From Candidatus Endomicrobiellum agilis (GTDB lineage Bacteria; Elusimicrobiota; Endomicrobiia; Endomicrobiales; Endomicrobiaceae): a DNA stretch of 64,000 nt. The notes beneath the pieces are model-generated. The model was not told the DNA's origin, ran no database searches, and was given only the letters and a program-made list of their open reading frames with translations. Location: assembly GCA_020328155.1 (NCBI GenBank), contig JAIXMX010000004.1, positions 1-64,000 of the forward strand. The letters are read 5' to 3'. Both the position numbers and the translations under genes were made by a program. Positions within the stretch are counted from its first letter, which is position 1. Each line of letters begins with the position of its first letter. This document shows positions 1 to 64,000 of the stretch, piece by piece.

Positions 1-20
1 AAAAAAAATAATAAAAAACA

Positions 21-41
21 CCCCCCCGGGGGGGGGGGGGG
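21..41. repeat. C7G14 homopolymer tract
   Basis: Seven C followed directly by fourteen G in an otherwise strongly AT-rich sequence, preceded by an A-rich stretch and followed by A and four more G. The central C7G7 is a perfect palindrome with no loop. It lies about 170 bases upstream of hisD. It could be a hypervariable slippage tract, a transcription or replication feature, or a sequencing or assembly artefact near a contig join; the sequence alone does not decide. Confidence 0.6.
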
Positions 42-208
42 AGGGGATTAATTGTGTTTAACTGCTCCCGCGATAACGGAGACATCTTTATATAGATTTC
101 TACTATATGTATGCACATTTTGAATAGAGTATTTACTTACGAAATTTTAACTGAATTGTTAAACTTCATTTATTGTCAAAATCCTTTGATTTTTATATTA
201 TATATATA

Positions 209-1438
209 ATGAATACCAAGCAGATTAATACCTACGTTTCAGATATAATTGAAGATATCAAAAATAACGGTGATAAAGCCGTTTTTAAATATATCAAGAA
301 ATTTGATAATGCAGATTTGTCTAAAAAAGGGTATAAGGTTTCACAAAAAGTAATAGCTGATGCCGCTAAACGTGTTCCGAAGTCACTAAAAAACGTAATA
401 AAATCTTCTTATTTAAATATTTTGTCATATCACAAGTACGAATATTCTCAAATTAAAAAGAGATGGAATTATGTTAAAAACGGTTTAAAAGTCGGACAGT
501 TTTACACGCCTATAGAATCTGCTGGTGTTTATGTTCCCGGAGGGCGTTTTCCTTATCCATCGACTGTCATTATGACTGCAATTCCTGCGGTTGCGGCAGG
601 AGTAAAAAGGATAGTTATGGTTACTCCGCCGAAGAATATGAATGATGTTGTTTTATTTACTGCAAAATTGTGCGGGATAGAAGAAATATATTGTATCGGC
701 GGTATAGCAGCGGTGGCGGCCCTTGCCTATGGAACAAAAACAGTAAAGAAAGTTGACATGATTGTAGGTCCTGGAAATGCTTATGTAGACGAAGCCAAAA
801 GGCAGGTTTTTGGGTATGTCGGCATAGATGCACTTGCTGGACCGACTGAGGTGGTAATAATTGCGGATAAAGATGTTCCTGTGGATTATGTTTTTGCTGA
901 TATAATGGCACAAGCAGAACATGATCCTGGTGCCAAAATTTATCTTTTATGCGAATCGGCAAAAAAAATATCTGAAATTAAAAAGCTGCTCCCTGAAGAA
1001 GTCCTTAAACAGTTAAAAACAGAATTTTGCTCTTTAAATAAGGCTGTTGACATAGCAAATAATATAGCGCCTGAGCATTTGGAACTTTTGGTAAAAAATT
1101 ATCAAGTTTTGTTAAAAAGCATTAAAAATGCAGGAGCTATTTTTGCAGGTTATCAGACGCCTACCGCTTCAGGTGACTATTGGGCTGGACCATCGCATGT
1201 TTTGCCCACAAACGGTTCTGCAAAATTTTCAAGCGGACTTTCAGTAATGACATTTTTAAAAAGATCCACATATATCGAGATGAGTAAAAATAACAAAATG
1301 GCATACAAAATTATTGCTGATTTCGCCCAGGCTGAAAGTATGCAGTATCACAAAAAATCTGCAGAAGTAAGATACCTCAACTCCGATCCTCTTAACCAAA
1401 TGAAGAGGGAAAATACAGAACATAGAAAAAGAAGATAA
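209..1438 (+). CDS. hisD: Histidinol dehydrogenase
   Basis: Catalyses the last two oxidations of histidine synthesis, L-histidinol to L-histidine with two NAD+, in the cytoplasm. From the ATG at 209 the protein is 409 residues, a little shorter than the usual 425-435. The frame is open upstream to a TTG at 173, but the residues added do not look like the family and neither start has a clear Shine-Dalgarno. The family core is visible: GPGNAYVDEAKR, the AGPTE loop, and the four expected zinc ligands at about Gln235 and His238 (QAEHDP), Asp323 (SGDYWAGPSHVLPT) and His381 (QYHKK). It is the first gene of a run hisD-hisB-hisH-hisA-hisF-hisI on one strand. hisG, hisC and hisE are not in the window. 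The call is firm; only the start is uncertain. Confidence 0.96.
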   Translation: MNTKQINTYVSDIIEDIKNNGDKAVFKYIKKFDNADLSKKGYKVSQKVIADAAKRVPKSLKNVIKSSYLNILSYHKYEYSQIKKRWNYVKNGLKVGQFYTPIESAGVYVPGGRFPYPSTVIMTAIPAVAAGVKRIVMVTPPKNMNDVVLFTAKLCGIEEIYCIGGIAAVAALAYGTKTVKKVDMIVGPGNAYVDEAKRQVFGYVGIDALAGPTEVVIIADKDVPVDYVFADIMAQAEHDPGAKIYLLCESAKKISEIKKLLPEEVLKQLKTEFCSLNKAVDIANNIAPEHLELLVKNYQVLLKSIKNAGAIFAGYQTPTASGDYWAGPSHVLPTNGSAKFSSGLSVMTFLKRSTYIEMSKNNKMAYKIIADFAQAESMQYHKKSAEVRYLNSDPLNQMKRENTEHRKRR

Positions 1439-1474
1439 TGAAATAAGTGAAAATTTCTTTTAGGATATTGTAAA

Positions 1475-2062
1475 ATGAAGCAGAGAAAAGCAAAAACTGC
1501 AAGAAAAACGAAAGAGACCGATATCATTGTTGAAATTAATCTTGACAATCCTTCGGTACCGTCAGTGTCAACTACAATAGGTTTTTTAGACCATATGCTT
1601 GAGCTCTTTGCAGTTCATTCAGGAATGGGCTTTAAAATCAAAGCTTCCGGCGATACGCATATAGATGATCATCATTTGGTTGAAGACGCAGGAATAACCA
1701 TAGGACAAGCCTTAAAAGAAGCCATCGGCGATAAAAAAGGTATTGTAAGATATGGGCATTTTCTTTTACCTATGGATGAAACTTTAAGTTATGTGGCTTT
1801 GGATCTGTCAGGCAGATCTTATTTAAGTTATGAAGCCGATATAAAATTTCAAAAAAATGGATTTAACTATGACTTAATACGAGAGTTCTTCTACGCTCTT
1901 GCAAGCAATGCAGAAATTACATTGCATATTAAAATGATAAAAGGAAGAAATAACCACCATATAGCAGAATCCATTTTCAAGGCTTTTGGCCGTGCTTTGG
2001 GACAGGCGGTATCATATTCCAGAAGTAAGAAAACCATTCCTTCAACAAAGGGTGTTCTGTAA
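1475..2062 (+). CDS. hisB: Imidazoleglycerol-phosphate dehydratase
   Basis: Dehydrates imidazole glycerol phosphate to imidazole acetol phosphate. It is 195 residues, the usual length of the monofunctional enzyme; there is no histidinol-phosphatase domain. Metal-binding histidine clusters are present: FLDHML near residue 40, DDHHLVED near residue 70 and GRNNHHIAESIFKAF near residue 155. AGGA at about 1462 precedes the ATG. It lies 36 bases after hisD, so it is probably cotranscribed. About 107 non-coding bases separate it from hisH. Confidence 0.97.
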   Translation: MKQRKAKTARKTKETDIIVEINLDNPSVPSVSTTIGFLDHMLELFAVHSGMGFKIKASGDTHIDDHHLVEDAGITIGQALKEAIGDKKGIVRYGHFLLPMDETLSYVALDLSGRSYLSYEADIKFQKNGFNYDLIREFFYALASNAEITLHIKMIKGRNNHHIAESIFKAFGRALGQAVSYSRSKKTIPSTKGVL

Positions 2063-2169
2063 TCTGTTTTATCTTCTGTATTTATTTCCTTTAACTGGCG
2101 AAAAAAAGAAAAACAAAATCAAAGAAATGAACAAAACAGGTTAAAAAAGGAGATTGACATATTAAAGAA

Positions 2170-2805
2170 ATGACAAAAAAAATTGCAGTTATAGATTATG
2201 GATTTGGCAATATTAAGAGCGTGCTAAACGCTTTGCATTACTGTAATGCAGAGGCGTATGTTATTGATTCTCCGTCAAAAATTTCGAATTTTGGCGGTGC
2301 AATACTTCCAGGTGTTGGAGCGTTTGGACCCGCGGCGGATTTTTTAAAATCAAAAGGGTTTGACAAAGCGATAAGCAACTATGTAAATTCCGGAAAAATG
2401 CTTTATGGAATATGTCTTGGATTCCAGCTTTTTTTTACTAAAGGTTATGAGAACGGAGAGTATGAGGGTTTAAATCTTATACCAGGCGAAGTAAGAAAAT
2501 TTGAGCTTGAAGATAAAACTTTAAAATTCCCTCATATGGGATGGAACAATATAGAAATTATAGACAGCATGTATCCCAAAAAAATGTTTGAATCAATAAA
2601 TAATAAAGAAACTTTTTATTTTGTTCACTCATACTACGGAATGCCTAAAGATTTATCACAGTCCTCAAGTTTTTGTAATTATGGCATAAAGTTTTGTTCT
2701 TCTATAGCGTATAAAAATATTTGGGGCAGCCAGTTTCACCCCGAAAAAAGTGGGGAAAAAGGATTGAGAATTTTAAGTAATTTTATAAACGAGGCAAATA
2801 AATGA
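2170..2805 (+). CDS. hisH: Imidazole glycerol phosphate synthase, glutaminase subunit
   Basis: Class I glutamine amidotransferase that supplies ammonia to HisF. It is 211 residues, normal for the family. The nucleophile elbow [10 protein letters not shown] (Cys near residue 80) and the C-terminal catalytic pair in SQFHPEKSG are intact. An AGGAG box at about 2148 is rather far (about 17 bases) from the ATG. The stop overlaps the start of hisA by 4 bases, so translation is probably coupled. Its partner hisF lies two genes downstream. Confidence 0.97.
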
Positions 2806-3524
2806 TTATAATACCGGCGGTTGATATAAGACAGGGAAACTCGGTAAGATTAAAACAGGGTAAAATTGATGCCGAGACAATTTATTCGAAAGATCCTGTT
2901 TTTATTGCAAAACTTTGGAAATCTAAAGGTGCAAAACGTTTACATGTTGTTGATTTGGACGGCGCTTTCAGCGGAATAAATACAAATAAAGAGATTATCA
3001 AAAATATATGCGCGGTGGTTGATATTCCCGTTGAGGTTGGCGGTGGAATAAGAAATATGGAGAAAATAAAAGAAGTTTTTGATTTAGGCGCAACATATGT
3101 AATTTTAGGCACAGTGGCGTTTCATGATCCTGAAATTGTAAAAAAAGCGATAAACAAGTACGGTCCTCAAAAAATCATTATCGCTGTTGATGCAAAAGAC
3201 GGAAAAATTGCGATAAGCGGTTGGAAAGATATAACTTCTGTTGAAGTTTTGGAACTTGTAAACGGACTTAAAGAAATAGGTGTTCAGGAAATTTTATATA
3301 CCGATATATCAAGAGATGGAATGTTTACAGGCCCGGACTTTATAGGACTTAAAAAACTATTTGAAAGCGATATGAGGATAATCGCTTCAGGTGGCGTAAA
3401 GACTATTGACGATTTAGTTAGACTTAAAAAATATGAAAAAGACGGCGTTTTTGCCGCTATAGTCGGAAGTGCATTATATACCGACGATTTTAAACTTGAA
3501 GATGCAATAAAAAAGGTAGAATAA
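2802..3524 (+). CDS. hisA: ProFAR isomerase (phosphoribosylformimino-AICAR ribotide isomerase)
   Basis: A (beta/alpha)8-barrel isomerase acting just before HisF. It is 240 residues. N-terminal [10 protein letters not shown] carries the catalytic Asp of strand 1 and the C-terminal half has the second catalytic Asp in YTDISRDGM; the phosphate-binding motifs VGGGIR and IASGGV are intact. Because trpF is broken at 7450-8095, a dual HisA/TrpF (PriA-like) role could be imagined, but nothing in the sequence shows it. It overlaps hisH by 4 bases. Confidence 0.96.
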
Positions 3525-3580
3525 TATGTTTTACAAAACATAATTAAGAGCCAAAATGATGATGAATGTAAAGGAATAAA

Positions 3581-4348
3581 ATGTTAGGAATAAGAGTAAT
3601 ACCATGTTTGGATGTTACAAATGGACGTGTCGTTAAAGGGACAAATTTTGTCAATCTAAAAGATGCAGGTGACCCAGTTGAAGTTGCAAAACAGTACAAT
3701 TCAGATGGCGCAGATGAAATAGTATTTTTAGACATTACTGCAACTCACGAAGGTCGTAATACTACGGTTGATTTGGTGAGAAGAACTGCCGAAAAAGTTT
3801 TCATTCCTCTCACTGTAGGAGGTGGAATAAGAACTCTTGAAGATATAAGAAATCTTTTGAATGCAGGAGCTGATAAAGTTTCACTGAATTCTTCTGCTGT
3901 CAAAAATCCATCTATTATAAAGGAAGCAAGCGATAAATTCGGAATACAATGTATAGTTGTTGCAATAGATGCAAAAAAAACAAGAGAAAATAAGTGGAAT
4001 GTATTTGTGCATGGAGGCAGGATTGATACCGGACTCGATGCTATTCTTTGGGCTAAAAAAGCTGTTGAATTTGGCGCCGGTGAAATTTTACTGACAAGTA
4101 TGGATAAAGATGGGACAAAAGATGGTTATGACTTAGAACTTTTAAAAGCAATTTCAAGTTCTGTGGGAATACCAGTAATTGCATCTGGTGGTGCTGGAAA
4201 AGTCGAACATTTTTCCAAAGCCTATGAGTACGGCGCTTCAGCAGTGCTTGTTGCCTCTTTATTTCATTACAAAGAGTTGACGATAAAAGAAGTCAAAGAA
4301 CATTTAATGTCCCAAAATATACCGGTGAGACAAATACACAGTGCTTAA
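3581..4348 (+). CDS. hisF: Imidazole glycerol phosphate synthase, cyclase subunit
   Basis: Uses ammonia from HisH to close the imidazole ring, giving imidazole glycerol phosphate and AICAR. It is 255 residues, the standard length. [16 protein letters not shown] carries the first catalytic Asp, [15 protein letters not shown] the second, and both phosphate loops (VGGGIR, IASGGAG) are present. An AAGGAA box precedes the ATG by about 5 bases. It lies 56 bases after hisA in the his operon. Confidence 0.97.
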
Positions 4349-4448
4349 GTCTGCCGTAAAGATGAAAGATATTTTGCAAAAAGCAAACTTTTATAGCAAG
4401 CTAAAATTAAACGAAATATATTAATAAGAAAAAAATAGGGAGCAGTGT

Positions 4449-4838
4449 GTGGAAAAGATTATTGAAAACTTAAAATTTGATGACAAAGGTCTTATTCCCG
4501 CCGTAGTTCAAGACTGGAAAGATAATGTAGTTTTAATGGTGGCTTACATGAATAAAGAATCTGTCAAAAGAACCTTTGAAACAAAAAAAGCTACTTTTTG
4601 GAGTCGTTCAAGACAATCTTTTTGGGTCAAAGGCGAAAGTTCTGGAAATATTCAAGAAGTGAAGGAATTTTATTATGACTGCGATGCCGATTGTATCCTT
4701 TTGAAAGTAAATCAAATCGGCGGTGCTGCATGTCACACCGGACACAGAAGTTGTTTTTTTACAAGGGTTACATCTAATAGAGATACAGAGATCATAGGCG
4801 AGGAACTATTTGATCCTGATAAAGTTTATAAAAAATAA
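4449..4838 (+). CDS. hisI: Phosphoribosyl-AMP cyclohydrolase
   Basis: Hydrolyses the purine ring of phosphoribosyl-AMP. It is 129 residues with a GTG start preceded by AGGGAG. This is the stand-alone cyclohydrolase; the HisE pyrophosphatase domain fused in many bacteria is absent and not encoded nearby. The zinc and magnesium site is intact: YDCDADC near residue 78 and [14 protein letters not shown] near residue 95. The last 160 bases have a decayed second copy at 7266-7421, on the far side of the R-M genes. Confidence 0.96.
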
Positions 4839-5653
4839 TTGAAATTTAGGATATTGAATTATTATCTTTCAGTGTTTTATATAAAATCAACAGGTTCCGA
4901 AGGAATTTGATTCAAATTTAAATGCTTTCTAGTCAAACCAAAGTCTTGACAGACAAGCTGTCCCAATGGAATAAAAAGTCTTTTAAAACATAAATTCTAT
5001 TGCAAAATTACGCATTACTTGAAAAATCACTTTATAATCAAAAAAGCGCGGTAATCTAACAACTCACTGAGACAGAATGAACTGAAAAGATACAAACTTG
5101 TACATCGGAAATAGAATAATGGAAAGTAAATAATCAAAAATGTCTCTAGACTACGCGATATTTAAGATTACTAAAAGTCGCGTTGATAAAAGGGAAAAGC
5201 TTTTGATAATATTCTATTTCATTCAAAATGGGAGATAGAATAATAAAAAGCAAAATTTATACAACTATACAACATCGCTAGTCGAGAATGTAAGACTTGG
5301 TGGATTAAAAGATTTTTATGTAAATATCAAAGATTATTCAAATACACATGCCAAAGATGATTAGTAATTCAAAATTTGGCTGTAGGAAAATTTAAGTTAT
5401 TACTTGAAAATATTCATAATAATAGAAACAGCACAAGCGAAACTATCTCTAAAAATCTTTAGAGAGAATTACAAAACTATCAAATACAGAACGACTTGTA
5501 ATTTTAAGAAATGAGTTTGTAAAGTTATTAAAGTTATCTATGATAGATATTAATGATAAATATATTAAATTAGCAAATAAAAAAATAGGATTTCATTTAT
5601 ATTCGAGCAAATTCAGTACAATATAAAAATAGAGCAGAGAATAATCTGAGATT
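4839..5653 (+). other. Decayed interval between hisI and the R-M pair
   Basis: About 815 bases with no intact gene. Short open segments on the plus strand look protein-like: about 5254-5364 (ending IKDYSNTHAKDD) and 5462-5626 (54 codons, with ERLVILRNEF and NKKIGFHLYSSKF before a stop). The segment before 5460 joins the second one through a single frameshift. These are probably relics of one gene, perhaps an R-M accessory gene, but I do not recognise the family. No RNA gene or strong hairpin was seen. Confidence 0.45.
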
Positions 5654-6262
5654 ATGACAATATTCGAAAAAGGAAATTATCAATCTGTTTCAGCTGAATT
5701 TAGATCACTCGGAATGTGTGCGTTGGAAGAGTTATCAAATTTTCAAAATAAATTTAAAATTTATGATACGGATACAACTATAAATACAATCAGAGATGCT
5801 ATAATAGCAAACTATCTTGGTTTTGATTTGCTGAATACTGATAAGCATGGTTTTGATGCAAAAAAAAGAAATGAAAGTAAATTTCTAGAGGTTAAACAGT
5901 GTTCAATATCAAGTCATTCATGGGGCGGGACATGGAACGATACAAATGAAGAAAAAGCACTGGCATTTTCTGATAAAAGACTTTTTACTGTTGTAGGTGT
6001 CTGGAAGGGAGCAAATGATTTACAGTTTATGGTTTACGGACAACATCATAAGTTGGGTCACGATTTATATAAGTTGATGGCCAACAGGAAAAGAGGCAGT
6101 CGTTCGACACAATCTATTTCCATACAAAAACTAATTAAAGACTATAAGTTTAGTGTTATATGCCCACTGGACAAAAATAAAGATTTTGTCTATAAACTAC
6201 TGGTTAATTATAAAAAAATTTTAGCTGATATTTTACGGAAGAATGAAATTAGAAAAATATAA
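5654..6262 (+). CDS. Probable type II restriction endonuclease, PD-(D/E)XK type
   Basis: 202 residues, directly upstream of and overlapping a DNA methyltransferase by 20 bases, the usual arrangement of a type II R-M pair. Residues about 70-82 read HGFDAKKRNESKFLEVKQ: the Asp of GFD and the E-x-K of EVK fit the nuclease core, with Glu of RDAI further upstream as a possible extra ligand. The rest does not match a named endonuclease I can recall, so the recognition site is unknown. The ATG has only a weak Shine-Dalgarno (GAGA-rich). The frame is uninterrupted, unlike the R-M genes at 38.7-42.6 kb. An alternative is a solitary nuclease-like protein of unknown role. Confidence 0.72.
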   Translation: MTIFEKGNYQSVSAEFRSLGMCALEELSNFQNKFKIYDTDTTINTIRDAIIANYLGFDLLNTDKHGFDAKKRNESKFLEVKQCSISSHSWGGTWNDTNEEKALAFSDKRLFTVVGVWKGANDLQFMVYGQHHKLGHDLYKLMANRKRGSRSTQSISIQKLIKDYKFSVICPLDKNKDFVYKLLVNYKKILADILRKNEIRKI

Positions 6263-7241
6263 AATATTCAATAAATCTTGCTATGGATTACAAGAAATAA
6301 AAAATAACTCAATCGACGCCTTAATAACAGATCCTCCTTATGGAATATCCTATCAAGGGAATTATTGGGATAAAGATTTGCCTAATAAAGGAATATGGAA
6401 AAATTCTTTTAATGTGTTAAAATCCGGAAGTTTTGGCTTAATATTTTCTTCAATAAGGTTAATGCATCATCTCATGGTTGATTTAGAGGACAGCGGTTTC
6501 CTAATTAAGGATGTTCTTTTTTGGTCATATTTAAACGGAATGCCTAAAAGTCGAGATATTGCACTGGATATTGATAAAGAACTAAATGTAAAAAGTAAGA
6601 TTGTAGGCACATACAATTACGTGCAGGGCTATAAAAAAAATAGTGCGAACAATTATTATACTGCCAATGTAAAATATAAAAAAGAACCAAAATCTGAATT
6701 AGGGAAAAAATATAGAGGATGCGGATTAAGTTTAAAGCCAGCTTACGAACCAATAATTTTGATTCAAAAACCGGTAGGCAAAAATTTAACAGTAGCACAA
6801 AATGTGATAAAGTATGGAGTAGGAGTTTTAAATATAGAAAATACTCGCATACCTTTTGCAAATGATGAAACAGAGATAGGGCATAATCCGCACCCAAAAG
6901 GACGTGTGCCTTCAAATATAATTAGAACACAATATCACTGCGATGGCTATGATAAATTTTTTTTAGTTCCAAAAGTCAGGCAAAATGCAGAAGATTTCAA
7001 TAGTCATCCTACGCTGAAACCTATTGAATTGATGGAGCATCTGGTAAAATTGATATCTTTTGAAAATCAAATAATTTTAGATCCTTTTTCCGGAAGTTGT
7101 AGTACGGGAGTTGCAAGCTTGAAAAATAGAAGAAAATTTATAGGATATGAATTAGACAATAAATATTACGAAATATGTAAAAAAAGAATGGAAAATATTG
7201 AGCGTGAGCTGTTAAGTCAACTCAAGTTCGAAGTAGTATAA
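6243..7241 (+). CDS. DNA methyltransferase, beta class (N6-adenine or N4-cytosine)
   Basis: 332 residues. The catalytic motif IV, TDPPYGISY (about residue 28), comes first and the AdoMet motif I, DPFSGSCSTGVAS (about residue 279), comes near the C-terminus, with the target recognition region between: this order defines the beta class. HPTLKPIELMEHL just before motif I is typical of the family. One oddity: the usual DPFxGSGSTG reads DPFSGSCSTG, with Cys for the second Gly of FxGxG. Its endonuclease partner overlaps upstream, so the enzyme presumably protects the host from it. DPPY favours adenine methylation but does not prove it. Confidence 0.88.
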   Translation: MKLEKYKIFNKSCYGLQEIKNNSIDALITDPPYGISYQGNYWDKDLPNKGIWKNSFNVLKSGSFGLIFSSIRLMHHLMVDLEDSGFLIKDVLFWSYLNGMPKSRDIALDIDKELNVKSKIVGTYNYVQGYKKNSANNYYTANVKYKKEPKSELGKKYRGCGLSLKPAYEPIILIQKPVGKNLTVAQNVIKYGVGVLNIENTRIPFANDETEIGHNPHPKGRVPSNIIRTQYHCDGYDKFFLVPKVRQNAEDFNSHPTLKPIELMEHLVKLISFENQIILDPFSGSCSTGVASLKNRRKFIGYELDNKYYEICKKRMENIERELLSQLKFEVV

Positions 7242-7265
7242 TTGTTTGTGAAATGACAATACCAA

Positions 7266-7421
7266 AAGCTTTGGAAATATTCCAGAAAACAAAAGAGTTT
7301 TATTATGATAATTGTGAGGAAAATCGCATTTAAAAGTAAATCAAATAGATGCTTTCGTACGACAATTATTTTTTTATAAGATTATGTCACTAATGAGGAT
7401 GAGATATTGATGAGATACTAA
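7266..7421 (+). pseudogene. Decayed second copy of the hisI 3' end
   Basis: Aligns base by base with intact hisI from about 4640 to 4805. Shared blocks are TGGAAATATTC, TTTTATTATGA and the 14-base AAAGTAAATCAAAT, in the same order and at similar spacing. In translation, pieces such as GNIPENKR, LKVNQI and VTNEDEIL correspond to His[15 protein letters not shown] and [10 protein letters not shown], but in different frames because of indels. It begins about 25 bases after the methyltransferase stop, so the R-M genes are bracketed by hisI sequence. Confidence 0.72.
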
Positions 7422-7449
7422 TTAAAAAAAGATTCTCAGCTTCATTGTA

Positions 7450-8095
7450 AAATATGATGCATTCAGGAAAATAACAAAGTCGGAAGTTAAAATATGCGGA
7501 CTTACAAACTATAATGATGCTTTGGACGCAGCAAATTTAGTCGCTGATTTTTTTAATTTCGTCTCATTAAAGACTATACCAACAAAGTATCTGAAAAATT
7601 TATATCAGACACAGTTTCTAGACTTCTTCCTTTTGTTGCTTCCATAGCCATTTTTTTCTGACGAAGAGGAAGAACCTGTATCTAAAATAATAAAAGTCGG
7701 TATAAAAAATGTTTAATTTAACAGAAATGAAATACCTGAATTTTGTAAATTTATCAGCGATACGCGAAGTGTAAAAATATTTAAATTTTTTAAACTCGAC
7801 AGTGAAGATGGCATTTTAAAACTAGCGACTTATACCGACAGTGTCGATTTATTTTGTTTTAGGCACGACTCATTCAGATGCAGGGATTGTAAAACTTAAT
7901 TGCGTCCTTCCTTCGAAAACAAAGGAATTAAAAGTACCGTTCTTTATATCCGACAACATCTCTACAGAAAATATCAGAGATTTTCTGGGAGAATCTATTC
8001 CGTATGGATTTGCCGCAGATTCGTCTATAGAAATATCCCCAAAAAGAAAAGATTATAATAAAATGAGTCATTTATTAAAGATGTTCACAGTGTAG
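7450..8095 (+). pseudogene. trpF: Phosphoribosylanthranilate isomerase pseudogene
   Basis: Pieces of TrpF in order across three frames: KSEVKICGLTNYNDALDAA (7477 onward; the family opens with VKICGLT), then after a frameshift KFISDTVSRLLPFVASIAIF (about 7590), then RNEIPEFCKF with a linking region, then a C-terminal open frame at 7841-8095. In that frame VPFFISDNISTENIRDFL and PYGFAADSSIEISPKRKDYNKM match the family's PFILAGGLNPENV and YGVDVSSGIE...GIKDxxKM. The GGL phosphate loop is lost (ISDN). Intact TrpF would catalyse the third step of tryptophan synthesis. No other trp gene is in the window. Confidence 0.82.
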
Positions 8096-8104
8096 AGATT
8101 AAAA

Positions 8105-9067
8105 ATGAAAAGATTTAAAATTGCAAAAAAAATTCTTGAGGTGGAAGCTCAAGCGGTAAAAGACCAAATAAAACATTTAGATTCAAATTTTCATAAAGCC
8201 GCTTCTTTGATGAAAAATTGCAAGGGTCGCATCGTTATTATGGGACTCGGCAAGTCTGGTCTGATAGGTAGAAAAATTTCTGCAACTATGTCTTCCGTAG
8301 GCATACCATCCGCATTTTTACATTTAACTGACGGACTGCACGGCGATATAGGTATGCTTGTAAAAGATGATATCGTAATAATGCTTTCTTATTCAGGCGA
8401 AACGGAAGAAATAAAAAAACTTCTCCTTGTTTTAAAGAAAATGAAAATCGAAGTCATAGCAATGACTGGCAAAATTAAAGCTCAAGTGTGGCAAAGCGCT
8501 GAGTGCGTCATTGACTGTAGCATTGAGAAGGAAGCCTGTCCGTATAATCTTGTACCTACTTCATCAACCACTGCAATGCTTGCAATGGGCGACGCTCTAG
8601 CACTCACCGTTTCAAATATGAGAGATTTTAAGAGAGAAGATCTGGCAATACTACATCCTTTGGGAGCAATAGGCAAAAAACTTACTATGCAAGTGAATGA
8701 TATTATGAGAAAAGAAGAGCAAAACCCTGTTATAAAGCAAACGTCAACCGTTAAAGATGCTCTTATTGTTATGACAAGCACGAAAGTCGGGGCAGTAAGT
8801 ATTGTTGATGACAAGGGTAGAATTATAGGCTTTTTTACAGATGGAGATCTACGTAGACATCTTCAAAATGACGAGAAAATACTAAAAAAAAGTATAGTGT
8901 CCATTATGACAAGGCACCCTAAAACCGTGACGCCTGAAATGATGGCTATAAAAGCAGCGACAATCTTAAAAAAATACAATATAGATAATATTCCCGTTGT
9001 AAACAAAGATAAAAAACTTCTGGGTATTTTGGACCAGGGGGATTTATTGGCTGAGGGAATTTCTTAA
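8105..9067 (+). CDS. kdsD: KpsF/GutQ family D-arabinose 5-phosphate isomerase
   Basis: Interconverts ribulose 5-phosphate and arabinose 5-phosphate, the first committed step to Kdo of lipopolysaccharide. It is 320 residues, the normal length. Residues 1-200 form a SIS domain with MGLGKSGLIGRKISATMSS, the DGLHGDIGM active-site loop and SYSGETEEI. Two CBS domains follow (about 205-260 and 270-320), the second ending in LLGILDQGDLL. It starts 10 bases after the dead trpF; accD follows by 86 bases. GutQ-type paralogues cannot be excluded, but in an envelope with an MsbA-type exporter a Kdo role is the simplest reading. Confidence 0.92.
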   Translation: MKRFKIAKKILEVEAQAVKDQIKHLDSNFHKAASLMKNCKGRIVIMGLGKSGLIGRKISATMSSVGIPSAFLHLTDGLHGDIGMLVKDDIVIMLSYSGETEEIKKLLLVLKKMKIEVIAMTGKIKAQVWQSAECVIDCSIEKEACPYNLVPTSSTTAMLAMGDALALTVSNMRDFKREDLAILHPLGAIGKKLTMQVNDIMRKEEQNPVIKQTSTVKDALIVMTSTKVGAVSIVDDKGRIIGFFTDGDLRRHLQNDEKILKKSIVSIMTRHPKTVTPEMMAIKAATILKKYNIDNIPVVNKDKKLLGILDQGDLLAEGIS

Positions 9068-9153
9068 TGATATTAGAGAGTGAAGTTTTCTACGGAATAA
9101 ATTAAGTGTAAAGTTTTAAAAAAAGGCAAAGGTTGGTTGGAGGAAAAACAAAA

Positions 9154-9960
9154 ATGAAAATGACAATTAATAATACGTCTGAAAAAAAAGGACTCCCTGC
9201 AGGTATTTGGACAAAATGCAAAAAATGTGATCAGATTCTTTTGCAAAAAGATTTTGAAGAGAATCTTATGGTATGTCCTAAATGTGGATATTACACAAGA
9301 CTCAGCGCGCGAAAAAGAATTGAGTTTATCGTAGATAAAGGAAGCTTCAAAGAAATGGACGTAAGTATTAAACCTGTTAATTTTCTGGACTTTCCCGGAT
9401 ATTCCGATAAGATAAAAAAATCTGAAATAAACGACGCTGTCGTCACAGGTGAGGCAAAAATTAACGGATATAGTGTTGTAATGGCAGTTATGGACTTTGG
9501 ATTTATGGGCGGCAGCATGGGATCTGTAGTAGGTGAGAAAATAGTAAGAGTGATAGAAAAAGCTTTGAAAAAAAAATATCACGTAATCATTATTTCCGCT
9601 TCAGGCGGAGCAAGAATGCAAGAAGGAACAATATCCCTTATGCAAATGGGCAAAACAAGCGCTGCCCTTGCAAAACTTGCTGATGACGGACTTGCCTTTA
9701 TCTCAATTTTAACAGATCCTACAACTGGCGGCGTTGCCGCAAGCTACGCAATGCTCGGCGATATAAATATTGCAGAACCAAAAGCTTTAATAGGTTTCGC
9801 TGGACCTAGAGTCATTGAGCAAACTATAAGGCAGCAGCTTTCAGAAGGATTTCAGCTTTCCGAATTTCTGGAGAAACACGGTATGGTTGATATTGTTGTA
9901 GAAAGAAAAGATATGAGAGATGTTCTGACTAAAGTGTTAAAGTTTTTTTATAGTAAATAA
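9154..9960 (+). CDS. accD: Acetyl-CoA carboxylase carboxyltransferase subunit beta
   Basis: The beta half of the carboxyltransferase that makes malonyl-CoA for fatty acids, working with AccA. I start at the ATG at 9154 because GGAGG at 9139-9143 sits 10 bases upstream; this gives 268 residues. A TTG at 9133 is in frame but overlaps that ribosome site. The N-terminal zinc ribbon is present (C-KC near residue 16, C-KC-GYY near 38). The crotonase-like core has SASGGARMQEG and ADPTTGGVAASYA-type sequence (here TDPTTGGVAASYA). It overlaps folC by one base (TAATG). Confidence 0.97.
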   Translation: MKMTINNTSEKKGLPAGIWTKCKKCDQILLQKDFEENLMVCPKCGYYTRLSARKRIEFIVDKGSFKEMDVSIKPVNFLDFPGYSDKIKKSEINDAVVTGEAKINGYSVVMAVMDFGFMGGSMGSVVGEKIVRVIEKALKKKYHVIIISASGGARMQEGTISLMQMGKTSAALAKLADDGLAFISILTDPTTGGVAASYAMLGDINIAEPKALIGFAGPRVIEQTIRQQLSEGFQLSEFLEKHGMVDIVVERKDMRDVLTKVLKFFYSK

Positions 9961-11222
9961 TGTTTTTTGAAACACTAAAAGAATATGAAGGAATGACTCC
10001 AGGACTTTCAAGGATAAAAAAATTCCTTAAAAGCATAGATAATCCTCAAAATAATTTAAGAATAATTCATATAGCAGGTACTAACGGAAAAGGGTCAACA
10101 GCAGTCTTTATATCCGAAATTTTAAAGGCAGGTGGATATAGAACGGCTTTGTACACTTCTCCACATTTAATTAATATTACAGAAAGAATTAAAATCAACG
10201 GAAAGAATATATCTATAAAAAATTTTGATAATTTATCAAAAAAATATCTAGAAAGAGCTGTAAAATATAAACTCTCATATTTCGAATATTTGACTGTATT
10301 AGCTTTTATATATTTTGCAGAGCAGAAAGCTGATGTCGCTGTAATTGAAACAGGGCTTGGCGGGCGTTTTGATGCAACAAATATCATAGAAAAACCTTTA
10401 ATTTGTATCATAACATCAATTGCAAAAGAACATCAGGAAATACTGGGAACTTCTATTGAAAAAATAGCTTTTGAAAAAGCCGGAATAATAAAAAATGGCG
10501 CTTATGTTATCTGCGGAAAACTGCCTGAAAAAGCAGTAATTGTAGTAAAAAATAAATCAAATCCGTACTTATATGGAAAGGATTTCAAAGCTGTAAATAA
10601 TAAAGGTGATAGAGATATACAGGAATTTAGCTATATAAGTAGAAACACAAAAATGCAAAATCTCGAAATACGGCTTTTAGGCAAACATCAAGTTATAAAT
10701 GCTTCAACTGCCCTTTTTGCTGTAGAACTCTTAAATAAAAGAGGATACTATTTAAGCGAAACGCATATAAGGACAGGCTTAAAAAATGCTGTTTGGCAAG
10801 GACGATTTACCATAAAAAAAATTAGTAATAAGGATAAAAATTTTAAACTGATTATAGATGGCGCCCACAATATTCAGGGGTTGGACGTATTTTTTGAAAC
10901 ATTCGCACAACTCAATTTTTCAAAAAAAAAGAGGATTTTTATTTTTGCCGTTATGAAAGAAAAAAAGTATAAATGTATGGTAAAAAAAATAGTTCCTTTT
11001 GCAAAAAAAATAATATTACCACAGATAAGCAATAGCAGGGCTTTACATCCCAAAGTTTTAAAGCGTGAATTTTCAAAGTATATTGATCAAGGCAGAATTT
11101 GTACAGTCGATTCTGTAAAAAGCGCTTGCGATATGATAGATAATAATGAAACAGCGGCAGTAATAGGTTCTCTTTATCTTGCAGGAGAAGTTTTAAAATA
11201 TATAGATGAAATAATAGGATAA
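9960..11222 (+). CDS. folC: Folylpolyglutamate / dihydrofolate synthase
   Basis: ATP-dependent Mur-ligase-fold enzyme that adds glutamate to folates and may also join dihydropteroate and glutamate. It is 420 residues. The P-loop HIAGTNGKGST lies at about residues 37-47, ETGLGGRFDATN at about 130, and the DGAHN motif of the C-terminal domain at about 300. The start overlaps the accD stop by one base, an accD-folC pairing seen in many bacteria. It is followed by 1.4 kb of decayed sequence. An unfused cyanophycin-like ligase is very unlikely. Confidence 0.94.
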   Translation: MFFETLKEYEGMTPGLSRIKKFLKSIDNPQNNLRIIHIAGTNGKGSTAVFISEILKAGGYRTALYTSPHLINITERIKINGKNISIKNFDNLSKKYLERAVKYKLSYFEYLTVLAFIYFAEQKADVAVIETGLGGRFDATNIIEKPLICIITSIAKEHQEILGTSIEKIAFEKAGIIKNGAYVICGKLPEKAVIVVKNKSNPYLYGKDFKAVNNKGDRDIQEFSYISRNTKMQNLEIRLLGKHQVINASTALFAVELLNKRGYYLSETHIRTGLKNAVWQGRFTIKKISNKDKNFKLIIDGAHNIQGLDVFFETFAQLNFSKKKRIFIFAVMKEKKYKCMVKKIVPFAKKIILPQISNSRALHPKVLKREFSKYIDQGRICTVDSVKSACDMIDNNETAAVIGSLYLAGEVLKYIDEIIG

Positions 11223-12589
11223 AATTTTGAGCATAGACGTGGAACACGTATAAAAGTAGCTGTTATTATTTCTAGAGGCTTAGTAGAGACAGTCACATTT
11301 ATTGATACCGGCATAAGCGCAAAACCATTGAATATCGTAAATCAATAGTTGCAATAGCTTCCAAACTTAAAAATTATTCCAAAATAAAAACATAAGCATA
11401 GGAGTAGTGAAAGAGCTTGCAGACACAGCTCGGTTATCAGAAATTAAGTGGCATTCATTACCCTCAGACTATTGCATAGAGTTGAGGAACTTACGTATTT
11501 CCTTACTATAACTATATTAGCTGGCGAACACAAGAGTTATGCCTTTACTTTTAATAGGTATCATTATAATGTGAAAGTGGAATTTGTTAAAGAGAATAAG
11601 CAGTATTTTGTTATTGCCGAACGTGGTTTGAAAGAAAAATCAAAGGTGTTACAAGTGTTGACATTGTTAAAACATACGCTACGTGATTTCATCTTTCAAT
11701 CGAGCAAATAATTATTGGAAGAAAGCTCATATTGAGACTTTTCAGGAGCCGGGTTCAGTGGAATACTCTTCGGACGTTTTGATTGGTTTACATTTTGATG
11801 TTACCTACTCATAGATAGAATGTGAAGCAACAAATGAAGATATTGAAGAAGTCAAGGAAGAGCAAAGAGAGATATCACGCTTATAACCTTAAAGGATAGA
11901 CTCCACACAGTTGAGAGTAGAGTTAACTTTGAATATTGTCCTGCATACGATTAGACCTCAGGATAATACTCGGTAAAACGTTATCAGATAAAGAAAACGT
12001 CTATATCGTGCCAAATGATGAATTGTTAGACTTAGTGAAAGTGAAAGGATTGGACGATAAGGGCAAAAAACTTTTATGTAGCCAAAAGCTATACTTTATA
12101 GAGTAATGGAGAGAGCGAGGAAAAAACTATCACCTAAAATTCGAAAAATTAGCAAAAGAATATCTGGCTAGCATTGACGTAACTAGTAGAAAAAAGTAAT
12201 AGACCTTTACATAAAAAGTAAACCACACGATGACCGGTGCAAAGGATGTGAACCGCTTATTGAATAAACCTTTTTTGTTCCTAACTCATTTTTTCGAAAA
12301 AGTAGAAAATGATTATAAAATTAAAGTGGAGGAGCTTGCAAGGGAAAAATTTAGCAGTATTCCCTATTTAAAGATTGGACAGAAATGAATTTATATCTTG
12401 AGGATGTGGAAAAAGTGGTATCGCAGAAAATACCAAATTATAAAAAAGTTGAATTGGTATCTATGTCGAATAAGCATGGCTTAAAGAATGTTGCTACTTT
12501 TTCAATGTCTGATAGTAAATTTTATTTATTCTAATGGTAAGAGAAAAAAGTAATGGTTGATTTAAAAATAAGGTTTACTAATGACACAT
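11223..12589 (+). other. Gene graveyard downstream of folC
   Basis: About 1.37 kb without an intact gene. Protein-like plus-strand pieces in several frames include TFIDTGISAKP and EYRKSIVAIASKLKNYSKIK (about 11300-11390), the helicase relic listed separately, and a 49-codon ORF at 12385-12534 (LEDVEKVVSQKIPNYKKVEL). It is best read as remains of one or more mobile-element genes. I see no RNA gene, terminal repeat or transposase. Confidence 0.5.
11448..11814 (+). pseudogene. DnaB-like helicase fragment
   Basis: After one frameshift near 11690 the sequence reads SSFNRANNYWKKAHIE, then FQEPGSVEYSSDVLIGL, closely following the SSLNRANY... and FKESGAIEYSSDVLIGLQ signature of replicative-helicase-type ATPases carried by plasmids, phages and integrative elements. 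The upstream open frame (87 codons) ends RGLKEKSKVLQVLTLLKHTLRDF, which fits the region between the Walker B and the S(L/F)NR motif of DnaB proteins. The Walker A part is not recognisable. A stop ends the frame at 11812. Confidence 0.6.
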
Positions 12590-13351
12590 TTATGTTATTT
12601 GTTTTTTCGCTGCCTCATACATAATTAAAGACGCCGCAACGGCAGCGTTCAAAGATTCGGCGTTGCCTAGCATATATATTTTAACAAGAATATCTGCTAA
12701 GGTTTCTGTGTTGCTTTTAAGACCATTGGCTTCATTGCCTATTATGAAAGCGCTTTTATTTGGGAATTTAATATCGTTTAAATACTTTTTCCCTTTCAAC
12801 GATGCGGCAAATACGGAAATTTTTTCTTTTTTCATTAAATTCAGCGTATTTTCAATATCGATATTATCTATTATAGGTAGATGAAATATTGAACCCGTTG
12901 TCGCTCTTACGGTTTTGTCAGAATATATATCGGCACTTCCCTCTGACACAAACACGGCTTTTACGCCGAATGCGTCTGCGGAACGTATAATTGTTCCGAG
13001 ATTGCCCGGATCCTGAATGTTTTCCAAAATTATGAACAGTCCGGAATTTTTGGTAACCTCTTCAATACTATAGTGTTTTTTCTCAACTATAGCCATTATT
13101 CCCTGCGGAGATTGTGTCGCTGACAATTTTTTGAAAAGTCGATTGGAAAGCATTATAACGTTTTTAAAACCTCTGACGTCGTTTTTATATTTTTCGGATA
13201 TAAAAACTTGCCTTATAACCCGGTTTTTTGGAATTTCATCAACTTGTTTTTTACCCTCAACAAAGAAAACTCCATTTTTATCGCGTAATTTCTTATTTTG
13301 TAAACTGAGGGCATCTTTGAAAATTTGATTTTGAATGCTTTTAATTATCAT
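12590..13351 (-). CDS. TrmH/SpoU family RNA 2'-O-ribose methyltransferase
   Basis: 253 residues with an N-terminal substrate-binding domain (MIIKSIQNQIFKDA ... FFVEGKKQVDE) and a C-terminal SpoU knot: ENIQDPGNLGTIIRSADAFG near residue 112, FIIGNEANGL near 195 and SLNAAVAASLIMYE near 230. These are the three SAM-binding motifs of the family, and the Asn of motif 1 is kept. Enzymes of this layout modify 23S rRNA or tRNA; which nucleotide cannot be told from the sequence. It is convergent with the graveyard and alone on this strand here. Confidence 0.88.
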   Translation of the reverse strand: MIIKSIQNQIFKDALSLQNKKLRDKNGVFFVEGKKQVDEIPKNRVIRQVFISEKYKNDVRGFKNVIMLSNRLFKKLSATQSPQGIMAIVEKKHYSIEEVTKNSGLFIILENIQDPGNLGTIIRSADAFGVKAVFVSEGSADIYSDKTVRATTGSIFHLPIIDNIDIENTLNLMKKEKISVFAASLKGKKYLNDIKFPNKSAFIIGNEANGLKSNTETLADILVKIYMLGNAESLNAAVAASLIMYEAAKKQIT

Positions 13352-13780
13352 ATACTCATTTAAAATTGTGATAGATTCGGCGCTTAAGAATTAAATATAA
13401 ATTGTTGAAAGGCAAAAAGATGAATTAAATATTTATCAAATAACATTATATATTTTTTGTGTGTATAGTAAAATAATTTATATTGGTTAGATTATATCCG
13501 CATGATTGTAATAAAGTATTTTAATATTATTTCTATTATTTGTCTCTCTTTCTCATTTTACTTTAGCTTTTTTGTATATATGTTTTAATCTATTTACCTT
13601 AACAAGTACTTTCTTTCGTTCTCCTATTTTTATCTTTTTTTGATAAAATTCTTTTAATTTATTAAAGATCTTTCTTTTATTTTCTTAGTTGTACATGATC
13701 ATTGAGCTTGGATGTTGAAGAGGGGCGAAAAACAGCATTTAAAAAGTATGATTTAAATATGTAAATTAAGGATAAACAAA
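13352..13780. other. Divergent intergenic region upstream of msbA
   Basis: About 430 bases between the divergently transcribed TrmH-type gene and msbA. It is very AT-rich and presumably holds both promoters. I found no convincing ORF, RNA gene or hairpin. Confidence 0.4.
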
Positions 13781-15565
13781 ATGAATATTTTCTCAAGAAT
13801 AAAAAAACAAATCGCTGGTAATGTAAACACCGGCATTTTTATAAAAGTAAAGCGTCTATGGGTTAACTATATTTTGCCGCAATGGAAACTTTTTGTGGTT
13901 TCGGTAGTTTTTATGGTGATATTTGGAATTTTGGAAACTGCATCTGTCAAACTGCTTGAGCCTATCTTTAATGAAGTGTTTATAGATAAAAATAAAGAAG
14001 TTCTCAAATGGGTTGCCATTCAGATTATAGTTCTTTACGCCGCAAAAGGTATTGCCTTTTATGTGCAGGCTGTAGCTATGTCAAGACTTGGCGTAAATTT
14101 TGTAAGGAGAATGCAAGGCGATTTATATGATAAAGTTGTCGTGCAAGATTTAGAATTTTTCCATAAGAATAATTCGAGCAGTGTTTTAATGTATTTTATG
14201 GGCGATTTAAATGTGATAAGAGATGCCGTATTAAACGGCGTTACGACTCTTGTCAAAGACTCCTGTTCAGTAGTTTTTTTAGTTGTTCTTATGTTTTGGA
14301 AATGTTTTGATATGGCTCTGGTTACGTTTTTGCTTTTCCCGATGGCATTTTATCCGATAGTGTACTTTGGAAAAAAAATGAAGAAGTTTTTTTCCAAACA
14401 ACAATTATCTTTCGGAAATCTGCACGCAATTCTAACGCAGTCGTTTCAAGGTATTAAAATTGTCAAGTCTTACAATATGGAGAAAGTCGAATCTCAAAGA
14501 GTAAAAGATAGTGCTGATGTGATATCAAACATTCATGTGAAAATGGCAATAAATAATAATATATTAAGTCCTTTGATGGAATTTTTTGGGAGTATCGCTT
14601 TAGCAGGAACTCTTTTGTATGGCGGATATAGAATAATGCAGGGGTCTCTCACTACCGGTTCTTTTATGGTATTTTTGTTTGCTGTGGTTACAGTATATAA
14701 ACCTATGAAATCTTTGGCGGGTTTAAATATGCGCATTCAGATGGGCATAATTGCTATTGGTCGTATTTTTACCGTAATGGATCAAAATCCTGCGATAGTT
14801 GATAAAACAGATGCAAAAGTATTCAAAGCAACGCGAGGAATTATAAAAGTTGATAATGTCAAATTCGGTTATGTTCCGGGTGTCGAAGTTCTGCACAGCA
14901 TAAACTTGGAAGTAAGGGAGGGAGAAAAAGTCGCAATAGTCGGAGCCGTCGGTTCTGGAAAATCTACTTTAATAAATTTGATACTCAGGTTTTATGACGT
15001 TCGGGAGGGAAGCATAAAAATTGACGGTGAGGATGTAAGAGATGTCACTATGAAATCTTTGAGGGACAATATAGCTTTTGTTCCGCAGGAGGTAGTGCTT
15101 TTTGATGATACCATTAAGAAGAATATTTTGGTAGGTAGATCTGATGCAACTGATGAAGAAGTCATAGAGGCGTCAAAAAGTGCCGCCGCTCATGGTTTTA
15201 TTATAAATCAAGACCGTAAGTATGACACACTTGTCGGTGAAAGAGGCAGTAATTTGTCCGGTGGACAAAAACAAATGATATCTATTGCGAGAGCTATGTT
15301 AAAGAATGCTCCGATAATTTTGCTTGACGAAGCTACAAGCTCACTGGATTCCGAATCTGAAAAAATGGTTCAGAATGGTCTTGAGAAACTGATAAAAGGT
15401 AGAACTTCAATAACTATAGCACATCGCTTATCTACTGTAGTCAATTCTGACAGAATATATGTATTCGACTCCGGTAGTATTGTAGAATCTGGGACACATA
15501 AAAAACTTCTGGCATTAAATGGCTTTTACACAAATATTTATAGGCTTCAGTTTATGCATAACTGA
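13781..15565 (+). CDS. msbA: MsbA-type lipid A / lipid ABC exporter
   Basis: Half-transporter of 594 residues that would act as a homodimer in the inner membrane, flipping lipid A-core or a related lipid. The first 340 residues hold about six membrane segments (starting FVVSVVFMVIFGILE). The nucleotide-binding domain has Walker A GAVGSGKST near residue 390, the Q-loop VPQEVVLFDD, signature LSGGQKQ near 492, Walker B IILLDEAT and the H-loop AHRLSTV. It is intact, with no neighbours in operon. Assignment to lipid A rather than drug or peptide export rests on family resemblance and the kdsD-like gene. Confidence 0.87.
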   Translation: MNIFSRIKKQIAGNVNTGIFIKVKRLWVNYILPQWKLFVVSVVFMVIFGILETASVKLLEPIFNEVFIDKNKEVLKWVAIQIIVLYAAKGIAFYVQAVAMSRLGVNFVRRMQGDLYDKVVVQDLEFFHKNNSSSVLMYFMGDLNVIRDAVLNGVTTLVKDSCSVVFLVVLMFWKCFDMALVTFLLFPMAFYPIVYFGKKMKKFFSKQQLSFGNLHAILTQSFQGIKIVKSYNMEKVESQRVKDSADVISNIHVKMAINNNILSPLMEFFGSIALAGTLLYGGYRIMQGSLTTGSFMVFLFAVVTVYKPMKSLAGLNMRIQMGIIAIGRIFTVMDQNPAIVDKTDAKVFKATRGIIKVDNVKFGYVPGVEVLHSINLEVREGEKVAIVGAVGSGKSTLINLILRFYDVREGSIKIDGEDVRDVTMKSLRDNIAFVPQEVVLFDDTIKKNILVGRSDATDEEVIEASKSAAAHGFIINQDRKYDTLVGERGSNLSGGQKQMISIARAMLKNAPIILLDEATSSLDSESEKMVQNGLEKLIKGRTSITIAHRLSTVVNSDRIYVFDSGSIVESGTHKKLLALNGFYTNIYRLQFMHN

Positions 15566-15932
15566 TTCCTCGCCATCTTTTAAAAAGGTATGTCGATTAT
15601 TCTATTTTTTAATTCTTACTAAAAAAAATCCAATATCTTACTAATGTTTTACGTTTTTTTGCTGTTTTTCTTCTATTAAATTTTTATTAAATCTAATTAA
15701 TGTGCTGTTGCACTTTTAATTTTTCATTAAAAAAGAATAATAAGCGTATTGTTGCTGAAAAGGAGTTAAAGTGTGATCATGATAATATGGAAAAAAAATA
15801 AAAGTCGTTAAAATTCTGCGGATTAAATACTCGCGATTTGGTGTCGTTTCATATTGTTAATTCGTTGTCTGTCTTTTAAAAATACTGTTTTTTTATATAT
15901 AATAACAAACTGCAATGAATTAGGAAAAAACT
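15566..15932. other. Intergenic region, nothing recognised
   Basis: About 370 AT-rich bases between msbA and nadK. It contains T-runs but no stable GC hairpin, ORF or RNA that I can support. The nadK promoter presumably lies at its end. Confidence 0.35.
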
Positions 15933-16754
15933 ATGGAATACACTACTGGAATTATTTACAATAAATCAAAAACGAATGCGAAGAAGCTTGCATTTGAAAT
16001 CGCATCGTGGCTTAAGCAAAATAGATGTAGGGTATTTGTGAGCGACTCCATGTCGATAAAACCTAAAAAGGTTGATTTTGTTTTATCATTAGGTGGCGAT
16101 GGCACAATGCTTAAAGTGATAAGGATATTCTCACCGTTGTCGGTTCCGATAAAAGGCATAAACATGGGGTCACTTGGTTTTTTGACGGATACCAACACAA
16201 GTGAGATATTTGTGCTTTTAAAAAATATTTTATCTTTGGGTTTTAGAATCGAAAAAAGAGTTTTGCTCTCTGCTGAATTTGAGTATAAAAACAAAAAAAT
16301 AAAGGCGATAGCAACAAACGATTGGGTGGTGCGCTCTTTGTCAGGCGGAAAGCTTATTACGGTTGACGTCAATATAGATGAAAATTTTACAGCAGAATAC
16401 AAATGCGATGGAATGATTATTGCAACACCTACGGGTTCAACTGCTTATTCCCTTGCGGCTTATGGACCTATAGTTTACCCTAATCTTCCTGTTTTTATTC
16501 TTACTCCTATTTCTCCGCACATGCTGACGCAAAGACCTATGATATTGTCTGATAAGAGCAGTATTTCATTTGTTACAAAAAACAAAGACAGCAATGGAAA
16601 AATTATGATATCAATAGACGGTCAAGAAAATTATACTCTTCCAAATGGGACAAAAGTAAAATTTTCTCTCTATAAAAAACCGCTTAAGCTTATAAAGAAC
16701 TGCAGTAAATCTTATTTTGAAACTCTAAAGACAAAGTTGCACTGGAGCATTTAA
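15933..16754 (+). CDS. nadK: NAD kinase
   Basis: Phosphorylates NAD+ to NADP+ in the cytoplasm. It is 273 residues, within the bacterial range. The diagnostic LGGDGTMLKV (about residue 51), GINMGSLGFLTD (about 74) and TPTGSTAYSLAAYGPIV (about 166) are present, along with SIDGQ near the C-terminus. Its stop overlaps the recN start by one base (TAATG). nadK-recN is a common bacterial pair, so the two are probably cotranscribed. Confidence 0.96.
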   Translation: MEYTTGIIYNKSKTNAKKLAFEIASWLKQNRCRVFVSDSMSIKPKKVDFVLSLGGDGTMLKVIRIFSPLSVPIKGINMGSLGFLTDTNTSEIFVLLKNILSLGFRIEKRVLLSAEFEYKNKKIKAIATNDWVVRSLSGGKLITVDVNIDENFTAEYKCDGMIIATPTGSTAYSLAAYGPIVYPNLPVFILTPISPHMLTQRPMILSDKSSISFVTKNKDSNGKIMISIDGQENYTLPNGTKVKFSLYKKPLKLIKNCSKSYFETLKTKLHWSI

Positions 16755-18430
16755 TGCTGCTTGCACTTTCCGTAAAAAACTACGCTTTAATTGAAGATCT
16801 AACCATTGATTTCACCAGCGGTTTTACTGTTATTACTGGTGAGACTGGATCTGGAAAATCTATTTTAATAAAATCCATTGAACTACTTGCCGGTGCGAGA
16901 GCGGACTTGTCGTGTATACGTTCAGGTTGTTCTGTATGCACTATAACCGCTTCTTTTGAATATAAAAATTCTAAGATTGCCGACTTTTTGGATAACTTTT
17001 CAATTTCTGTAGAGGATAATAATACTATTTTAATACGCAGAACAATTGAAAATACGGGGAGAAGCAGGGCTTTTATAAATGACTCGCAGATAAACATATC
17101 GGTACTTGCGACTCTTGGAGAACTGCTCATAGATTTTCAGGCACAATATGAGAAACATTCACTTTTGAGTTTAGATTCGCAGCTTGAAATTTTAGATAAC
17201 GGAATCGAGAATATTAGTCCGTTACTTGAAGAATCGTCAGCTTTATATACTCGCATAAAAATTTTAAAATCAAAACTTGAAACTCTAAGTTTATCAGATG
17301 TTGAAAGAGAAAGAAAGGTTGATTTATATTCTTTTCAGGTTAAGGAAATTGAAGACGCAAAACTTAAAATTGGGGAAGATGAAAAACTTGAAGCGGATAT
17401 TCCAAAATTAAAAAATGCAGAAAAAATTTCCGCCTTGTTACAAGAAATTATTTCAATATTATATTCTTCTGAAAATGCAATCTTGGGTAGTATTTTGAAA
17501 ACAAAGAAAAACATCGAAATTGTAAATTCTTACGGCGCAGATGCTTCTGAGGCTGTGTCTTTAATAGAGCAGGCATATTACCATGCTGAAGAAGCATATA
17601 GAGAAATTGAAGGCATTCTGTCCAAAATAAGACTAAATCCGGAAGAATTAAATGCTTTTCTTGAGAGAAGGGAAATTATAAAAAAACTTAAAAGTAAGTA
17701 CGGAGACAGTATTGAATCCATCATTGAATATAAAAATAAAATTGTCAGCGAGTTAAATTCTTTCAGTGATTGTAAAGACGAGTCCGAAAAGCTTAAAAAA
17801 GAACTTGAATCAGAGACAAAACGTTTGTCTGAGATATGTAGAATTATAAGCGGTAAAAGGCAAAAAGCTGCACAAATATTTGCAAAATCTGTGCGGGAAA
17901 AGCTTTTTGATTTAGAAATAAAAAATGTCGTATTTGAAGTGAAATTTGACAGAAAAGAACTGTCTGCAAATGGTTATGACTCTATAGAATTTATGTTTTG
18001 CGCAAATGCAGGCGAGAAAATTCTTCCTTTAAAGAATACGGCTTCAGGCGGCGAACTCTCAAGAGTGCTTCTTGCCATAGAGTTATCGTCAAAAATAAGA
18101 AATGACTGTACAGCGATATTTGATGAAATTGACACCGGGACAAGCGGGAAAACAGGCGAGAAAATAGGGGAAAAACTTGCCGAGCTTGCGAAAAGGAAAC
18201 AGGTATTTTCTATAACGCACCTGGCACAAGTTGTTGCGTTTGCGAAAATGCATGTAAAAATTTACAAAGAGATTGAAAATTCAAGAACTTATACAAAAGC
18301 GAAAATGCTCACGGAAACGGAACATATTGAAGAAATTGCAAGAATGATATCAGGCGAAAAGATAACAAAAGCGGCATTGAAACACGCAAGACACTTAGTA
18401 ATTGCTTCAAGAGACAAAATTTTACCGTAA
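16754..18430 (+). CDS. recN: DNA repair protein RecN
   Basis: SMC-like ATPase involved in double-strand break repair. It is 558 residues, the usual length. Walker A GETGSGKSIL is at about residue 31. A long coiled-coil middle (about 150-370, rich in K and E) separates it from the signature NTASGGELSRVLLA (about 433) and Walker B AIFDEIDTGTSG. The C-terminal end is complete. It is translationally coupled to nadK. Presence of recN says that recombination repair is at least partly kept. Confidence 0.96.
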   Translation: MLLALSVKNYALIEDLTIDFTSGFTVITGETGSGKSILIKSIELLAGARADLSCIRSGCSVCTITASFEYKNSKIADFLDNFSISVEDNNTILIRRTIENTGRSRAFINDSQINISVLATLGELLIDFQAQYEKHSLLSLDSQLEILDNGIENISPLLEESSALYTRIKILKSKLETLSLSDVERERKVDLYSFQVKEIEDAKLKIGEDEKLEADIPKLKNAEKISALLQEIISILYSSENAILGSILKTKKNIEIVNSYGADASEAVSLIEQAYYHAEEAYREIEGILSKIRLNPEELNAFLERREIIKKLKSKYGDSIESIIEYKNKIVSELNSFSDCKDESEKLKKELESETKRLSEICRIISGKRQKAAQIFAKSVREKLFDLEIKNVVFEVKFDRKELSANGYDSIEFMFCANAGEKILPLKNTASGGELSRVLLAIELSSKIRNDCTAIFDEIDTGTSGKTGEKIGEKLAELAKRKQVFSITHLAQVVAFAKMHVKIYKEIENSRTYTKAKMLTETEHIEEIARMISGEKITKAALKHARHLVIASRDKILP

Positions 18431-18684
18431 AAATATTCATTACTTTTTTAATATGTAAAAGATTGTGTAGCAAATTCTGTTTAGTGCAATTTCAGGATTG
18501 TTATTTTAATATTTTATCTTTTACTAATTTTAACGCAGTTTGTGATTTTTCAATCGCGATCATGCATAGAAATTGGTCAAGAATATGCGATTGTTATTCA
18601 ATTCTTGCATTGTAATATTATGGATGTTAAGTACAACACAGCCATATTTTTCTATTCAGAAAAATAATGAAAATGCTGTTTAAA

Positions 18685-18755
18685 CTCCGGGACTAGGATT
18701 CGAACCTAGACAAAGGGATCCAAAATCCCTTGTGCTACCATTACACAATCCCGGA
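18685..18755 (-). tRNA. tRNA-Gln (TTG)
   Basis: On the minus strand it folds as a cloverleaf: 7-bp acceptor TCCGGGA/TCCCGGA, a short D arm containing AATGGTAGC, anticodon loop with TTG, and a T arm around GGTTCGAATCC. The CCA is not encoded. It lies 4 bases downstream of the ispE stop on the same strand. Confidence 0.93.
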
Positions 18756-18758
18756 ATT

Positions 18759-19649
18759 CTATAACTGCAGAGAGAAGAGTGAAGTATGGGAAGAGTCGTC
18801 AATTGTAGTAACAAACCGGGTTTTCCAGCTGTATCTGCTCAGTTTGGATTTAAGTTTTTCAATTTTAGTGTTAGAATCTAAAATACCGAAAACCGTTGCA
18901 CCGGAACCGGACATAAGTCCTGTGCAGCCTAATTTAATTAAAACTTTTTTAATTTCTTCTATTTTGGGGTAATCCGAAAAAACAGACTCTTCAAACCTGT
19001 TAAAACAACTGTTAAAAGCTTCTTTTTTGTTAAAAGAATCATTACAAATAAGAGCTTTAATTTTATGAATTTTTACTTGATTTGTCAACGGGAATTTGAT
19101 TTTTTTATACGCACCTGTTGTGAGAATGCCGAAACCCGGATTTACAAGCACTATGTTCAATTTCCCGACGCTTTTTAATGGCGTGACAATTTCTCCTTTT
19201 CCCTCGCATAAAGCTGTTCCTCCGGTCAGAAAAAAAGGAACGTCAGCACCGAGTTCTACTGCGATTTGTTCTAATTTATTTTTTGTCGTTTTTATATTCC
19301 ACAGTTTAATCAAAGCTTTAAGTGTTGAAGCAGCATCGGAGGAGCCACCGCCAAGACCTGCGCCTATGGGAATTTCTTTTTTTAAGTATATTTTTACACC
19401 TTTATTCACATCATTGTAATGCTTTTTGATTGCTTGCGCCGCTTTATAAACGATATTTGTCTTGTCGACAGGCAGAGATTTATCGTTACATTCAAGCGAA
19501 ATCCCGTTTTTAGCAGATTCAAAAAAAAGTTCATCATACAAGCTTACGGTTTGCATGATACTTTCTAAGTTATGGTATCCGTCAGTTCTTTTATTTTTAA
19601 TTTCAATAAAAAAATTGATTTTTGCCGGAGCTTTGAGATATATTTTCAT
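18759..19649 (-). CDS. ispE: 4-diphosphocytidyl-2-C-methyl-D-erythritol kinase
   Basis: GHMP-family kinase of the MEP isoprenoid pathway. It is 296 residues. N-terminal APAKINFFIEI with DGYHNLE and the ATP-binding loop IPIGAGLGGGSSDAAS (about residue 91), plus C-terminal GLMSGSGATVFG, are all intact. It overlaps the upstream TPR gene by 4 bases and is followed by tRNA-Gln. Other MEP pathway genes are not in the window. The last residues (about SSHTSLFSLQL) run beyond the usual end and may be recruited sequence. Confidence 0.95.
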   Translation of the reverse strand: MKIYLKAPAKINFFIEIKNKRTDGYHNLESIMQTVSLYDELFFESAKNGISLECNDKSLPVDKTNIVYKAAQAIKKHYNDVNKGVKIYLKKEIPIGAGLGGGSSDAASTLKALIKLWNIKTTKNKLEQIAVELGADVPFFLTGGTALCEGKGEIVTPLKSVGKLNIVLVNPGFGILTTGAYKKIKFPLTNQVKIHKIKALICNDSFNKKEAFNSCFNRFEESVFSDYPKIEEIKKVLIKLGCTGLMSGSGATVFGILDSNTKIEKLKSKLSRYSWKTRFVTTIDDSSHTSLFSLQL

Positions 19650-21604
19650 TCTTTTTCAGCACTGACTAAAGGAGAAACTTTTGTTGCTTCTAATATCCCT
19701 TTAATTTTCATATCCGGAAAGCTAAATTCAATTTTAGATGGAATCTTTGAACCGTATAGATTATCATATTTTAAGATATTAACAGTTATGTTATTTTGTG
19801 AAAATCTTTCTATTAGTGCAGTATCCGCATTTAAAATAAGTTCAGTATTGTCCTTAGAGTATATAATTTTATTTTTGTTCCTTACCACTTTTGCGTCTGT
19901 AAACTGTTTATAAAAACTACCGTTAAAAATTTTACATACTTGAGCAATAATATTTGTCAGTGTATATGGAATTTTACTCTCAATGGCTTTCGGCAGAATT
20001 TCAGTCTGTTTGTTTTTTATAGAAATTGAACATCCGCCCTGAATAAGCACGTCAGGGAGATATATTTTAATGTTTCCGTTTTTTACATAAAAAAAAGGGA
20101 TGTAAATGCTCTTACTTGAAAACTTCGAATTTAATTTTGCTTTGTAGCCGGTTTTAAAAGAAGGCATTCTATTGTAATGCCCTTTGCTTCTTAAAAGCAT
20201 CTGTCTATATACTTCCTTCTGCGGAATTTTTATCTGCACAGAATCCAATTTCTTTTTGACGTTCTTGTTCTGTTTGATATCGTAAGATAATGCATAAGAT
20301 GTCCATGCTTCTATAATTCTATCGAGTGCAACAAAAGTGTCGCCGAGATGGTCAAAAATAGGAGGATATCTAGTATCTACAATCGAAAGTAAAAGTCTTT
20401 TTGCATCATCGAATTTTCCTTGTTTGTAATAAAGCCAGCCCAGAGAATCAATATATATGGCGTTTTTAGGTTTTAAAGCTATAGACTTTGTAAGTAACAC
20501 TTCCGCCTCATTTAGTTTTATTCCCTTATCGACATAAATATGACCTAGATAGTTCATTGCTTCCGAATAATCCGGATTTATTTTTATTGCTTTTAATAGC
20601 ACTTTTTCGGCATTTTCAAAATCTTTATTCTTATCATAATAAACCTGGCCCAAATAAAAATATGCATCGGCAAAATTGGGCATAAGTTCTGTTATTTTAT
20701 TAAAACATTCTATCGCTTTGCCATATTTTTTCCAATTTATATAGTTTAAAGCCGTTAGTTCAAGGATTACAATGTCTAAAGGTTCAAGGTCGAGTGCTTT
20801 TAAAAGATTTTTTTCAGATTTTGAATAATCTTTGAGTATTGAGTAGCAATGCCCGAGTTCTTTAAAGACTGAGCTATCTTTTTCTTTTTTGGGGGTAAGT
20901 TTTTCAAACTTTTCAAATTCTGTTATTGCTTTATCTATATATCCAGTGTTTTTATATGTTACTCCAAGTTGGTATGTTCCCACACGAGATAAGGGAAATC
21001 TTTTTCTTATTTTTAAAAAAATCTCTTCTGTTTTTTTATAATCGTCAATTTGATAACAACATTGTCCCATGTACGCAAGCTTGAACATGCTGTCTGGACA
21101 GGTGGGAATATGTTTTTCGCATTCTTTTTTTGCCAAATTGAAATCACGACAAACTGAAGCCGCATCGTTAGATTTGTTATCAGAATAATAAGTCGCAAGG
21201 CAAACTGTTGCAGTTTTATTCTTCGGATTGAGTTCAATTGTTTTTTTCCAAAATTGTTTTGCAACGTCAAACTCTCCTGCCGTAAAATATATCACAGCTA
21301 AAAAATTTGTTGTTTTGAAATTTTCACCGTCAAATTCACTTAATTTCTCGATCGTCTGAAGTGCTTTTTCGTTATTTCCAGACAACCAGTAAAGATATAT
21401 CAAATCTTTATATGCGGCAATAGCATCCTTGTCTAAAGCGATAACTTTCTCATAATTTTTTATTGCGGTACTAATATGCCACTTTTTTAAACTAAAAATG
21501 CCCTGTAGAAAAAATTTATAAGCCTCATAATTCGCTGTAAACAAGTTTTCACTTTGAAGTAAAAATACAAAACCCAAAATAAAGACAGCAGGTTTTATTT
21601 TCAT
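19646..21604 (-). CDS. Exported TPR-repeat protein
   Basis: 652 residues with an N-terminal signal peptide (MKIKPAVFILGFVFLLQSENLF) and about ten tetratricopeptide repeats over residues 25-430, for example YYKQGKFDDAKRLL and YFYLGQVYYDKNKDFENA. The last 170 residues are a different, beta-rich domain with IPSKIEFSFPDMKIKG, somewhat like outer-membrane lipoprotein-sorting folds (LolB-like); that is a guess. It lies between rimI and ispE with 4-base overlaps on both sides. It is probably periplasmic, in protein-protein interaction or envelope assembly; the specific job is unknown. Confidence 0.8.
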   Translation of the reverse strand: MKIKPAVFILGFVFLLQSENLFTANYEAYKFFLQGIFSLKKWHISTAIKNYEKVIALDKDAIAAYKDLIYLYWLSGNNEKALQTIEKLSEFDGENFKTTNFLAVIYFTAGEFDVAKQFWKKTIELNPKNKTATVCLATYYSDNKSNDAASVCRDFNLAKKECEKHIPTCPDSMFKLAYMGQCCYQIDDYKKTEEIFLKIRKRFPLSRVGTYQLGVTYKNTGYIDKAITEFEKFEKLTPKKEKDSSVFKELGHCYSILKDYSKSEKNLLKALDLEPLDIVILELTALNYINWKKYGKAIECFNKITELMPNFADAYFYLGQVYYDKNKDFENAEKVLLKAIKINPDYSEAMNYLGHIYVDKGIKLNEAEVLLTKSIALKPKNAIYIDSLGWLYYKQGKFDDAKRLLLSIVDTRYPPIFDHLGDTFVALDRIIEAWTSYALSYDIKQNKNVKKKLDSVQIKIPQKEVYRQMLLRSKGHYNRMPSFKTGYKAKLNSKFSSKSIYIPFFYVKNGNIKIYLPDVLIQGGCSISIKNKQTEILPKAIESKIPYTLTNIIAQVCKIFNGSFYKQFTDAKVVRNKNKIIYSKDNTELILNADTALIERFSQNNITVNILKYDNLYGSKIPSKIEFSFPDMKIKGILEATKVSPLVSAEKE

Positions 21605-22050
21605 AATGTGAATTTCCTGTCGTTAATCAGCCTTAGCACCAGAGCGTCTTCATTATTTTTATAGTATTTTTTTCTTATGTCTATTTCTTTAAAACCGAAA
21701 GATTTATACAAATTTAATGCCGCAGTGTTACTTTGACGTACTTCAAGAAAGATAAATCTGGACTGTCTGTCAATAGATTCTTTTTTAATATCTATAAGCA
21801 TTGCCTGCCCGAAAGACCGTCTTCTAAATTCAGAGGCAACGGCGAGGTTAAGTATTTCCGTTTCACCTGCGGCCATAATTATTATATAATACCCTGCAAC
21901 CGTTTTATTTTCAATTAAAACTTTAAACTTTACAGCTGTGTTTTTTGCAGAATCTGAGAGCATTTCTTTGGTCCAAGGACTTGTAAAGGACTGCTTTTCA
22001 ATTTTAACTATATCATCTAAAAATCTTTCGGAGAAATTTACTATTTTCAT
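21601..22050 (-). CDS. rimI: Ribosomal-protein-alanine N-acetyltransferase
   Basis: GNAT acetyltransferase of 149 residues. It acetylates the N-terminal Ala of ribosomal protein S18, and in some bacteria EF-Tu. EILNLAVASEFRRRSFGQAML holds the acetyl-CoA loop, here RRRSFGQA for R/Q-xxG-xG/A. FLEVRQSNTAALNLYKSFGF is the typical C-terminal motif. Its usual partner tsaB is expected upstream; only doubtful remains are seen there. It overlaps the TPR gene by 4 bases. Confidence 0.9.
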   Translation of the reverse strand: MKIVNFSERFLDDIVKIEKQSFTSPWTKEMLSDSAKNTAVKFKVLIENKTVAGYYIIIMAAGETEILNLAVASEFRRRSFGQAMLIDIKKESIDRQSRFIFLEVRQSNTAALNLYKSFGFKEIDIRKKYYKNNEDALVLRLINDRKFTL

Positions 22051-22483
22051 TTCTCAACTTCCGCTTGTATAGATTAAAGGCGTGCTAAGTCCGCATGCAA
22101 TCCATTAGATTTTATCATTTTTTTATCTCTTGTTATTTTTGAGTTGATGTTGCATCGAAATGGGGTTCTGCAGTTGCAGTTAGAATATTTTTTAAGACTT
22201 TTGGACGGTCTGCAGGTCTTAAATGGAAAGACAAAAGAGCATACGAGATTTCTAGACGGAAAATTAACAGAAGCCTTTAGTTGTGCAAGCAAAAACCTCT
22301 ACCTTGATAGTAGTCTGCTTATATATGGTTTTTATCGGCAGAATATCCCCGCCTAGATTCATATAAAATATGCGAAGAAAAAGAACTGAGAAAATACTGT
22401 ATTTTGGCAGTGTTTTGCATAATTATTCTGTCGAACATTTGACTATATGTCGTTATTTTTATATACTCCTAAAACATTTCAAC
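22051..22483. other. Intergenic region, possible tsaB relic on minus strand
   Basis: About 430 bases upstream of rimI (minus) and of the tRNA pair (plus). On the minus strand just before rimI, a short frame ends ...QAEVEK and stops 3 bases before the rimI start; further up, pieces such as FRLEISYALLSF loosely recall the SFTGLRIG region of TsaB. No intact frame exists. The identification is weak. No terminator or RNA is seen. Confidence 0.25.
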
Positions 22484-22555
22484 GGTGCGGTACCCAAGTG
22501 GTAAGGGAGCAGTCTGCAAAACTGTTATTCGCCGGTTCAATTCCGGCCCGCACCT
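22484..22555 (+). tRNA. tRNA-Cys (GCA)
   Basis: Acceptor GGTGCGG/CCGCACC, anticodon loop with GCA in CTGCAAA, T arm GCCGGTTCAATTCCGGC. No encoded CCA. It lies 21 bases before tRNA-Val, so the two are probably one transcript. Confidence 0.94.
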
Positions 22556-22576
22556 AATCTTACAGATTGGTACACT

Positions 22577-22650
22577 GCCCGGTTAGCTCAGTTGGTCAGA
22601 GTACTTCCTTGACATGGAAGGGGTCAGAAGTTCGAGTCTTCTACCGGGCA
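22577..22650 (+). tRNA. tRNA-Val (GAC)
   Basis: Acceptor GCCCGGT/ACCGGGC, D arm with AGTTGGTCAGA, anticodon GAC in the loop TTGACAT, T arm around AAGTTCGAGTCTT. It precedes the decarboxylase gene by 22 bases. Confidence 0.94.
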
Positions 22651-22672
22651 TTTTTCAGGATTTAATAAAATA

Positions 22673-24154
22673 ATGAAAAAAATATCCAGATTACTTTTAG
22701 CGAAACAATCTAAAGTCCCTTTGTTTGCCACTCTTTTGGAGCATGCAAAAAGAGATGTCATCTCTTTTCACTGTCCGGGTCATAAAAACGGCAGGAGTGT
22801 AGATAAAGAATTAAAAGATTATACTGGTAAAGAAGTTTATAAATTTGATGTAACTGTTTTTGACGAAGTAGACTCTTTACACGATCCTGTAAGTTCAATA
22901 AAGAAGGCCCAGGAACTTATGGCTCAGGCATATGGAGTTGAACATTCTTTCTTTTTGGTTAACGGTAGTTCTGTCGGAAATATGGCTATGTTTCTTGCGG
23001 CATGCGATTCTGGCGATTCCGTGATAGTTTCAAGAAGTTCGCATAAGTCAATTGTGGCAGGTATCATTATGTCAGGCGTATGGCCTATTTGGATTCAGCC
23101 TAAAATTGATCAGAATTTAGATTTAATTTTTAACTCAACTTATGATCAGATAAAAGATGCTTTGGACAAATATCCGGAAGTCAAAGCCGTATTTGTCACA
23201 AGTCCTACTTATAATGGTGTAGTTACGGAATTGAGCAAGATTGTCGACTTGTGCCACAGAAGAGGAAAGATAGTTTTAGTTGATGAAGCACATGGCGTGC
23301 ATTTACTGTTTAATGACCAGCTGCCGGAATCTGCAATTACTGCTGGAGCCGATTTATGCGTTCAATCCACGCATAAAATTTTATCCGCGATGTCTCAAGG
23401 ATCAGTATTACATTTTAATTCCAAACTTGTCGATTTTAATCGAGTAAAAAAAATAGTTTCGATGCTTCAGACCACAAGTCCCAGTTATTTGACTCTTGCA
23501 ACTCTAGATTTAGCGAGGAGGCAAGTATTTCTGCATGGCGAAGAAAATTTTGACAGAGTTATAAAAGCTGCAGAATGGGGACGTATGTATATAAACAGCA
23601 ATGTTCATTCTATGAAATGTTTCACGCGTAAGGAAATACAAGAATTGGGATTCGATTTAGATGTTACAAAACTTACTGTGAACGTTACAAAAACAGGACT
23701 TTCTGGCTATGAAATCGAGAGTATTCTTGCAAAAGAATATAATATACAGCTTGATTATGCCGATTTGTTTAATTTAGTTGCAATTATGGGCGAGGGTTCA
23801 GAAAAGTCGGATGTAGAGGCTTTTGTAAATGCTCTTAAAAATATAAGTAAGAAATATCACGGCAAACAGAAGAACTGGATACTTAAGATTCCCTCTCTTG
23901 CGACAGAAATGGTTATAAGACCTAGAGAAGTCTTTCTTTCAAACAATACAAAGAAAGTGAGCTTGAAAAAGGCTGTGGGACATATTGCCGCCCAGACTCT
24001 TACGCCTTATCCTCCCGGCATTCCAGTTGTAATTCCTGGTGAAAGAATTACAAAAGAAATATGCGATTATCTTATAGATATGTCTTCTAAAGATATAAGA
24101 ATAAGCGGACAAGAAACAGAAATGTTGAGAACGGTAAAAGTTTTTACAAATTAA
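22673..24154 (+). CDS. Orn/Lys/Arg decarboxylase (PLP, fold type I)
   Basis: 493 residues, the size of the short, wingless class of basic amino acid decarboxylases. The opening FHCPGHKNG and the substrate motif FDVTVFDEVDSLHDP are diagnostic. The PLP lysine sits in QSTHKILSAMSQGS (about residue 234) and the PLP-ring Asp and His in LVDEAHGVH (about 205). The C-terminal domain has PYPPGIPVVIPGE. Arginine is a likely substrate because nspC and a carboxynorspermidine dehydrogenase at 61.4-63.8 kb need putrescine-type precursors; lysine or ornithine cannot be excluded. It is followed by the DksA-like gene after 11 bases. Confidence 0.9.
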   Translation: MKKISRLLLAKQSKVPLFATLLEHAKRDVISFHCPGHKNGRSVDKELKDYTGKEVYKFDVTVFDEVDSLHDPVSSIKKAQELMAQAYGVEHSFFLVNGSSVGNMAMFLAACDSGDSVIVSRSSHKSIVAGIIMSGVWPIWIQPKIDQNLDLIFNSTYDQIKDALDKYPEVKAVFVTSPTYNGVVTELSKIVDLCHRRGKIVLVDEAHGVHLLFNDQLPESAITAGADLCVQSTHKILSAMSQGSVLHFNSKLVDFNRVKKIVSMLQTTSPSYLTLATLDLARRQVFLHGEENFDRVIKAAEWGRMYINSNVHSMKCFTRKEIQELGFDLDVTKLTVNVTKTGLSGYEIESILAKEYNIQLDYADLFNLVAIMGEGSEKSDVEAFVNALKNISKKYHGKQKNWILKIPSLATEMVIRPREVFLSNNTKKVSLKKAVGHIAAQTLTPYPPGIPVVIPGERITKEICDYLIDMSSKDIRISGQETEMLRTVKVFTN

Positions 24155-24165
24155 CGGAGAGAGTA

Positions 24166-24525
24166 ATGAATAAAAAAGATTTGATAAATTTTAAGAAAAT
24201 CTTAATGCAAAAAAGAATAGAATTTTTAAACAAAACGAGCAATATTCAAAGAGAAATAGATGCTGATGCAGATACTAATATTGGCGATGAAATGGATACG
24301 GCAAGTCAGAATAGTGAGAAAGAAATGCATTTTGAACTTGTTGCAAACGATAAAATAACTTTAGATGCCATAAATGATGCTCTTGTAAAAATAGAAAAAG
24401 GTACTTACGGCAATTGCGAGTGTTGTAGCAATGTTATTTTAGTGGAAAGATTGAAAGCAATTCCGTGGACAAAATATTGCATTAAATGCCAGTCAGAGTC
24501 TGAAAATCTACAAAATAGAAAATAA
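24166..24525 (+). CDS. DksA/TraR-type zinc-finger transcription factor
   Basis: 119 residues: an N-terminal coiled coil (about 1-75, containing the acidic DADADTNIGDEMD stretch) and a C-terminal C4 zinc finger, CECC ... YCIKC, near residues 84-110. DksA proteins bind the RNA polymerase secondary channel and work with ppGpp. This is the short form, found in many non-proteobacteria, where the role is less clear. The start is preceded by GGAGAG. It is probably cotranscribed with the decarboxylase and with mscS 3 bases downstream. Confidence 0.85.
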   Translation: MNKKDLINFKKILMQKRIEFLNKTSNIQREIDADADTNIGDEMDTASQNSEKEMHFELVANDKITLDAINDALVKIEKGTYGNCECCSNVILVERLKAIPWTKYCIKCQSESENLQNRK

Positions 24526-24528
24526 AAG

Positions 24529-25548
24529 ATGATATCGTCTCTTTTTCAATTTTTTCCGAAAAACTTCATGTTATGGATGGAAAGCGCAGTTTTTTTTTTA
24601 CTGGTGTTCTCTGTCGGATTTCTATTTAAAAAATATGTTGCGAAATTTATTCAAATTATTTTGTCAAAAGTCGGACTTATTTTGCATAAAGAAATAATTG
24701 CAATGTCGGGCAGTTACATTTCTTTCTGGTTCTTTGTTATAGCTTTGTACGTCGCTTTTTTAAGGGCGCCTGTAAATGCAAACGCGGTTGTTGAGAAATT
24801 ATTCTATGGAGTGTTTGCTTTCTCCGTAATTGTTTTCATTGCATCGGTTGTTTCCAGACTTTTTCAGAAGTCTGTTCCAGAAAGAATCGGAGCAAATATA
24901 ATAAAGTTTAGCATAGTTTTTGTCGGCTTGATATTGATATTAAATCAGGTTGGCATTAAATTAACACCTATTTTAACAGCATTGGGCATAGGTTCACTTG
25001 CGGTAGCCCTTGCGCTTCAGGATACTCTTGCTAATTTTTTTGCGGGAATAAATATTCTTTTGAGCAAACAGATTGCAAGAGGTGATTATATTAAACTTGA
25101 TTTAGGGCAGGAAGGAACGGTAATTGAAGTTAATTGGAGAACAACTATTATAAAAACGATATCTAATACAGTTATTACAGTCCCGAATAATAAATTGTCG
25201 TCTGCAATAGTGACAAGTTTTCATTTCCGCAAAGCGGAAGTTAGTGCTTCGGTGAATTGTGGAGTGGCGTACGGCAGCGATTTAGAACGTGTTGAGAAGA
25301 TCGCGATACTTGCAGCGCAGGAAGTAATATATAAAAACGAAGACTCTGTAAAAACTTATACTCCGATAGTACAGTTTATAGGCTTTGCAGATTCTGCGAT
25401 AAATTTTACTTTAATTTTCAGAGTAAAAAATGTCTATGCAAAAGGTTTTATTCAGAGCGAAGTGTTTAAGAATTTGTATAAAAAATTAAATGAAGAGAAG
25501 ATAGAAATTCCTTTCCCTCAGAGAGTTGTTACGCTTAACAAGCAGTAA
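24529..25548 (+). CDS. mscS: MscS-family mechanosensitive channel
   Basis: 339 residues. Several N-terminal membrane segments (about 15-160) lead to the pore-lining helix ALGIGSLAVALALQDTL (about 149-165), followed by NFFAGINILLSKQIARGDYIKL, which starts the beta domain. The remaining cytoplasmic part matches the MscS vestibule. It would release solutes on osmotic downshock. It lies 3 bases after the dksA-like gene. Length and topology fit the small-conductance type; a specialised paralogue is possible. Confidence 0.9.
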   Translation: MISSLFQFFPKNFMLWMESAVFFLLVFSVGFLFKKYVAKFIQIILSKVGLILHKEIIAMSGSYISFWFFVIALYVAFLRAPVNANAVVEKLFYGVFAFSVIVFIASVVSRLFQKSVPERIGANIIKFSIVFVGLILILNQVGIKLTPILTALGIGSLAVALALQDTLANFFAGINILLSKQIARGDYIKLDLGQEGTVIEVNWRTTIIKTISNTVITVPNNKLSSAIVTSFHFRKAEVSASVNCGVAYGSDLERVEKIAILAAQEVIYKNEDSVKTYTPIVQFIGFADSAINFTLIFRVKNVYAKGFIQSEVFKNLYKKLNEEKIEIPFPQRVVTLNKQ

Positions 25549-25597
25549 TACAAATTGTATAATAAATAATAAGGGATGTTTGTGCGGAGGTTTATAA

Positions 25598-25939
25598 ATG
25601 AGATTCGTTTTAAATTCAAAAATATTTAAGGCTACGGTAACGCAAGCCAACGTTAAGTATGAGGGCAGCATAACGATAGACACGGATCTTTGTGATAAAG
25701 CGGGTTTTTGGATAGGGGAAAAAGTTCTTGTCGTTTCAAATACAACGGGAGTGCGTTTGGAAACTTACGTAATTCCGGGCGAGTCTGGTTCCGGAGTAAT
25801 TTGCATGAATGGAGCAGCAGCTCATCTTATAAAAGAGGGCGAAGAGGTAATAATAATGGGATTTAAACTTTCGGATAAACCAATTAACCCAAAGATTGTT
25901 TTTGTCAACAAAAGTAATAAAATTATAAAAATAAAGTAG
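25598..25939 (+). CDS. panD: Aspartate 1-decarboxylase
   Basis: Makes beta-alanine for pantothenate and CoA. It is 113 residues, the usual size of the proenzyme. The self-cleavage site is intact: YEGS with Gly23-Ser24, where Ser24 becomes the pyruvoyl group; the Lys in SKIFKATVTQA and C-terminal INGAA-type loop (CMNGAAAHL) are also seen. GGAGG precedes the ATG by about 7 bases. No panB or panC is in the window. It is followed by tRNA-Pro. Confidence 0.96.
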   Translation: MRFVLNSKIFKATVTQANVKYEGSITIDTDLCDKAGFWIGEKVLVVSNTTGVRLETYVIPGESGSGVICMNGAAAHLIKEGEEVIIMGFKLSDKPINPKIVFVNKSNKIIKIK

Positions 25940-25966
25940 TTATGATTGATAAGTCGTAAAACCAAT

Positions 25967-26040
25967 CGGGGCGTGGCTCAGTTGGCTAGAGCGCTCGGTT
26001 CGGGACCGTGAGATCGCTGGTTCAAATCCAGTCGCCCCGA
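25967..26040 (+). tRNA. tRNA-Pro (CGG)
   Basis: Acceptor CGGGGCG/CGCCCCG, D arm GCTCAGTTGGCTAGAGC, anticodon loop TTCGGGA with CGG, T arm GCTGGTTCAAATCCAGT. The anticodon stem CTCGG/CCGTG has one T-T mismatch, which may reduce stability. Confidence 0.9.
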
Positions 26041-26281
26041 ATCTGATTTACGATAGTTTGTACTTTAAAATACAGTGCATAAAAGTGTAGCATTGGGCTT
26101 ATGTGTCGAGTAAGATTTATGTAATTGAATGCTTAGAGAATGTTGTTTTAGTTGTGTTTATATCTGACCTGTTATCTTTGAACGGCAAAAGAAAATATAA
26201 AAAAATAAAAAGATTGAGTTAAATATTTATTGATTTGATCACGCCGTGATTACCTGCTTTTTTTATGTTATATGAATATTT

Positions 26282-26356
26282 GCCCTGATAGCTCAACTTG
26301 GATAGAGCAGATCCGTCCTAAGGATAAGGTTGGAGGTTCAACTCCTCTTCAGGGCG
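26282..26356 (+). tRNA. tRNA-Arg (CCT)
   Basis: Acceptor GCCCTGA/TCAGGGC, D arm GCTCAACTTGGATAGAGC, anticodon loop GTCCTAA with CCT, T arm GGAGGTTCAACTCC. The outermost anticodon-stem pair (G-A in GATCC/GGATA) is mismatched; the other four pair. Confidence 0.9.
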
Positions 26357-27225
26357 CTTCAAAGTAATTTATAGTTTTAACAGCTTTTACCATCGAAAAA
26401 CAACAATAGCAGAGGGAACTTCATGTTTCGGAAATTGCAAAATGTACTAAAATGCAGATTTTCCGATTTGTGTAAGAGTAAGCGATGACTATAAAAGTAA
26501 TTTCTTTTATCCGTGCTAGAGAACGACTGTGGTTTTTATTAGAAGTTTTTTATACAGAATTGAATTTACTTGAAATTGATATAGATATATTATTCAGACA
26601 GATTTTAACCCGCCGGCACTAACATTATTGCCGGTGGTTGCTTTTTAATAAATTTTAGGTTTCAAATAAAGAAAATGCTTAAATAATAAAGCACAAATTT
26701 GAATATCAAATGAATACGCGCTTTAGGTGAATAGATTGTCGTAAAAAATTCTTATTTGCGTTAGAGTTTTTGTTGTTAAAGCAATTGAGATTGAGTATGA
26801 TTATTGGTAGTTTTTCTGTCTATAAATGAACGTATAAGTTCAAATGCCGTTCAAATAATAGCGCTATCAGCGACAATCAAATTTTAAACTAACTATAGCG
26901 ATGCATTTAATTGAGAGAATTTCTTATTACCATGAAGTGACTAAATATTGATCGTCGATGCAATTTTGAGGAAAAGTGGCGAATTAAATATTCGCGAACA
27001 ATATTTTGTTAAGTGCTGTTGTTACATATTTGATTTTACACCATTTTATGTTATGTGCCGGTATTGACTGATTGTAAAGTATATATATTTAATATAAAAG
27101 GCTGCTTTACTGAATATGTAAGAACTTTTAACTGACTCCGCAATATTTTCGAAGTTGCTGTAAGGTAAGTTTTAATTGAATAGAAACAGCAAAAGTAATG
27201 AGTTATTTATTGGACAAGGCTTGAA
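26357..27225. other. Long intergenic region upstream of ftsW
   Basis: About 870 bases with no supportable gene. It holds one good terminator-like hairpin (listed separately). Short open pieces such as MFRKLQNVLKCRFSDLCKS near 26420 do not resemble any family I know. No RNA gene recognised. The ftsW promoter presumably lies close to 27200. Confidence 0.35.
26607..26647 (+). terminator. Probable intrinsic terminator
   Basis: Inverted repeat AACCCGCCGGCA / TGCCGGTGGTT with a short AT-rich loop and a one-base internal irregularity, followed by GCTTTTTAAT. It is GC-rich in an AT-rich setting. It would end the tRNA-Arg transcript about 250 bases downstream. Confidence 0.65.
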
Positions 27226-28332
27226 ATGTTTAAAATCGATTTTAGAAAATACGATTGTACTTTTATAGCGGCGATATGCATATGCATTATTTTTGGATCG
27301 TTTATGGTATTTTCGTCCAGCGCCGTTATGGCTGATATAAAATGGACAAGTCCTTATAAGTTTTTTTTGAGGCAAATGCTGTGGGTTATCGTTGGATTTT
27401 TGGCAATGTTTGTGACAGGTTTTTTGATTAATTATAAGTTTTACAAAAAATATGCAAAATGGATTTATCTGTTTGCATTAGTTTTGGTCATTGCGGTTTT
27501 ATTTATGGGGGTTTCGCGATTGGGAGCAAAAAGATGGTTAGGAATAGGCCACTTTACCGTACAGCCGTCGGAATTAGCTAAGGTTGCAATAGTCATAGCA
27601 ATAGCTGATTTTATATCGAGAAAAAAAGAACTAGTTGCAGAATGGAAAGGATTAATAGCGCCAGGATTTATTGTTTCGCTTATGCTTTTTCCAATTGCCA
27701 TAGAACCCGATTTAGGTACGCCTGTTTTAATAGCCGGAGTATGTTTTGCAATGTTGTTTTGTGCGGGAATAAAAATGAGTACTGTATTTGCCAGTGGTAT
27801 AACAGCGGTTCTTTTGATGGCTGAAGAAATTGTAAGAAAACCTTACAGACTTTTAAGATTCAAAGATTATATTGCTTCTTTTATAAATATCGATGCATCT
27901 TCTTATCAGGTGAAACAGTCTTTAAATGCGCTTGGATCAGGCGGTCTTTTAGGTAAGGGTCTTGGTAAAAGCGAAATGAAGCTCATGTATCTTCCTGAAG
28001 CACATACTGATTTTATCTTTCCTATTATTGGAGAAGAACTCGGATTTATTGGGACAGTATTAGTCGTTGGATTTTTTGTATATTTGTTCTGCAAAGGTAT
28101 AAAAATGAGTAAAAATATGCCTGACCTTTTTTCACTGTATTTATGTTTGGGAGTAACGTTCCTAATTGTTTTTCAGGCTATTATAAACATTTCTGTTGCT
28201 ACGGGAGTATTTCCAGCAAAAGGGTTGCCACTTCCGTTTATATCTTTTGGAGGAACGTCGCTAATTATAACTATGGCAGCTGCAGGGATATTGATAAATC
28301 TATCACAATACAAAAAACAGAGTAGGTCGTAA
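27226..28332 (+). CDS. ftsW: SEDS-family peptidoglycan polymerase FtsW
   Basis: 368 residues with about ten membrane segments. SEDS motifs are visible: GAKRWLG and VQPSELAK (about residues 98-116), PDLGTPVLI near 165, SLNALGSGGLLGKGLGKS near 230 and LPFISFGGTSL near 341. FtsW polymerises septal glycan strands from lipid II with its PBP3 partner; RodA is the elongation paralogue. The nearness of murG favours FtsW. In other genomes ftsW and murG adjoin; here 1.3 kb of decayed sequence separates them. Confidence 0.9.
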   Translation: MFKIDFRKYDCTFIAAICICIIFGSFMVFSSSAVMADIKWTSPYKFFLRQMLWVIVGFLAMFVTGFLINYKFYKKYAKWIYLFALVLVIAVLFMGVSRLGAKRWLGIGHFTVQPSELAKVAIVIAIADFISRKKELVAEWKGLIAPGFIVSLMLFPIAIEPDLGTPVLIAGVCFAMLFCAGIKMSTVFASGITAVLLMAEEIVRKPYRLLRFKDYIASFINIDASSYQVKQSLNALGSGGLLGKGLGKSEMKLMYLPEAHTDFIFPIIGEELGFIGTVLVVGFFVYLFCKGIKMSKNMPDLFSLYLCLGVTFLIVFQAIINISVATGVFPAKGLPLPFISFGGTSLIITMAAAGILINLSQYKKQSRS

Positions 28333-28549
28333 AATTAAAAGTATTTATCCTTAGTCTTCCTTAATAAGGAAAACAAAAGTAGATATAGTGAGAGATAAAT
28401 GTCAGCTTAAATCCCAAATTTGATTTATCCGCATTGACTGCATCCGTGATGCTTTGTTTGTTATCTAGTTTTTAATGCTGTTGCAAAGAGAGAGTTATAG
28501 GAGATAGAACCATCATAAGTTCTTAGAGAGTTAAGTAAGGTATAAAAAT

Positions 28550-28747
28550 ATCAAGAAAAAAATATTAGTTATATTAGTCAGTCTGAATCTTTTAGCAGAC
28601 TGTTCCTCGAGAAGCAAAATGGCAATAGGATATTTTTCACTCTTCCCCAGCTTCTTGTCGTCTCACGAGGTCACAGAGGAAGAGACTCACAGCTCTTCAT
28701 CTGCAAACAAAGAAGCGCGTGGGGATATAAGATATTTTGTTGTGTAG
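28550..28747 (+). pseudogene. Broken lipoprotein gene, N-terminal part
   Basis: An open frame without ATG, GTG or TTG start reads IKKKILVILVSLNLLADCSS: a basic, hydrophobic signal with a lipobox-like LLADC. It then runs about 45 residues of Ser- and Glu-rich sequence before a stop at 28745. Downstream pieces in other frames, including a coiled coil, may be the rest of the same gene. The family is not recognised. Confidence 0.45.
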
Positions 28748-29568
28748 CGACTGACGATTATGAAGATATACCTGCTGCTCCGACTCTTCACAGTTTTGCA
28801 ACTCAAACAGATTTGTAAAATCCCTCACCGTCCCTATTCTAAACCTATTTGAGAATCATCGGCAGGACACGCGGATTTTGCAGCTTCCTTGCCAGCAGAC
28901 GCGGAATATGAAACAGATTATAAACATGAAGCGGAAACGCTAAAACAACAGATACAAACAATCAAGGATATAGCGAAAAAAAGCAAACGACGGGTATGTC
29001 CATTGCAACGAAATACATGATACCATAAAATCTGAAACAGAGATATTATGTCCAGATTTAAAAATTAATCAAACATAATACACTTAATGTAGTAGAAGGG
29101 GAGTATGTATTAATTGCATATGAAGATTTTGAAAGGGATAGTTAATCTTCCTTGTCAGCACAGCTGTAAGAAAGAGATAGCACTGATAAACGAAAAAGGG
29201 TACCACTTCTAGCTAGACTCTTTAAGAAAAAAATGTGTTAAAGTTGGGTGAATATTTGGAGACGACATGAAAGAGTTTATATGTATATTAATCAGTCTGC
29301 CTCTCAATACGAGGTGTTATTCTTGAAGGGAAAAAACTTCGTCTCTTTCACTTCAAGAATGCGCGAGGTTTTCCTCTCGATGACTCAAAGAGGAACCAAT
29401 ATGCCCAATGTCTCTCCAATAATTTTCTGCGTATTGAATGGTTTGTGTATGGGGCTGCGTTCACAATCCTTTTTGGTGTGGATAAAAACTTTCTATTTTT
29501 TTATCAAGTCTTATAATCTCCGCTGTAAAAACTTTTCCTTATTTTTTTATTCTGGCACAGTTTCAGAA

Positions 29569-29610
29569 GGGAGACGTCGAAATTGAACTGTCGTCTCTTC
29601 TTGTTTTTTT
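29569..29610 (+). terminator. Probable intrinsic terminator
   Basis: Arms GGGAGACG (29569-29576) and CGTCTCTT (29592-29599) form an 8-bp stem including two G-T pairs, followed by CTTGTTTTTTT. It sits about 60 bases upstream of murG, so murG-surE probably has its own promoter just after it. Confidence 0.6.
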
Positions 29611-29671
29611 ATGATTTGATTTAAGGAGCGCTGTTGAACAGTTAAAGGTAGTTGCAAACTATTGAATAAAA

Positions 29672-30745
29672 ATGAAAAATAGGAATATAATTATTGTTTC
29701 AAGCGGGACAGGAGGGCACATTTATCCAGGTGTAGCTTTAGCGGAAGAGTTTAAAAATAAGGGATATAATCCCGTTTTCTTTATAAACAGTAATGCAACT
29801 TCTTTAGAGATTTTAAAAAATAGTGGCTTTGAATATATCGCGTTTAATGTGTCGGGAATGCCGAGAAGGATTTCATTTTTATTTATAATGTTTTTGTTTA
29901 AAATGAAGTTTGCTTTCTTTAGAGCATTAAAAAAGATTATAAAACTAAACCCTTTAGCGGTAATCGGCACGGGAGGATATATTGCAGTTCCCGTTCTTTT
30001 TGCAGCAAAAATACTGCAAAAAAAAACTTTTATACACGAACAGAATGTTGTTCCTGGCAAAGCAAATATACTATTAAATAAAATAACTGATAGAACGTTT
30101 ATAAGTTTTCGATCTTCAGAAAAATATTTTAAAAATAAAAATACTATTCTTTCGGATTATCCTATCAGAAGAGATATTCTGTCAGTATCAAAAGAAGAGA
30201 TGTTGCAAGAACTTAAATTGAAAAAGGGTGTTTTCACGATTTTAGTTTTCGGAGGAAGTCTCGGAGCGGCTAAACTTAATGAAATCGCCTGCGAAACCCT
30301 TTTAGGATTATCTTTTAAAAGTAAAATTCAAGTTTTACATATAACGGGTTCTGAGAATTATATTAAAATTCAGGAAAAAGTTAAGGATAATCCGGATTAC
30401 AGAGTTTTTGTGTATATGCATGATATCGGCAGCGCCTACGCCGTAAGCGATATCGTAATATGCCGTTCAGGTGCTGGTACGGTGTTTGAGCTTAGAGCTT
30501 TAGACAAACCTGCAATTTTGGTGCCGTATCCCTATGCTACCGATGATCATCAGTATTGGAATGCAAAGGAAATAGAAAGGGACGGTAAAGTCATAATAAT
30601 GGAAGAGAAAAATCTTACAAAGGAAAACCTGTGCAAAGCCGTATATGTGCTTAGGGAAAATATAAAAAACAATATGTCTGAAAATATAACTAAATTTCCG
30701 CGTGGATTAATGTTTGAGGAAATAATAAAATGTATAAAATTTTAA
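29672..30745 (+). CDS. murG: UDP-GlcNAc : undecaprenyl-PP-MurNAc-pentapeptide GlcNAc transferase
   Basis: GT28 glycosyltransferase that makes lipid II on the inner face of the cytoplasmic membrane. It is 357 residues. The N-terminal SSGTGGHIYPGVALAEEF glycine loop, the second loop GTGGYIAVP, HEQNVVPGKAN, FGGSLGA, and the nucleotide-sugar site SGAGTVFELRALDKPAILVPYP followed by DDHQYWNA are all present. A hydrophobic-basic patch near residues 70-90 fits membrane association. It overlaps surE by 16 bases. Confidence 0.97.
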   Translation: MKNRNIIIVSSGTGGHIYPGVALAEEFKNKGYNPVFFINSNATSLEILKNSGFEYIAFNVSGMPRRISFLFIMFLFKMKFAFFRALKKIIKLNPLAVIGTGGYIAVPVLFAAKILQKKTFIHEQNVVPGKANILLNKITDRTFISFRSSEKYFKNKNTILSDYPIRRDILSVSKEEMLQELKLKKGVFTILVFGGSLGAAKLNEIACETLLGLSFKSKIQVLHITGSENYIKIQEKVKDNPDYRVFVYMHDIGSAYAVSDIVICRSGAGTVFELRALDKPAILVPYPYATDDHQYWNAKEIERDGKVIIMEEKNLTKENLCKAVYVLRENIKNNMSENITKFPRGLMFEEIIKCIKF

Positions 30746-31458
30746 TTTCAAACGATGACGGCGTAAAAGGTCCCGGACTCCGTCCTTTAATGAAAGAACT
30801 TTCCAAAATCGGGAAAGTGTATGTAATTGTTCCAAAAAATCAAATGTCCGGTACAGGACACAGCATAACGCTTACAAAATACAAAAAAATTGAAAAAATT
30901 GAAGAAGATTTTTATGCAGTGAAAGGCGGTACTCCTGCAGACTGTGTAAAATACGGGTTGTATTATTTTTTAAAAAATGGAGTAGATTTAATAGTGTCCG
31001 GCATAAATACGTGTCCTAATCTTGGACAGGACGTAATTTATTCTGGAACTGTCGGCGCCGCGAGAGAGGGGGCATTGAAAGGAATTCCTTCACTTGCCGT
31101 TTCTGCGGCAGAAATAGACGCTACGGAATATAAACATTCCGCGATTGCGGCAAGAGAGATTGCCGCAATAGTACTGAAAAGAAAAATTTTTTTCAAAAAT
31201 ATTTGTTTGAATATAAACATTCCTCAAAATTATAAAGGTATAAAAGTTGCTCCTTTGGGACTGCGTACTTATAATGAAAATGTCGAAACTGTCATTGACA
31301 AAAAAGGAAATCTCTCTTACAGATTGTCGGGGAAATACATCCCCGGCGGAAAGAAGAATGGAACGGATATAGATATTGTGGATAAAGGGTATATTTCTGT
31401 TACTCCTCTACAGATTAATCAGACAGACTTTACTTTTATAAAAAAAATCAAGTTATGA
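30730..31458 (+). CDS. surE: 5'-nucleotidase SurE
   Basis: Metal-dependent survival-protein phosphatase acting on nucleoside 5'- and 3'-monophosphates. It is 242 residues. The diagnostic N-terminal ISNDDGVKGPGL with the two Asp metal ligands, QMSGTGHSIT, GTPADCVKYGL and SGINTCPNLGQDVIYSGTVGAAREG are intact. The start lies inside the end of murG, so it is probably translated by coupling. Confidence 0.96.
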   Translation: MYKILISNDDGVKGPGLRPLMKELSKIGKVYVIVPKNQMSGTGHSITLTKYKKIEKIEEDFYAVKGGTPADCVKYGLYYFLKNGVDLIVSGINTCPNLGQDVIYSGTVGAAREGALKGIPSLAVSAAEIDATEYKHSAIAAREIAAIVLKRKIFFKNICLNINIPQNYKGIKVAPLGLRTYNENVETVIDKKGNLSYRLSGKYIPGGKKNGTDIDIVDKGYISVTPLQINQTDFTFIKKIKL

Positions 31459-31801
31459 TTATTCTCCCTCCAGATTATAATATACTACTAATGTGATGTG
31501 TAGGGCATGCAAGTCAAGTCTAGTATAGGAAGTCGAGCGTCCTCGGCGATGAGCGTTGCAAATCTTGGCTTATTGGTCGTGGCAAAGTGTGAAGTGAAAG
31601 ATAATTTTTCAAGAGCAGAATACAGAAAATATGCAGGGAAAGTGAAAAGTTTTGTCGGAACCAATCTTCAAAATGCAAAAATATCTGAAAAAATTTTGGT
31701 ATCAGCTAAAATAGAAAATTAACTGCATGTCTTTCCTCTCTAGGTTTTCTTGACGGAATGGGAGAAGAGAAGCTTATTCGTGGTGGTTGCAAAAAATAAT
31801 C
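31459..31801. other. Intergenic region between surE and uvrB
   Basis: About 340 bases. A 71-codon open frame at 31507-31722 (containing NFSRAEYRKYAGKVKSFVG) has no clear ribosome site and no family I recognise; it may be a small gene or a relic. No hairpin or RNA gene is seen. Confidence 0.3.
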
Positions 31802-33823
31802 ATGGAAAATAAATTTAAACTGATTTCAAAATTTAAACCGTCTGGTGACCAGCCGCAAGCTATCGATAGACTGTATCGTAATTATTTAAGTAATAAAAAC
31901 TCGCAAGTCTTGCTCGGTGTTACAGGTTCGGGAAAAACATTTGTTATGGCAAGTGTTATTGAGAAACTCCAGCAACCTACGCTTATAATATCGCCGAACA
32001 AAATTTTAGCGGCGCAGACTTATGCTGAGTTTAAAGCTTTTTTCCCAAACAACGCTGTAGAATATTTTATATCTTATTACGATTATTATCAGCCGGAAGC
32101 TTATATTCCGTCAAGTGATACGTACATAGAAAAAGATGCGTCGATAAATGACCACATAGACAGACTGCGTTTAAAAGCGACTACGTCCCTTCTTGAGAGA
32201 AAAGATGTTATTGTGGTTGCTTCTGTCTCGTGTATATATAATTTAGGATCTCCTCAAGATTACCAGAATATGTGCGTCGAAATAACTGTGGGAAAAGAAA
32301 AAGCGATGGGTATGCTTTTAACCGAACTTATTACAAGTCATTATGATAGAAATGAAGTCGAATTTGTAAGGGGACGGTTCAGGGTAAAAGGTGATACTAT
32401 TGAAATTTTTCCAGCATATCTTGAAACTGCCTTAAGAATTGAATTTTACTGCGATACGATTGAAAGCATAAAGGAATTTAATCCGATAACAGGCGAAGTG
32501 ATTAATAAAAAAGATAAAGCATATATTTATCCTGCGAAACTTTTTGTTACTGACAAGTATAGAATTAACAAAGCTTTAGAAACAATACGAATAGAGTTAA
32601 ATGAACGGCTTGAGATATTAAGATCGCAAAATAAACTTCTTGAAGCACAGCGTCTTGAGCAGAGAACTAAATATGATATGGAAATGTTAAAGGAAACAGG
32701 CTCATGCAACGGTGTTGAGAACTATTCAAGACATCTTTCAGGTAATCCAACGGGAACCAGACCGACGACTCTTATAGACTATTTCCTGCAAGAAAATAAT
32801 GATTTTTTAATAATAGCTGATGAATCGCATATCTCTCTTCCGCAGATAAGAGGGATGTACGAAGGTGACAGGAGCAGAAAGCAAACTCTTGTAAATTTTG
32901 GTTTCAGATTGTCGTCTGCTTTGGATAACAGACCCTTGACATTTCAGGAATTCGAAAAACTTTTAAAAAAATTTATGATGGTTTCTGCAACTCCGGGAGT
33001 ATATGAACTAGAAAGAAGTAAAAAACACATAGTGGATTTAATTATTCGTCCTACGGGACTTGTAGATCCAGAAGTTATTATTCGTCCTATAGATGGGCAA
33101 ATACAGGATTTAATGCGAGAAGTACAAAAAAATATTGAGAGAAAACAGAGAACTTTAATTACTACACTTACGAAAAAGATGTCTGAAGATTTGGCGGCTT
33201 ATTTAAAAGAAAGGGGTTTTAAAGTCGAATATCTGCATTCTGGAGTGGATACTTTAACAAGAATAGAAATACTTAAAAATCTGCGTCTTGGCAAGTTTGA
33301 TGTTTTAGTAGGGATAAATCTTTTAAGAGAGGGATTAGATTTACCTGAAGTATCTTTAGTAGCCGTTTTAGATGCTGACAAAGAGGGTTTTTTACGTTCT
33401 GAACCTACGCTTATCCAGATTTGCGGAAGAGCTGCAAGAAATGTTGACGGACGAGTCATATTTTATGCAGATACTGTGACCAGTTCAATGCAAAGAGCTT
33501 TAAAGGAAATGAATCGGCGGCGAAGCAGGCAGCTTGAGTACAATAAAAAAAATAATATTACTCCAAAATCAATAATCAAAGCCGTTCACGAACTCGACGA
33601 ATTTAGAAATTTATCAAGAGAGGAATCAGTAACTCACATGGTCGCTGAGAAGCAGCTTGATTATAAAATTGGTGCCAAAAATATTGACGGTATAATAAAA
33701 GAAGTTGAATTACAGATGAAAGAAGCCGCTGATAATCTTGATTTTGAATCTGCTGTGGTCTTAAGAGATAAAATGCTTGAGCTAAAAAGTATGAAATCCT
33801 TCAAATCTTCTAAGCGTAATTAA
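31802..33823 (+). CDS. uvrB: Excinuclease ABC subunit B
   Basis: Damage-verifying helicase-like subunit of nucleotide excision repair. I use the ATG at 31802 (673 residues); an in-frame TTG five codons upstream has no better ribosome site. Walker A GVTGSGKTF is at about residue 40, the beta-hairpin SYYDYYQPEAYIPSSDTYIEK at about 93, the DESH box at about 338, helicase motif VI QICGRAARN at about 542, and the UVR motif NLDFESAVVLRD, which contacts UvrA and UvrC, at the C-terminus. uvrA and uvrC are not in the window. Confidence 0.97.
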   Translation: MENKFKLISKFKPSGDQPQAIDRLYRNYLSNKNSQVLLGVTGSGKTFVMASVIEKLQQPTLIISPNKILAAQTYAEFKAFFPNNAVEYFISYYDYYQPEAYIPSSDTYIEKDASINDHIDRLRLKATTSLLERKDVIVVASVSCIYNLGSPQDYQNMCVEITVGKEKAMGMLLTELITSHYDRNEVEFVRGRFRVKGDTIEIFPAYLETALRIEFYCDTIESIKEFNPITGEVINKKDKAYIYPAKLFVTDKYRINKALETIRIELNERLEILRSQNKLLEAQRLEQRTKYDMEMLKETGSCNGVENYSRHLSGNPTGTRPTTLIDYFLQENNDFLIIADESHISLPQIRGMYEGDRSRKQTLVNFGFRLSSALDNRPLTFQEFEKLLKKFMMVSATPGVYELERSKKHIVDLIIRPTGLVDPEVIIRPIDGQIQDLMREVQKNIERKQRTLITTLTKKMSEDLAAYLKERGFKVEYLHSGVDTLTRIEILKNLRLGKFDVLVGINLLREGLDLPEVSLVAVLDADKEGFLRSEPTLIQICGRAARNVDGRVIFYADTVTSSMQRALKEMNRRRSRQLEYNKKNNITPKSIIKAVHELDEFRNLSREESVTHMVAEKQLDYKIGAKNIDGIIKEVELQMKEAADNLDFESAVVLRDKMLELKSMKSFKSSKRN

Positions 33824-33889
33824 GCGAAGAATAAGTTATTCTAAATTTTTAACTTTTTACGTTTGACAAGCCGATGGGTTTTTATTAAA

Positions 33890-34161
33890 ATGTTCACCTA
33901 TGAGTTTTATGGGATGGTGTTGATTATTATAGCGATTACTTTAATAAGTCTGTGCATAGTTATAGTGACAATTTATCTATAGCTATGTTAATAGTTGTGA
34001 GTGAAGTCGCAGTGAAATTTGAAAGCGTGGTAAGGAAGATAAACAGTGAGTTAAATGTTGTCAATAAAGTTTCCGGCAAAGTCGCGTCGATAGACTGTAT
34101 ATTGTCGTCTTTGGCTATTTCAGTAATTTCATTTCTATTTTATATTTTTTTTGAACATTAA
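33890..34161 (+). pseudogene. Frameshifted DUF948-like membrane protein
   Basis: The ATG at 33890 opens MFTYEFYGMVLIIIAITLISLCIVIVTIY, a clean N-terminal membrane segment, then stops at 33980. The frame then resumes in another register with MLIVVSEVAVKFESVVRKINSELNVVNKVSGKVASID and a C-terminal hydrophobic stretch to 34161. Together they have the layout of DUF948 proteins (membrane helix, then a helix that repeats V..V..), which often sit beside YtxH-like genes, as here (23 bases downstream). One indel near 33980 would repair it; a sequencing error is also possible. Confidence 0.6.
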
Positions 34162-34184
34162 TAAAAAGTGGGTGGAGGAAAGAA

Positions 34185-34478
34185 ATGAGTGATAATAAAG
34201 ATACGGTGTTGGCTTTTGTTTTGGGAGGTTTAGTAGGAGCGCTGGTAGGAATATTATATGCTCCTAAATCTGGGAAGGAGATAAGATGTAATATAAAAAA
34301 GCTTGGCGAAGAGATAGTGGACACTGTGAGCAATCTGAGTAGTGATTTCAAAGAGAATGAGTTTTGTGAAGAAGAAGTCTGTGAAAAAGTTTTATCCGGT
34401 AAAAAAGAGAATATAAAAGAAACTTTTGAAGAAGGTAAAAGGGCTTTTGATAAATCCAATAAAAAAGAAAAAGAATAA
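34185..34478 (+). CDS. YtxH-like small membrane protein
   Basis: 97 residues. AFVLGGLVGALVGILYAPKSGKEIR (about 10-34) is the typical YtxH opening: a glycine-rich membrane helix followed by the LYAPKSGKE turn. The remainder is a charged, lysine- and glutamate-rich helix. GGAGG precedes the ATG. YtxH proteins are linked to general stress in Firmicutes but their biochemical role is not settled. It pairs with the broken DUF948-like gene upstream. Confidence 0.8.
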   Translation: MSDNKDTVLAFVLGGLVGALVGILYAPKSGKEIRCNIKKLGEEIVDTVSNLSSDFKENEFCEEEVCEKVLSGKKENIKETFEEGKRAFDKSNKKEKE

Positions 34479-34497
34479 TTAATAAATTTCGTTGTAT

Positions 34498-34570
34498 GCT
34501 GAGGTAGCTCAGTCGGTAGAGCACAGGTCTGAAAAACCTGGTGTCGACAGTTCGATTCTGTCCCTCAGCA
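34498..34570 (+). tRNA. tRNA-Phe (GAA)
   Basis: Acceptor GCTGAGG/CCTCAGC, D arm AGCTCAGTCGGTAGAGC, anticodon GAA in loop CTGAAAA, T arm GACAGTTCGATTCTGTC. It is one of a pair with tRNA-Thr 65 bases on. Confidence 0.95.
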
Positions 34571-34635
34571 TGCTTTTATATAATTGTGTTATATTAAATG
34601 TTGCATATATTGTCATAGTTAAATTAACAAGCTAT

Positions 34636-34708
34636 GCCGATGTAGCTCAGTTGGCAGAGCAATTGCTTCGTAAGCAATGGGTCGGAGGTTCAAATCCTCT
34701 CATCGGCT
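34636..34708 (+). tRNA. tRNA-Thr (CGT)
   Basis: Acceptor GCCGATG/CATCGGC, D arm AGCTCAGTTGGCAGAGC, anticodon stem ATTGC/GCAAT with loop TTCGTAA and anticodon CGT, T arm GGAGGTTCAAATCCT. Confidence 0.95.
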
Positions 34709-34985
34709 AAATTAAATAGATAATATTAGACTCTGATATAGGTAACATAAAAAATAGCACGCGGATTCAAGAGTAAATCCGTTTGAGCGGATTTGAACAA
34801 ATATAAAATATGAAACGCAAACCGATATAGACAAAATTAACTATCTGCTGTAAAAATCGTTCTAACCGAATTATTGATAAGTTTACTGAAGTCTAAGCGT
34901 TGTAAAAAAATTACGAATTGTAAATGCTATTGTTTAAAAGTTGTAATGCTTTTTTTAAAGGTTATAGACATTAGGAAATTTGTCA

Positions 34986-35639
34986 ATGACAATCTCAAAT
35001 CTTGAAGAAATTGAATGTCCTAACGGGCATGTTTTTGAAGCAGAGTTGCTTTCTGCAATAAGCGTTTCGGATAACCCAAAGCTAAAGAATTTGTTAATAG
35101 ACGAAGAAATTAATCTTGTGTCGTGTCCTGAGTGTGGCAAAGTGTTTTATGCTGAATGTTTTATTCTTTATCACGACAGTAAAAACGAACTCATCGCTTT
35201 TGTGTATCCGTTGAGTTTCCAAAATCAAGCAGTACAATGTAAAATAAAAATGCGTAAAGAATTTGAACTTGCATTGGAGAACTTTGAGGAAAAGCAGAAG
35301 ATAAATTATGAGCCTCTTATGCTGTTTGGTATTGAAGATTTGGTTTTATTGCTGCTCTCCGAACAGGATATTGAGGATGAAGAAGCGGTTTTAAAATGTC
35401 TTGCTTCAAAACTTTTATTAGATACTGCGGATATTGCCCCGAGTCTTGCCAGAAAATTGAAAATTCCTAAAGTCCTTCCCTTTCCCAGAGGTGGAAAAAA
35501 ACTTGAAGCAAAATCTTTGATTTCCGGTTTACGGATTCTTATAGAGCATAATTCTAATCTTTTGCATTATGTTGAATTCCTTAAGAAAATATCAGAATAT
35601 GAAACAATATTTGAAGATATAAAAGATGACATTAACTAA
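34986..35639 (+). CDS. CpXC domain protein
   Basis: 217 residues. I take the ATG at 34986 because AGGA lies about 9 bases upstream; an in-frame TTG at 34980 is too close to it. The N-terminal 100 residues hold two cysteine motifs, IECPNGHVFEAEL near residue 10 and VSCPECGKVFYAECF near 47, followed by YPLSF: this is the CpXC family, a putative metal-binding domain of unknown function. The C-terminal half is helical. The stop overlaps the next gene's start by 14 bases. Confidence 0.8.
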   Translation: MTISNLEEIECPNGHVFEAELLSAISVSDNPKLKNLLIDEEINLVSCPECGKVFYAECFILYHDSKNELIAFVYPLSFQNQAVQCKIKMRKEFELALENFEEKQKINYEPLMLFGIEDLVLLLLSEQDIEDEEAVLKCLASKLLLDTADIAPSLARKLKIPKVLPFPRGGKKLEAKSLISGLRILIEHNSNLLHYVEFLKKISEYETIFEDIKDDIN

Positions 35640-36192
35640 AATCTCACTATTGGTTTTGATTGTTTCTCTCGTTTTATGCTCGTCTCTTTCTCTTTATGCT
35701 GCATTAAAAGTTACAGAGATTACTCAAGATAATAAATCGTTTAATATAGTTTTAAATGATGATATCAAGGTTTCAAATATAGTTTTAAAAAATAATGATA
35801 TTGAACTGCCTATATATAGGGGTAAAAATAAAGCATATAAACAATTTGGAATTTTAAAGAGAGAGTTTAGACAATATCTTGTCAATGCTTTATCTCAAAA
35901 TAAAACATCTTCAAAAAGTGAAAATACTGTATTTAAAGCAAATAAACTTTCAATTTTAAAAAAACATCCGAAAATAAAGGCTTTTACATCTGTCGTTTTT
36001 AGCGATGATATTGAAATTGAATGTCGTATTATGCAAAGCAAAAGAGGTTTATGGATTGCATGGCCTTCAAATAAAAGAAGTGGTGTGTGGATGAAAGATT
36101 TTGAATTTATAAATAAAGATTTAAAAGAGAGAGTTGAGAAAAAATTACTTAACGACTACGTTTCAAAAAATGATAAGGCGAAAAGCAAATAA
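35626..36192 (+). CDS. Exported protein with a SpoVG-like C-terminal domain
   Basis: 188 residues. The start MTLTKISLLVLIVSLVLCSS gives a signal peptide, with a likely cut after LSLYA. Residues about 1-110 after the signal have no family I know. Residues about 115-175 look like SpoVG: KAFTSVVFSDDIEIECRI, then GLWIAWPSNK, then WMKDFEFINKDLKERVEKKLL, compared with SpoVG's V.F.D.....IRV, GLFIAMPSRK and HPIN...R..I...VL.EY. SpoVG is normally a small cytoplasmic RNA/DNA-binding protein, so export is odd. The overlap with the CpXC gene suggests they work together. The fold assignment is from motif resemblance only. Confidence 0.6.
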   Translation: MTLTKISLLVLIVSLVLCSSLSLYAALKVTEITQDNKSFNIVLNDDIKVSNIVLKNNDIELPIYRGKNKAYKQFGILKREFRQYLVNALSQNKTSSKSENTVFKANKLSILKKHPKIKAFTSVVFSDDIEIECRIMQSKRGLWIAWPSNKRSGVWMKDFEFINKDLKERVEKKLLNDYVSKNDKAKSK

Positions 36193-36294
36193 GTGCGTTT
36201 AGATATTACCTTAAATATAGGTTTGTGAGTATAGATGAAAAAATAAGATGACAAAAAAATTCTTATTTGAATATGAAATAAAGGAAAAAATAAA

Positions 36295-38604
36295 ATGTCA
36301 TTTGACAAAAAAGAAAAATTGATTTCAGATGACAAGAAAGAAAAATTAATTTTAGAAAATAAAGCTAATTTTGGGAAAAATGCACTTACTGTTCTTCAAA
36401 AAAGGTATTTGAAGAAAGATGAAAATGGTAACGTGGTTGAAAAACCTGAAGATTTATTTTATAGAGTTGCCGAAAATATTGCCCATGCAGACAAAATTTA
36501 TGATAAAAATGCAGATGTGGGTGCATTGATAAGAGAGTTTTACCTTGTAATGTCTTCTTGCGATTTTTTGCCCAATTCGCCTACTTTAATGAATGCAGGC
36601 AGACACTTACAGCAGCTTTCAGCCTGTTTTGTCCTGCCGATAGATGATTCGATAGATTCGATTTTTGAAACGTTGAAAAATACTGCTCTTATACATAAAT
36701 CTGGCGGTGGCACAGGCTTCTCATTTTCTAAACTGCGACCTAAAAAGGATATGGTAAAAACCACGAACGGTATTTCTTCGGGACCTGTATCTTTTATGCA
36801 GGTTTTCAATGCCGCTACAGAAGCTATTAAACAGGGTGGCACAAGACGAGGGGCAAATATGGGGATATTGAGAATAGATCATCCCGATATTCTGGATTTT
36901 GTAGCCTGCAAAGATAAAAGCGATAGTTTAAATAACTTTAATATATCCGTTGCAGTTACGGAAGAGTTTATGGATGCTTTGGAAAATAGGAAAAGTTATA
37001 ATCTTTACAATCCGCGAAATGGCGCGATAACAGGTAAACTGGACGCAAATGAAGTTTTTAATAAGATGGTCAATCAGGCATGGAAAAACGGAGAACCAGG
37101 TATAGTTTTTATTGACAGAATAAACTATAAAAACCCTACTCCTGCGATAGGTCAAATAGAATCTACAAATCCCTGCGGAGAACAGCCGCTTCTTCCTTAT
37201 GAATCCTGTAATTTGGGTTCGATAAATCTTGGACACTTTATAAAATCCGGTGATATCGACTGGGATAAACTCGAAAAAACAGTAAAAACTGCTGTTCATT
37301 TTCTTGACAATGTTATAGATATGAATAGTTATCCTATAGAAGAAATTGGCAAGATTACCCGCTCTAACAGAAAAATAGGACTTGGAGTTATGGGTTGGGC
37401 AGATTTGCTTTTGTATTTAGGCATGCCTTACGGGTCTAACGATTCTTTAATGCTTGCTGAAAAACTTATGAGTTTTATTCAGTCAAAATCCCACGAAACT
37501 TCCAAGGAGATTGCATTTAAAAGAGGAGCTTTCCCGAACTTTAAACAAAGTATATACGCAAATGAAGATCCTGTAAGAAATGCAACGACGACTACAATTG
37601 CTCCAACTGGAACAATCGGTATAATAGCTTCGGCTTCCGGCGGCATTGAGCCGATATTTGCGCTTGTTTATAAAAGAACTCAATGTCTTGACAATGAAGA
37701 TATGTATGAAGTGAATCCGTACTTTGAGAAACTTGCGAAAGAAAATGGTTTTTATTCGGTGAAGCTTATGGCTAAAATAGCGGAAAAAGGGAGTGTCCGC
37801 GGGCTTAAAGAAGTTCCTGAAAAAATTAGGAAAATTTTTGTGACTTCGTATGATATTACTCCGAAAGACCATATAAAAATGCAGGCAGCTTTCCAGAAAT
37901 TTACGGATAATGCCGTGTCAAAGACTGTGAATTTTCCTAGCTCAGCCACAAAAGAAGATGTAAAGGAAGCTTATATTTGTTCATATAAAACCGGATGTAA
38001 GGGAGTAACTGTTTACCGCGATGGAAGCAGAGACGTACAGGTATTAAATCTTGCGAATAAAAAATTGCATGAGAATAAGCCGAGACCTCGCCCTAAGAAG
38101 ACAACCGGTTTTACATTCCTTATGCATACCGGCTGCGGTAAAATGTATGTTACTGTAAATGAAGATGACGGAGGAATATGCGAAGTGTTTACGCAACTTG
38201 GTAAATCTGGAGGATGTACTTCGTCGCAGTCTGAAGCGATAAGTCGTTTGATTTCTTTGGCTTTGCGTTCAGGCGTTAATCAAAATGAAATTATAAAACA
38301 ATTAAAAGGCATAAGATGTCCTTCGCCGACTCTCACGGAAGGCGGAGCGATTTTATCGTGTGCAGATGCTATTGCGAGAGCTTTAGAAGCGTATAACAAA
38401 GAAAAAATATTACCTGCGCTTTTTGCGAGAGATATGCCCATTGCGGAACCTTATACGTCAGAAGATATAAAAGAACACTGTACCTCCGATCCAAGTGGTA
38501 ATTTGTCAGGTGCATGCCCTCAGTGTCCGGAATGTGGCGAGATGTTGATTTTTGCTGAAGGTTGTGTTATTTGCCGTGAATGCGGGTACTCTAAGTGCTT
38601 TTAG
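36295..38604 (+). CDS. nrdJ: Adenosylcobalamin-dependent (class II) ribonucleotide reductase
   Basis: Reduces ribonucleotides to deoxyribonucleotides using a radical made from adenosylcobalamin. It is 769 residues. LSACFVLPIDDSID has the first redox Cys, GGGTGFSFSKLRP follows, NPCGEQPLLPYESCNLGSINL (about residue 290) has the catalytic N-C-G-E set, and PTGTIGIIASASGGIEP (about 435) is typical. The C-terminal third has a TSCPD-type region and a cysteine tail, CPQCPECGE ... CRECGYSKC. No nrdA/B or nrdD is in the window. It should depend on the B12 salvage cluster at 54.3-59.5 kb. Confidence 0.95.
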   Translation: MSFDKKEKLISDDKKEKLILENKANFGKNALTVLQKRYLKKDENGNVVEKPEDLFYRVAENIAHADKIYDKNADVGALIREFYLVMSSCDFLPNSPTLMNAGRHLQQLSACFVLPIDDSIDSIFETLKNTALIHKSGGGTGFSFSKLRPKKDMVKTTNGISSGPVSFMQVFNAATEAIKQGGTRRGANMGILRIDHPDILDFVACKDKSDSLNNFNISVAVTEEFMDALENRKSYNLYNPRNGAITGKLDANEVFNKMVNQAWKNGEPGIVFIDRINYKNPTPAIGQIESTNPCGEQPLLPYESCNLGSINLGHFIKSGDIDWDKLEKTVKTAVHFLDNVIDMNSYPIEEIGKITRSNRKIGLGVMGWADLLLYLGMPYGSNDSLMLAEKLMSFIQSKSHETSKEIAFKRGAFPNFKQSIYANEDPVRNATTTTIAPTGTIGIIASASGGIEPIFALVYKRTQCLDNEDMYEVNPYFEKLAKENGFYSVKLMAKIAEKGSVRGLKEVPEKIRKIFVTSYDITPKDHIKMQAAFQKFTDNAVSKTVNFPSSATKEDVKEAYICSYKTGCKGVTVYRDGSRDVQVLNLANKKLHENKPRPRPKKTTGFTFLMHTGCGKMYVTVNEDDGGICEVFTQLGKSGGCTSSQSEAISRLISLALRSGVNQNEIIKQLKGIRCPSPTLTEGGAILSCADAIARALEAYNKEKILPALFARDMPIAEPYTSEDIKEHCTSDPSGNLSGACPQCPECGEMLIFAEGCVICRECGYSKCF

Positions 38605-38760
38605 TTCTTTAATTTAGATTTTGAGTTTATGATAATATTATCTATTTGTCTTATAGTATTTATTTGAAAAGTAAGTGCAAATATTTTTGTTAAAGATTAA
38701 AAGCAATTTTTACAGATGGTGAAAAATAAATAATTAGATTTTGTTATTATAAATATAAAA

Positions 38761-39350
38761 TTGATTGACAACAAGTACAAGCAAGCTTTGGCATACTATG
38801 CTCTTTTCCAGTCGTCTATTATTAAAAGACCATATAATTTAATTTACTCCATAGAAAAAAATCTTTACGTGAAGAATGCAGATGTTAAAAGAAGTTTTGG
38901 AAATAAAACTACTTGGGATGCACTATTTGATTTCTATTTAAAAAAATTTTATTCAAGAGGGTGATAAAGCTATATTTTCAAATAGTTAGAGTAATGTTGT
39001 TAATAACCCTGATGTCTTTAACTTAGAATTAAATGCCGATCCCTAGTTTATATTGACACTCCTTATGTTTCATCAAAATTTTTAGAGGGAATAGCTATGA
39101 TCAATGGGAAAATTTAGATGAAAAACGTATGATGTAGTGAGAAGATATGCAGAACGCTTTTGGTGCAATTTTTAGGAAATTCAAGAAGTCAATTAGAGTT
39201 CTTTCTTATTGGGACGATGGAATTCCAACGATTAATAATCTGATACAAATGTTGTCAAAATACAAAAGAAAAATAAGAGTTAATAAACTAGATTATAAAT
39301 ATGTTTTAAGCAATAGATTTTTAAAAGAAGTTTTGATCATTGCTCAATAA
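38761..39350 (+). pseudogene. Broken DNA adenine methylase (D12-like, DTPY motif)
   Basis: An N-terminal open frame (38761-38964) contains LFQSSIIKRPYNLIYS and KNADVKRSFGNKTTWD. The middle is broken, with EGDKAIFSN and NPDVFNLELNADP before a stop and, in the next register, SLVYIDTPYVSSKFLEGI at about 39040, the catalytic motif IV (DTPY for DPPY). The C-terminal frame (39147-39350) contains KSIRVLSYWDDGIPTINNLI and DYKYVLSNRFLKEVLIIA, matching the last third of this methylase group. At least two frame breaks and a stop. Intact members methylate adenine in R-M systems. Confidence 0.75.
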
Positions 39351-39424
39351 AAGGATGTCAATTTTAAAATAGTTCGTGCGTTGGTGGTATAAAAAACATT
39401 TTTGTAAGGAATGTTAGTAACGAT

Positions 39425-39803
39425 ATGACAGAAGAAGAATTTTTAAAATTCATTAATTCAACTATAGATAGATTAACAACTACATAAAGATATTTCGGTT
39501 AAATGTGGTGCGTGTAAGGATATGATTGATTTGTATGATGAGATAATATCTTATTGTTCTCAAATAAAAGATGCAATATCGAATGTAAAAGCGACAATTA
39601 AGATTAATTATTTAAATCAGTTCCATAGCGATATTAATCAAATTTTAGTTATTTTTCCGTATATAAATCAGCAAAGTTTGGGTTTTATTCAAGGCGATAA
39701 GAAGAAAATAAAACAACAAATAGAAAGTAATGCTAAATGCTTATTGGAACGATTAAAATTATTACAATTTAATCTTGATTTTTTTAAAAAGCTCAATTTT
39801 TAG
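39425..39803 (+). pseudogene. Frameshifted gene of unknown function in R-M island
   Basis: MTEEEFLKFINSTIDRLTTT runs from 39425 to a stop at 39485; one base of register shift joins it to KDISVKCGACKDMIDLYDEII and on to 39803, about 126 residues in all. The product is helical with no motif I recognise. Its position between a broken methylase and a broken ATPase suggests a defence accessory gene. The 3' end abuts the ATPase relic. Confidence 0.45.
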
Positions 39804-40902
39804 CAAAAATATTGCGGCAGTTGGAGCTAATGGCAGCGGTAAAACAACTCTTTCTAACTATGCAAAACGATATTTATCAAATACTGGAATTGTTATTTCA
39901 GTTCAAAAGATTCTATTAATGCCCACTTTTGATGCAATTTCTAGTATTGGTAGCACTTCTAAAAAATTGTAACAATCACAAAAATAAGATAAGCCATTTA
40001 AAAAAAACTTTTTCTGCAAATGAAAATATTATGTCTATACGTTATGTTTATGATGAATGTGCGATATTACTTGGCGATTTTCTTGCAGAAAGAAATGTGG
40101 CAAGAAATAAATTTTGTGATAGTATTCAAAAGGGAATTAAAGATAATGAGCCACCTCAGACCAATTTAGATAATGTGATGGAAATATGGAATTCTTTAAT
40201 CACACATAGAGTTCTTGAAGTTTATGGTGGCATCACTTTTACCTTGAAAATGAATTCTGGCGTTAATTATCCAACATACCAAATGAGTGATGTTGAGAAA
40301 GAAAAGATTGCATTTTTATTTACTTAACTCATGATTTAGATTTTGTAATAAGCAGAACATTCGCAAAAAAAGTTTGGATAAAGTCTTTTAATTTTCCTGA
40401 TAAATGAGTAACGGAAGATATTCCGTAAAATGAACTGCCGGAAGCATTGTTGCTTAGATTACTTGGCAGTAGAAAAAATAATTTATTTTGCGGAGGACAA
40501 AAAGGTAGTGTCGATGAGAAAATATATAATACTTTACTTCCTGGTTTTACAATAACTCCTGTCGAATTTTGCTTTAATGTTATCAGCTATACAAAAGTTT
40601 TTAATAAAGTCTCTAATTTAATTATGAAGGTTTTGGGTTTAATTGATTCAGATTATCACGAAACCGATAGATTAGAAAAGTTAAAATCAGATAATGTATT
40701 TTCATTTTCAACGTCCGAACCTGAAAATCTTTTTCTTGACGAATCGTTTTTAGATTTCTTGACGAAAAAATTATTAGTACATAATAAAAATGTTGTGCAA
40801 AATATTAAAGTTAAAGTTATGTCACAGCTAAGAAAAAATATGGAGTTACGAATATCTAATTATGTATCAATGAAAATTAATTATTATTTTACCTACATTT
40901 AA
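39775..40902 (+). pseudogene. Broken ATPase-DUF4435 (PARIS-like) gene
   Basis: The first frame has a Walker A, IAAVGANGSGKTTLSNY. The second (39929-40327) ends in YQMSDVEKEKIAFLF, like the signature YxMSDGEKVALYL. A third piece, YLTHDLDFVISRTFAKKVW, is the D-loop/H-region, but the Walker B segment that should lie between is missing, so there is an internal deletion. The last frame (40447-40902) is a DUF4435/Toprim-like domain: NLFCGGQKGS (usually LFVEGxxDS, so the acidic residue is now Gly), GLIDSDYH and SEPENLFLDE. ATPase plus DUF4435 is the architecture of AriA plus AriB of the PARIS anti-phage system. It is clearly dead. Confidence 0.65.
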
Positions 40903-40909
40903 TAAAAGG

Positions 40910-41735
40910 GAATATATATATAAAGATGTAGAGGATAATTATGACAAATTTACAAAAGAAATAGGAATTTCTGATTGAGTTAATCAGCGAAAAATTGAAT
41001 TAGAAAAAATAATAAAAGACAAAGATATAAAAAACTATACAACTTATATTTACGTCCCTGCCGTATTATAATGCCAGAATGTATTCTGATTATACGTCTT
41101 ATGATAGTTACTTAGAGAAAATGTGTAGTATTTTAAAACAGTGTAACCGTATATTGGAAGACGGACGTTTTATTATTATAAATGTTTCTCCAGTTATTAC
41201 AAAAAGACCCGGACGAGAATTTGAAAGCATTAGATATCCAATTCATTTTGATTTTCATAAAATTTTGGAAAACGCAGGTTTTTATTTCATAGATAAAATT
41301 ATATGGATTAAACCTGAATGTACGGTTCCAAATAGAGTCGCAGGTTATTTACAGACAGGAATGCCTTTGTCATACAAGCCTAATTGCATTACTGAAAGTT
41401 TATTAGTTTATAGGAAAAAAACGTCTTTTTTACTTGATAAAAATATAAAACTTTATTCAAGAACATTGGCAAATTCTATTGAAAAGACGGATACATCAAA
41501 TTGTTGGCATATATCTCCCAAGGCGGATAAAAAGCATCCCGCTGTTTTTCCTGAAGAATTATGTGAGAAAGTTTTAAAGTATTATTCTTTCAAGGGAGAT
41601 ATTGTTTTGGATCCTTTTGCAGGCTCTGGGACTTTTGGAAAAGTGTCGAAAAAAATGAAAATGGTTCCTGTGCTATGTGAAATTAATAAAGAGTATATAA
41701 AAAAACTTGAAGAGGAAGATTATGACGACCTTTGA
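40910..41735 (+). pseudogene. Broken DNA methyltransferase, SPPY-type (m4C-like)
   Basis: The frame from about 41033 reads TIQLIFTSLPYYNARMYSDYTSYDSYLEKM: motif IV of m4C-type enzymes is TSPPYYNAR, so the first Pro has become Leu. Before 41030 a frameshift joins KDKDIK and earlier pieces. The body is open to 41735, with IIWIKPECTVPN and motif I DPFAGSGTFGKV near the end (beta-class order). The visible ORF has its first ATG after the catalytic motif, so it cannot make an active enzyme. It overlaps the endonuclease gene by 14 bases. Confidence 0.75.
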
Positions 41736-42591
41736 AAAAGAAGTCATTGAAGATACTGTGAATAAATTGATTCAAGGCAATGATTATCGTAATGGAGTAG
41801 TAAATGCAATTAATATATTTTTCCTGGATTTTGCTATAGATTTTTTTAAGAAAATAATCAGTGCAAAGATTAAAGAGAAAAATATTAACTTAGCTTGGTA
41901 TAAAAAATATTTTATTGACTCAGATACTATTTCTTCCGATGATAAAGCAATATTTGCTGGTATGAATAAGAAAACGATTACTAACATATACGGAAGCGCA
42001 ACAAAGAAAATTGTTATAGATGTTGCTAATGCAAATTTTGAATATTTAACATGACTTATTTCTTTATTAGAAAAGGATGGTGAGTCAGAAGCAAACCTTA
42101 GTATAGAAATAAGTTATAAAGAAGTTTTAGTTAAACTGTCATTGACAGAAAGTTTGCTTGTTATAAATGCATTAGCTGCGAAAAAGATAGCAATGATGGG
42201 TGGGGCATGGAGTTCGATAGGTAAAAAAGTTGAAAAACCTTTATTGTTAAAACTATGTGAATTATGCGGAGTGCCAAAAAAATATATTGATGGTTCAATA
42301 TTTAAAAAAGACGGGACTTTGAATTTTGATAGGGAAGTTGATTTTAAACTTTGTAATAAAACTGGGAAAGAATATAGAGTGGAAGTTAAACTTATGGGTA
42401 AAGGAAATCCTGAAAGTGCGGATGTGATATACGCCAGAGATACTGATATATTTGTTGCGGATACTTTAAGTAAACAAAATAAGAATCAATTAAAATCTGA
42501 AGATATAAAATACGTTGAAATGAAAGACAATCCACATTGTGTCGATAACTTTAAAGTTTTATTGAAGGAATTAAATATTCCTTGTAAATAA
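41722..42591 (+). pseudogene. Type II restriction endonuclease gene interrupted by in-frame TGA
   Basis: The ATG at 41722 opens a frame that stops at a TGA at 42052-42054, yet continues in the same frame, fully open, to 42591. The downstream part holds the conserved core: GGAWSSIGKKVEKPLLLKLC, FDREVDFKL and YRVEVKLMGKGNPESADVIYARD, a PD-(D/E)XK arrangement (E..D ... EVK) reminiscent of CfrBI-like endonucleases that pair with m4C methylases. A single TGG-to-TGA change (Trp lost) would explain it. UGA is a stop elsewhere in the window, so this is probably inactive. Confidence 0.7.
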
Positions 42592-42706
42592 GGAAAGCAA
42601 ATAAAATAAATGTCAATTATTGATGATCTACAAGTTCAGACTGATGACCTTTGTCTTATTGTTATTCTGAACCTGTTTTAATAATGCTTACATGAAAGGT
42701 AATAAG

Positions 42707-43279
42707 ATGGTAAAAAATGATAGGTGGATAAAGAAGCTGTCTCTTGAATATAAAATGATAGAGCCGTTTGAGATTAGACAAATCAGAGATGGAAAGATTT
42801 CTTATGGCACGTCTTCTTACGGGTATGATATGCGACTTTCAAATGAGTTTATGGTTATGAAAGCTTATTTGGGAAGAAATCAACATAAAGATTTTGTTTT
42901 AGATCCTAAGAAAGCGAGCGACAATTTATTTGAAACCGTAATAGTTGAAGATTACATAGAAATCCCTCCGAATTCTGTAATTTTAGGTAAAACAATAGAA
43001 TATTTTAGAATTCCGAGAGATATTATAACGATTGCGTTCGGCAAATCAACTTATGCAAGATGCGGAATTTTTGTAAATATCACTCCGTTTGAACCCGAGT
43101 GGGAGGGATATGTTACTCTTTCAATATCAAATACGACATCACTCCCGGCAAAAGTTTATGCAAATGAAGGAATAGCGCAAATTCTATTTTTAGGGGTAAG
43201 TGAAACTTGTGAAATCTCTTATGCAGACAAAAGAGGGAAATATCAGAAACAAAAAATTATAACTTCTGCAAAAATTTGA
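42707..43279 (+). CDS. dcd: dCTP deaminase
   Basis: Deaminates dCTP to dUTP (some family members also hydrolyse dUTP). I use the ATG at 42707 because AAAGG lies about 8 bases upstream; the ATG at 42692 has no ribosome site. This gives 190 residues. SSYGYDMRLSNEF near residue 33, GKSTYARCGIFVNITPFEPEWEG near 110 with the catalytic Glu, and ISNTTSLPAKVYANEGIAQILF are all typical. With nrdJ it supplies pyrimidine deoxynucleotides; it is the first intact gene after the R-M graveyard. Confidence 0.93.
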   Translation: MVKNDRWIKKLSLEYKMIEPFEIRQIRDGKISYGTSSYGYDMRLSNEFMVMKAYLGRNQHKDFVLDPKKASDNLFETVIVEDYIEIPPNSVILGKTIEYFRIPRDIITIAFGKSTYARCGIFVNITPFEPEWEGYVTLSISNTTSLPAKVYANEGIAQILFLGVSETCEISYADKRGKYQKQKIITSAKI

Positions 43280-43321
43280 TACAATGCAAAAAAACAAATA
43301 AAGAAATGGGGAATAGAGAAT

Positions 43322-43681
43322 ATGGTTAAGTTTTTGAAAATGTATTTTTGGGATGCTATCATTAATCATTATATTGATTTTGAGGGTCGCGCCTCTTTAG
43401 TACAATTTTGGTATTTTGTATTAATTAATTTTGTTTTTTGCTTTATTTTACCAATTATTTTTGTAAAAATAATTGGTGTGTTTGATTTTTGTGTGTTAAA
43501 TATTTTGTGGTGGGCATTGTTAATACCATCGATAGCAATAACCACGCGTAGATTGCACGATACTAATCGGAGCGGTTGGTTTCAATTGGTTGGACTTATT
43601 CCCATTATAGGGTGGATTGTATTGATTATTTTGTTAGTTTTAGGACCAGTTAATCCGAATAAATTTGACGAAGGAGTATAA
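43322..43681 (+). CDS. DUF805 family membrane protein
   Basis: 119 residues with four membrane segments. The family hallmarks are present: GRASLVQFWYFVLIN near residue 23, TTRRLHDTNRSGWF near 73, and LVGLIPIIGWIVLIILLVLGPVNPN near the end. DUF805 proteins are of unknown function, though often seen near inhibitors or stress genes. AGAGAA precedes the ATG. guaA follows after 20 bases. Confidence 0.85.
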   Translation: MVKFLKMYFWDAIINHYIDFEGRASLVQFWYFVLINFVFCFILPIIFVKIIGVFDFCVLNILWWALLIPSIAITTRRLHDTNRSGWFQLVGLIPIIGWIVLIILLVLGPVNPNKFDEGV

Positions 43682-43701
43682 AGGTAACATAGGAAAAATA
43701 G

Positions 43702-45231
43702 ATGATTTTAATATTGGATTTTGGTTCGCAGTACACACAGCTGATAGCAAGACGCATAAGGGAAGAAAAAGTATATTGCGAACTGTATCCAGGGAATAAA
43801 CCGATAAAATCTTTTTCCGGATTTGAGGGTTTAAAAGGTATAATTCTTTCGGGTGGTTATGAAAGCGTTTATTCAAAAAATGCTTCTTGGCCTGATCCTA
43901 AAGTGTGGGAACTAGGTATTCCTATTTTGGGAATATGTTACGGTATGCAACTTATAGCGGAACATCTTGGTGGGAAAGTTGCTCCGTCAAAATGTAGGGA
44001 GTTCGGTCTTGCAAGTGTCAATGTAAAATATGACTGCTTTTTATTTAATGGGCTTAGTTCCAAAGAAACTCTGTGGATGAGCCACGGCGACAAACTTTTA
44101 AAAATTCCTAAGGGTTTTAGGGTAATAGCAAAGTCAGATAACTCTCCTTATGCAGCTATAGAAAATGCAGCAAAGAATATATACGGCGTTCAGTTTCATC
44201 CAGAAGTGAAGCATTCTGTTAACGGCAGAAAAATCTTAAAGAATTTTATATTTAAAATCTGCGGTTCAGAACGCGACTGGACTATAAAATCTTATATTGT
44301 GGATGAAGTTAAAAGGGTTCAGGAACAAGTCGGAAAAAGTAAAGTTTTATGCGCCCTGTCAGGCGGAATCGACTCTTCCGTCGCGGCTGTGATGCTCTAT
44401 AAAGCCATAGGGAAACGACTTATCTGCGTCTATGTTGATCACGGACTCCAGAAACTCGGTGAGACTGAAAGGGTACGTAAAGTATTTGGTAAAATATTTG
44501 GTAAAAATCTTATTATAGTCAATGCAAAAAAAATATTTCTGTCAAAACTTAAAAGTGTAACCGAGCCTGAACAAAAGAGAAAAATTATCGGTCATACTTT
44601 TATAGAAATTTTTGACAAAGAAGCAAAAAAATTAAAAGGCATAGATTTTCTTTTGCAGGGGACAATATATCCTGATATCATAGAGAGTATTTCTATAAAA
44701 GGAGCAAAATCACCAATTAAGAGTCATCACAATGTCGGCGGACTTCCTGAAAAAATGAAAATGAAACTTGTTGAACCTCTAAAGTTTTTATTTAAAGACG
44801 AAGTAAGGGTTTTAGGAAGAGAACTCGGCATTCCAGCGGAAATTATAGATAGGCAACCTTTCCCAGGTCCCGGTCTTGCGGTAAGAACATTAGGCGAGAT
44901 AACAGAGGAAAAACTAAATATTTTAAAAGAAGCGGACAACATAGTAACGGAGGAAATAAAAAGGGCGAAACTTTATGAGAAAATATGGCAATCTTTTGCT
45001 GTGATACTGCCCGTTAAAACGGTAGGCGTTATGGGCGATGCCAGAACTTACGAATATGTAATTGCTGTAAGAGCCGTAAATTCTGAAGATGCGATGACGG
45101 CAGATTGGGTAAAACTTCCTTATGAATTACTCGGTAAAATATCTTCGCGTATTATAAACGAGGTTAAAGGCGTCAATAGGGTAGTTTATGATATTTCTAA
45201 TAAACCGCCTGCTACTATCGAATGGGAATAA
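43702..45231 (+). CDS. guaA: GMP synthase (glutamine-hydrolysing)
   Basis: Makes GMP from XMP, glutamine and ATP. It is 509 residues. N-terminal class I amidotransferase with GICYGMQLIAEHLGG (Cys near 77) and QFHPEV near 168; ATP-pyrophosphatase with the P-loop ALSGGIDSSVAA near 220; C-terminal dimerisation domain with RQPFPGPGLAVRTLGEI and the final KPPATIEWE. All motifs are intact. Its stop overlaps the pstS start. Confidence 0.97.
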   Translation: MILILDFGSQYTQLIARRIREEKVYCELYPGNKPIKSFSGFEGLKGIILSGGYESVYSKNASWPDPKVWELGIPILGICYGMQLIAEHLGGKVAPSKCREFGLASVNVKYDCFLFNGLSSKETLWMSHGDKLLKIPKGFRVIAKSDNSPYAAIENAAKNIYGVQFHPEVKHSVNGRKILKNFIFKICGSERDWTIKSYIVDEVKRVQEQVGKSKVLCALSGGIDSSVAAVMLYKAIGKRLICVYVDHGLQKLGETERVRKVFGKIFGKNLIIVNAKKIFLSKLKSVTEPEQKRKIIGHTFIEIFDKEAKKLKGIDFLLQGTIYPDIIESISIKGAKSPIKSHHNVGGLPEKMKMKLVEPLKFLFKDEVRVLGRELGIPAEIIDRQPFPGPGLAVRTLGEITEEKLNILKEADNIVTEEIKRAKLYEKIWQSFAVILPVKTVGVMGDARTYEYVIAVRAVNSEDAMTADWVKLPYELLGKISSRIINEVKGVNRVVYDISNKPPATIEWE

Positions 45232-46103
45232 TGAAAGTCTTTAAGCTAATCGTAGTTTCTCTGGTGTTTGCACTTTTCTTTGCATGTATGGAACCGCAAG
45301 GCAGTGATAGCGGTCACGATGTGTCTATGCAAATCAAAGGTTCTGACACTATTGTAAATCTTATTCAAGAATGGTCAGAAAATTTTATAGAACAAAATCC
45401 GATGTTTAATATAAGTATTACAGGCGGAGGCTCGGGGACCGGTTTTGCATCTTTAATAAACGGAACATGTGATATTGCAATGTCTTCCCGTGAGATAGAA
45501 GAAAAAGAAAGAATTCTTGCAAGAAGTGAAAATGTGGAACCTGTTGAATTTAAAATTGGTCTTGATGGACTTGCGGTGATTGTGAATAAGAACAATCCCG
45601 TAAATAAGCTTACATTAGAGCAACTGCGGGATATTTTTATGTCAAAAGTTACAAATTGGAAAGAGCTTGGAGGGGAAGATAGGAGAATAGTAATTCTTTC
45701 AAGAGAAAGCAATTCAGGGACGCATATGTTTTTTAAAGAGTGCGTCTTAAGAAATAATGATAAAAATAGTAAAAATGAGTTCTCCACTCAGTCACTTATG
45801 ATGTCGTCTTCACAGGCTGTATACGATGAAGTTTATCAGAATCCTAATGCTTTAGGATATGTCGGTATGGGTTTTGTAAATGAAGGAGTGAAATCTGTTT
45901 CAGTGGCGATGAATGCGGAAAACGAATATTTTTGTCCGACGGCTAAAGACATAGTAAGTGGAATGTATCCTATTTCAAGACCGTTGTATCTTTATACAAA
46001 CGGAAAGCCGCAGGGTGTTATAAAAATGTTTATTGATTATGCTTTGTCGACTGCAGGACAAAAAATTGTTTTGAAAGCTAATTTTGTACCTCTCGGAAAT
46101 TGA
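45231..46103 (+). CDS. pstS: Phosphate ABC transporter substrate-binding lipoprotein
   Basis: 290 residues from the ATG at 45231, which overlaps the guaA stop by one base (an ATG at 45222 is also possible). MKVFKLIVVSLVFALFFACM is a lipoprotein signal with FFAC as lipobox. IKGSDTIVNLIQEW, GGGSGTGFASLINGTCDIAMSSREI and SRESNSGTHMFFKE are the phosphate-binding motifs of PstS. The usual order pstS-C-A-B-phoU follows, so this should deliver phosphate to the PstC/PstA permease. Confidence 0.93.
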   Translation: MKVFKLIVVSLVFALFFACMEPQGSDSGHDVSMQIKGSDTIVNLIQEWSENFIEQNPMFNISITGGGSGTGFASLINGTCDIAMSSREIEEKERILARSENVEPVEFKIGLDGLAVIVNKNNPVNKLTLEQLRDIFMSKVTNWKELGGEDRRIVILSRESNSGTHMFFKECVLRNNDKNSKNEFSTQSLMMSSSQAVYDEVYQNPNALGYVGMGFVNEGVKSVSVAMNAENEYFCPTAKDIVSGMYPISRPLYLYTNGKPQGVIKMFIDYALSTAGQKIVLKANFVPLGN

Positions 46104-46374
46104 AATTAAGAGACGGAGTATTTTGTAAAGTAAATCCCATTGTCTTTTGCTTTGTAGATAGCGAGGTGTTACTGTCGAGAATTGGCAGCAAGGTAAAATG
46201 TTGTCCCCGCTTTCTTGGAGGATGTATGACATTATGTTGTTGCATTGGCAGCAAGAGTACATATTTGTTAGTTTAATTTGTCGTATAGCTTTGTTGTGAA
46301 GTCTTGAAAAGTCTATTTTAATCGAGTGTGTTCGGGGCTTCTCGATATGACAAACCGTTTGTTGAAGGACTAAA

Positions 46375-47244
46375 ATGAGAAAAATTATAGACACCACAAT
46401 TGAAACAATAATTTTTATCTGCGGAATATTATCTATTATTTTTGTCGTTTTAATTTTTGGTTTTCTGTTTAAAGAAGGTTTTGCTTTTTTTAAAAGTTTC
46501 GGTATTATAGAATTTATTACCGGACGATTTTGGTATCCAACTTCGAATACTCCGTCATTCGGTATTTTTCCTTTTATTATTGGATCTATTTTAGTAACTG
46601 TGGGAGCATGTATAATAGCGGTTCCTATTGGCGTTATGACTGCACTTTATATTTCAGAAGTTGCTCCTAAAGGCATACGAGACGTTTTGAAGTCTGCAGT
46701 CGAACTTATGACTGCAATTCCAAGCGTAGTTGTAGGATTTGTCGGAATGGTTACGCTTGTTCCTTTTATTAGAACACTTTTCAACATACCCACCGGACTT
46801 ACGGCTTTTTCTGGATCAATAATGCTTGCGTTCATGGCTATGCCTACAATAGTGACAATATCAGAGGATGCAATGCGCTCAGTTCCTTGGCAATATAAGG
46901 AAGGAGCGCTTGCTTTGGGAGCGACTAAGTGGCAGACTATAAGAAGAATTGTATTAAAAGCAGCAATGCCAGGAGTAATTGCTGCAATAATGCTTGGAGT
47001 AGGCAGAGTTATCGGAGAGACGATGACTGTTATGATGATAACAGGAAATTCGGCACGTATTCCGCTCTCGATATTTGAGCCAGTGAGAACTATGACGGCG
47101 GTGGTAGCTGCCGAGATGGGAGAGACTGTCAGAGGCGGCATGCATTACAAATCATTATTTGCCATAGCGCTTGTACTTTTTCTAATAACGTTTATCATAA
47201 ATTTTATAGCGGATTTATTTCTTGGGAAAAATAAGAATAAATGA
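46375..47244 (+). CDS. pstC: Phosphate ABC transporter permease PstC
   Basis: 289 residues with about six membrane segments. PIGVMTALYISEVAP near residue 86, ELMTAIPSVVVGFVGM and the coupling motif EGALALGATKWQTIRRIVLKAA near 176 identify a phosphate permease. About 270 bases of decayed-looking sequence with two TTGGCAGCAAG copies separate it from pstS. Its stop overlaps pstA by 4 bases. No Pho box could be recognised. Confidence 0.93.
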   Translation: MRKIIDTTIETIIFICGILSIIFVVLIFGFLFKEGFAFFKSFGIIEFITGRFWYPTSNTPSFGIFPFIIGSILVTVGACIIAVPIGVMTALYISEVAPKGIRDVLKSAVELMTAIPSVVVGFVGMVTLVPFIRTLFNIPTGLTAFSGSIMLAFMAMPTIVTISEDAMRSVPWQYKEGALALGATKWQTIRRIVLKAAMPGVIAAIMLGVGRVIGETMTVMMITGNSARIPLSIFEPVRTMTAVVAAEMGETVRGGMHYKSLFAIALVLFLITFIINFIADLFLGKNKNK

Positions 47245-48095
47245 TAAAACTAAGCCCTAAGTTATCGCAAAGACTTTCATACACAATTCTCTTTCTTGCG
47301 ACTCTTTTGGCTATTATTCCTGTTAGTGCGATAATTTTTACAATCATAAAGAATGGAGCATCTGCTATAACTTGGGAGTTTTTGACTGCGATGCCGAAGA
47401 ACGGAATGCACGGAGGTGGAATTCTTCCTGCAATACTTGGCACTCTTTCAATAGTTACTTGTACTATTGTGATAACTCTTCCAATAGGTGTTTGTGCGGC
47501 AATATATTTAAACGAGTATGCAAAAGATAATTTGCTTACAAGAATAATTAAACTTGCTATCATAAATTTAGCAGGTGTTCCGTCAGTTGTTTACGGATTG
47601 TTTGGACTCGGCATTTTTGTTATGTTTTTAAAACTGGACGTTTCTATTATTGCAGGAGCTTTAACTCTGTCTATAATGGAACTTCCAGTCATAATAACCA
47701 CGTCGCGCAGTGCGTTAAATAGCGTTCCATATTCGTTTAGAGAAGCGAGTTTGTCGCTTGGCGTAAGCCGCTGGCAGACTATAAGATATATAGTGCTTCC
47801 GAATGCTCTTCCCGGTATTTTGACAGGAGCGATACTAAGCATTTCAAGAATATCGGGCGAGACGGCACCTGTATTATTTACTGCGGCGGCATTTTCTGTC
47901 CCGCATTTGCCGCATTCCATATTTGATCAGGTAATGGTTTTGCCGTATCATTTGTATATTATTTCGACGCAGATCCCTAATATGCCAAAAAATATTATAT
48001 TCGGCACAGCTCTTGTGCTTCTGATGATGGTTTTGACAATGAGTTTTATTGCAATTGTTGCGAGAATTTATTTCAGGAAACGCAGAAAATGGTAG
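47241..48095 (+). CDS. pstA: Phosphate ABC transporter permease PstA
   Basis: 284 residues, six membrane segments. FLTAMPKNGMHGGGILPAILGTL near residue 50 and the coupling loop EASLSLGVSRWQTIRYIVLPNALPG near 170 are the family marks, with SGETAPVLFTAAAF after it. It pairs with PstC as a heterodimer. The stop overlaps the first pstB by 7 bases. Confidence 0.94.
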   Translation: MIKLSPKLSQRLSYTILFLATLLAIIPVSAIIFTIIKNGASAITWEFLTAMPKNGMHGGGILPAILGTLSIVTCTIVITLPIGVCAAIYLNEYAKDNLLTRIIKLAIINLAGVPSVVYGLFGLGIFVMFLKLDVSIIAGALTLSIMELPVIITTSRSALNSVPYSFREASLSLGVSRWQTIRYIVLPNALPGILTGAILSISRISGETAPVLFTAAAFSVPHLPHSIFDQVMVLPYHLYIISTQIPNMPKNIIFGTALVLLMMVLTMSFIAIVARIYFRKRRKW

Positions 48096-48841
48096 ATAAA
48101 ATTAAAGTTGAAAATTTAAGTTGTTATTACGATAAAAAATGTGCTTTGGAGTCTTTGAATATTAGCATTGTCCAAAATGAAATTTTAAGTATTATAGGTC
48201 CAGCAAACAGTGGCAAGACGACGTTTTTGAGAACTCTAAATAGAATGAACGATTTTGATAAAACTTACTCTCGTAAAGGTAAAGTTTATCTAGTCGGTGA
48301 CAATATTTTTGATATGAATATGGAAAATTTGAGAAAACGTGTAGGTATGCTTTTCGCAATGCCTATACCGCTTCCTATGAGTATATATGAAAATGTTGTC
48401 TATGCTCCGAAACGTCTTGGGCTTATTTCAAAGAAATCAGAACTAGAGACTATAGTTGAACAGGCTTTGAAAGATGCTTCTTTGTGGGATGAAGTTAAAG
48501 ACAGGTTAGACTCGTCCGCAATGAAAATATCCGGTGGACAGCAGCAAAGGCTTTGTATTGCAAGAATTCTTGCGATTAACCCAGAAGTTATTTTATTTGA
48601 TGAACCCTGCTCTGGACTTGATCCGATATCTACGGCAAAGGTTGAAGAATCAATGATTGAGCTTAAACGAAAATATACTATAGTACTTGTGACAAACAAT
48701 GTAAAACAAGCGTCGCGCGTTAGCGACAGAACAGCGTTTTTTCTTATGGGTAAACTTGTTGAAATTGATAAAACTGATAGGTTATTTGTATCTCCGAAAG
48801 AAAAACAGACGGAAGATTATATTACTGGACGTTTTGGTTGA
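48089..48841 (+). CDS. pstB: Phosphate ABC transporter ATP-binding protein, first copy
   Basis: 250 residues. It has Walker A IIGPANSGKTTFLRTLNRMND (GPANSGKT in place of the usual GPSGCGKS), the Q-loop region MLFAMPIPLPMSIYENV, an intact signature SGGQQQRLCIARIL, Walker B VILFDEPCSGLDP, and TNNVKQASRVSD as H-loop, where the usual His of TH(N) is Asn. So it has a good signature but an altered H-switch. It is followed by a second, unlike PstB. A heterodimer of the two is a reasonable inference. Confidence 0.88.
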   Translation: MVDKIKVENLSCYYDKKCALESLNISIVQNEILSIIGPANSGKTTFLRTLNRMNDFDKTYSRKGKVYLVGDNIFDMNMENLRKRVGMLFAMPIPLPMSIYENVVYAPKRLGLISKKSELETIVEQALKDASLWDEVKDRLDSSAMKISGGQQQRLCIARILAINPEVILFDEPCSGLDPISTAKVEESMIELKRKYTIVLVTNNVKQASRVSDRTAFFLMGKLVEIDKTDRLFVSPKEKQTEDYITGRFG

Positions 48842-48955
48842 TAATTGCAATTTTGTCATTTGTTGTTTCTGTGTATTCAATGATATCGTTTCCGACTGTT
48901 ACAATGCCACTATTTTTATAGACGTTGTTCTATGCGGTTAATTTTTGAGGAATAT

Positions 48956-49711
48956 ATGTCAAAAATAGAGATAAAAAATTTTAATTTATATTATGCGGAT
49001 TTTCATGCGCTCAAAAATATTAATATCTATATTGAAGAGAAAAAGATTACCGCTATCATAGGTCCGTCGGGTTGTGGTAAGTCCACTCTTTTAAGATCAA
49101 TAAACAGAATAAACGATACGATAGATAACGTATCTACAAGCGGCATAATCAATATCTTCGGCGAAGATATTTATGGCAGTAAAATTGACGTAGATACTTT
49201 AAGAAGAAATGTTGGAATGGTTTTCCAAAGACCCAATCCTTTTCCAATTTCAATTTATGAAAATGTCGCTTTTGGTTTAAGAGTTAATAGAATAGCTTCA
49301 AATAAGAATATTATTGACGAAACTGTGGAAAAAAGTTTAAAGGCCGTTTTATTATGGGATGATATTAAAGATAAACTGCATAAGTTGGCATTAAGTTTGA
49401 CTTTAGAACAACAACAGAGACTTTGCATTGCGAGGGTTATTGCTGTAGCTCCTCATATTGTTCTTCTTGATGAGCCTTGCTCTTCTTTAGATCCGGTTGC
49501 GACGCAGAGAATTGAGCAACTGATGATTCAATTAAGAGACAAATATACGATTGTAATAGTGACGCATAATATGCAGCAGGCGGCAAGAGTTTCGCATGAT
49601 ACCGCCTTCATGCTTCTTGGCGAGCTTATAGAATTCGATAAAACTGAAAAAATATTTACAAATCCATCAAAAAAAGAGACTGAGGATTATGTAAGCGGCA
49701 GGTTTGGTTAA
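48956..49711 (+). CDS. pstB: Phosphate ABC transporter ATP-binding protein, second copy
   Basis: 252 residues from the ATG at 48956, with GAGG 6 bases upstream. Walker A GPSGCGKSTLLRSINRIND and H-loop VTHNMQQAARVSHD are intact, but the signature is LSLTLEQQQRLCIAR, with LTLEQ in place of LSGGQ. Walker B VLLDEPCSSLDP is normal. It thus complements the first copy: one has a good signature, the other a good H-switch. A 114-base gap separates the two. Confidence 0.88.
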   Translation: MSKIEIKNFNLYYADFHALKNINIYIEEKKITAIIGPSGCGKSTLLRSINRINDTIDNVSTSGIINIFGEDIYGSKIDVDTLRRNVGMVFQRPNPFPISIYENVAFGLRVNRIASNKNIIDETVEKSLKAVLLWDDIKDKLHKLALSLTLEQQQRLCIARVIAVAPHIVLLDEPCSSLDPVATQRIEQLMIQLRDKYTIVIVTHNMQQAARVSHDTAFMLLGELIEFDKTEKIFTNPSKKETEDYVSGRFG

Positions 49712-49781
49712 ATATAGAGACTAAAATGGAACGATAGAGATATTGTTTGTTGTCATTGCCAAACAACTTTGAGGAGGAAGT

Positions 49782-50447
49782 ATGCGGCGTTTTGATGTTG
49801 AAATGAGTAATTTACAAAATCATCTCCTTGATATGGCAGAGCTTGTTCAGAAAATGATAAAAACTGCAATGCAAGAGCTTGTTGAAAGAGATCCAAAACA
49901 GGCTGATACCGTATGCTGCCTTGAAAGGGAAGTTAACGTTAAGGAAATAGTTATTGATGATAAATGTCTAAAACTTATAGCTTTAAATCAACCTGTAGGC
50001 GTCGATTTAAGATTTATAACCTCTGCAATGCGTATTAACAGCGATTTAGAGAGAATGGGCGACGAAGCTGTAAATATAAGCGAAATGGCTTTGGATCTAA
50101 TAAGATATCCCGAACTTAAGTCTCTTGTTTATATTCCTAAAATGGTAGAAATTGTGCAGAGTATGGTAATGGACTGTATAAAAGCTTTTAATACAAGCGA
50201 TTCCAAACTTGCATTGTCAGTGCTTGCGAGAGATGATGAAGTTGATGATTTAAAAGATAAAGTTCTCGCGAATCTTAAAAATTTAATGCTTAAATCTCCG
50301 AATATTGACAACATTCAAAGAACTATAGATTTAATTTTTGTGGCGAAGAGCATAGAGAGGCTAGGCGATCATGCTACAAATATAAGTGAGGATGTTATTT
50401 TTATGATACATGGAAAGGATGTGCGCCACCTGTGTATAACGATGTAG
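49782..50447 (+). CDS. phoU: Phosphate regulon regulator PhoU
   Basis: 221 residues, two PhoU repeats (about 10-95 and 115-205). Metal-site motifs include RFITSAMRINSDLERMGDEAVNI near residue 78 and KSIERLGDHATNISED near 190. GGAGGA precedes the ATG. PhoU joins Pst activity to PhoR signalling and limits phosphate uptake; no phoR or phoB is here. The C-terminal end is GKDVRHLCITM; most PhoU proteins end close to GKxVRH, so the last five residues probably belong to sequence that arrived with the next gene, whose GTG lies inside them. Confidence 0.93.
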   Translation: MRRFDVEMSNLQNHLLDMAELVQKMIKTAMQELVERDPKQADTVCCLEREVNVKEIVIDDKCLKLIALNQPVGVDLRFITSAMRINSDLERMGDEAVNISEMALDLIRYPELKSLVYIPKMVEIVQSMVMDCIKAFNTSDSKLALSVLARDDEVDDLKDKVLANLKNLMLKSPNIDNIQRTIDLIFVAKSIERLGDHATNISEDVIFMIHGKDVRHLCITM

Positions 50448-52066
50448 AAAAAATATCTTTCGAAGATGTAAAGAAACAGATAAACACAAAATTTATAGAT
50501 CAAGACTGGATAACGGTTTTTAGTCGTAATTTTGAAGACGATTTTAATAGTAGTGGCTTGTGTAGTGCGATAGTAGATATTGATAAAGTTGGCAAGTCGT
50601 TGCAAGATTGTAAATTGGAAATGATTGAATGCGATCGTCCTGGACTTACAGAGTACTATAAAGGTGGTGAAAAATATAGGGAAGAGTATCATAGATTTAG
50701 CGTGGAAGGTTTTGAGCCGTTAATTTATCGTCGAGAATTTGGACGTAAAGATGGATATTTAGAATTATCAGAAGAGTTTAGGCTTTATCACAATTTATAT
50801 GAGATTTACAACTCTCCGGATAAAAGAGAATATTTATATTTTAATAGTAATGGGGACGAAGAAATAGTTGCAAAAGTTGATAAAAATGAGGTGCTTATAA
50901 AATTGAGATTCTTGAAAGATTACATTTCAGTGAGAAAGAAGCATTTGTTTATTGATTTTTATTTTATAAGATTTAGTAAAAAGACAATAAAAGAACTAGG
51001 AATAAGCGAGATAAATGAAAATAGTTCCTCTGAGGAGTATTTTTATAATCATACAATTGATGAGGATACATATTTGCCTGATTGGAAAACCAGAAGCTGG
51101 ATTAATGGCAAAGTTCTGATTAAAAGTATTAAAGATTATAGACCTAATATAGAAGAAAATGATAAGTTTGAAGAATTTATTATTGGTTGTGATGAGAATG
51201 GGAAGTTTATATCGTTTTCGTGTGATGAGAAAAAACTGGGGAATGATTTTGGAGAAAATCCTGATGCTCCCCAATATGTTACACCTGTATTTTTTAGTAA
51301 AGATGTGTTAAAAAAATACTATGACAATCCAAGTAGATATTTAGTAGAAGATTGTCACATTTCATGCGAGGGAGCAAGGTCTATTAGATTGGATAATAAT
51401 TGTGATGATTATGTAATAGTCCTACTCGGAGATTTAGGAAATCTCCATCATAAAGAACAGCTGTACTGGAAAAGCTTTAATATCTCTCCGCGCAAGGAAG
51501 GGTTTAGCGTTACAGGATATAAACGTTTTGTTGCTGGAGAATTTTGCGATCCTGTTAAAGCGGATTTTTACTTAAAGATGAGATTAGAACAATTTAATGA
51601 ATTATGGATTAAGAAATATAACTGGCATTTATTCAAATCTTTATCCAAAGAGGATTCTCATTATTTAGAAGCCCTTCACTTATTAACCAGTCAAGACAAT
51701 AGAAAAGAATTTGATGAGCAAATACTTGCTTTAACTAAGATTTTTATTGATTCGTTAAATGAAAAAGAGTTGGTTAAGCAAATAAATTTAGATTCAACAA
51801 AAATAAAAGATATCAAAGGAATAAGTAAATTTGAATTATTTTTAAAGAATAATAATGTGAGAATTCCTGATATGATTGAGCTTTTAAGGAATCTTCAGGA
51901 TTTACGTTCTTCAACAGTTGCCCATAGACGAAGTGAGAAACTAAATAAAAAGATTTCATCTTATTTTAAACTGGACGAAAAGAAATTAGATGAGATACTA
52001 AAGGATGTTTTTGTTAAATTAATACAGATAATTGATGTGATAGAAAAACATTTACTATTGAATTAA
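50432..52066 (+). CDS. Unrecognised 544-residue protein with a C-terminal HEPN-like motif
   Basis: GTG start within the last 16 bases of phoU; AAGGA lies about 13 bases upstream. I do not recognise the N-terminal 430 residues. They are charged and beta-rich, with no signal peptide or membrane segment. The last 100 residues are helical and contain DLRSSTVAHRRSE, where Arg492 and His498 give the R-x(4-6)-H motif of HEPN ribonucleases, with nearby FLKNNNVRIPDMIELLR. HEPN domains are common in abortive-infection and toxin proteins, which would fit a mobile gene placed exactly at the phoU end. Function unproven; the motif is short and could be chance. The frame is long and unbroken, so the gene is probably under selection. 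Confidence 0.7.
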   Translation: MYNDVEKISFEDVKKQINTKFIDQDWITVFSRNFEDDFNSSGLCSAIVDIDKVGKSLQDCKLEMIECDRPGLTEYYKGGEKYREEYHRFSVEGFEPLIYRREFGRKDGYLELSEEFRLYHNLYEIYNSPDKREYLYFNSNGDEEIVAKVDKNEVLIKLRFLKDYISVRKKHLFIDFYFIRFSKKTIKELGISEINENSSSEEYFYNHTIDEDTYLPDWKTRSWINGKVLIKSIKDYRPNIEENDKFEEFIIGCDENGKFISFSCDEKKLGNDFGENPDAPQYVTPVFFSKDVLKKYYDNPSRYLVEDCHISCEGARSIRLDNNCDDYVIVLLGDLGNLHHKEQLYWKSFNISPRKEGFSVTGYKRFVAGEFCDPVKADFYLKMRLEQFNELWIKKYNWHLFKSLSKEDSHYLEALHLLTSQDNRKEFDEQILALTKIFIDSLNEKELVKQINLDSTKIKDIKGISKFELFLKNNNVRIPDMIELLRNLQDLRSSTVAHRRSEKLNKKISSYFKLDEKKLDEILKDVFVKLIQIIDVIEKHLLLN

Positions 52067-52117
52067 ATATGAACGGACTTTAAATTAAAATGTAAGTAAT
52101 GTAAGTATGGAAATTAT

Positions 52118-52732
52118 ATGTCAATAAAAATTGCGGTTTTTGATTTAGGAAATGTCATTTTTAAGTTTGATTTGTCAAAATTTACTAAAGCGTATCTAAA
52201 AAAGACTCGCAGGCATAAAGTAAACGATTTTGACGAGCTGATTTCTGTCTATTCAGATATTGCTTATTCCTACGAAAAAGGAAATATGTCATCTTTAGAT
52301 TTTTACAATGCAATGGTTAAAAGAACCGAGTATAGCGGGACTTATAATGAATTTTCCGCTATATGGAATGATATTTTTAAGCCTATACCTGAAACGATAA
52401 AAATTGTTACCTCTCTGGTGCAAAATTATCAAGTTGCTGTACTTTCAAATACAAATGAACTTCATTTCAATTATTTAAAAGAGTGTTATCCCGATATTTT
52501 TCTGCTTTTTAATAAATTTTTTCTTTCGCACGAAATGCACTTGAGGAAACCGGAAGATGAGATTTTTAAGCATGTAGTACGGTATTACGGCATCTTGCCG
52601 AGTGAAATGTTTTACGTTGACGATATAAAAGAAAATGTAGAAGCTGCGAGAAATAATGGAATAAATGCTCACTTGTTTACGGATCAATTAGAACTTACCA
52701 GGCAGCTGAAAAGTCAAAAGGTACGGATATGA
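52118..52732 (+). CDS. HAD-superfamily hydrolase
   Basis: 204 residues. Motif I is FDLGNVIFKFD near residue 8, where the usual DxDG(T/V) second Asp is Gly-Asn (DLGNV), as in the YihX-like subclass. Motif II is LSNTN near 109, motif III Lys sits in LRKPEDEIF near 148, and motif IV VDDIKENVEAARNNG near 166. It is a HAD class IA phosphatase; substrate unknown (small sugar or nucleotide phosphates for YihX-like members). The stop overlaps the next gene by 4 bases. Confidence 0.87.
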   Translation: MSIKIAVFDLGNVIFKFDLSKFTKAYLKKTRRHKVNDFDELISVYSDIAYSYEKGNMSSLDFYNAMVKRTEYSGTYNEFSAIWNDIFKPIPETIKIVTSLVQNYQVAVLSNTNELHFNYLKECYPDIFLLFNKFFLSHEMHLRKPEDEIFKHVVRYYGILPSEMFYVDDIKENVEAARNNGINAHLFTDQLELTRQLKSQKVRI

Positions 52733-53139
52733 CGGATTTCGGAGTAAGTCCAAAAAAACAAGAGAAACTTAATAGAAAATTTGAAAAATATGGGGTTGAA
52801 GAATCGGATATTGAAGAGAAGTTTATCCGTTCTCCGGGGAAAGGCGGACAGAATGTCAATAAAGTTTCGACAACCGTTTATTTGAAGCATTCTCCGACGG
52901 GAATAGAAATAAAATGTCACAGAGAGAGAACTCAGGGATTAAATAGATTTTTTGCAAGAAAGCTGCTTGCAGAGAAAATTGAGGAAAAAATTTTAGGGAA
53001 AATATCCGAGAAACAGCAGAAAATAGAAAAAATCCGCAGACAGAAAAGAAAACGCTCTAAACACGCTAAAGAGAAAATACTTGCGGAAAAGAAGAATGTA
53101 TCTTATAAGAAAGAGATGCGGGAAAAAGTAATTTATTAA
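52729..53139 (+). CDS. Release-factor-like ribosome rescue protein (GGQ domain)
   Basis: 136 residues. SPGKGGQNVNKVSTTVYLKHSPTG (about 44-67) contains the GGQ peptidyl-tRNA hydrolysis motif of class I release factors. There is no codon-recognition domain, and the basic C-terminal tail (RRQKRKRSKHAKEK) should bind the ribosomal mRNA channel, as in ArfB/YaeJ or the mitochondrial C12orf65 type. It would release stalled ribosomes. It overlaps the HAD gene by 4 bases and radC by one. Confidence 0.88.
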   Translation: MTDFGVSPKKQEKLNRKFEKYGVEESDIEEKFIRSPGKGGQNVNKVSTTVYLKHSPTGIEIKCHRERTQGLNRFFARKLLAEKIEEKILGKISEKQQKIEKIRRQKRKRSKHAKEKILAEKKNVSYKKEMREKVIY

Positions 53140-53828
53140 TGGATACAAGAAAATTAAAACCGCATTACCTAGGACACAGATATCGTCTGAGAAAAAAATT
53201 TATTTCCGGAGGATTTAATAATCTTGCGGATTACGAGATATTGGAATTGGTATTGGCATACGTGTTGCCCAGAAAAGATGTAAAAGTTTTAGCAAAAGAA
53301 ATGATAAACAAATTCGGCAGTTTAAAACAAGTTTTTGACGCTGACACAGATGAATTAAAACAAATTAAAGGCATTTCGGATTATTCTGCAGAGTTTCTGT
53401 TATTTTTGAAAAAGTTTACTTCTTTATATTTGTCTTTGGACATAAAAGAAAAAGACAGGTTGTTGTCGCCCGAAAATGTGAAAGATTATTTAGTTTCAGC
53501 CTTAAGCGGCGAGAAAATAGAAAAATTTTACGCGATAATATTAAATTCGGGGAATAGGGTTACTGACTGTTTAGAAATTGAGAGCGGTACTGTAAATAAA
53601 TCTTTGCTTATACCGAGAAAAATTGCAGAAATTGCATTAAAACACAGAGCAGCTTCTATCGTAATAGCGCATAATCATCCCGGTGGTACTTTAAAGCCGT
53701 CGCAAAGCGACATAAATGCAACTGTTGCTGTAAAGAAATCTTTGGAATCTATAGAAATTTCGCTTTTAGATCACATAATAATTTCCAATAACAATTATTT
53801 TAGTTTCAAAGAGTACAATTTGATATAG
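53139..53828 (+). CDS. radC: RadC-like JAB-domain protein
   Basis: 229 residues. N-terminal helix-hairpin-helix-like part (LKQIKGISDYSAEFLL near residue 66), then the JAB/MPN metalloprotease-fold domain with IVIAHNHPGGTLKPSQSD near 178, the HxH...D metal set of RadC. The C-terminal LLDHIIISNNNYFSFKE is typical. RadC was once linked to DNA repair, but its real function is unsettled. The start overlaps the preceding stop by one base. Confidence 0.93.
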   Translation: MDTRKLKPHYLGHRYRLRKKFISGGFNNLADYEILELVLAYVLPRKDVKVLAKEMINKFGSLKQVFDADTDELKQIKGISDYSAEFLLFLKKFTSLYLSLDIKEKDRLLSPENVKDYLVSALSGEKIEKFYAIILNSGNRVTDCLEIESGTVNKSLLIPRKIAEIALKHRAASIVIAHNHPGGTLKPSQSDINATVAVKKSLESIEISLLDHIIISNNNYFSFKEYNLI

Positions 53829-54328
53829 AATTAAAGTGGTACATCGCACAATTATGTAAACGGAAAGAATGATAAAAATTAAAAGTTTTTTGTATGTTTA
53901 ATCCTGCATGCAGCTTAAAAAAGTGAAGCAGTTTCAGAGTTGTTTGTTAAAAAAATCAGGTTCTATAAAAATTGTAAATTACTCTAATTCGAGTGCCGTT
54001 CTGCATAGACAGCTTGAGGTCGAGTTTCATCAATTTGTTTATTCATTATCCATGTATTTATGATTATTTTACACATCTTGTAACTTCCGAGGAAAAGATG
54101 AAAATATGAATATTAAAGTCTGCTTTCTTTTTGGAAAATGGACTTTTTTATTATTTATATATATTCCTCTAACTCCATACATTTAAAGTGTCAATTATTT
54201 TTATGGTTTATTCTATATACGGTTTCATAATTTTGTTATATGAGAAAAAGTAGAGAAAAGAAAAAGTCTATAGCTAATATCAACTTGTTTACTGCGTATA
54301 ACAATGAACATCATATCAGTGAGTATTT
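53829..54328. other. Intergenic region upstream of the B12 cluster
   Basis: About 500 bases. I looked for a cobalamin riboswitch, which would be expected here, but found no convincing B12-box consensus; it could be degenerate. No ORF or clear hairpin is seen. The adenosyltransferase promoter presumably lies near the 3' end. Confidence 0.35.
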
Positions 54329-54844
54329 ATGATAATTATAAGCATGGGCAACGGCAAGGGAAAAACAACTTCTGCTATAGGACAGATAATTCGTTCTTTA
54401 GGACATGGATTTAAAGTTTGCTTTATACAATTATTTAAAGGCGAGGGTTTTTACGGTGAGCAGAAAATTTTAGTTAAGCTGGATAATTTGATTTTTTTTG
54501 CTTTTGCAAAGGAACATCCTTGTTGTGTTAAAGATGTCAATCTTGATGAAGTCGTAAATCAATGCTATTTTGCTATGGAAAAGTTAGAAGAGCTTGTTAA
54601 TAGTTCTGAGAGGTATGATTTGATTGTTTTGGACGAATTTAACGTTGCGTTAAGAGATAAGTTTATCGATGAGAATAAATTCATTGATATTGTAAAACAA
54701 TTATCGCAGAAGTCAAATGTGATTGTAACTGGCAGAGGTGCTCCGCAGTCATTGATTGATATGGCGGATTTAGTTACTGAAATGAAAGAGATTAAACATC
54801 CTTATAAGAGTGGAATAGCGGCACGGAAAGGTATAGAATATTGA
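54329..54844 (+). CDS. cobO: Cob(I)alamin adenosyltransferase
   Basis: 171 residues. P-loop GNGKGKTTSAIG at about 7-18, LFKGEGFYGE near 39, and LIVLDEFNVALRD near 111 fit the CobA/CobO/BtuR type that makes adenosylcobalamin from Co(I) corrinoids and ATP. No de novo corrinoid genes are in the window, so it probably works on imported B12. It heads a B12 salvage cluster with the transport genes and is needed by NrdJ at 36.3-38.6 kb. Confidence 0.92.
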   Translation: MIIISMGNGKGKTTSAIGQIIRSLGHGFKVCFIQLFKGEGFYGEQKILVKLDNLIFFAFAKEHPCCVKDVNLDEVVNQCYFAMEKLEELVNSSERYDLIVLDEFNVALRDKFIDENKFIDIVKQLSQKSNVIVTGRGAPQSLIDMADLVTEMKEIKHPYKSGIAARKGIEY

Positions 54845-55002
54845 AGTTTGAATTGTTGTAAGGGCGAAAGGCAGGGTATAGAAACAGTAAAGATAGTTAA
54901 TCAGGTCTAAAATGGTACTTGAATGACTTGGATGTCGATACAATAGGAATATACATTAGTCATTTCAGACAAATTCGGTTTATCTTAAGTTTTTTTACTT
55001 TT

Positions 55003-55854
55003 ATGAGAAAAATTATTTATATTATCACATTTCTGTTTTTAACAGGTATTGCCTATTCAGAACTGAATAATTTGTCAGCGAAAAAATATAAGCGTATTAT
55101 TTCTCTGTCGCCATCAGTTACAGAAAGTCTCTACGAGCTCGGAGTTGAACAATTTGTTAAAGGTATAACAATTTATTGTTCTAAAGGAGTGACTGAAAAG
55201 GAAATTATAGGTACGCTTTTGGAACCCAATATAGAAAAAATAACTTTACTTAATCCTGATTTGATTATTTCGACGAAAGAGGGGAATAGTAGAGCAATAG
55301 TTGAAAAACTTGAACGTCTCGGTTTTGAAATATATATTATGGGAACAGTAAAAGATTTTAGCGGGATATGCACTGATTATTATAATCTGGCGAAGAAACT
55401 TGACAGAGAAAAAGAAGCAGGAAAAATAATAGATGCGGCAAAGCATTCAATAAAGGAAGTTTACCATAAGATAAGCGGTTTCAGTAAGTTAAAAATATTT
55501 TGGGAAATAGGAGCAAGACCGTTGTATACGGCAGGAAAACAGAGTTTTGTAAGCGATTATAACCATTATACTAAAACCGTAAGCATATATGGGGACGTTG
55601 ATATGCGATATCTTGCTGTTAATATTGAGGATGTTGTTAAACGTAACCCTGACATTATAGTGCTTGTAAATATGGGAGATGTCAGTAGCGAAGAAATAAG
55701 AAATTGGAACAGATATAAAACTATAAAAGCCGTAAAAAATAATAAGGTTTTTATGATTTCCGGCGATGACATGTTTGCGCCGACGCCATTGACGTTTGCG
55801 AAAGGCGTGGCGATGCTTGCAAAAGTTATTTATGAGGATTTTGATGACAAATAA
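55003..55854 (+). CDS. btuF: ABC transporter substrate-binding protein, probable B12 binding (BtuF-like)
   Basis: 283 residues from the ATG at 55003, whose first residues MRKIIYIITFLFLTGIAYSE form a signal peptide; the frame is open upstream to 54919 but that part is not signal-like. RIISLSPSVTESLYELG near residue 30 and NPDLIISTKEGN near 90 are the class III periplasmic-binding fold of BtuF and siderophore binders. The next genes are a matched permease and ATPase, and an adenosyltransferase precedes it, so B12 is favoured over iron-siderophore. Confidence 0.86.
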   Translation: MRKIIYIITFLFLTGIAYSELNNLSAKKYKRIISLSPSVTESLYELGVEQFVKGITIYCSKGVTEKEIIGTLLEPNIEKITLLNPDLIISTKEGNSRAIVEKLERLGFEIYIMGTVKDFSGICTDYYNLAKKLDREKEAGKIIDAAKHSIKEVYHKISGFSKLKIFWEIGARPLYTAGKQSFVSDYNHYTKTVSIYGDVDMRYLAVNIEDVVKRNPDIIVLVNMGDVSSEEIRNWNRYKTIKAVKNNKVFMISGDDMFAPTPLTFAKGVAMLAKVIYEDFDDK

Positions 55855-56836
55855 GAAATTTCTGTTTGTTTATATATTAATGCCGGCGTCAGTTCTTGTA
55901 GTGTTTTTATTTTCTTTAGTAATCGGTTTAAATGATATATCGTTTGTTGATGCTGTAAAAGCATTGTTTGGCGGCGCAGACAGCAATGTTACCATAATAA
56001 TAAAACAGATACGTTTTCCAAGAATTATTATGGCTTGTGTTTCAGGGGCAGGACTTGCCGTAAGTGGTTGTGTATTTCAGGCGGTATTAAGGAATCCACT
56101 GGCAGATCCTCTTACTTTAGGCATTTCAAGCGGCGCGGCTTTCGGAGCAGCGGCGGCTTTTGTTTCCGGTCTTGCGACTGTAACGAGTTTTTTTATTCCA
56201 TTTTGTACTTTTGCCGGCATGATGATTTCAGTGCTGGTTGTATATTTATTGAGTATGCAAAAAAGATTTGATTCCAATGCAATGATTTTATCAGGCGTGG
56301 TTGTGAGTTATGTTTTTTCATCCGCTGTTATGCTTATGTTTGCGTTATCGCCTGCAAACAACGTGCAGGTTGCTTTTGTATGGCTTATGGGTAATTTTTC
56401 AACTTTTGATGAAAGACTGCTTCCGTTTGTTACAGCTATTGTGCTTACAGGCATAATAATTTTGTCTTTGGCTGGTAATATTATTAACGCTGTATCTTTG
56501 GACAGGGAAAAATCAAAAACTTTTGGTATGGATATTGAAAAAATTATAAAATTTTTATTTCTTACAGCATCTTTTGTTACAGCGGCAACAGTTTCAACTT
56601 GCGGTGTTATAGGATTTGTCGGTTTAATGATACCGCATACAATGAGAAAAATTATAGGGACAAATAATGTAATTTTGATACCGGCTTCGGCTTTTGCCGG
56701 AGCAGTTCTTTTGCCACTTTGCGATACTTTAAGCAGAATTTTATTTTCACCAATATTAATACCTGTAGGCATAATTACGAGCATAATAGGCGGGTTCTTC
56801 TTTATTTGTCTATTGTTAAAACCAAAAAGAGAATAA
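55844..56836 (+). CDS. btuC: ABC transporter permease, B12 (BtuC-like)
   Basis: 330 residues from the ATG at 55844, 11 bases inside the end of btuF. It has about ten membrane segments, with IRFPRIIMACVSGAGLAVSGCVFQAVLRNPLADPLTLGISSGAAFG from about residue 53, the hallmark of BtuC/FecCD permeases. GFVGLMIPHTMR near 262 is the second hallmark. The frame upstream of this ATG runs into btuF, so the longer start at 55796 is unlikely. Confidence 0.9.
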   Translation: MTNKKFLFVYILMPASVLVVFLFSLVIGLNDISFVDAVKALFGGADSNVTIIIKQIRFPRIIMACVSGAGLAVSGCVFQAVLRNPLADPLTLGISSGAAFGAAAAFVSGLATVTSFFIPFCTFAGMMISVLVVYLLSMQKRFDSNAMILSGVVVSYVFSSAVMLMFALSPANNVQVAFVWLMGNFSTFDERLLPFVTAIVLTGIIILSLAGNIINAVSLDREKSKTFGMDIEKIIKFLFLTASFVTAATVSTCGVIGFVGLMIPHTMRKIIGTNNVILIPASAFAGAVLLPLCDTLSRILFSPILIPVGIITSIIGGFFFICLLLKPKRE

Positions 56837-56892
56837 AGAAGAGCGGGATTAACCGCAAAATAAGCAACAGATTTGAAAGGGATTAGAATATT

Positions 56893-57678
56893 GTGATAAA
56901 AATAGAAAGCATTTCGGTAGGCTACTTAAACAGAGAAGTTTTAAAAAATGTTTCATGTAATATAGATAAAAAAGATTTTTTCGGGATAATTGGAAAAAAC
57001 GGCACGGGTAAAAGCACTTTATTGAAAGTTCTGTGTAGTTTAATTAAACCACATTCTGGGAATGTGTTTATAAATGACGAAAATGTAAATTCTTTTTCAA
57101 AAAAAAAATTTGCAAGAACAATTTCTTTTATGCCTCAACGCATAGATACTTCATTATCTTTTACTGTGTTTGAATTTGTTATGTTTGGAAGATATCCTTA
57201 TATGAATATTTTTAAAATTCCGTCAAGAGCCGATTATATTGCAGTGGAAAAAGTTATAGATTTTTTGCAGATAGCAACCTTTGTAAAAAGAAATATTAAT
57301 GAGCTTTCGGACGGGGAAAAGCAAATAGCTTTAATAGCGCAAGTTTTAGTTCAGGAAACTGATATTGTTGTTTTTGATGAACCTACATCGCATTTGGATA
57401 TAGGCAGTCAAAATGATATTTTGGAGATTTTAAGAGATTTAAATGAAAAATGTAATAAAACAGTAATTTTAACTTTGCATGATTTGAATGCAGCGGGGGA
57501 ATTTTGCAATAAGCTGGTTTTAATGGAAGACGGTTCAATTTGCAAGCAGGGAACAGCCGAAGAGGTTTTGAATTATAAAGATATCGAAAGAGTTTATAAT
57601 ACGACGGTTATTGTAAAGACAAATCCGATTTCAAATAGACCGTATATTATACCGGTAAGTAAAACCAGAAAGAGATAG
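56893..57678 (+). CDS. btuD: ABC transporter ATP-binding protein, B12 (BtuD-like)
   Basis: 261 residues with a GTG start after AAAGGGAT. Walker A GKNGTGKSTLL near residue 37, Q-loop SFMPQRIDTSLSFTVFEFV, signature ELSDGEKQIALIAQVL near 140 (LSDGE, the form common in siderophore and B12 ATPases), Walker B IVVFDEPTSHLD and LHDLNAAGEF H-loop. It completes the permease. The TonB receptor starts 11 bases after its stop. Confidence 0.9.
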   Translation: MIKIESISVGYLNREVLKNVSCNIDKKDFFGIIGKNGTGKSTLLKVLCSLIKPHSGNVFINDENVNSFSKKKFARTISFMPQRIDTSLSFTVFEFVMFGRYPYMNIFKIPSRADYIAVEKVIDFLQIATFVKRNINELSDGEKQIALIAQVLVQETDIVVFDEPTSHLDIGSQNDILEILRDLNEKCNKTVILTLHDLNAAGEFCNKLVLMEDGSICKQGTAEEVLNYKDIERVYNTTVIVKTNPISNRPYIIPVSKTRKR

Positions 57679-57688
57679 AAAATGAAAA

Positions 57689-59518
57689 ATGAAGAAAATA
57701 TTAAGTACATTGTTTTGTCTTGTTTTTGTGGTAAATATTGTTTTGGCGCGTGATGTTTTTCTAACTTTGACAAAACATGATAATAGTGCGAAAAAACTTC
57801 CTATAAATGTTTCAGTTATTACGCAAAAAACTGTAGAAGAAAAACACTTTGAAACGCTTGGTGAACTTTTGCAAAACGAGGTTAGCGTTAACTTTAGAAG
57901 CATAGGGACAGTAGGTGCAAATACAAGCATTTCGATACGCGGAGCATCATCATTGCATACATTAGTATTAATTAACGGGCGCAGAGTTAACGATATAGGA
58001 CTAGGCAGCGTGGACTTTACGTCGATACCGGCTAATATTATTGAAAGAGTTGAAATTATAAGAGGTTCAGGAACAGCAGTTCATGGAGCGGGTGCTTTTG
58101 GAGGAGTTGTCAATGTTATAACAAAGAAAGCAACTGAAACCGCACCGATTCTTGATTTTGTGGTATCTTATGGGAGTTTTAACACATTAAATCCTGTTTT
58201 GACAGTGGCGTGTGCAACTAACAAATATGGTGCTTTTGCTTCAGTATCCAGTATTTCAAGTACTGGATATAGGAAAAATTCAAAGTTTACAAATGTAAAT
58301 GCTTTTTTTAGCGGGCAGTTTAATGTATCTGAAAAATCAAAGTTATCTTTAAGCGGAAATGTTTACGAAAGCAAATGTGGTGTTCCTGGACCATTGTCAT
58401 GTCTTACTCCCAAAAATGAGCAGGAAGATGATAATAAATACATAAAGTTTGATTATGATTTTAGCATAGCTGATACAGGTTTTTTGAATGTCAGTGGATA
58501 TCTATCCGATAATATAAGACTTTTTTATGATGTTAATGGAAATCCGTATGACTCTGTGGTATTTGCTGAAAGTAAATATAAGTATACTTCCGATATTTAT
58601 GGCGTTCATGCCGATATTCATTATAAAGAAATTGCTCTTATTGGATTAGAATTTGAAAATAAATATTATAAGGAGAATGAGGATTTATCAGGGTACAGTT
58701 TAGATAAAAGTATGAGAAATTATGCATTTTATACAAAGCTTACTTCGCAGATCGGAAAGGTTATAATAGTATCGGCAATGAGATATGACAACAATTCGCA
58801 ATATCAGAGTGTTTTTATTCCTTCGGTAAGTGCGATTTTTAATGCGGATAAAAGAGTTAAAATTTCTGCAAATATAGGGAAGGTATGGAGAGCGCCTGTT
58901 TTTACTGAGCTTTACTGGAATCAGTCAAGTTATAGAATGTACGGAGAGGCAAATTTAAAACCTGAACATGGAATATCAAGTGACATTGGTATTGAGTATT
59001 CGCACAACAAATTACGATTAGCAGGTAATGCTTATTATATCGACGGGAAGGATTTAATAAACTGGTATTATTCTGCTAATGGAGAGTTTCAAGTTAAAAA
59101 TATAGATAAAGCAAGACAATATGGTTTTGAGTTTGAAGCAGGGTATATTGTGATGCCGTTTCTTAATTTCAGGTTAAATTATACATATCTCAAATCGGAA
59201 AATAAAAAAACAAAGAAGATTTTAGCATACAACCCTGAGAATACTGTCAATTGTGGCGTAACCGTTAAACCAATGAAGAACTTGTCGGTCTCTGCGAATC
59301 TTTTTTATAAAGATGAAGTGTTTGCCAATGATGCAAATACACAAAGTCTGGACAGCTTTATTACGCTTAGCATGGATTTGAATTATAAAATAAACGATAA
59401 TTTAAGTTTATGGGTGAAAGGACTTAATGTAGGCAGTGCCAATTATGAACTTATAGCAGGTTATCCGATGCATGGGACTGCCATATACGTTGGCGTTAAT
59501 GTAAAAATGTTTAAGTAG
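57689..59518 (+). CDS. btuB: TonB-dependent outer membrane receptor, BtuB-like
   Basis: 609 residues. Signal peptide MKKILSTLFCLVFVVNIVLA; a plug domain with VNFRSIGTVGANTSISIRG, HTLVLINGRRVND and IERVEIIRGSGTAVHGAGAFGGVVNVITK (about residues 70-150); a beta-barrel to the C-terminus, which ends in an aromatic-rich strand closing on Phe-Lys (VNVKMFK). The size and the genetic position, last in the B12 cluster, fit BtuB. A TonB box could be the DVFLTLT near the mature N-terminus. tonB, exbB and exbD are not here. An iron-siderophore receptor cannot be ruled out. Confidence 0.87.
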   Translation: MKKILSTLFCLVFVVNIVLARDVFLTLTKHDNSAKKLPINVSVITQKTVEEKHFETLGELLQNEVSVNFRSIGTVGANTSISIRGASSLHTLVLINGRRVNDIGLGSVDFTSIPANIIERVEIIRGSGTAVHGAGAFGGVVNVITKKATETAPILDFVVSYGSFNTLNPVLTVACATNKYGAFASVSSISSTGYRKNSKFTNVNAFFSGQFNVSEKSKLSLSGNVYESKCGVPGPLSCLTPKNEQEDDNKYIKFDYDFSIADTGFLNVSGYLSDNIRLFYDVNGNPYDSVVFAESKYKYTSDIYGVHADIHYKEIALIGLEFENKYYKENEDLSGYSLDKSMRNYAFYTKLTSQIGKVIIVSAMRYDNNSQYQSVFIPSVSAIFNADKRVKISANIGKVWRAPVFTELYWNQSSYRMYGEANLKPEHGISSDIGIEYSHNKLRLAGNAYYIDGKDLINWYYSANGEFQVKNIDKARQYGFEFEAGYIVMPFLNFRLNYTYLKSENKKTKKILAYNPENTVNCGVTVKPMKNLSVSANLFYKDEVFANDANTQSLDSFITLSMDLNYKINDNLSLWVKGLNVGSANYELIAGYPMHGTAIYVGVNVKMFK

Positions 59519-59732
59519 AATACATATCTGGTTGTCAGTAAAGACTGCTTTGCTTGTAAATGATTCAAAAAGATGAATATGAAATGTAGATAAACATGTC
59601 AAAAAGTTTATATTAACAACAACCCGGAGTTTTTTTCAATGTCTGTGAATTTTAACAAATAATTCTCTTAATGGTTAGAATATCTGGAATTGCTGTGTAT
59701 TTTGAATATGATGTAAAGATAACGTGACGATA

Positions 59733-60350
59733 TTATATTTTTATTTTAGAATACTTCCTAAATAAAGCAACCGTTACATAAGCAGAAATCATTCCTATTA
59801 CTGCTCCTACCAGGACGTCAAAAGGGAAATGATGTCCTGCATATATTCTCTCAAAACTTGTTCCTAAAGCCAAAATTATGTACCAATACCAATATTTTCT
59901 TACCATTATAAACATAAAAGTGCATACAGAAAGTACAATTTGTGTATGTCCTGATGGAAAAGAATTATTATATAGTTTCTCGAAAAATATATTTACATTT
60001 CTATCTCCAAATACTTTTAAAGGGCGTGGTCTTTCAAAATAATATTTTAAAGGAAACATTATGAGAGATCCTGCTGCCATTGTGCTTACTAAAATGACCA
60101 AAGTAGTCCAAAAACGCTCTCTTTTATTGTTCCATAGTATTGCTAGAGATATTATTAATGTCGCAAAAAAACTTAAATTGAAATTCTTAGAATCGCAATA
60201 AGATATTAGCGATATGTAAAAGTCTAGGAATTTAGATTTTAAATCGGAGTTTATAAATCTAAAAACGCTATGGTCAAATTCTATAAATTTTTGTTGTAAA
60301 TCATTCTTTGAGATTGAAAAGTTTTTCCAACTGTAAACTTCATTTGCTGT
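59733..60350 (-). pseudogene. PAP2 family phosphatase with no start codon
   Basis: The frame is open from 60350 to the stop at 59733 (205 codons), but its first start codon of any usual type is a TTG at 60099-60101. The upstream 83 codons are protein-like (FIEFDHSVFRFINSDL, FFATLIISLAILWNNKRERF) and continue the PAP2 fold. The phosphatase motifs are complete: KYYFERPRPL, SFPSGHTQIV and RIYAGHHFPFDVLVG. An ATG in another register sits just upstream (near 60340), so one frameshift probably separates start from body. If translated from the TTG, the first membrane helices are lost. Confidence 0.68.
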
Positions 60351-61001
60351 CTAGCGCGGAAAACGCGAGATGTGCAAATGTTTACAACACAAGAGTAAAT
60401 TTGGGAAGAGGAGCTAGTTTTTTTTATAGAATATAATATCCCAAAAAGAAAGATTGTAATGAAGTGAAAAAAGCGCTAAAAGACATTCTTTGTGAATTTT
60501 TATATGGATTTTGAAGAAAAAGAAAATGCTTGAAGAATCGAATGACTTTACGCTAGATGCTGCAGTACTCAAATAAATAGGGGAAGGGGTCAACGGAAAT
60601 ATAACGCAATCGAGCAAATTTGCTGTAACCATCTGGTTGATTTTGCCCACGAAAACGGACGTTTCCCAATACTAGTAGACCAATAGCTATAAAAAACACG
60701 GGCAGGGAAATGGAAAAAACGATATAACAGAATCATATCAGACTATCCTTTCATCGTATTAGAAGCAGGTTTTTCGTCCGCGATAGCGATGATAATCGCA
60801 ATCTGCGTTCTAGAAGCGAGAAAAACAACGTATTCTTGAAAAAAATGGACGCTGACATGGAAAAGGTTGAGGAGCATAACGAGTATTTGTTTATTTTGTC
60901 TAACGGAAATGGGACGAATGTAAAAGAGGTGGTATTCCCACCGCGGCAGTGGCAGAATTGAAAGTGGATAGTATAAACTAAAATGAGCAAAAGAGGGGAA
61001 A
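60351..61001. other. Decayed interval upstream of the DUF1805 gene
   Basis: About 650 bases with scattered protein-like pieces on the plus strand (for example about 60730-60830, SDYPFIVLEAGFSSAIAMIIAICVLEA) but no frame of useful length. The pieces suggest a lost membrane or coiled-coil protein that I cannot identify. No tRNA or strong terminator is seen. Confidence 0.4.
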
Positions 61002-61289
61002 ATGCAATTAAAAGAGTTTGTTATAAACGAAAGAAAATATTGTGGTTTTGAAGGGGAATTATTTCCAGGTAGTAACTTAGTTTTTATAAGAGGAAATAAC
61101 GGTTTTATAATGTGCGGATATTTGAATCTTGAAACTGCTGAGAGAGTAGGAAATGTTGCGGCAATTGCCACAGGGGTAAAAACTGTTGATGATATGCTGA
61201 AAAAAAATATTATAAATTCTACTACGCATGCACAGAAAGTTGGTATAAAACCTGGAATGTCTGTTTTAAAAGCACTCGAGAAAATTTAA
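61002..61289 (+). CDS. DUF1805 family protein
   Basis: 95 residues. LVFIRGNNGFIMCGYLNLETAERVGNVAAIATGVKTVDDML (about 26-66) is the core of the YunC/DUF1805 family, which forms a small alpha-beta fold of unknown role. AGAGGGGAA precedes the ATG. It is a complete gene. It lies upstream of the polyamine genes, but the 120-base gap does not prove cotranscription. Confidence 0.85.
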   Translation: MQLKEFVINERKYCGFEGELFPGSNLVFIRGNNGFIMCGYLNLETAERVGNVAAIATGVKTVDDMLKKNIINSTTHAQKVGIKPGMSVLKALEKI

Positions 61290-61411
61290 TGTTTTTAGTA
61301 TATAAGTTGTCAGACGATAGTGGTAGCAGCGGTTATTTTTTTAGCATTTTCGTTAAATAACATATTTTAGATAAGGAGAGCAAGATAGAGATAAAAGTCT
61401 CTATCCTAACA

Positions 61412-62518
61412 ATGAACAAAGAAATGGAAACGCCGTATTATTTGATTGATGAGAAAAAACTACTCAAAAACCTAAAAAAAATTCAACATGTGAGAGATCA
61501 TAGTGGAGCTAAATTGGTTTTAGCGTTAAAATGTTTTTCTACGTGGTCTGTATTTGACTTAATGAGTAAGTATATGGACGGTACAACGAGCAGTTCCTTT
61601 TTTGAAGCAAAACTTGGTTATGAAAAATTCGGGAAGGAAACACATGCTTTCAGCGTCGCTTATTCTGCGGATGATATTAAGGCACTAAAAAACATTTCTG
61701 ACAAAATCATATTTAATTCTGTATCGCAACTTAAAATGTTTTATAATGAAGTAAAGCATATTAAGGTTGGCTTGAGAATAAATCCAGGAATAAGTTATTC
61801 ACATTTTGATTTGGCTGACACTGCAAGGAAATATTCAAGACTTGGTGTGATATCGGAAAGAGATATTATATCAGTTTTAGATAATATAAGTGGTTTAATG
61901 TTCCATTATAACTGTGAAAATGATGATTTTGAAAGTTTTAGCGGTATGCTTGATAAGTTAGCCGAAAAATATAAAAAAGTTTTAAATAAAGTCGAATGGG
62001 TTAGTCTTGGCGGTGGATTATACTTTACAAAAGATGAATATCCTTTAGATGAGTTTTGTAAGAAATTGAAGAGTTTTAGCGAAGAATATAATGTTCAGAT
62101 TTATTTAGAACCTGGGGAAGCTGCGATTACAGAAAGTTGCGAACTCGTTACTAAAGTTTTAGACATCGTAAAAAATATAAAAGATATTGCAATAGTGGAT
62201 GCTTCTATTGAAGCACATATGCTTGATTTGCTTATATATAGAACTCCTGCAAAAATCAATGCTAAAGCTGGGGGAAACAGATATATTATTGCTGGAAGAT
62301 CTTGTCTTGCTGGAGATATTTTCGGTGAGTATAAACTCGCGGATAAGCTTGAAATTGGTTCTATTGTGCATTTTATCGATGCCGCAGGATACACAATGGT
62401 TAAAAAAAACTGGTTTAACGGACTTAAAATGCCTTCTATTGTTGTTAAAAGACTTGACGAAAGAGTAGAAATTATAAAGGAGTTTTTATATAATGATTTC
62501 TTAAAAGATTTATCATAA
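61412..62518 (+). CDS. nspC: Carboxynorspermidine / carboxyspermidine decarboxylase
   Basis: PLP enzyme (alanine-racemase fold, group IV decarboxylase) that makes spermidine or norspermidine from its carboxylated form. It is 368 residues. ETPYYLIDEKKLLKNL opens the barrel, LVLALKCFSTW near residue 35 carries the PLP lysine, MFHYNCEND near 170, SLGGGLYFTKDEYP near 195, and YLEPGEA near 230 holds the PLP phosphate loop. The paired dehydrogenase follows after 33 bases. Confidence 0.93.
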   Translation: MNKEMETPYYLIDEKKLLKNLKKIQHVRDHSGAKLVLALKCFSTWSVFDLMSKYMDGTTSSSFFEAKLGYEKFGKETHAFSVAYSADDIKALKNISDKIIFNSVSQLKMFYNEVKHIKVGLRINPGISYSHFDLADTARKYSRLGVISERDIISVLDNISGLMFHYNCENDDFESFSGMLDKLAEKYKKVLNKVEWVSLGGGLYFTKDEYPLDEFCKKLKSFSEEYNVQIYLEPGEAAITESCELVTKVLDIVKNIKDIAIVDASIEAHMLDLLIYRTPAKINAKAGGNRYIIAGRSCLAGDIFGEYKLADKLEIGSIVHFIDAAGYTMVKKNWFNGLKMPSIVVKRLDERVEIIKEFLYNDFLKDLS

Positions 62519-62551
62519 ATTTAAAAGGTTGGTGAGGAGGATTTATAGGAA

Positions 62552-63763
62552 ATGGAAAAAAGGAACATACTTCTTTTGGGAGCGGGCGGTGTAGGTCATG
62601 TTGTTGCTCATAAACTTGCGCAGAACAACGATTTATTTGGGGACATTTGTTTAGCTTCGCGTTCACTTGAAAACTGTGAACAGATATTGGAAAGCATAGA
62701 ACGCAAAAAAAGTTATAAAGATACTTCAAAAAAAATACAAATCAAACAAATAAATGCTTTAGACATTCGTGAGATGATAAAGTTAATAAAAGACCTTAAA
62801 ATTTCCATTACACTAAATTTAGCGTCAGCATTTTGTAATATGTCAATATTAGAAGCCTGTATAGAAACCGGTTCAGCATATATAGATACTGCAATCCATG
62901 AGGAACCGGATAGAGTATGCGAAGATCCCCCATGGTATGCAAACTATGAGTGGAAACGCAGGGAACGTTGCCGAGATAAATGTGTAACGGCGATTTTAGG
63001 TGCTGGATTTGACCCGGGTGTTGTAAATGCTTATGCGGCATATGTAAAGAAGCATTTTTTCGATGTAATAGATACGATAGATATTATGGACGTTAATGCT
63101 GGGACTCATAATAAGTATTTTTCAACAAATTTTGATCCTGAGATAAATTTCAGAGAGTTTGTAAAAGTTTGGTCGTGGATAGATAGACAATGGGTGTGCA
63201 AACCCGTTCATTCTGAAAAGAAAGTTTACAATTTTCCTGTGGTAGGTAAACAAACTATATATTTGAATGGTCATGACGAAATTCATTCTCTTTCAAAAAA
63301 TATTGATGCTAATTCAGTGAGATTTTGGATGGGATTTAGTGATCACTACATAAATTGCTTCAATGTACTTAGGAATATAGGACTTTTGTCGGAAAAACCT
63401 GTAAAAACAGTTGAAGGGCTTGAGGTGGTGCCCTTAAAAGTAGTAAAAGCTTGTCTGCCTGATCCTAAAACTCTTGCTCCCGATTATACGGGCAAGACTT
63501 GTATAGGGGATTTGGTAGCAGGAGTAAAGAATGGACATAAAAAAGAGATTTTCATATATAATGTATGCGATCATAAAGCCTGTTATGAGGAAGTTGAATC
63601 TCAAGCTATAAGTTATACTGCAGGTGTCCCGGTTGTTGCAGCTGCTATTTTAATTGCCAATGGAAATTGGGATGTCAAAAAAATGGTAAATGTTGAGGAA
63701 CTTGATCCTGATACTTATCTTGATTTACTTGGAAATATAGGTATATCAACTGAAATAAAATAA
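62552..63763 (+). CDS. Carboxynorspermidine / carboxyspermidine dehydrogenase
   Basis: 403 residues, saccharopine-dehydrogenase family. ILLLGAGGVGHVVAHKLAQN at about residue 6 is the NAD(P) loop. ASRSLENCEQIL and LNLASAFCNMSILEACIETGSAYIDTAIHEEPD follow; GAGFDPGVVNAYAAYV near 150 is a family mark. It condenses aspartate semialdehyde with putrescine (or diaminopropane) to the carboxy-polyamine for NspC. The coordinate set nspC plus dehydrogenase indicates the alternative spermidine pathway rather than SpeE/SpeD. GAGGA precedes the ATG. Confidence 0.92.
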   Translation: MEKRNILLLGAGGVGHVVAHKLAQNNDLFGDICLASRSLENCEQILESIERKKSYKDTSKKIQIKQINALDIREMIKLIKDLKISITLNLASAFCNMSILEACIETGSAYIDTAIHEEPDRVCEDPPWYANYEWKRRERCRDKCVTAILGAGFDPGVVNAYAAYVKKHFFDVIDTIDIMDVNAGTHNKYFSTNFDPEINFREFVKVWSWIDRQWVCKPVHSEKKVYNFPVVGKQTIYLNGHDEIHSLSKNIDANSVRFWMGFSDHYINCFNVLRNIGLLSEKPVKTVEGLEVVPLKVVKACLPDPKTLAPDYTGKTCIGDLVAGVKNGHKKEIFIYNVCDHKACYEEVESQAISYTAGVPVVAAAILIANGNWDVKKMVNVEELDPDTYLDLLGNIGISTEIK

Positions 63764-64000
63764 TTACTACAGGAAATTGCCACACTCTGGCGTAATATTC
63801 GGTGCCATGCGAGTTGACAGAATGCTCGGAAGAGTCGAAAGAGGAGTTGGTATGGTTTTTGGGATTATGCTTTTTATGAAAAAAGAGATGGTTTTAACTA
63901 TTCTTAGCTACTTTCTCCCGACTATCTGGTTATGAGGGCTTCTAAGCAGCGTATATAAGTCCTGAGGAGTTGCGTGGTTTGCGTCCGAAATAAGTTTGTC
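63764..64000. other. 3' flank of the window, unassigned
   Basis: A frame from about 63771 to 63930 reads VIFGAMRVDRMLGRVERGVGMVFGIMLFMKKE and is then stopped. It resembles no family I can name and has no start. It may be the relic of a gene that continues outside the window. Confidence 0.3.

Follow-up and report, generated by a model that had tools for sequence, protein, structure and literature searches.

A decayed fused PARIS gene beside a CfrBI-type restriction-modification system in Candidatus Endomicrobiellum agilis

Results

The window analysed here, a 64,000-nucleotide stretch of the Candidatus Endomicrobiellum agilis genome, carries an ariAB pseudogene, the decayed form of an AriA-AriB (PARIS) fusion that belongs to the suicide type of anti-phage defence genes, which confirms the original prediction of a PARIS-like relic joining an ATPase to DUF4435. 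Profile homology, the fusion of both domains in one gene, the lesions of the window copy, synteny, open-frame relatives and lesions that differ between genomes together make it highly probable that the locus is the dead remnant of a merged PARIS gene that was located together with a CfrBI-type restriction-modification (R-M) system between nrdJ and dcd in an ancestor of three Endomicrobium/Endomicrobiellum lineages. The host lineage is a symbiont of termite-gut flagellates. The relic is a new but dead representative of a known gene type and otherwise an ordinary pseudogene, its fusion having been described before. Its novelty is low because fused PARIS has already been described and R-M decay is known in these symbionts; the new points are modest, namely that different ATPase motifs were lost in parallel and that a fused PARIS gene can be nested, as in an operon, in a type II R-M locus.

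Identity and extent of the pseudogene

The ariAB pseudogene spans positions 39425-41030 on the plus strand, where translation frame by frame (38600-42700) revealed a coding region broken by frameshifts, stop codons and deletions. Position 39425 is a start codon homologous to the start in relatives and similarity to AriAB runs to about 41030, so that the range initially predicted (39775-40902) was too short. The longest unedited piece, an ORF of 151 amino acids with a TTG start (40429-40899, plus strand), is the remaining open Toprim/DUF4435 (AriB-like) frame and matches the PADLOC families AriAB at E=1.5e-32 and AriB at 3.2e-4, while the joined frames match AriAB (PDLC02982) at E=3.4e-55. AriAB is the best PADLOC family for both, and the match lies far beyond chance. 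The same ORF matches PF14491 (DUF4435) at E=2e-4 with 21.6 bits, which is below the curated cut-off of 27 bits. The relic shares 48% identity with an intact congeneric copy (L003), and its locus is the only place in the source genome where DUF4435 was found. A search of plasmid DNA with the relic returned no match.

Lesions of the window copy

Alignment of the DNA with four relatives (the open-frame copies L003 and L004, and those of genomes G298 and G300) placed a 1-bp insertion near 39478 and a 2-bp loss near 39797 in the window ariAB, where a further single base pair is inserted near 39997, small indels occur near 40891 and 40914, and stop codons stand at 39970, 39985, 40405, 40426 and 40976. 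The Walker A motif, GANGSGKTT, is present in the frame segment 39757-39969, and the surrounding region NIAAVGANGSGKTT (39811-39850, plus strand) is kept in the window and deleted in the aligned G300 copy. Further downstream, YQMSD lies near 40281-40295 and YLTHDLDF at 40318-40341, and the predicted gap between them at the expected place of Walker B is real. Intact homologues read MSDGEKVALYLIAQVLQAP, GFIIIDEPEMYLHK and LWDRLEQERQDCIFIYLTHDLDF in succession, whereas the window passes from MSDVE directly to ERKDCIFIYLTHDLDF across the junction of a 127-bp deletion (40296/40297, plus strand), which removes Walker B and its surroundings relative to L003, L004, G298 and G300. Since 127 bp is not divisible by three, this deletion also shifts the frame. 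Walker A and B are both intact in L003 and L004.

In the Toprim part, the predicted glycine in place of an acidic residue was borne out: the motif codon at 40492-40494 (plus strand) is GGA in the window and GAA in the four aligned relatives, and the glutamate of LFCEG, invariant in 10 intact homologues, is replaced in a window motif that reads LFCGG. By motif, this lost glutamate would correspond to E26 of E. coli AriB, the E26A mutant of which has been compared with the wild type in a tRNA cleavage assay (PMC12409363). The Toprim DxD, here IDSD, is retained. The 3′ end of the gene is gone, a deletion at about 41030 having fused it to an N-terminally truncated methylase remnant. With Walker B deleted, the copy is a relic and not a functional member of PARIS, and with the frame, the 3′ end and the Toprim glutamate lost as well, the window gene can no longer encode a functional PARIS protein. 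Among the many lesions of this copy, the deletion of Walker B is in no way special. Assembly error could conceivably account for single indels in the window, but hardly for the whole set of lesions.

Restriction-modification setting

The order of genes in the window is nrdJ, a methylase relic, the AriAB relic, a methylase, a CfrBI endonuclease and dcd, where nrdJ and dcd are what we take the flanking genes to be from their sequence. The R-M cluster in which the relic was predicted to lie is thus real. Directly downstream of ariAB is a type II N6/N4 DNA methyltransferase (41031-41735, plus strand; PF01555, E=7.9e-38; PADLOC MTase_II PDLC03276, E=2.2e-99) that has lost its N-terminal part, the match covering profile positions 162-396 of 404. 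It adjoins a CfrBI-type restriction endonuclease (41722-42591, plus strand; PADLOC REase_II PDLC03496, E=4e-66), the two halves of which match PF09516 at E=6.8e-8 and 2.8e-19, giving the pairing of an N4/N6 methylase with RE_CfrBI that characterises a CfrBI-type system, both genes being damaged. A single in-frame TGA (42052-42054) interrupts the otherwise open endonuclease gene. On the 5′ side of ariAB lies a second type II DNA methyltransferase, itself a relic (38734-39347, plus strand; joined frames, PADLOC MTase_II PDLC03261, E=3.8e-18), which is without counterpart in the G298 and G300 islands in a three-way island alignment.

The same island in related genomes

An island with the order nrdJ, AriAB, CfrBI-type methylase, CfrBI endonuclease and dcd also occurs in G298 (L026) and G300 (L027). 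Among 30 congeneric dcd loci, the island was present in three, nrdJ lay within about 400 bp of dcd in 21, and the other six were uninformative; in two congeners (L037 and L043) the nrdJ upstream of dcd looks deleted or decayed. In the AriAB gene of G300, 45 bp spanning Walker A are missing and stop codons are present; that of G298 has lost 46 bp in mid-gene, and the Toprim part is well preserved in both. None of the lesions listed for the window AriAB was seen in G298 or G300 when the alignment was inspected by eye, which suggests that the gene was intact in the common ancestor. The gene was lost through a different deletion in each of the three lineages (over Walker A, over Walker B or in mid-gene), and PARIS and R-M probably decayed separately in each. 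In a tree of the homologues the three relics cluster together (support 100/99), with the open-frame copies L016 and L017 adjacent at weaker support (83/88).

Open-frame relatives and a second locus

Matches at E <= 1e-10 were found in five of 341 genomes of the phylum, all five in the genus Endomicrobium/Endomicrobiellum. Two of the copies are without internal stop codons, namely L003/L016 (636 amino acids, Endomicrobium sp. Po218_bin113) and L004/L017 (Ca. Endomicrobiellum porotermitis), with PADLOC AriAB E-values of 1e-113 for L003 and 6e-117 for L004. The intact relatives combine an ATPase of the AAA_15/AAA_21 kind with DUF4435, both above cut-off (PF13304, AAA_21, 55 bits; PF14491, 41.6 bits), whereas the window shows decayed pieces only.

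The open-frame AriAB of two congeners sits at a locus other than nrdJ-dcd. Intact homologues beside R-M genes, for which the original prediction had suggested a search, exist in one of them (G005, locus L005), where a methylase precedes AriAB and a TdeIII endonuclease follows it: AriAB starts 3 bp past the methylase stop codon, and its end overlaps the endonuclease start by 14 bp. The endonuclease at the TdeIII position of G005 was not seen in G014. The AriAB frame of G014 (L006, 7758-9986) continues into gatC as a 742-amino-acid ORF with PF02686 at its end, inside which gatC has kept its own Met start.

Further AriAB homologues were found in Bacteroidota, with 38-57% identity to L017, and a plasmid protein search with a Flavobacterium homologue returned 24 records below 60% identity, many of them carrying a DUF4435 or AAA annotation. 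In the Bacteroidota neighbourhoods L018-L025 (ORFs inspected by eye, seven proteins scanned), several of which are on contigs that end near the AriAB gene, no type II methylase and endonuclease could be recognised as a pair next to it; the nesting of merged AriAB in R-M systems therefore does not look general. Individual neighbourhoods hold a type IIG restriction enzyme about 1 kb from AriAB (L021, 301-4011), a PDC-S02 candidate defence protein beside it (L020, 5751-6884) and, on a short contig, a SIR2 protein (L019).

Discussion

PARIS is believed to act as a guard of restriction that detects anti-restriction proteins. By analogy with the characterised two-gene PARIS, the ATPase half of the living form would hold the Toprim half inactive and would recognise a phage protein that knocks out restriction; we infer that the toxin half can somehow be freed from the fused protein, and once released this Toprim nuclease, probably directed at tRNA, would stop translation and abort the infection. 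PARIS would then act as a second line behind the adjoining R-M system, to which it may be functionally coupled, and the two would afterwards decay independently in each symbiont lineage, possibly under relaxed selection. PARIS activity of the fused AriAB of this clade is predicted from homology, and a role as guard of the adjoining R-M system is plausible. More tentatively, and in our view less likely than not, merged PARIS may have been a co-expressed guard within a type II R-M operon, arranged as in L005, and been lost with or before R-M; if true, it would be to type II R-M what PrrC is to type I loci. Within a single symbiont genus, two different type II R-M loci have a fused PARIS gene nested in them or next to them, and the three differing deletions at one of these form a small natural series on whether the guard is lost together with R-M or ahead of it.

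It is very improbable that the relic derives from another ABC-ATPase/Toprim defence family, such as OLD, Gabija (GajA) or Septu/retron PtuA, rather than from PARIS. A fold search with an AlphaFold model of an intact relative, itself of moderate quality (pLDDT 76, pTM 0.54), was topped by ABC-ATPase structures from PtuA, a retron, Rad50 and GajAB, with AriA absent among the 50 matches listed, and by profile the ATPase part matches the Retron Ec83 ATPase at 3e-8. These matches, however, reflect the common ABC ATPase core only, and a search led by generic ABC ATPases has no bearing on PARIS identity. Over their whole length the intact relatives match AriAB best and by a wide margin (1e-113 or better), and their C-terminal part is DUF4435, the domain that defines AriB, rather than the OLD-family or unrelated ATPases without DUF4435 that the original prediction had named as its possible refutation; OLD, Gabija and Septu were rejected on this basis. 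Folding the Toprim part from its sequence alone gave no usable model (pLDDT 37). We give just as little credence to the idea that ORF 40429-40899, or a shortened protein, continues to be produced and has taken on a new role, for example in inhibition or regulation, with no ATPase activity of its own. The survival of a 151-amino-acid ORF with a TTG start and the well-kept Toprim part in G298 and G300 would fit such a role, against which stand the missing motif glutamate, the deleted 3′ part and the broken state of other island genes.

Decay of a merged PARIS gene, the reading we prefer, places the relic in a known class. PARIS was described from the outset as an ATPase plus DUF4435, encoded either by a cassette of two genes or by one fused gene, with the anti-restriction protein Ocr as trigger (PMC9122126), and so fusion as such is no novelty. 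Like the intact relatives, merged PARIS (AriAB; PADLOC PDLC02982) has an ABC-type ATPase half and a DUF4435/Toprim half in one protein; its ATPase half has Walker A, an MSDGEK signature, the Walker B DEPEM and a THD switch, and it is the best profile match. The window copy, unlike merged PARIS, is without Walker B, the Toprim glutamate and an open frame. Two-gene PARIS of E. coli B185 (AriA and AriB) has the identical domain pair and differs in its separate genes and in having been described from P4-like satellites; its AriB is a Toprim tRNase (PMC12409363). Sequence similarity of the ATPase to the solved AriA is marginal (E=0.01).

The PrrC and RloC anticodon nucleases are encoded within type I R-M loci or close to them. 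They resemble the present system in being ATPase-linked tRNase genes nested with R-M and triggered when restriction is countered, but they differ in having a HEPN-like nuclease fold, not Toprim, and in their association with type I rather than type II R-M. In Ca. Endomicrobium trichonymphae, going by the titles of papers of 2016 by Izawa and by Zheng, R-M islands reportedly move and defence systems decay, the latter being the topic of the Izawa paper, which is cited in PMC8809381, and on that comparison of titles its decaying R-M systems resemble the decayed R-M/PARIS island of the window. Across the family, R-M systems are rare and randomly distributed, whereas they are abundant in Em. trichonymphae (PMC11257099).
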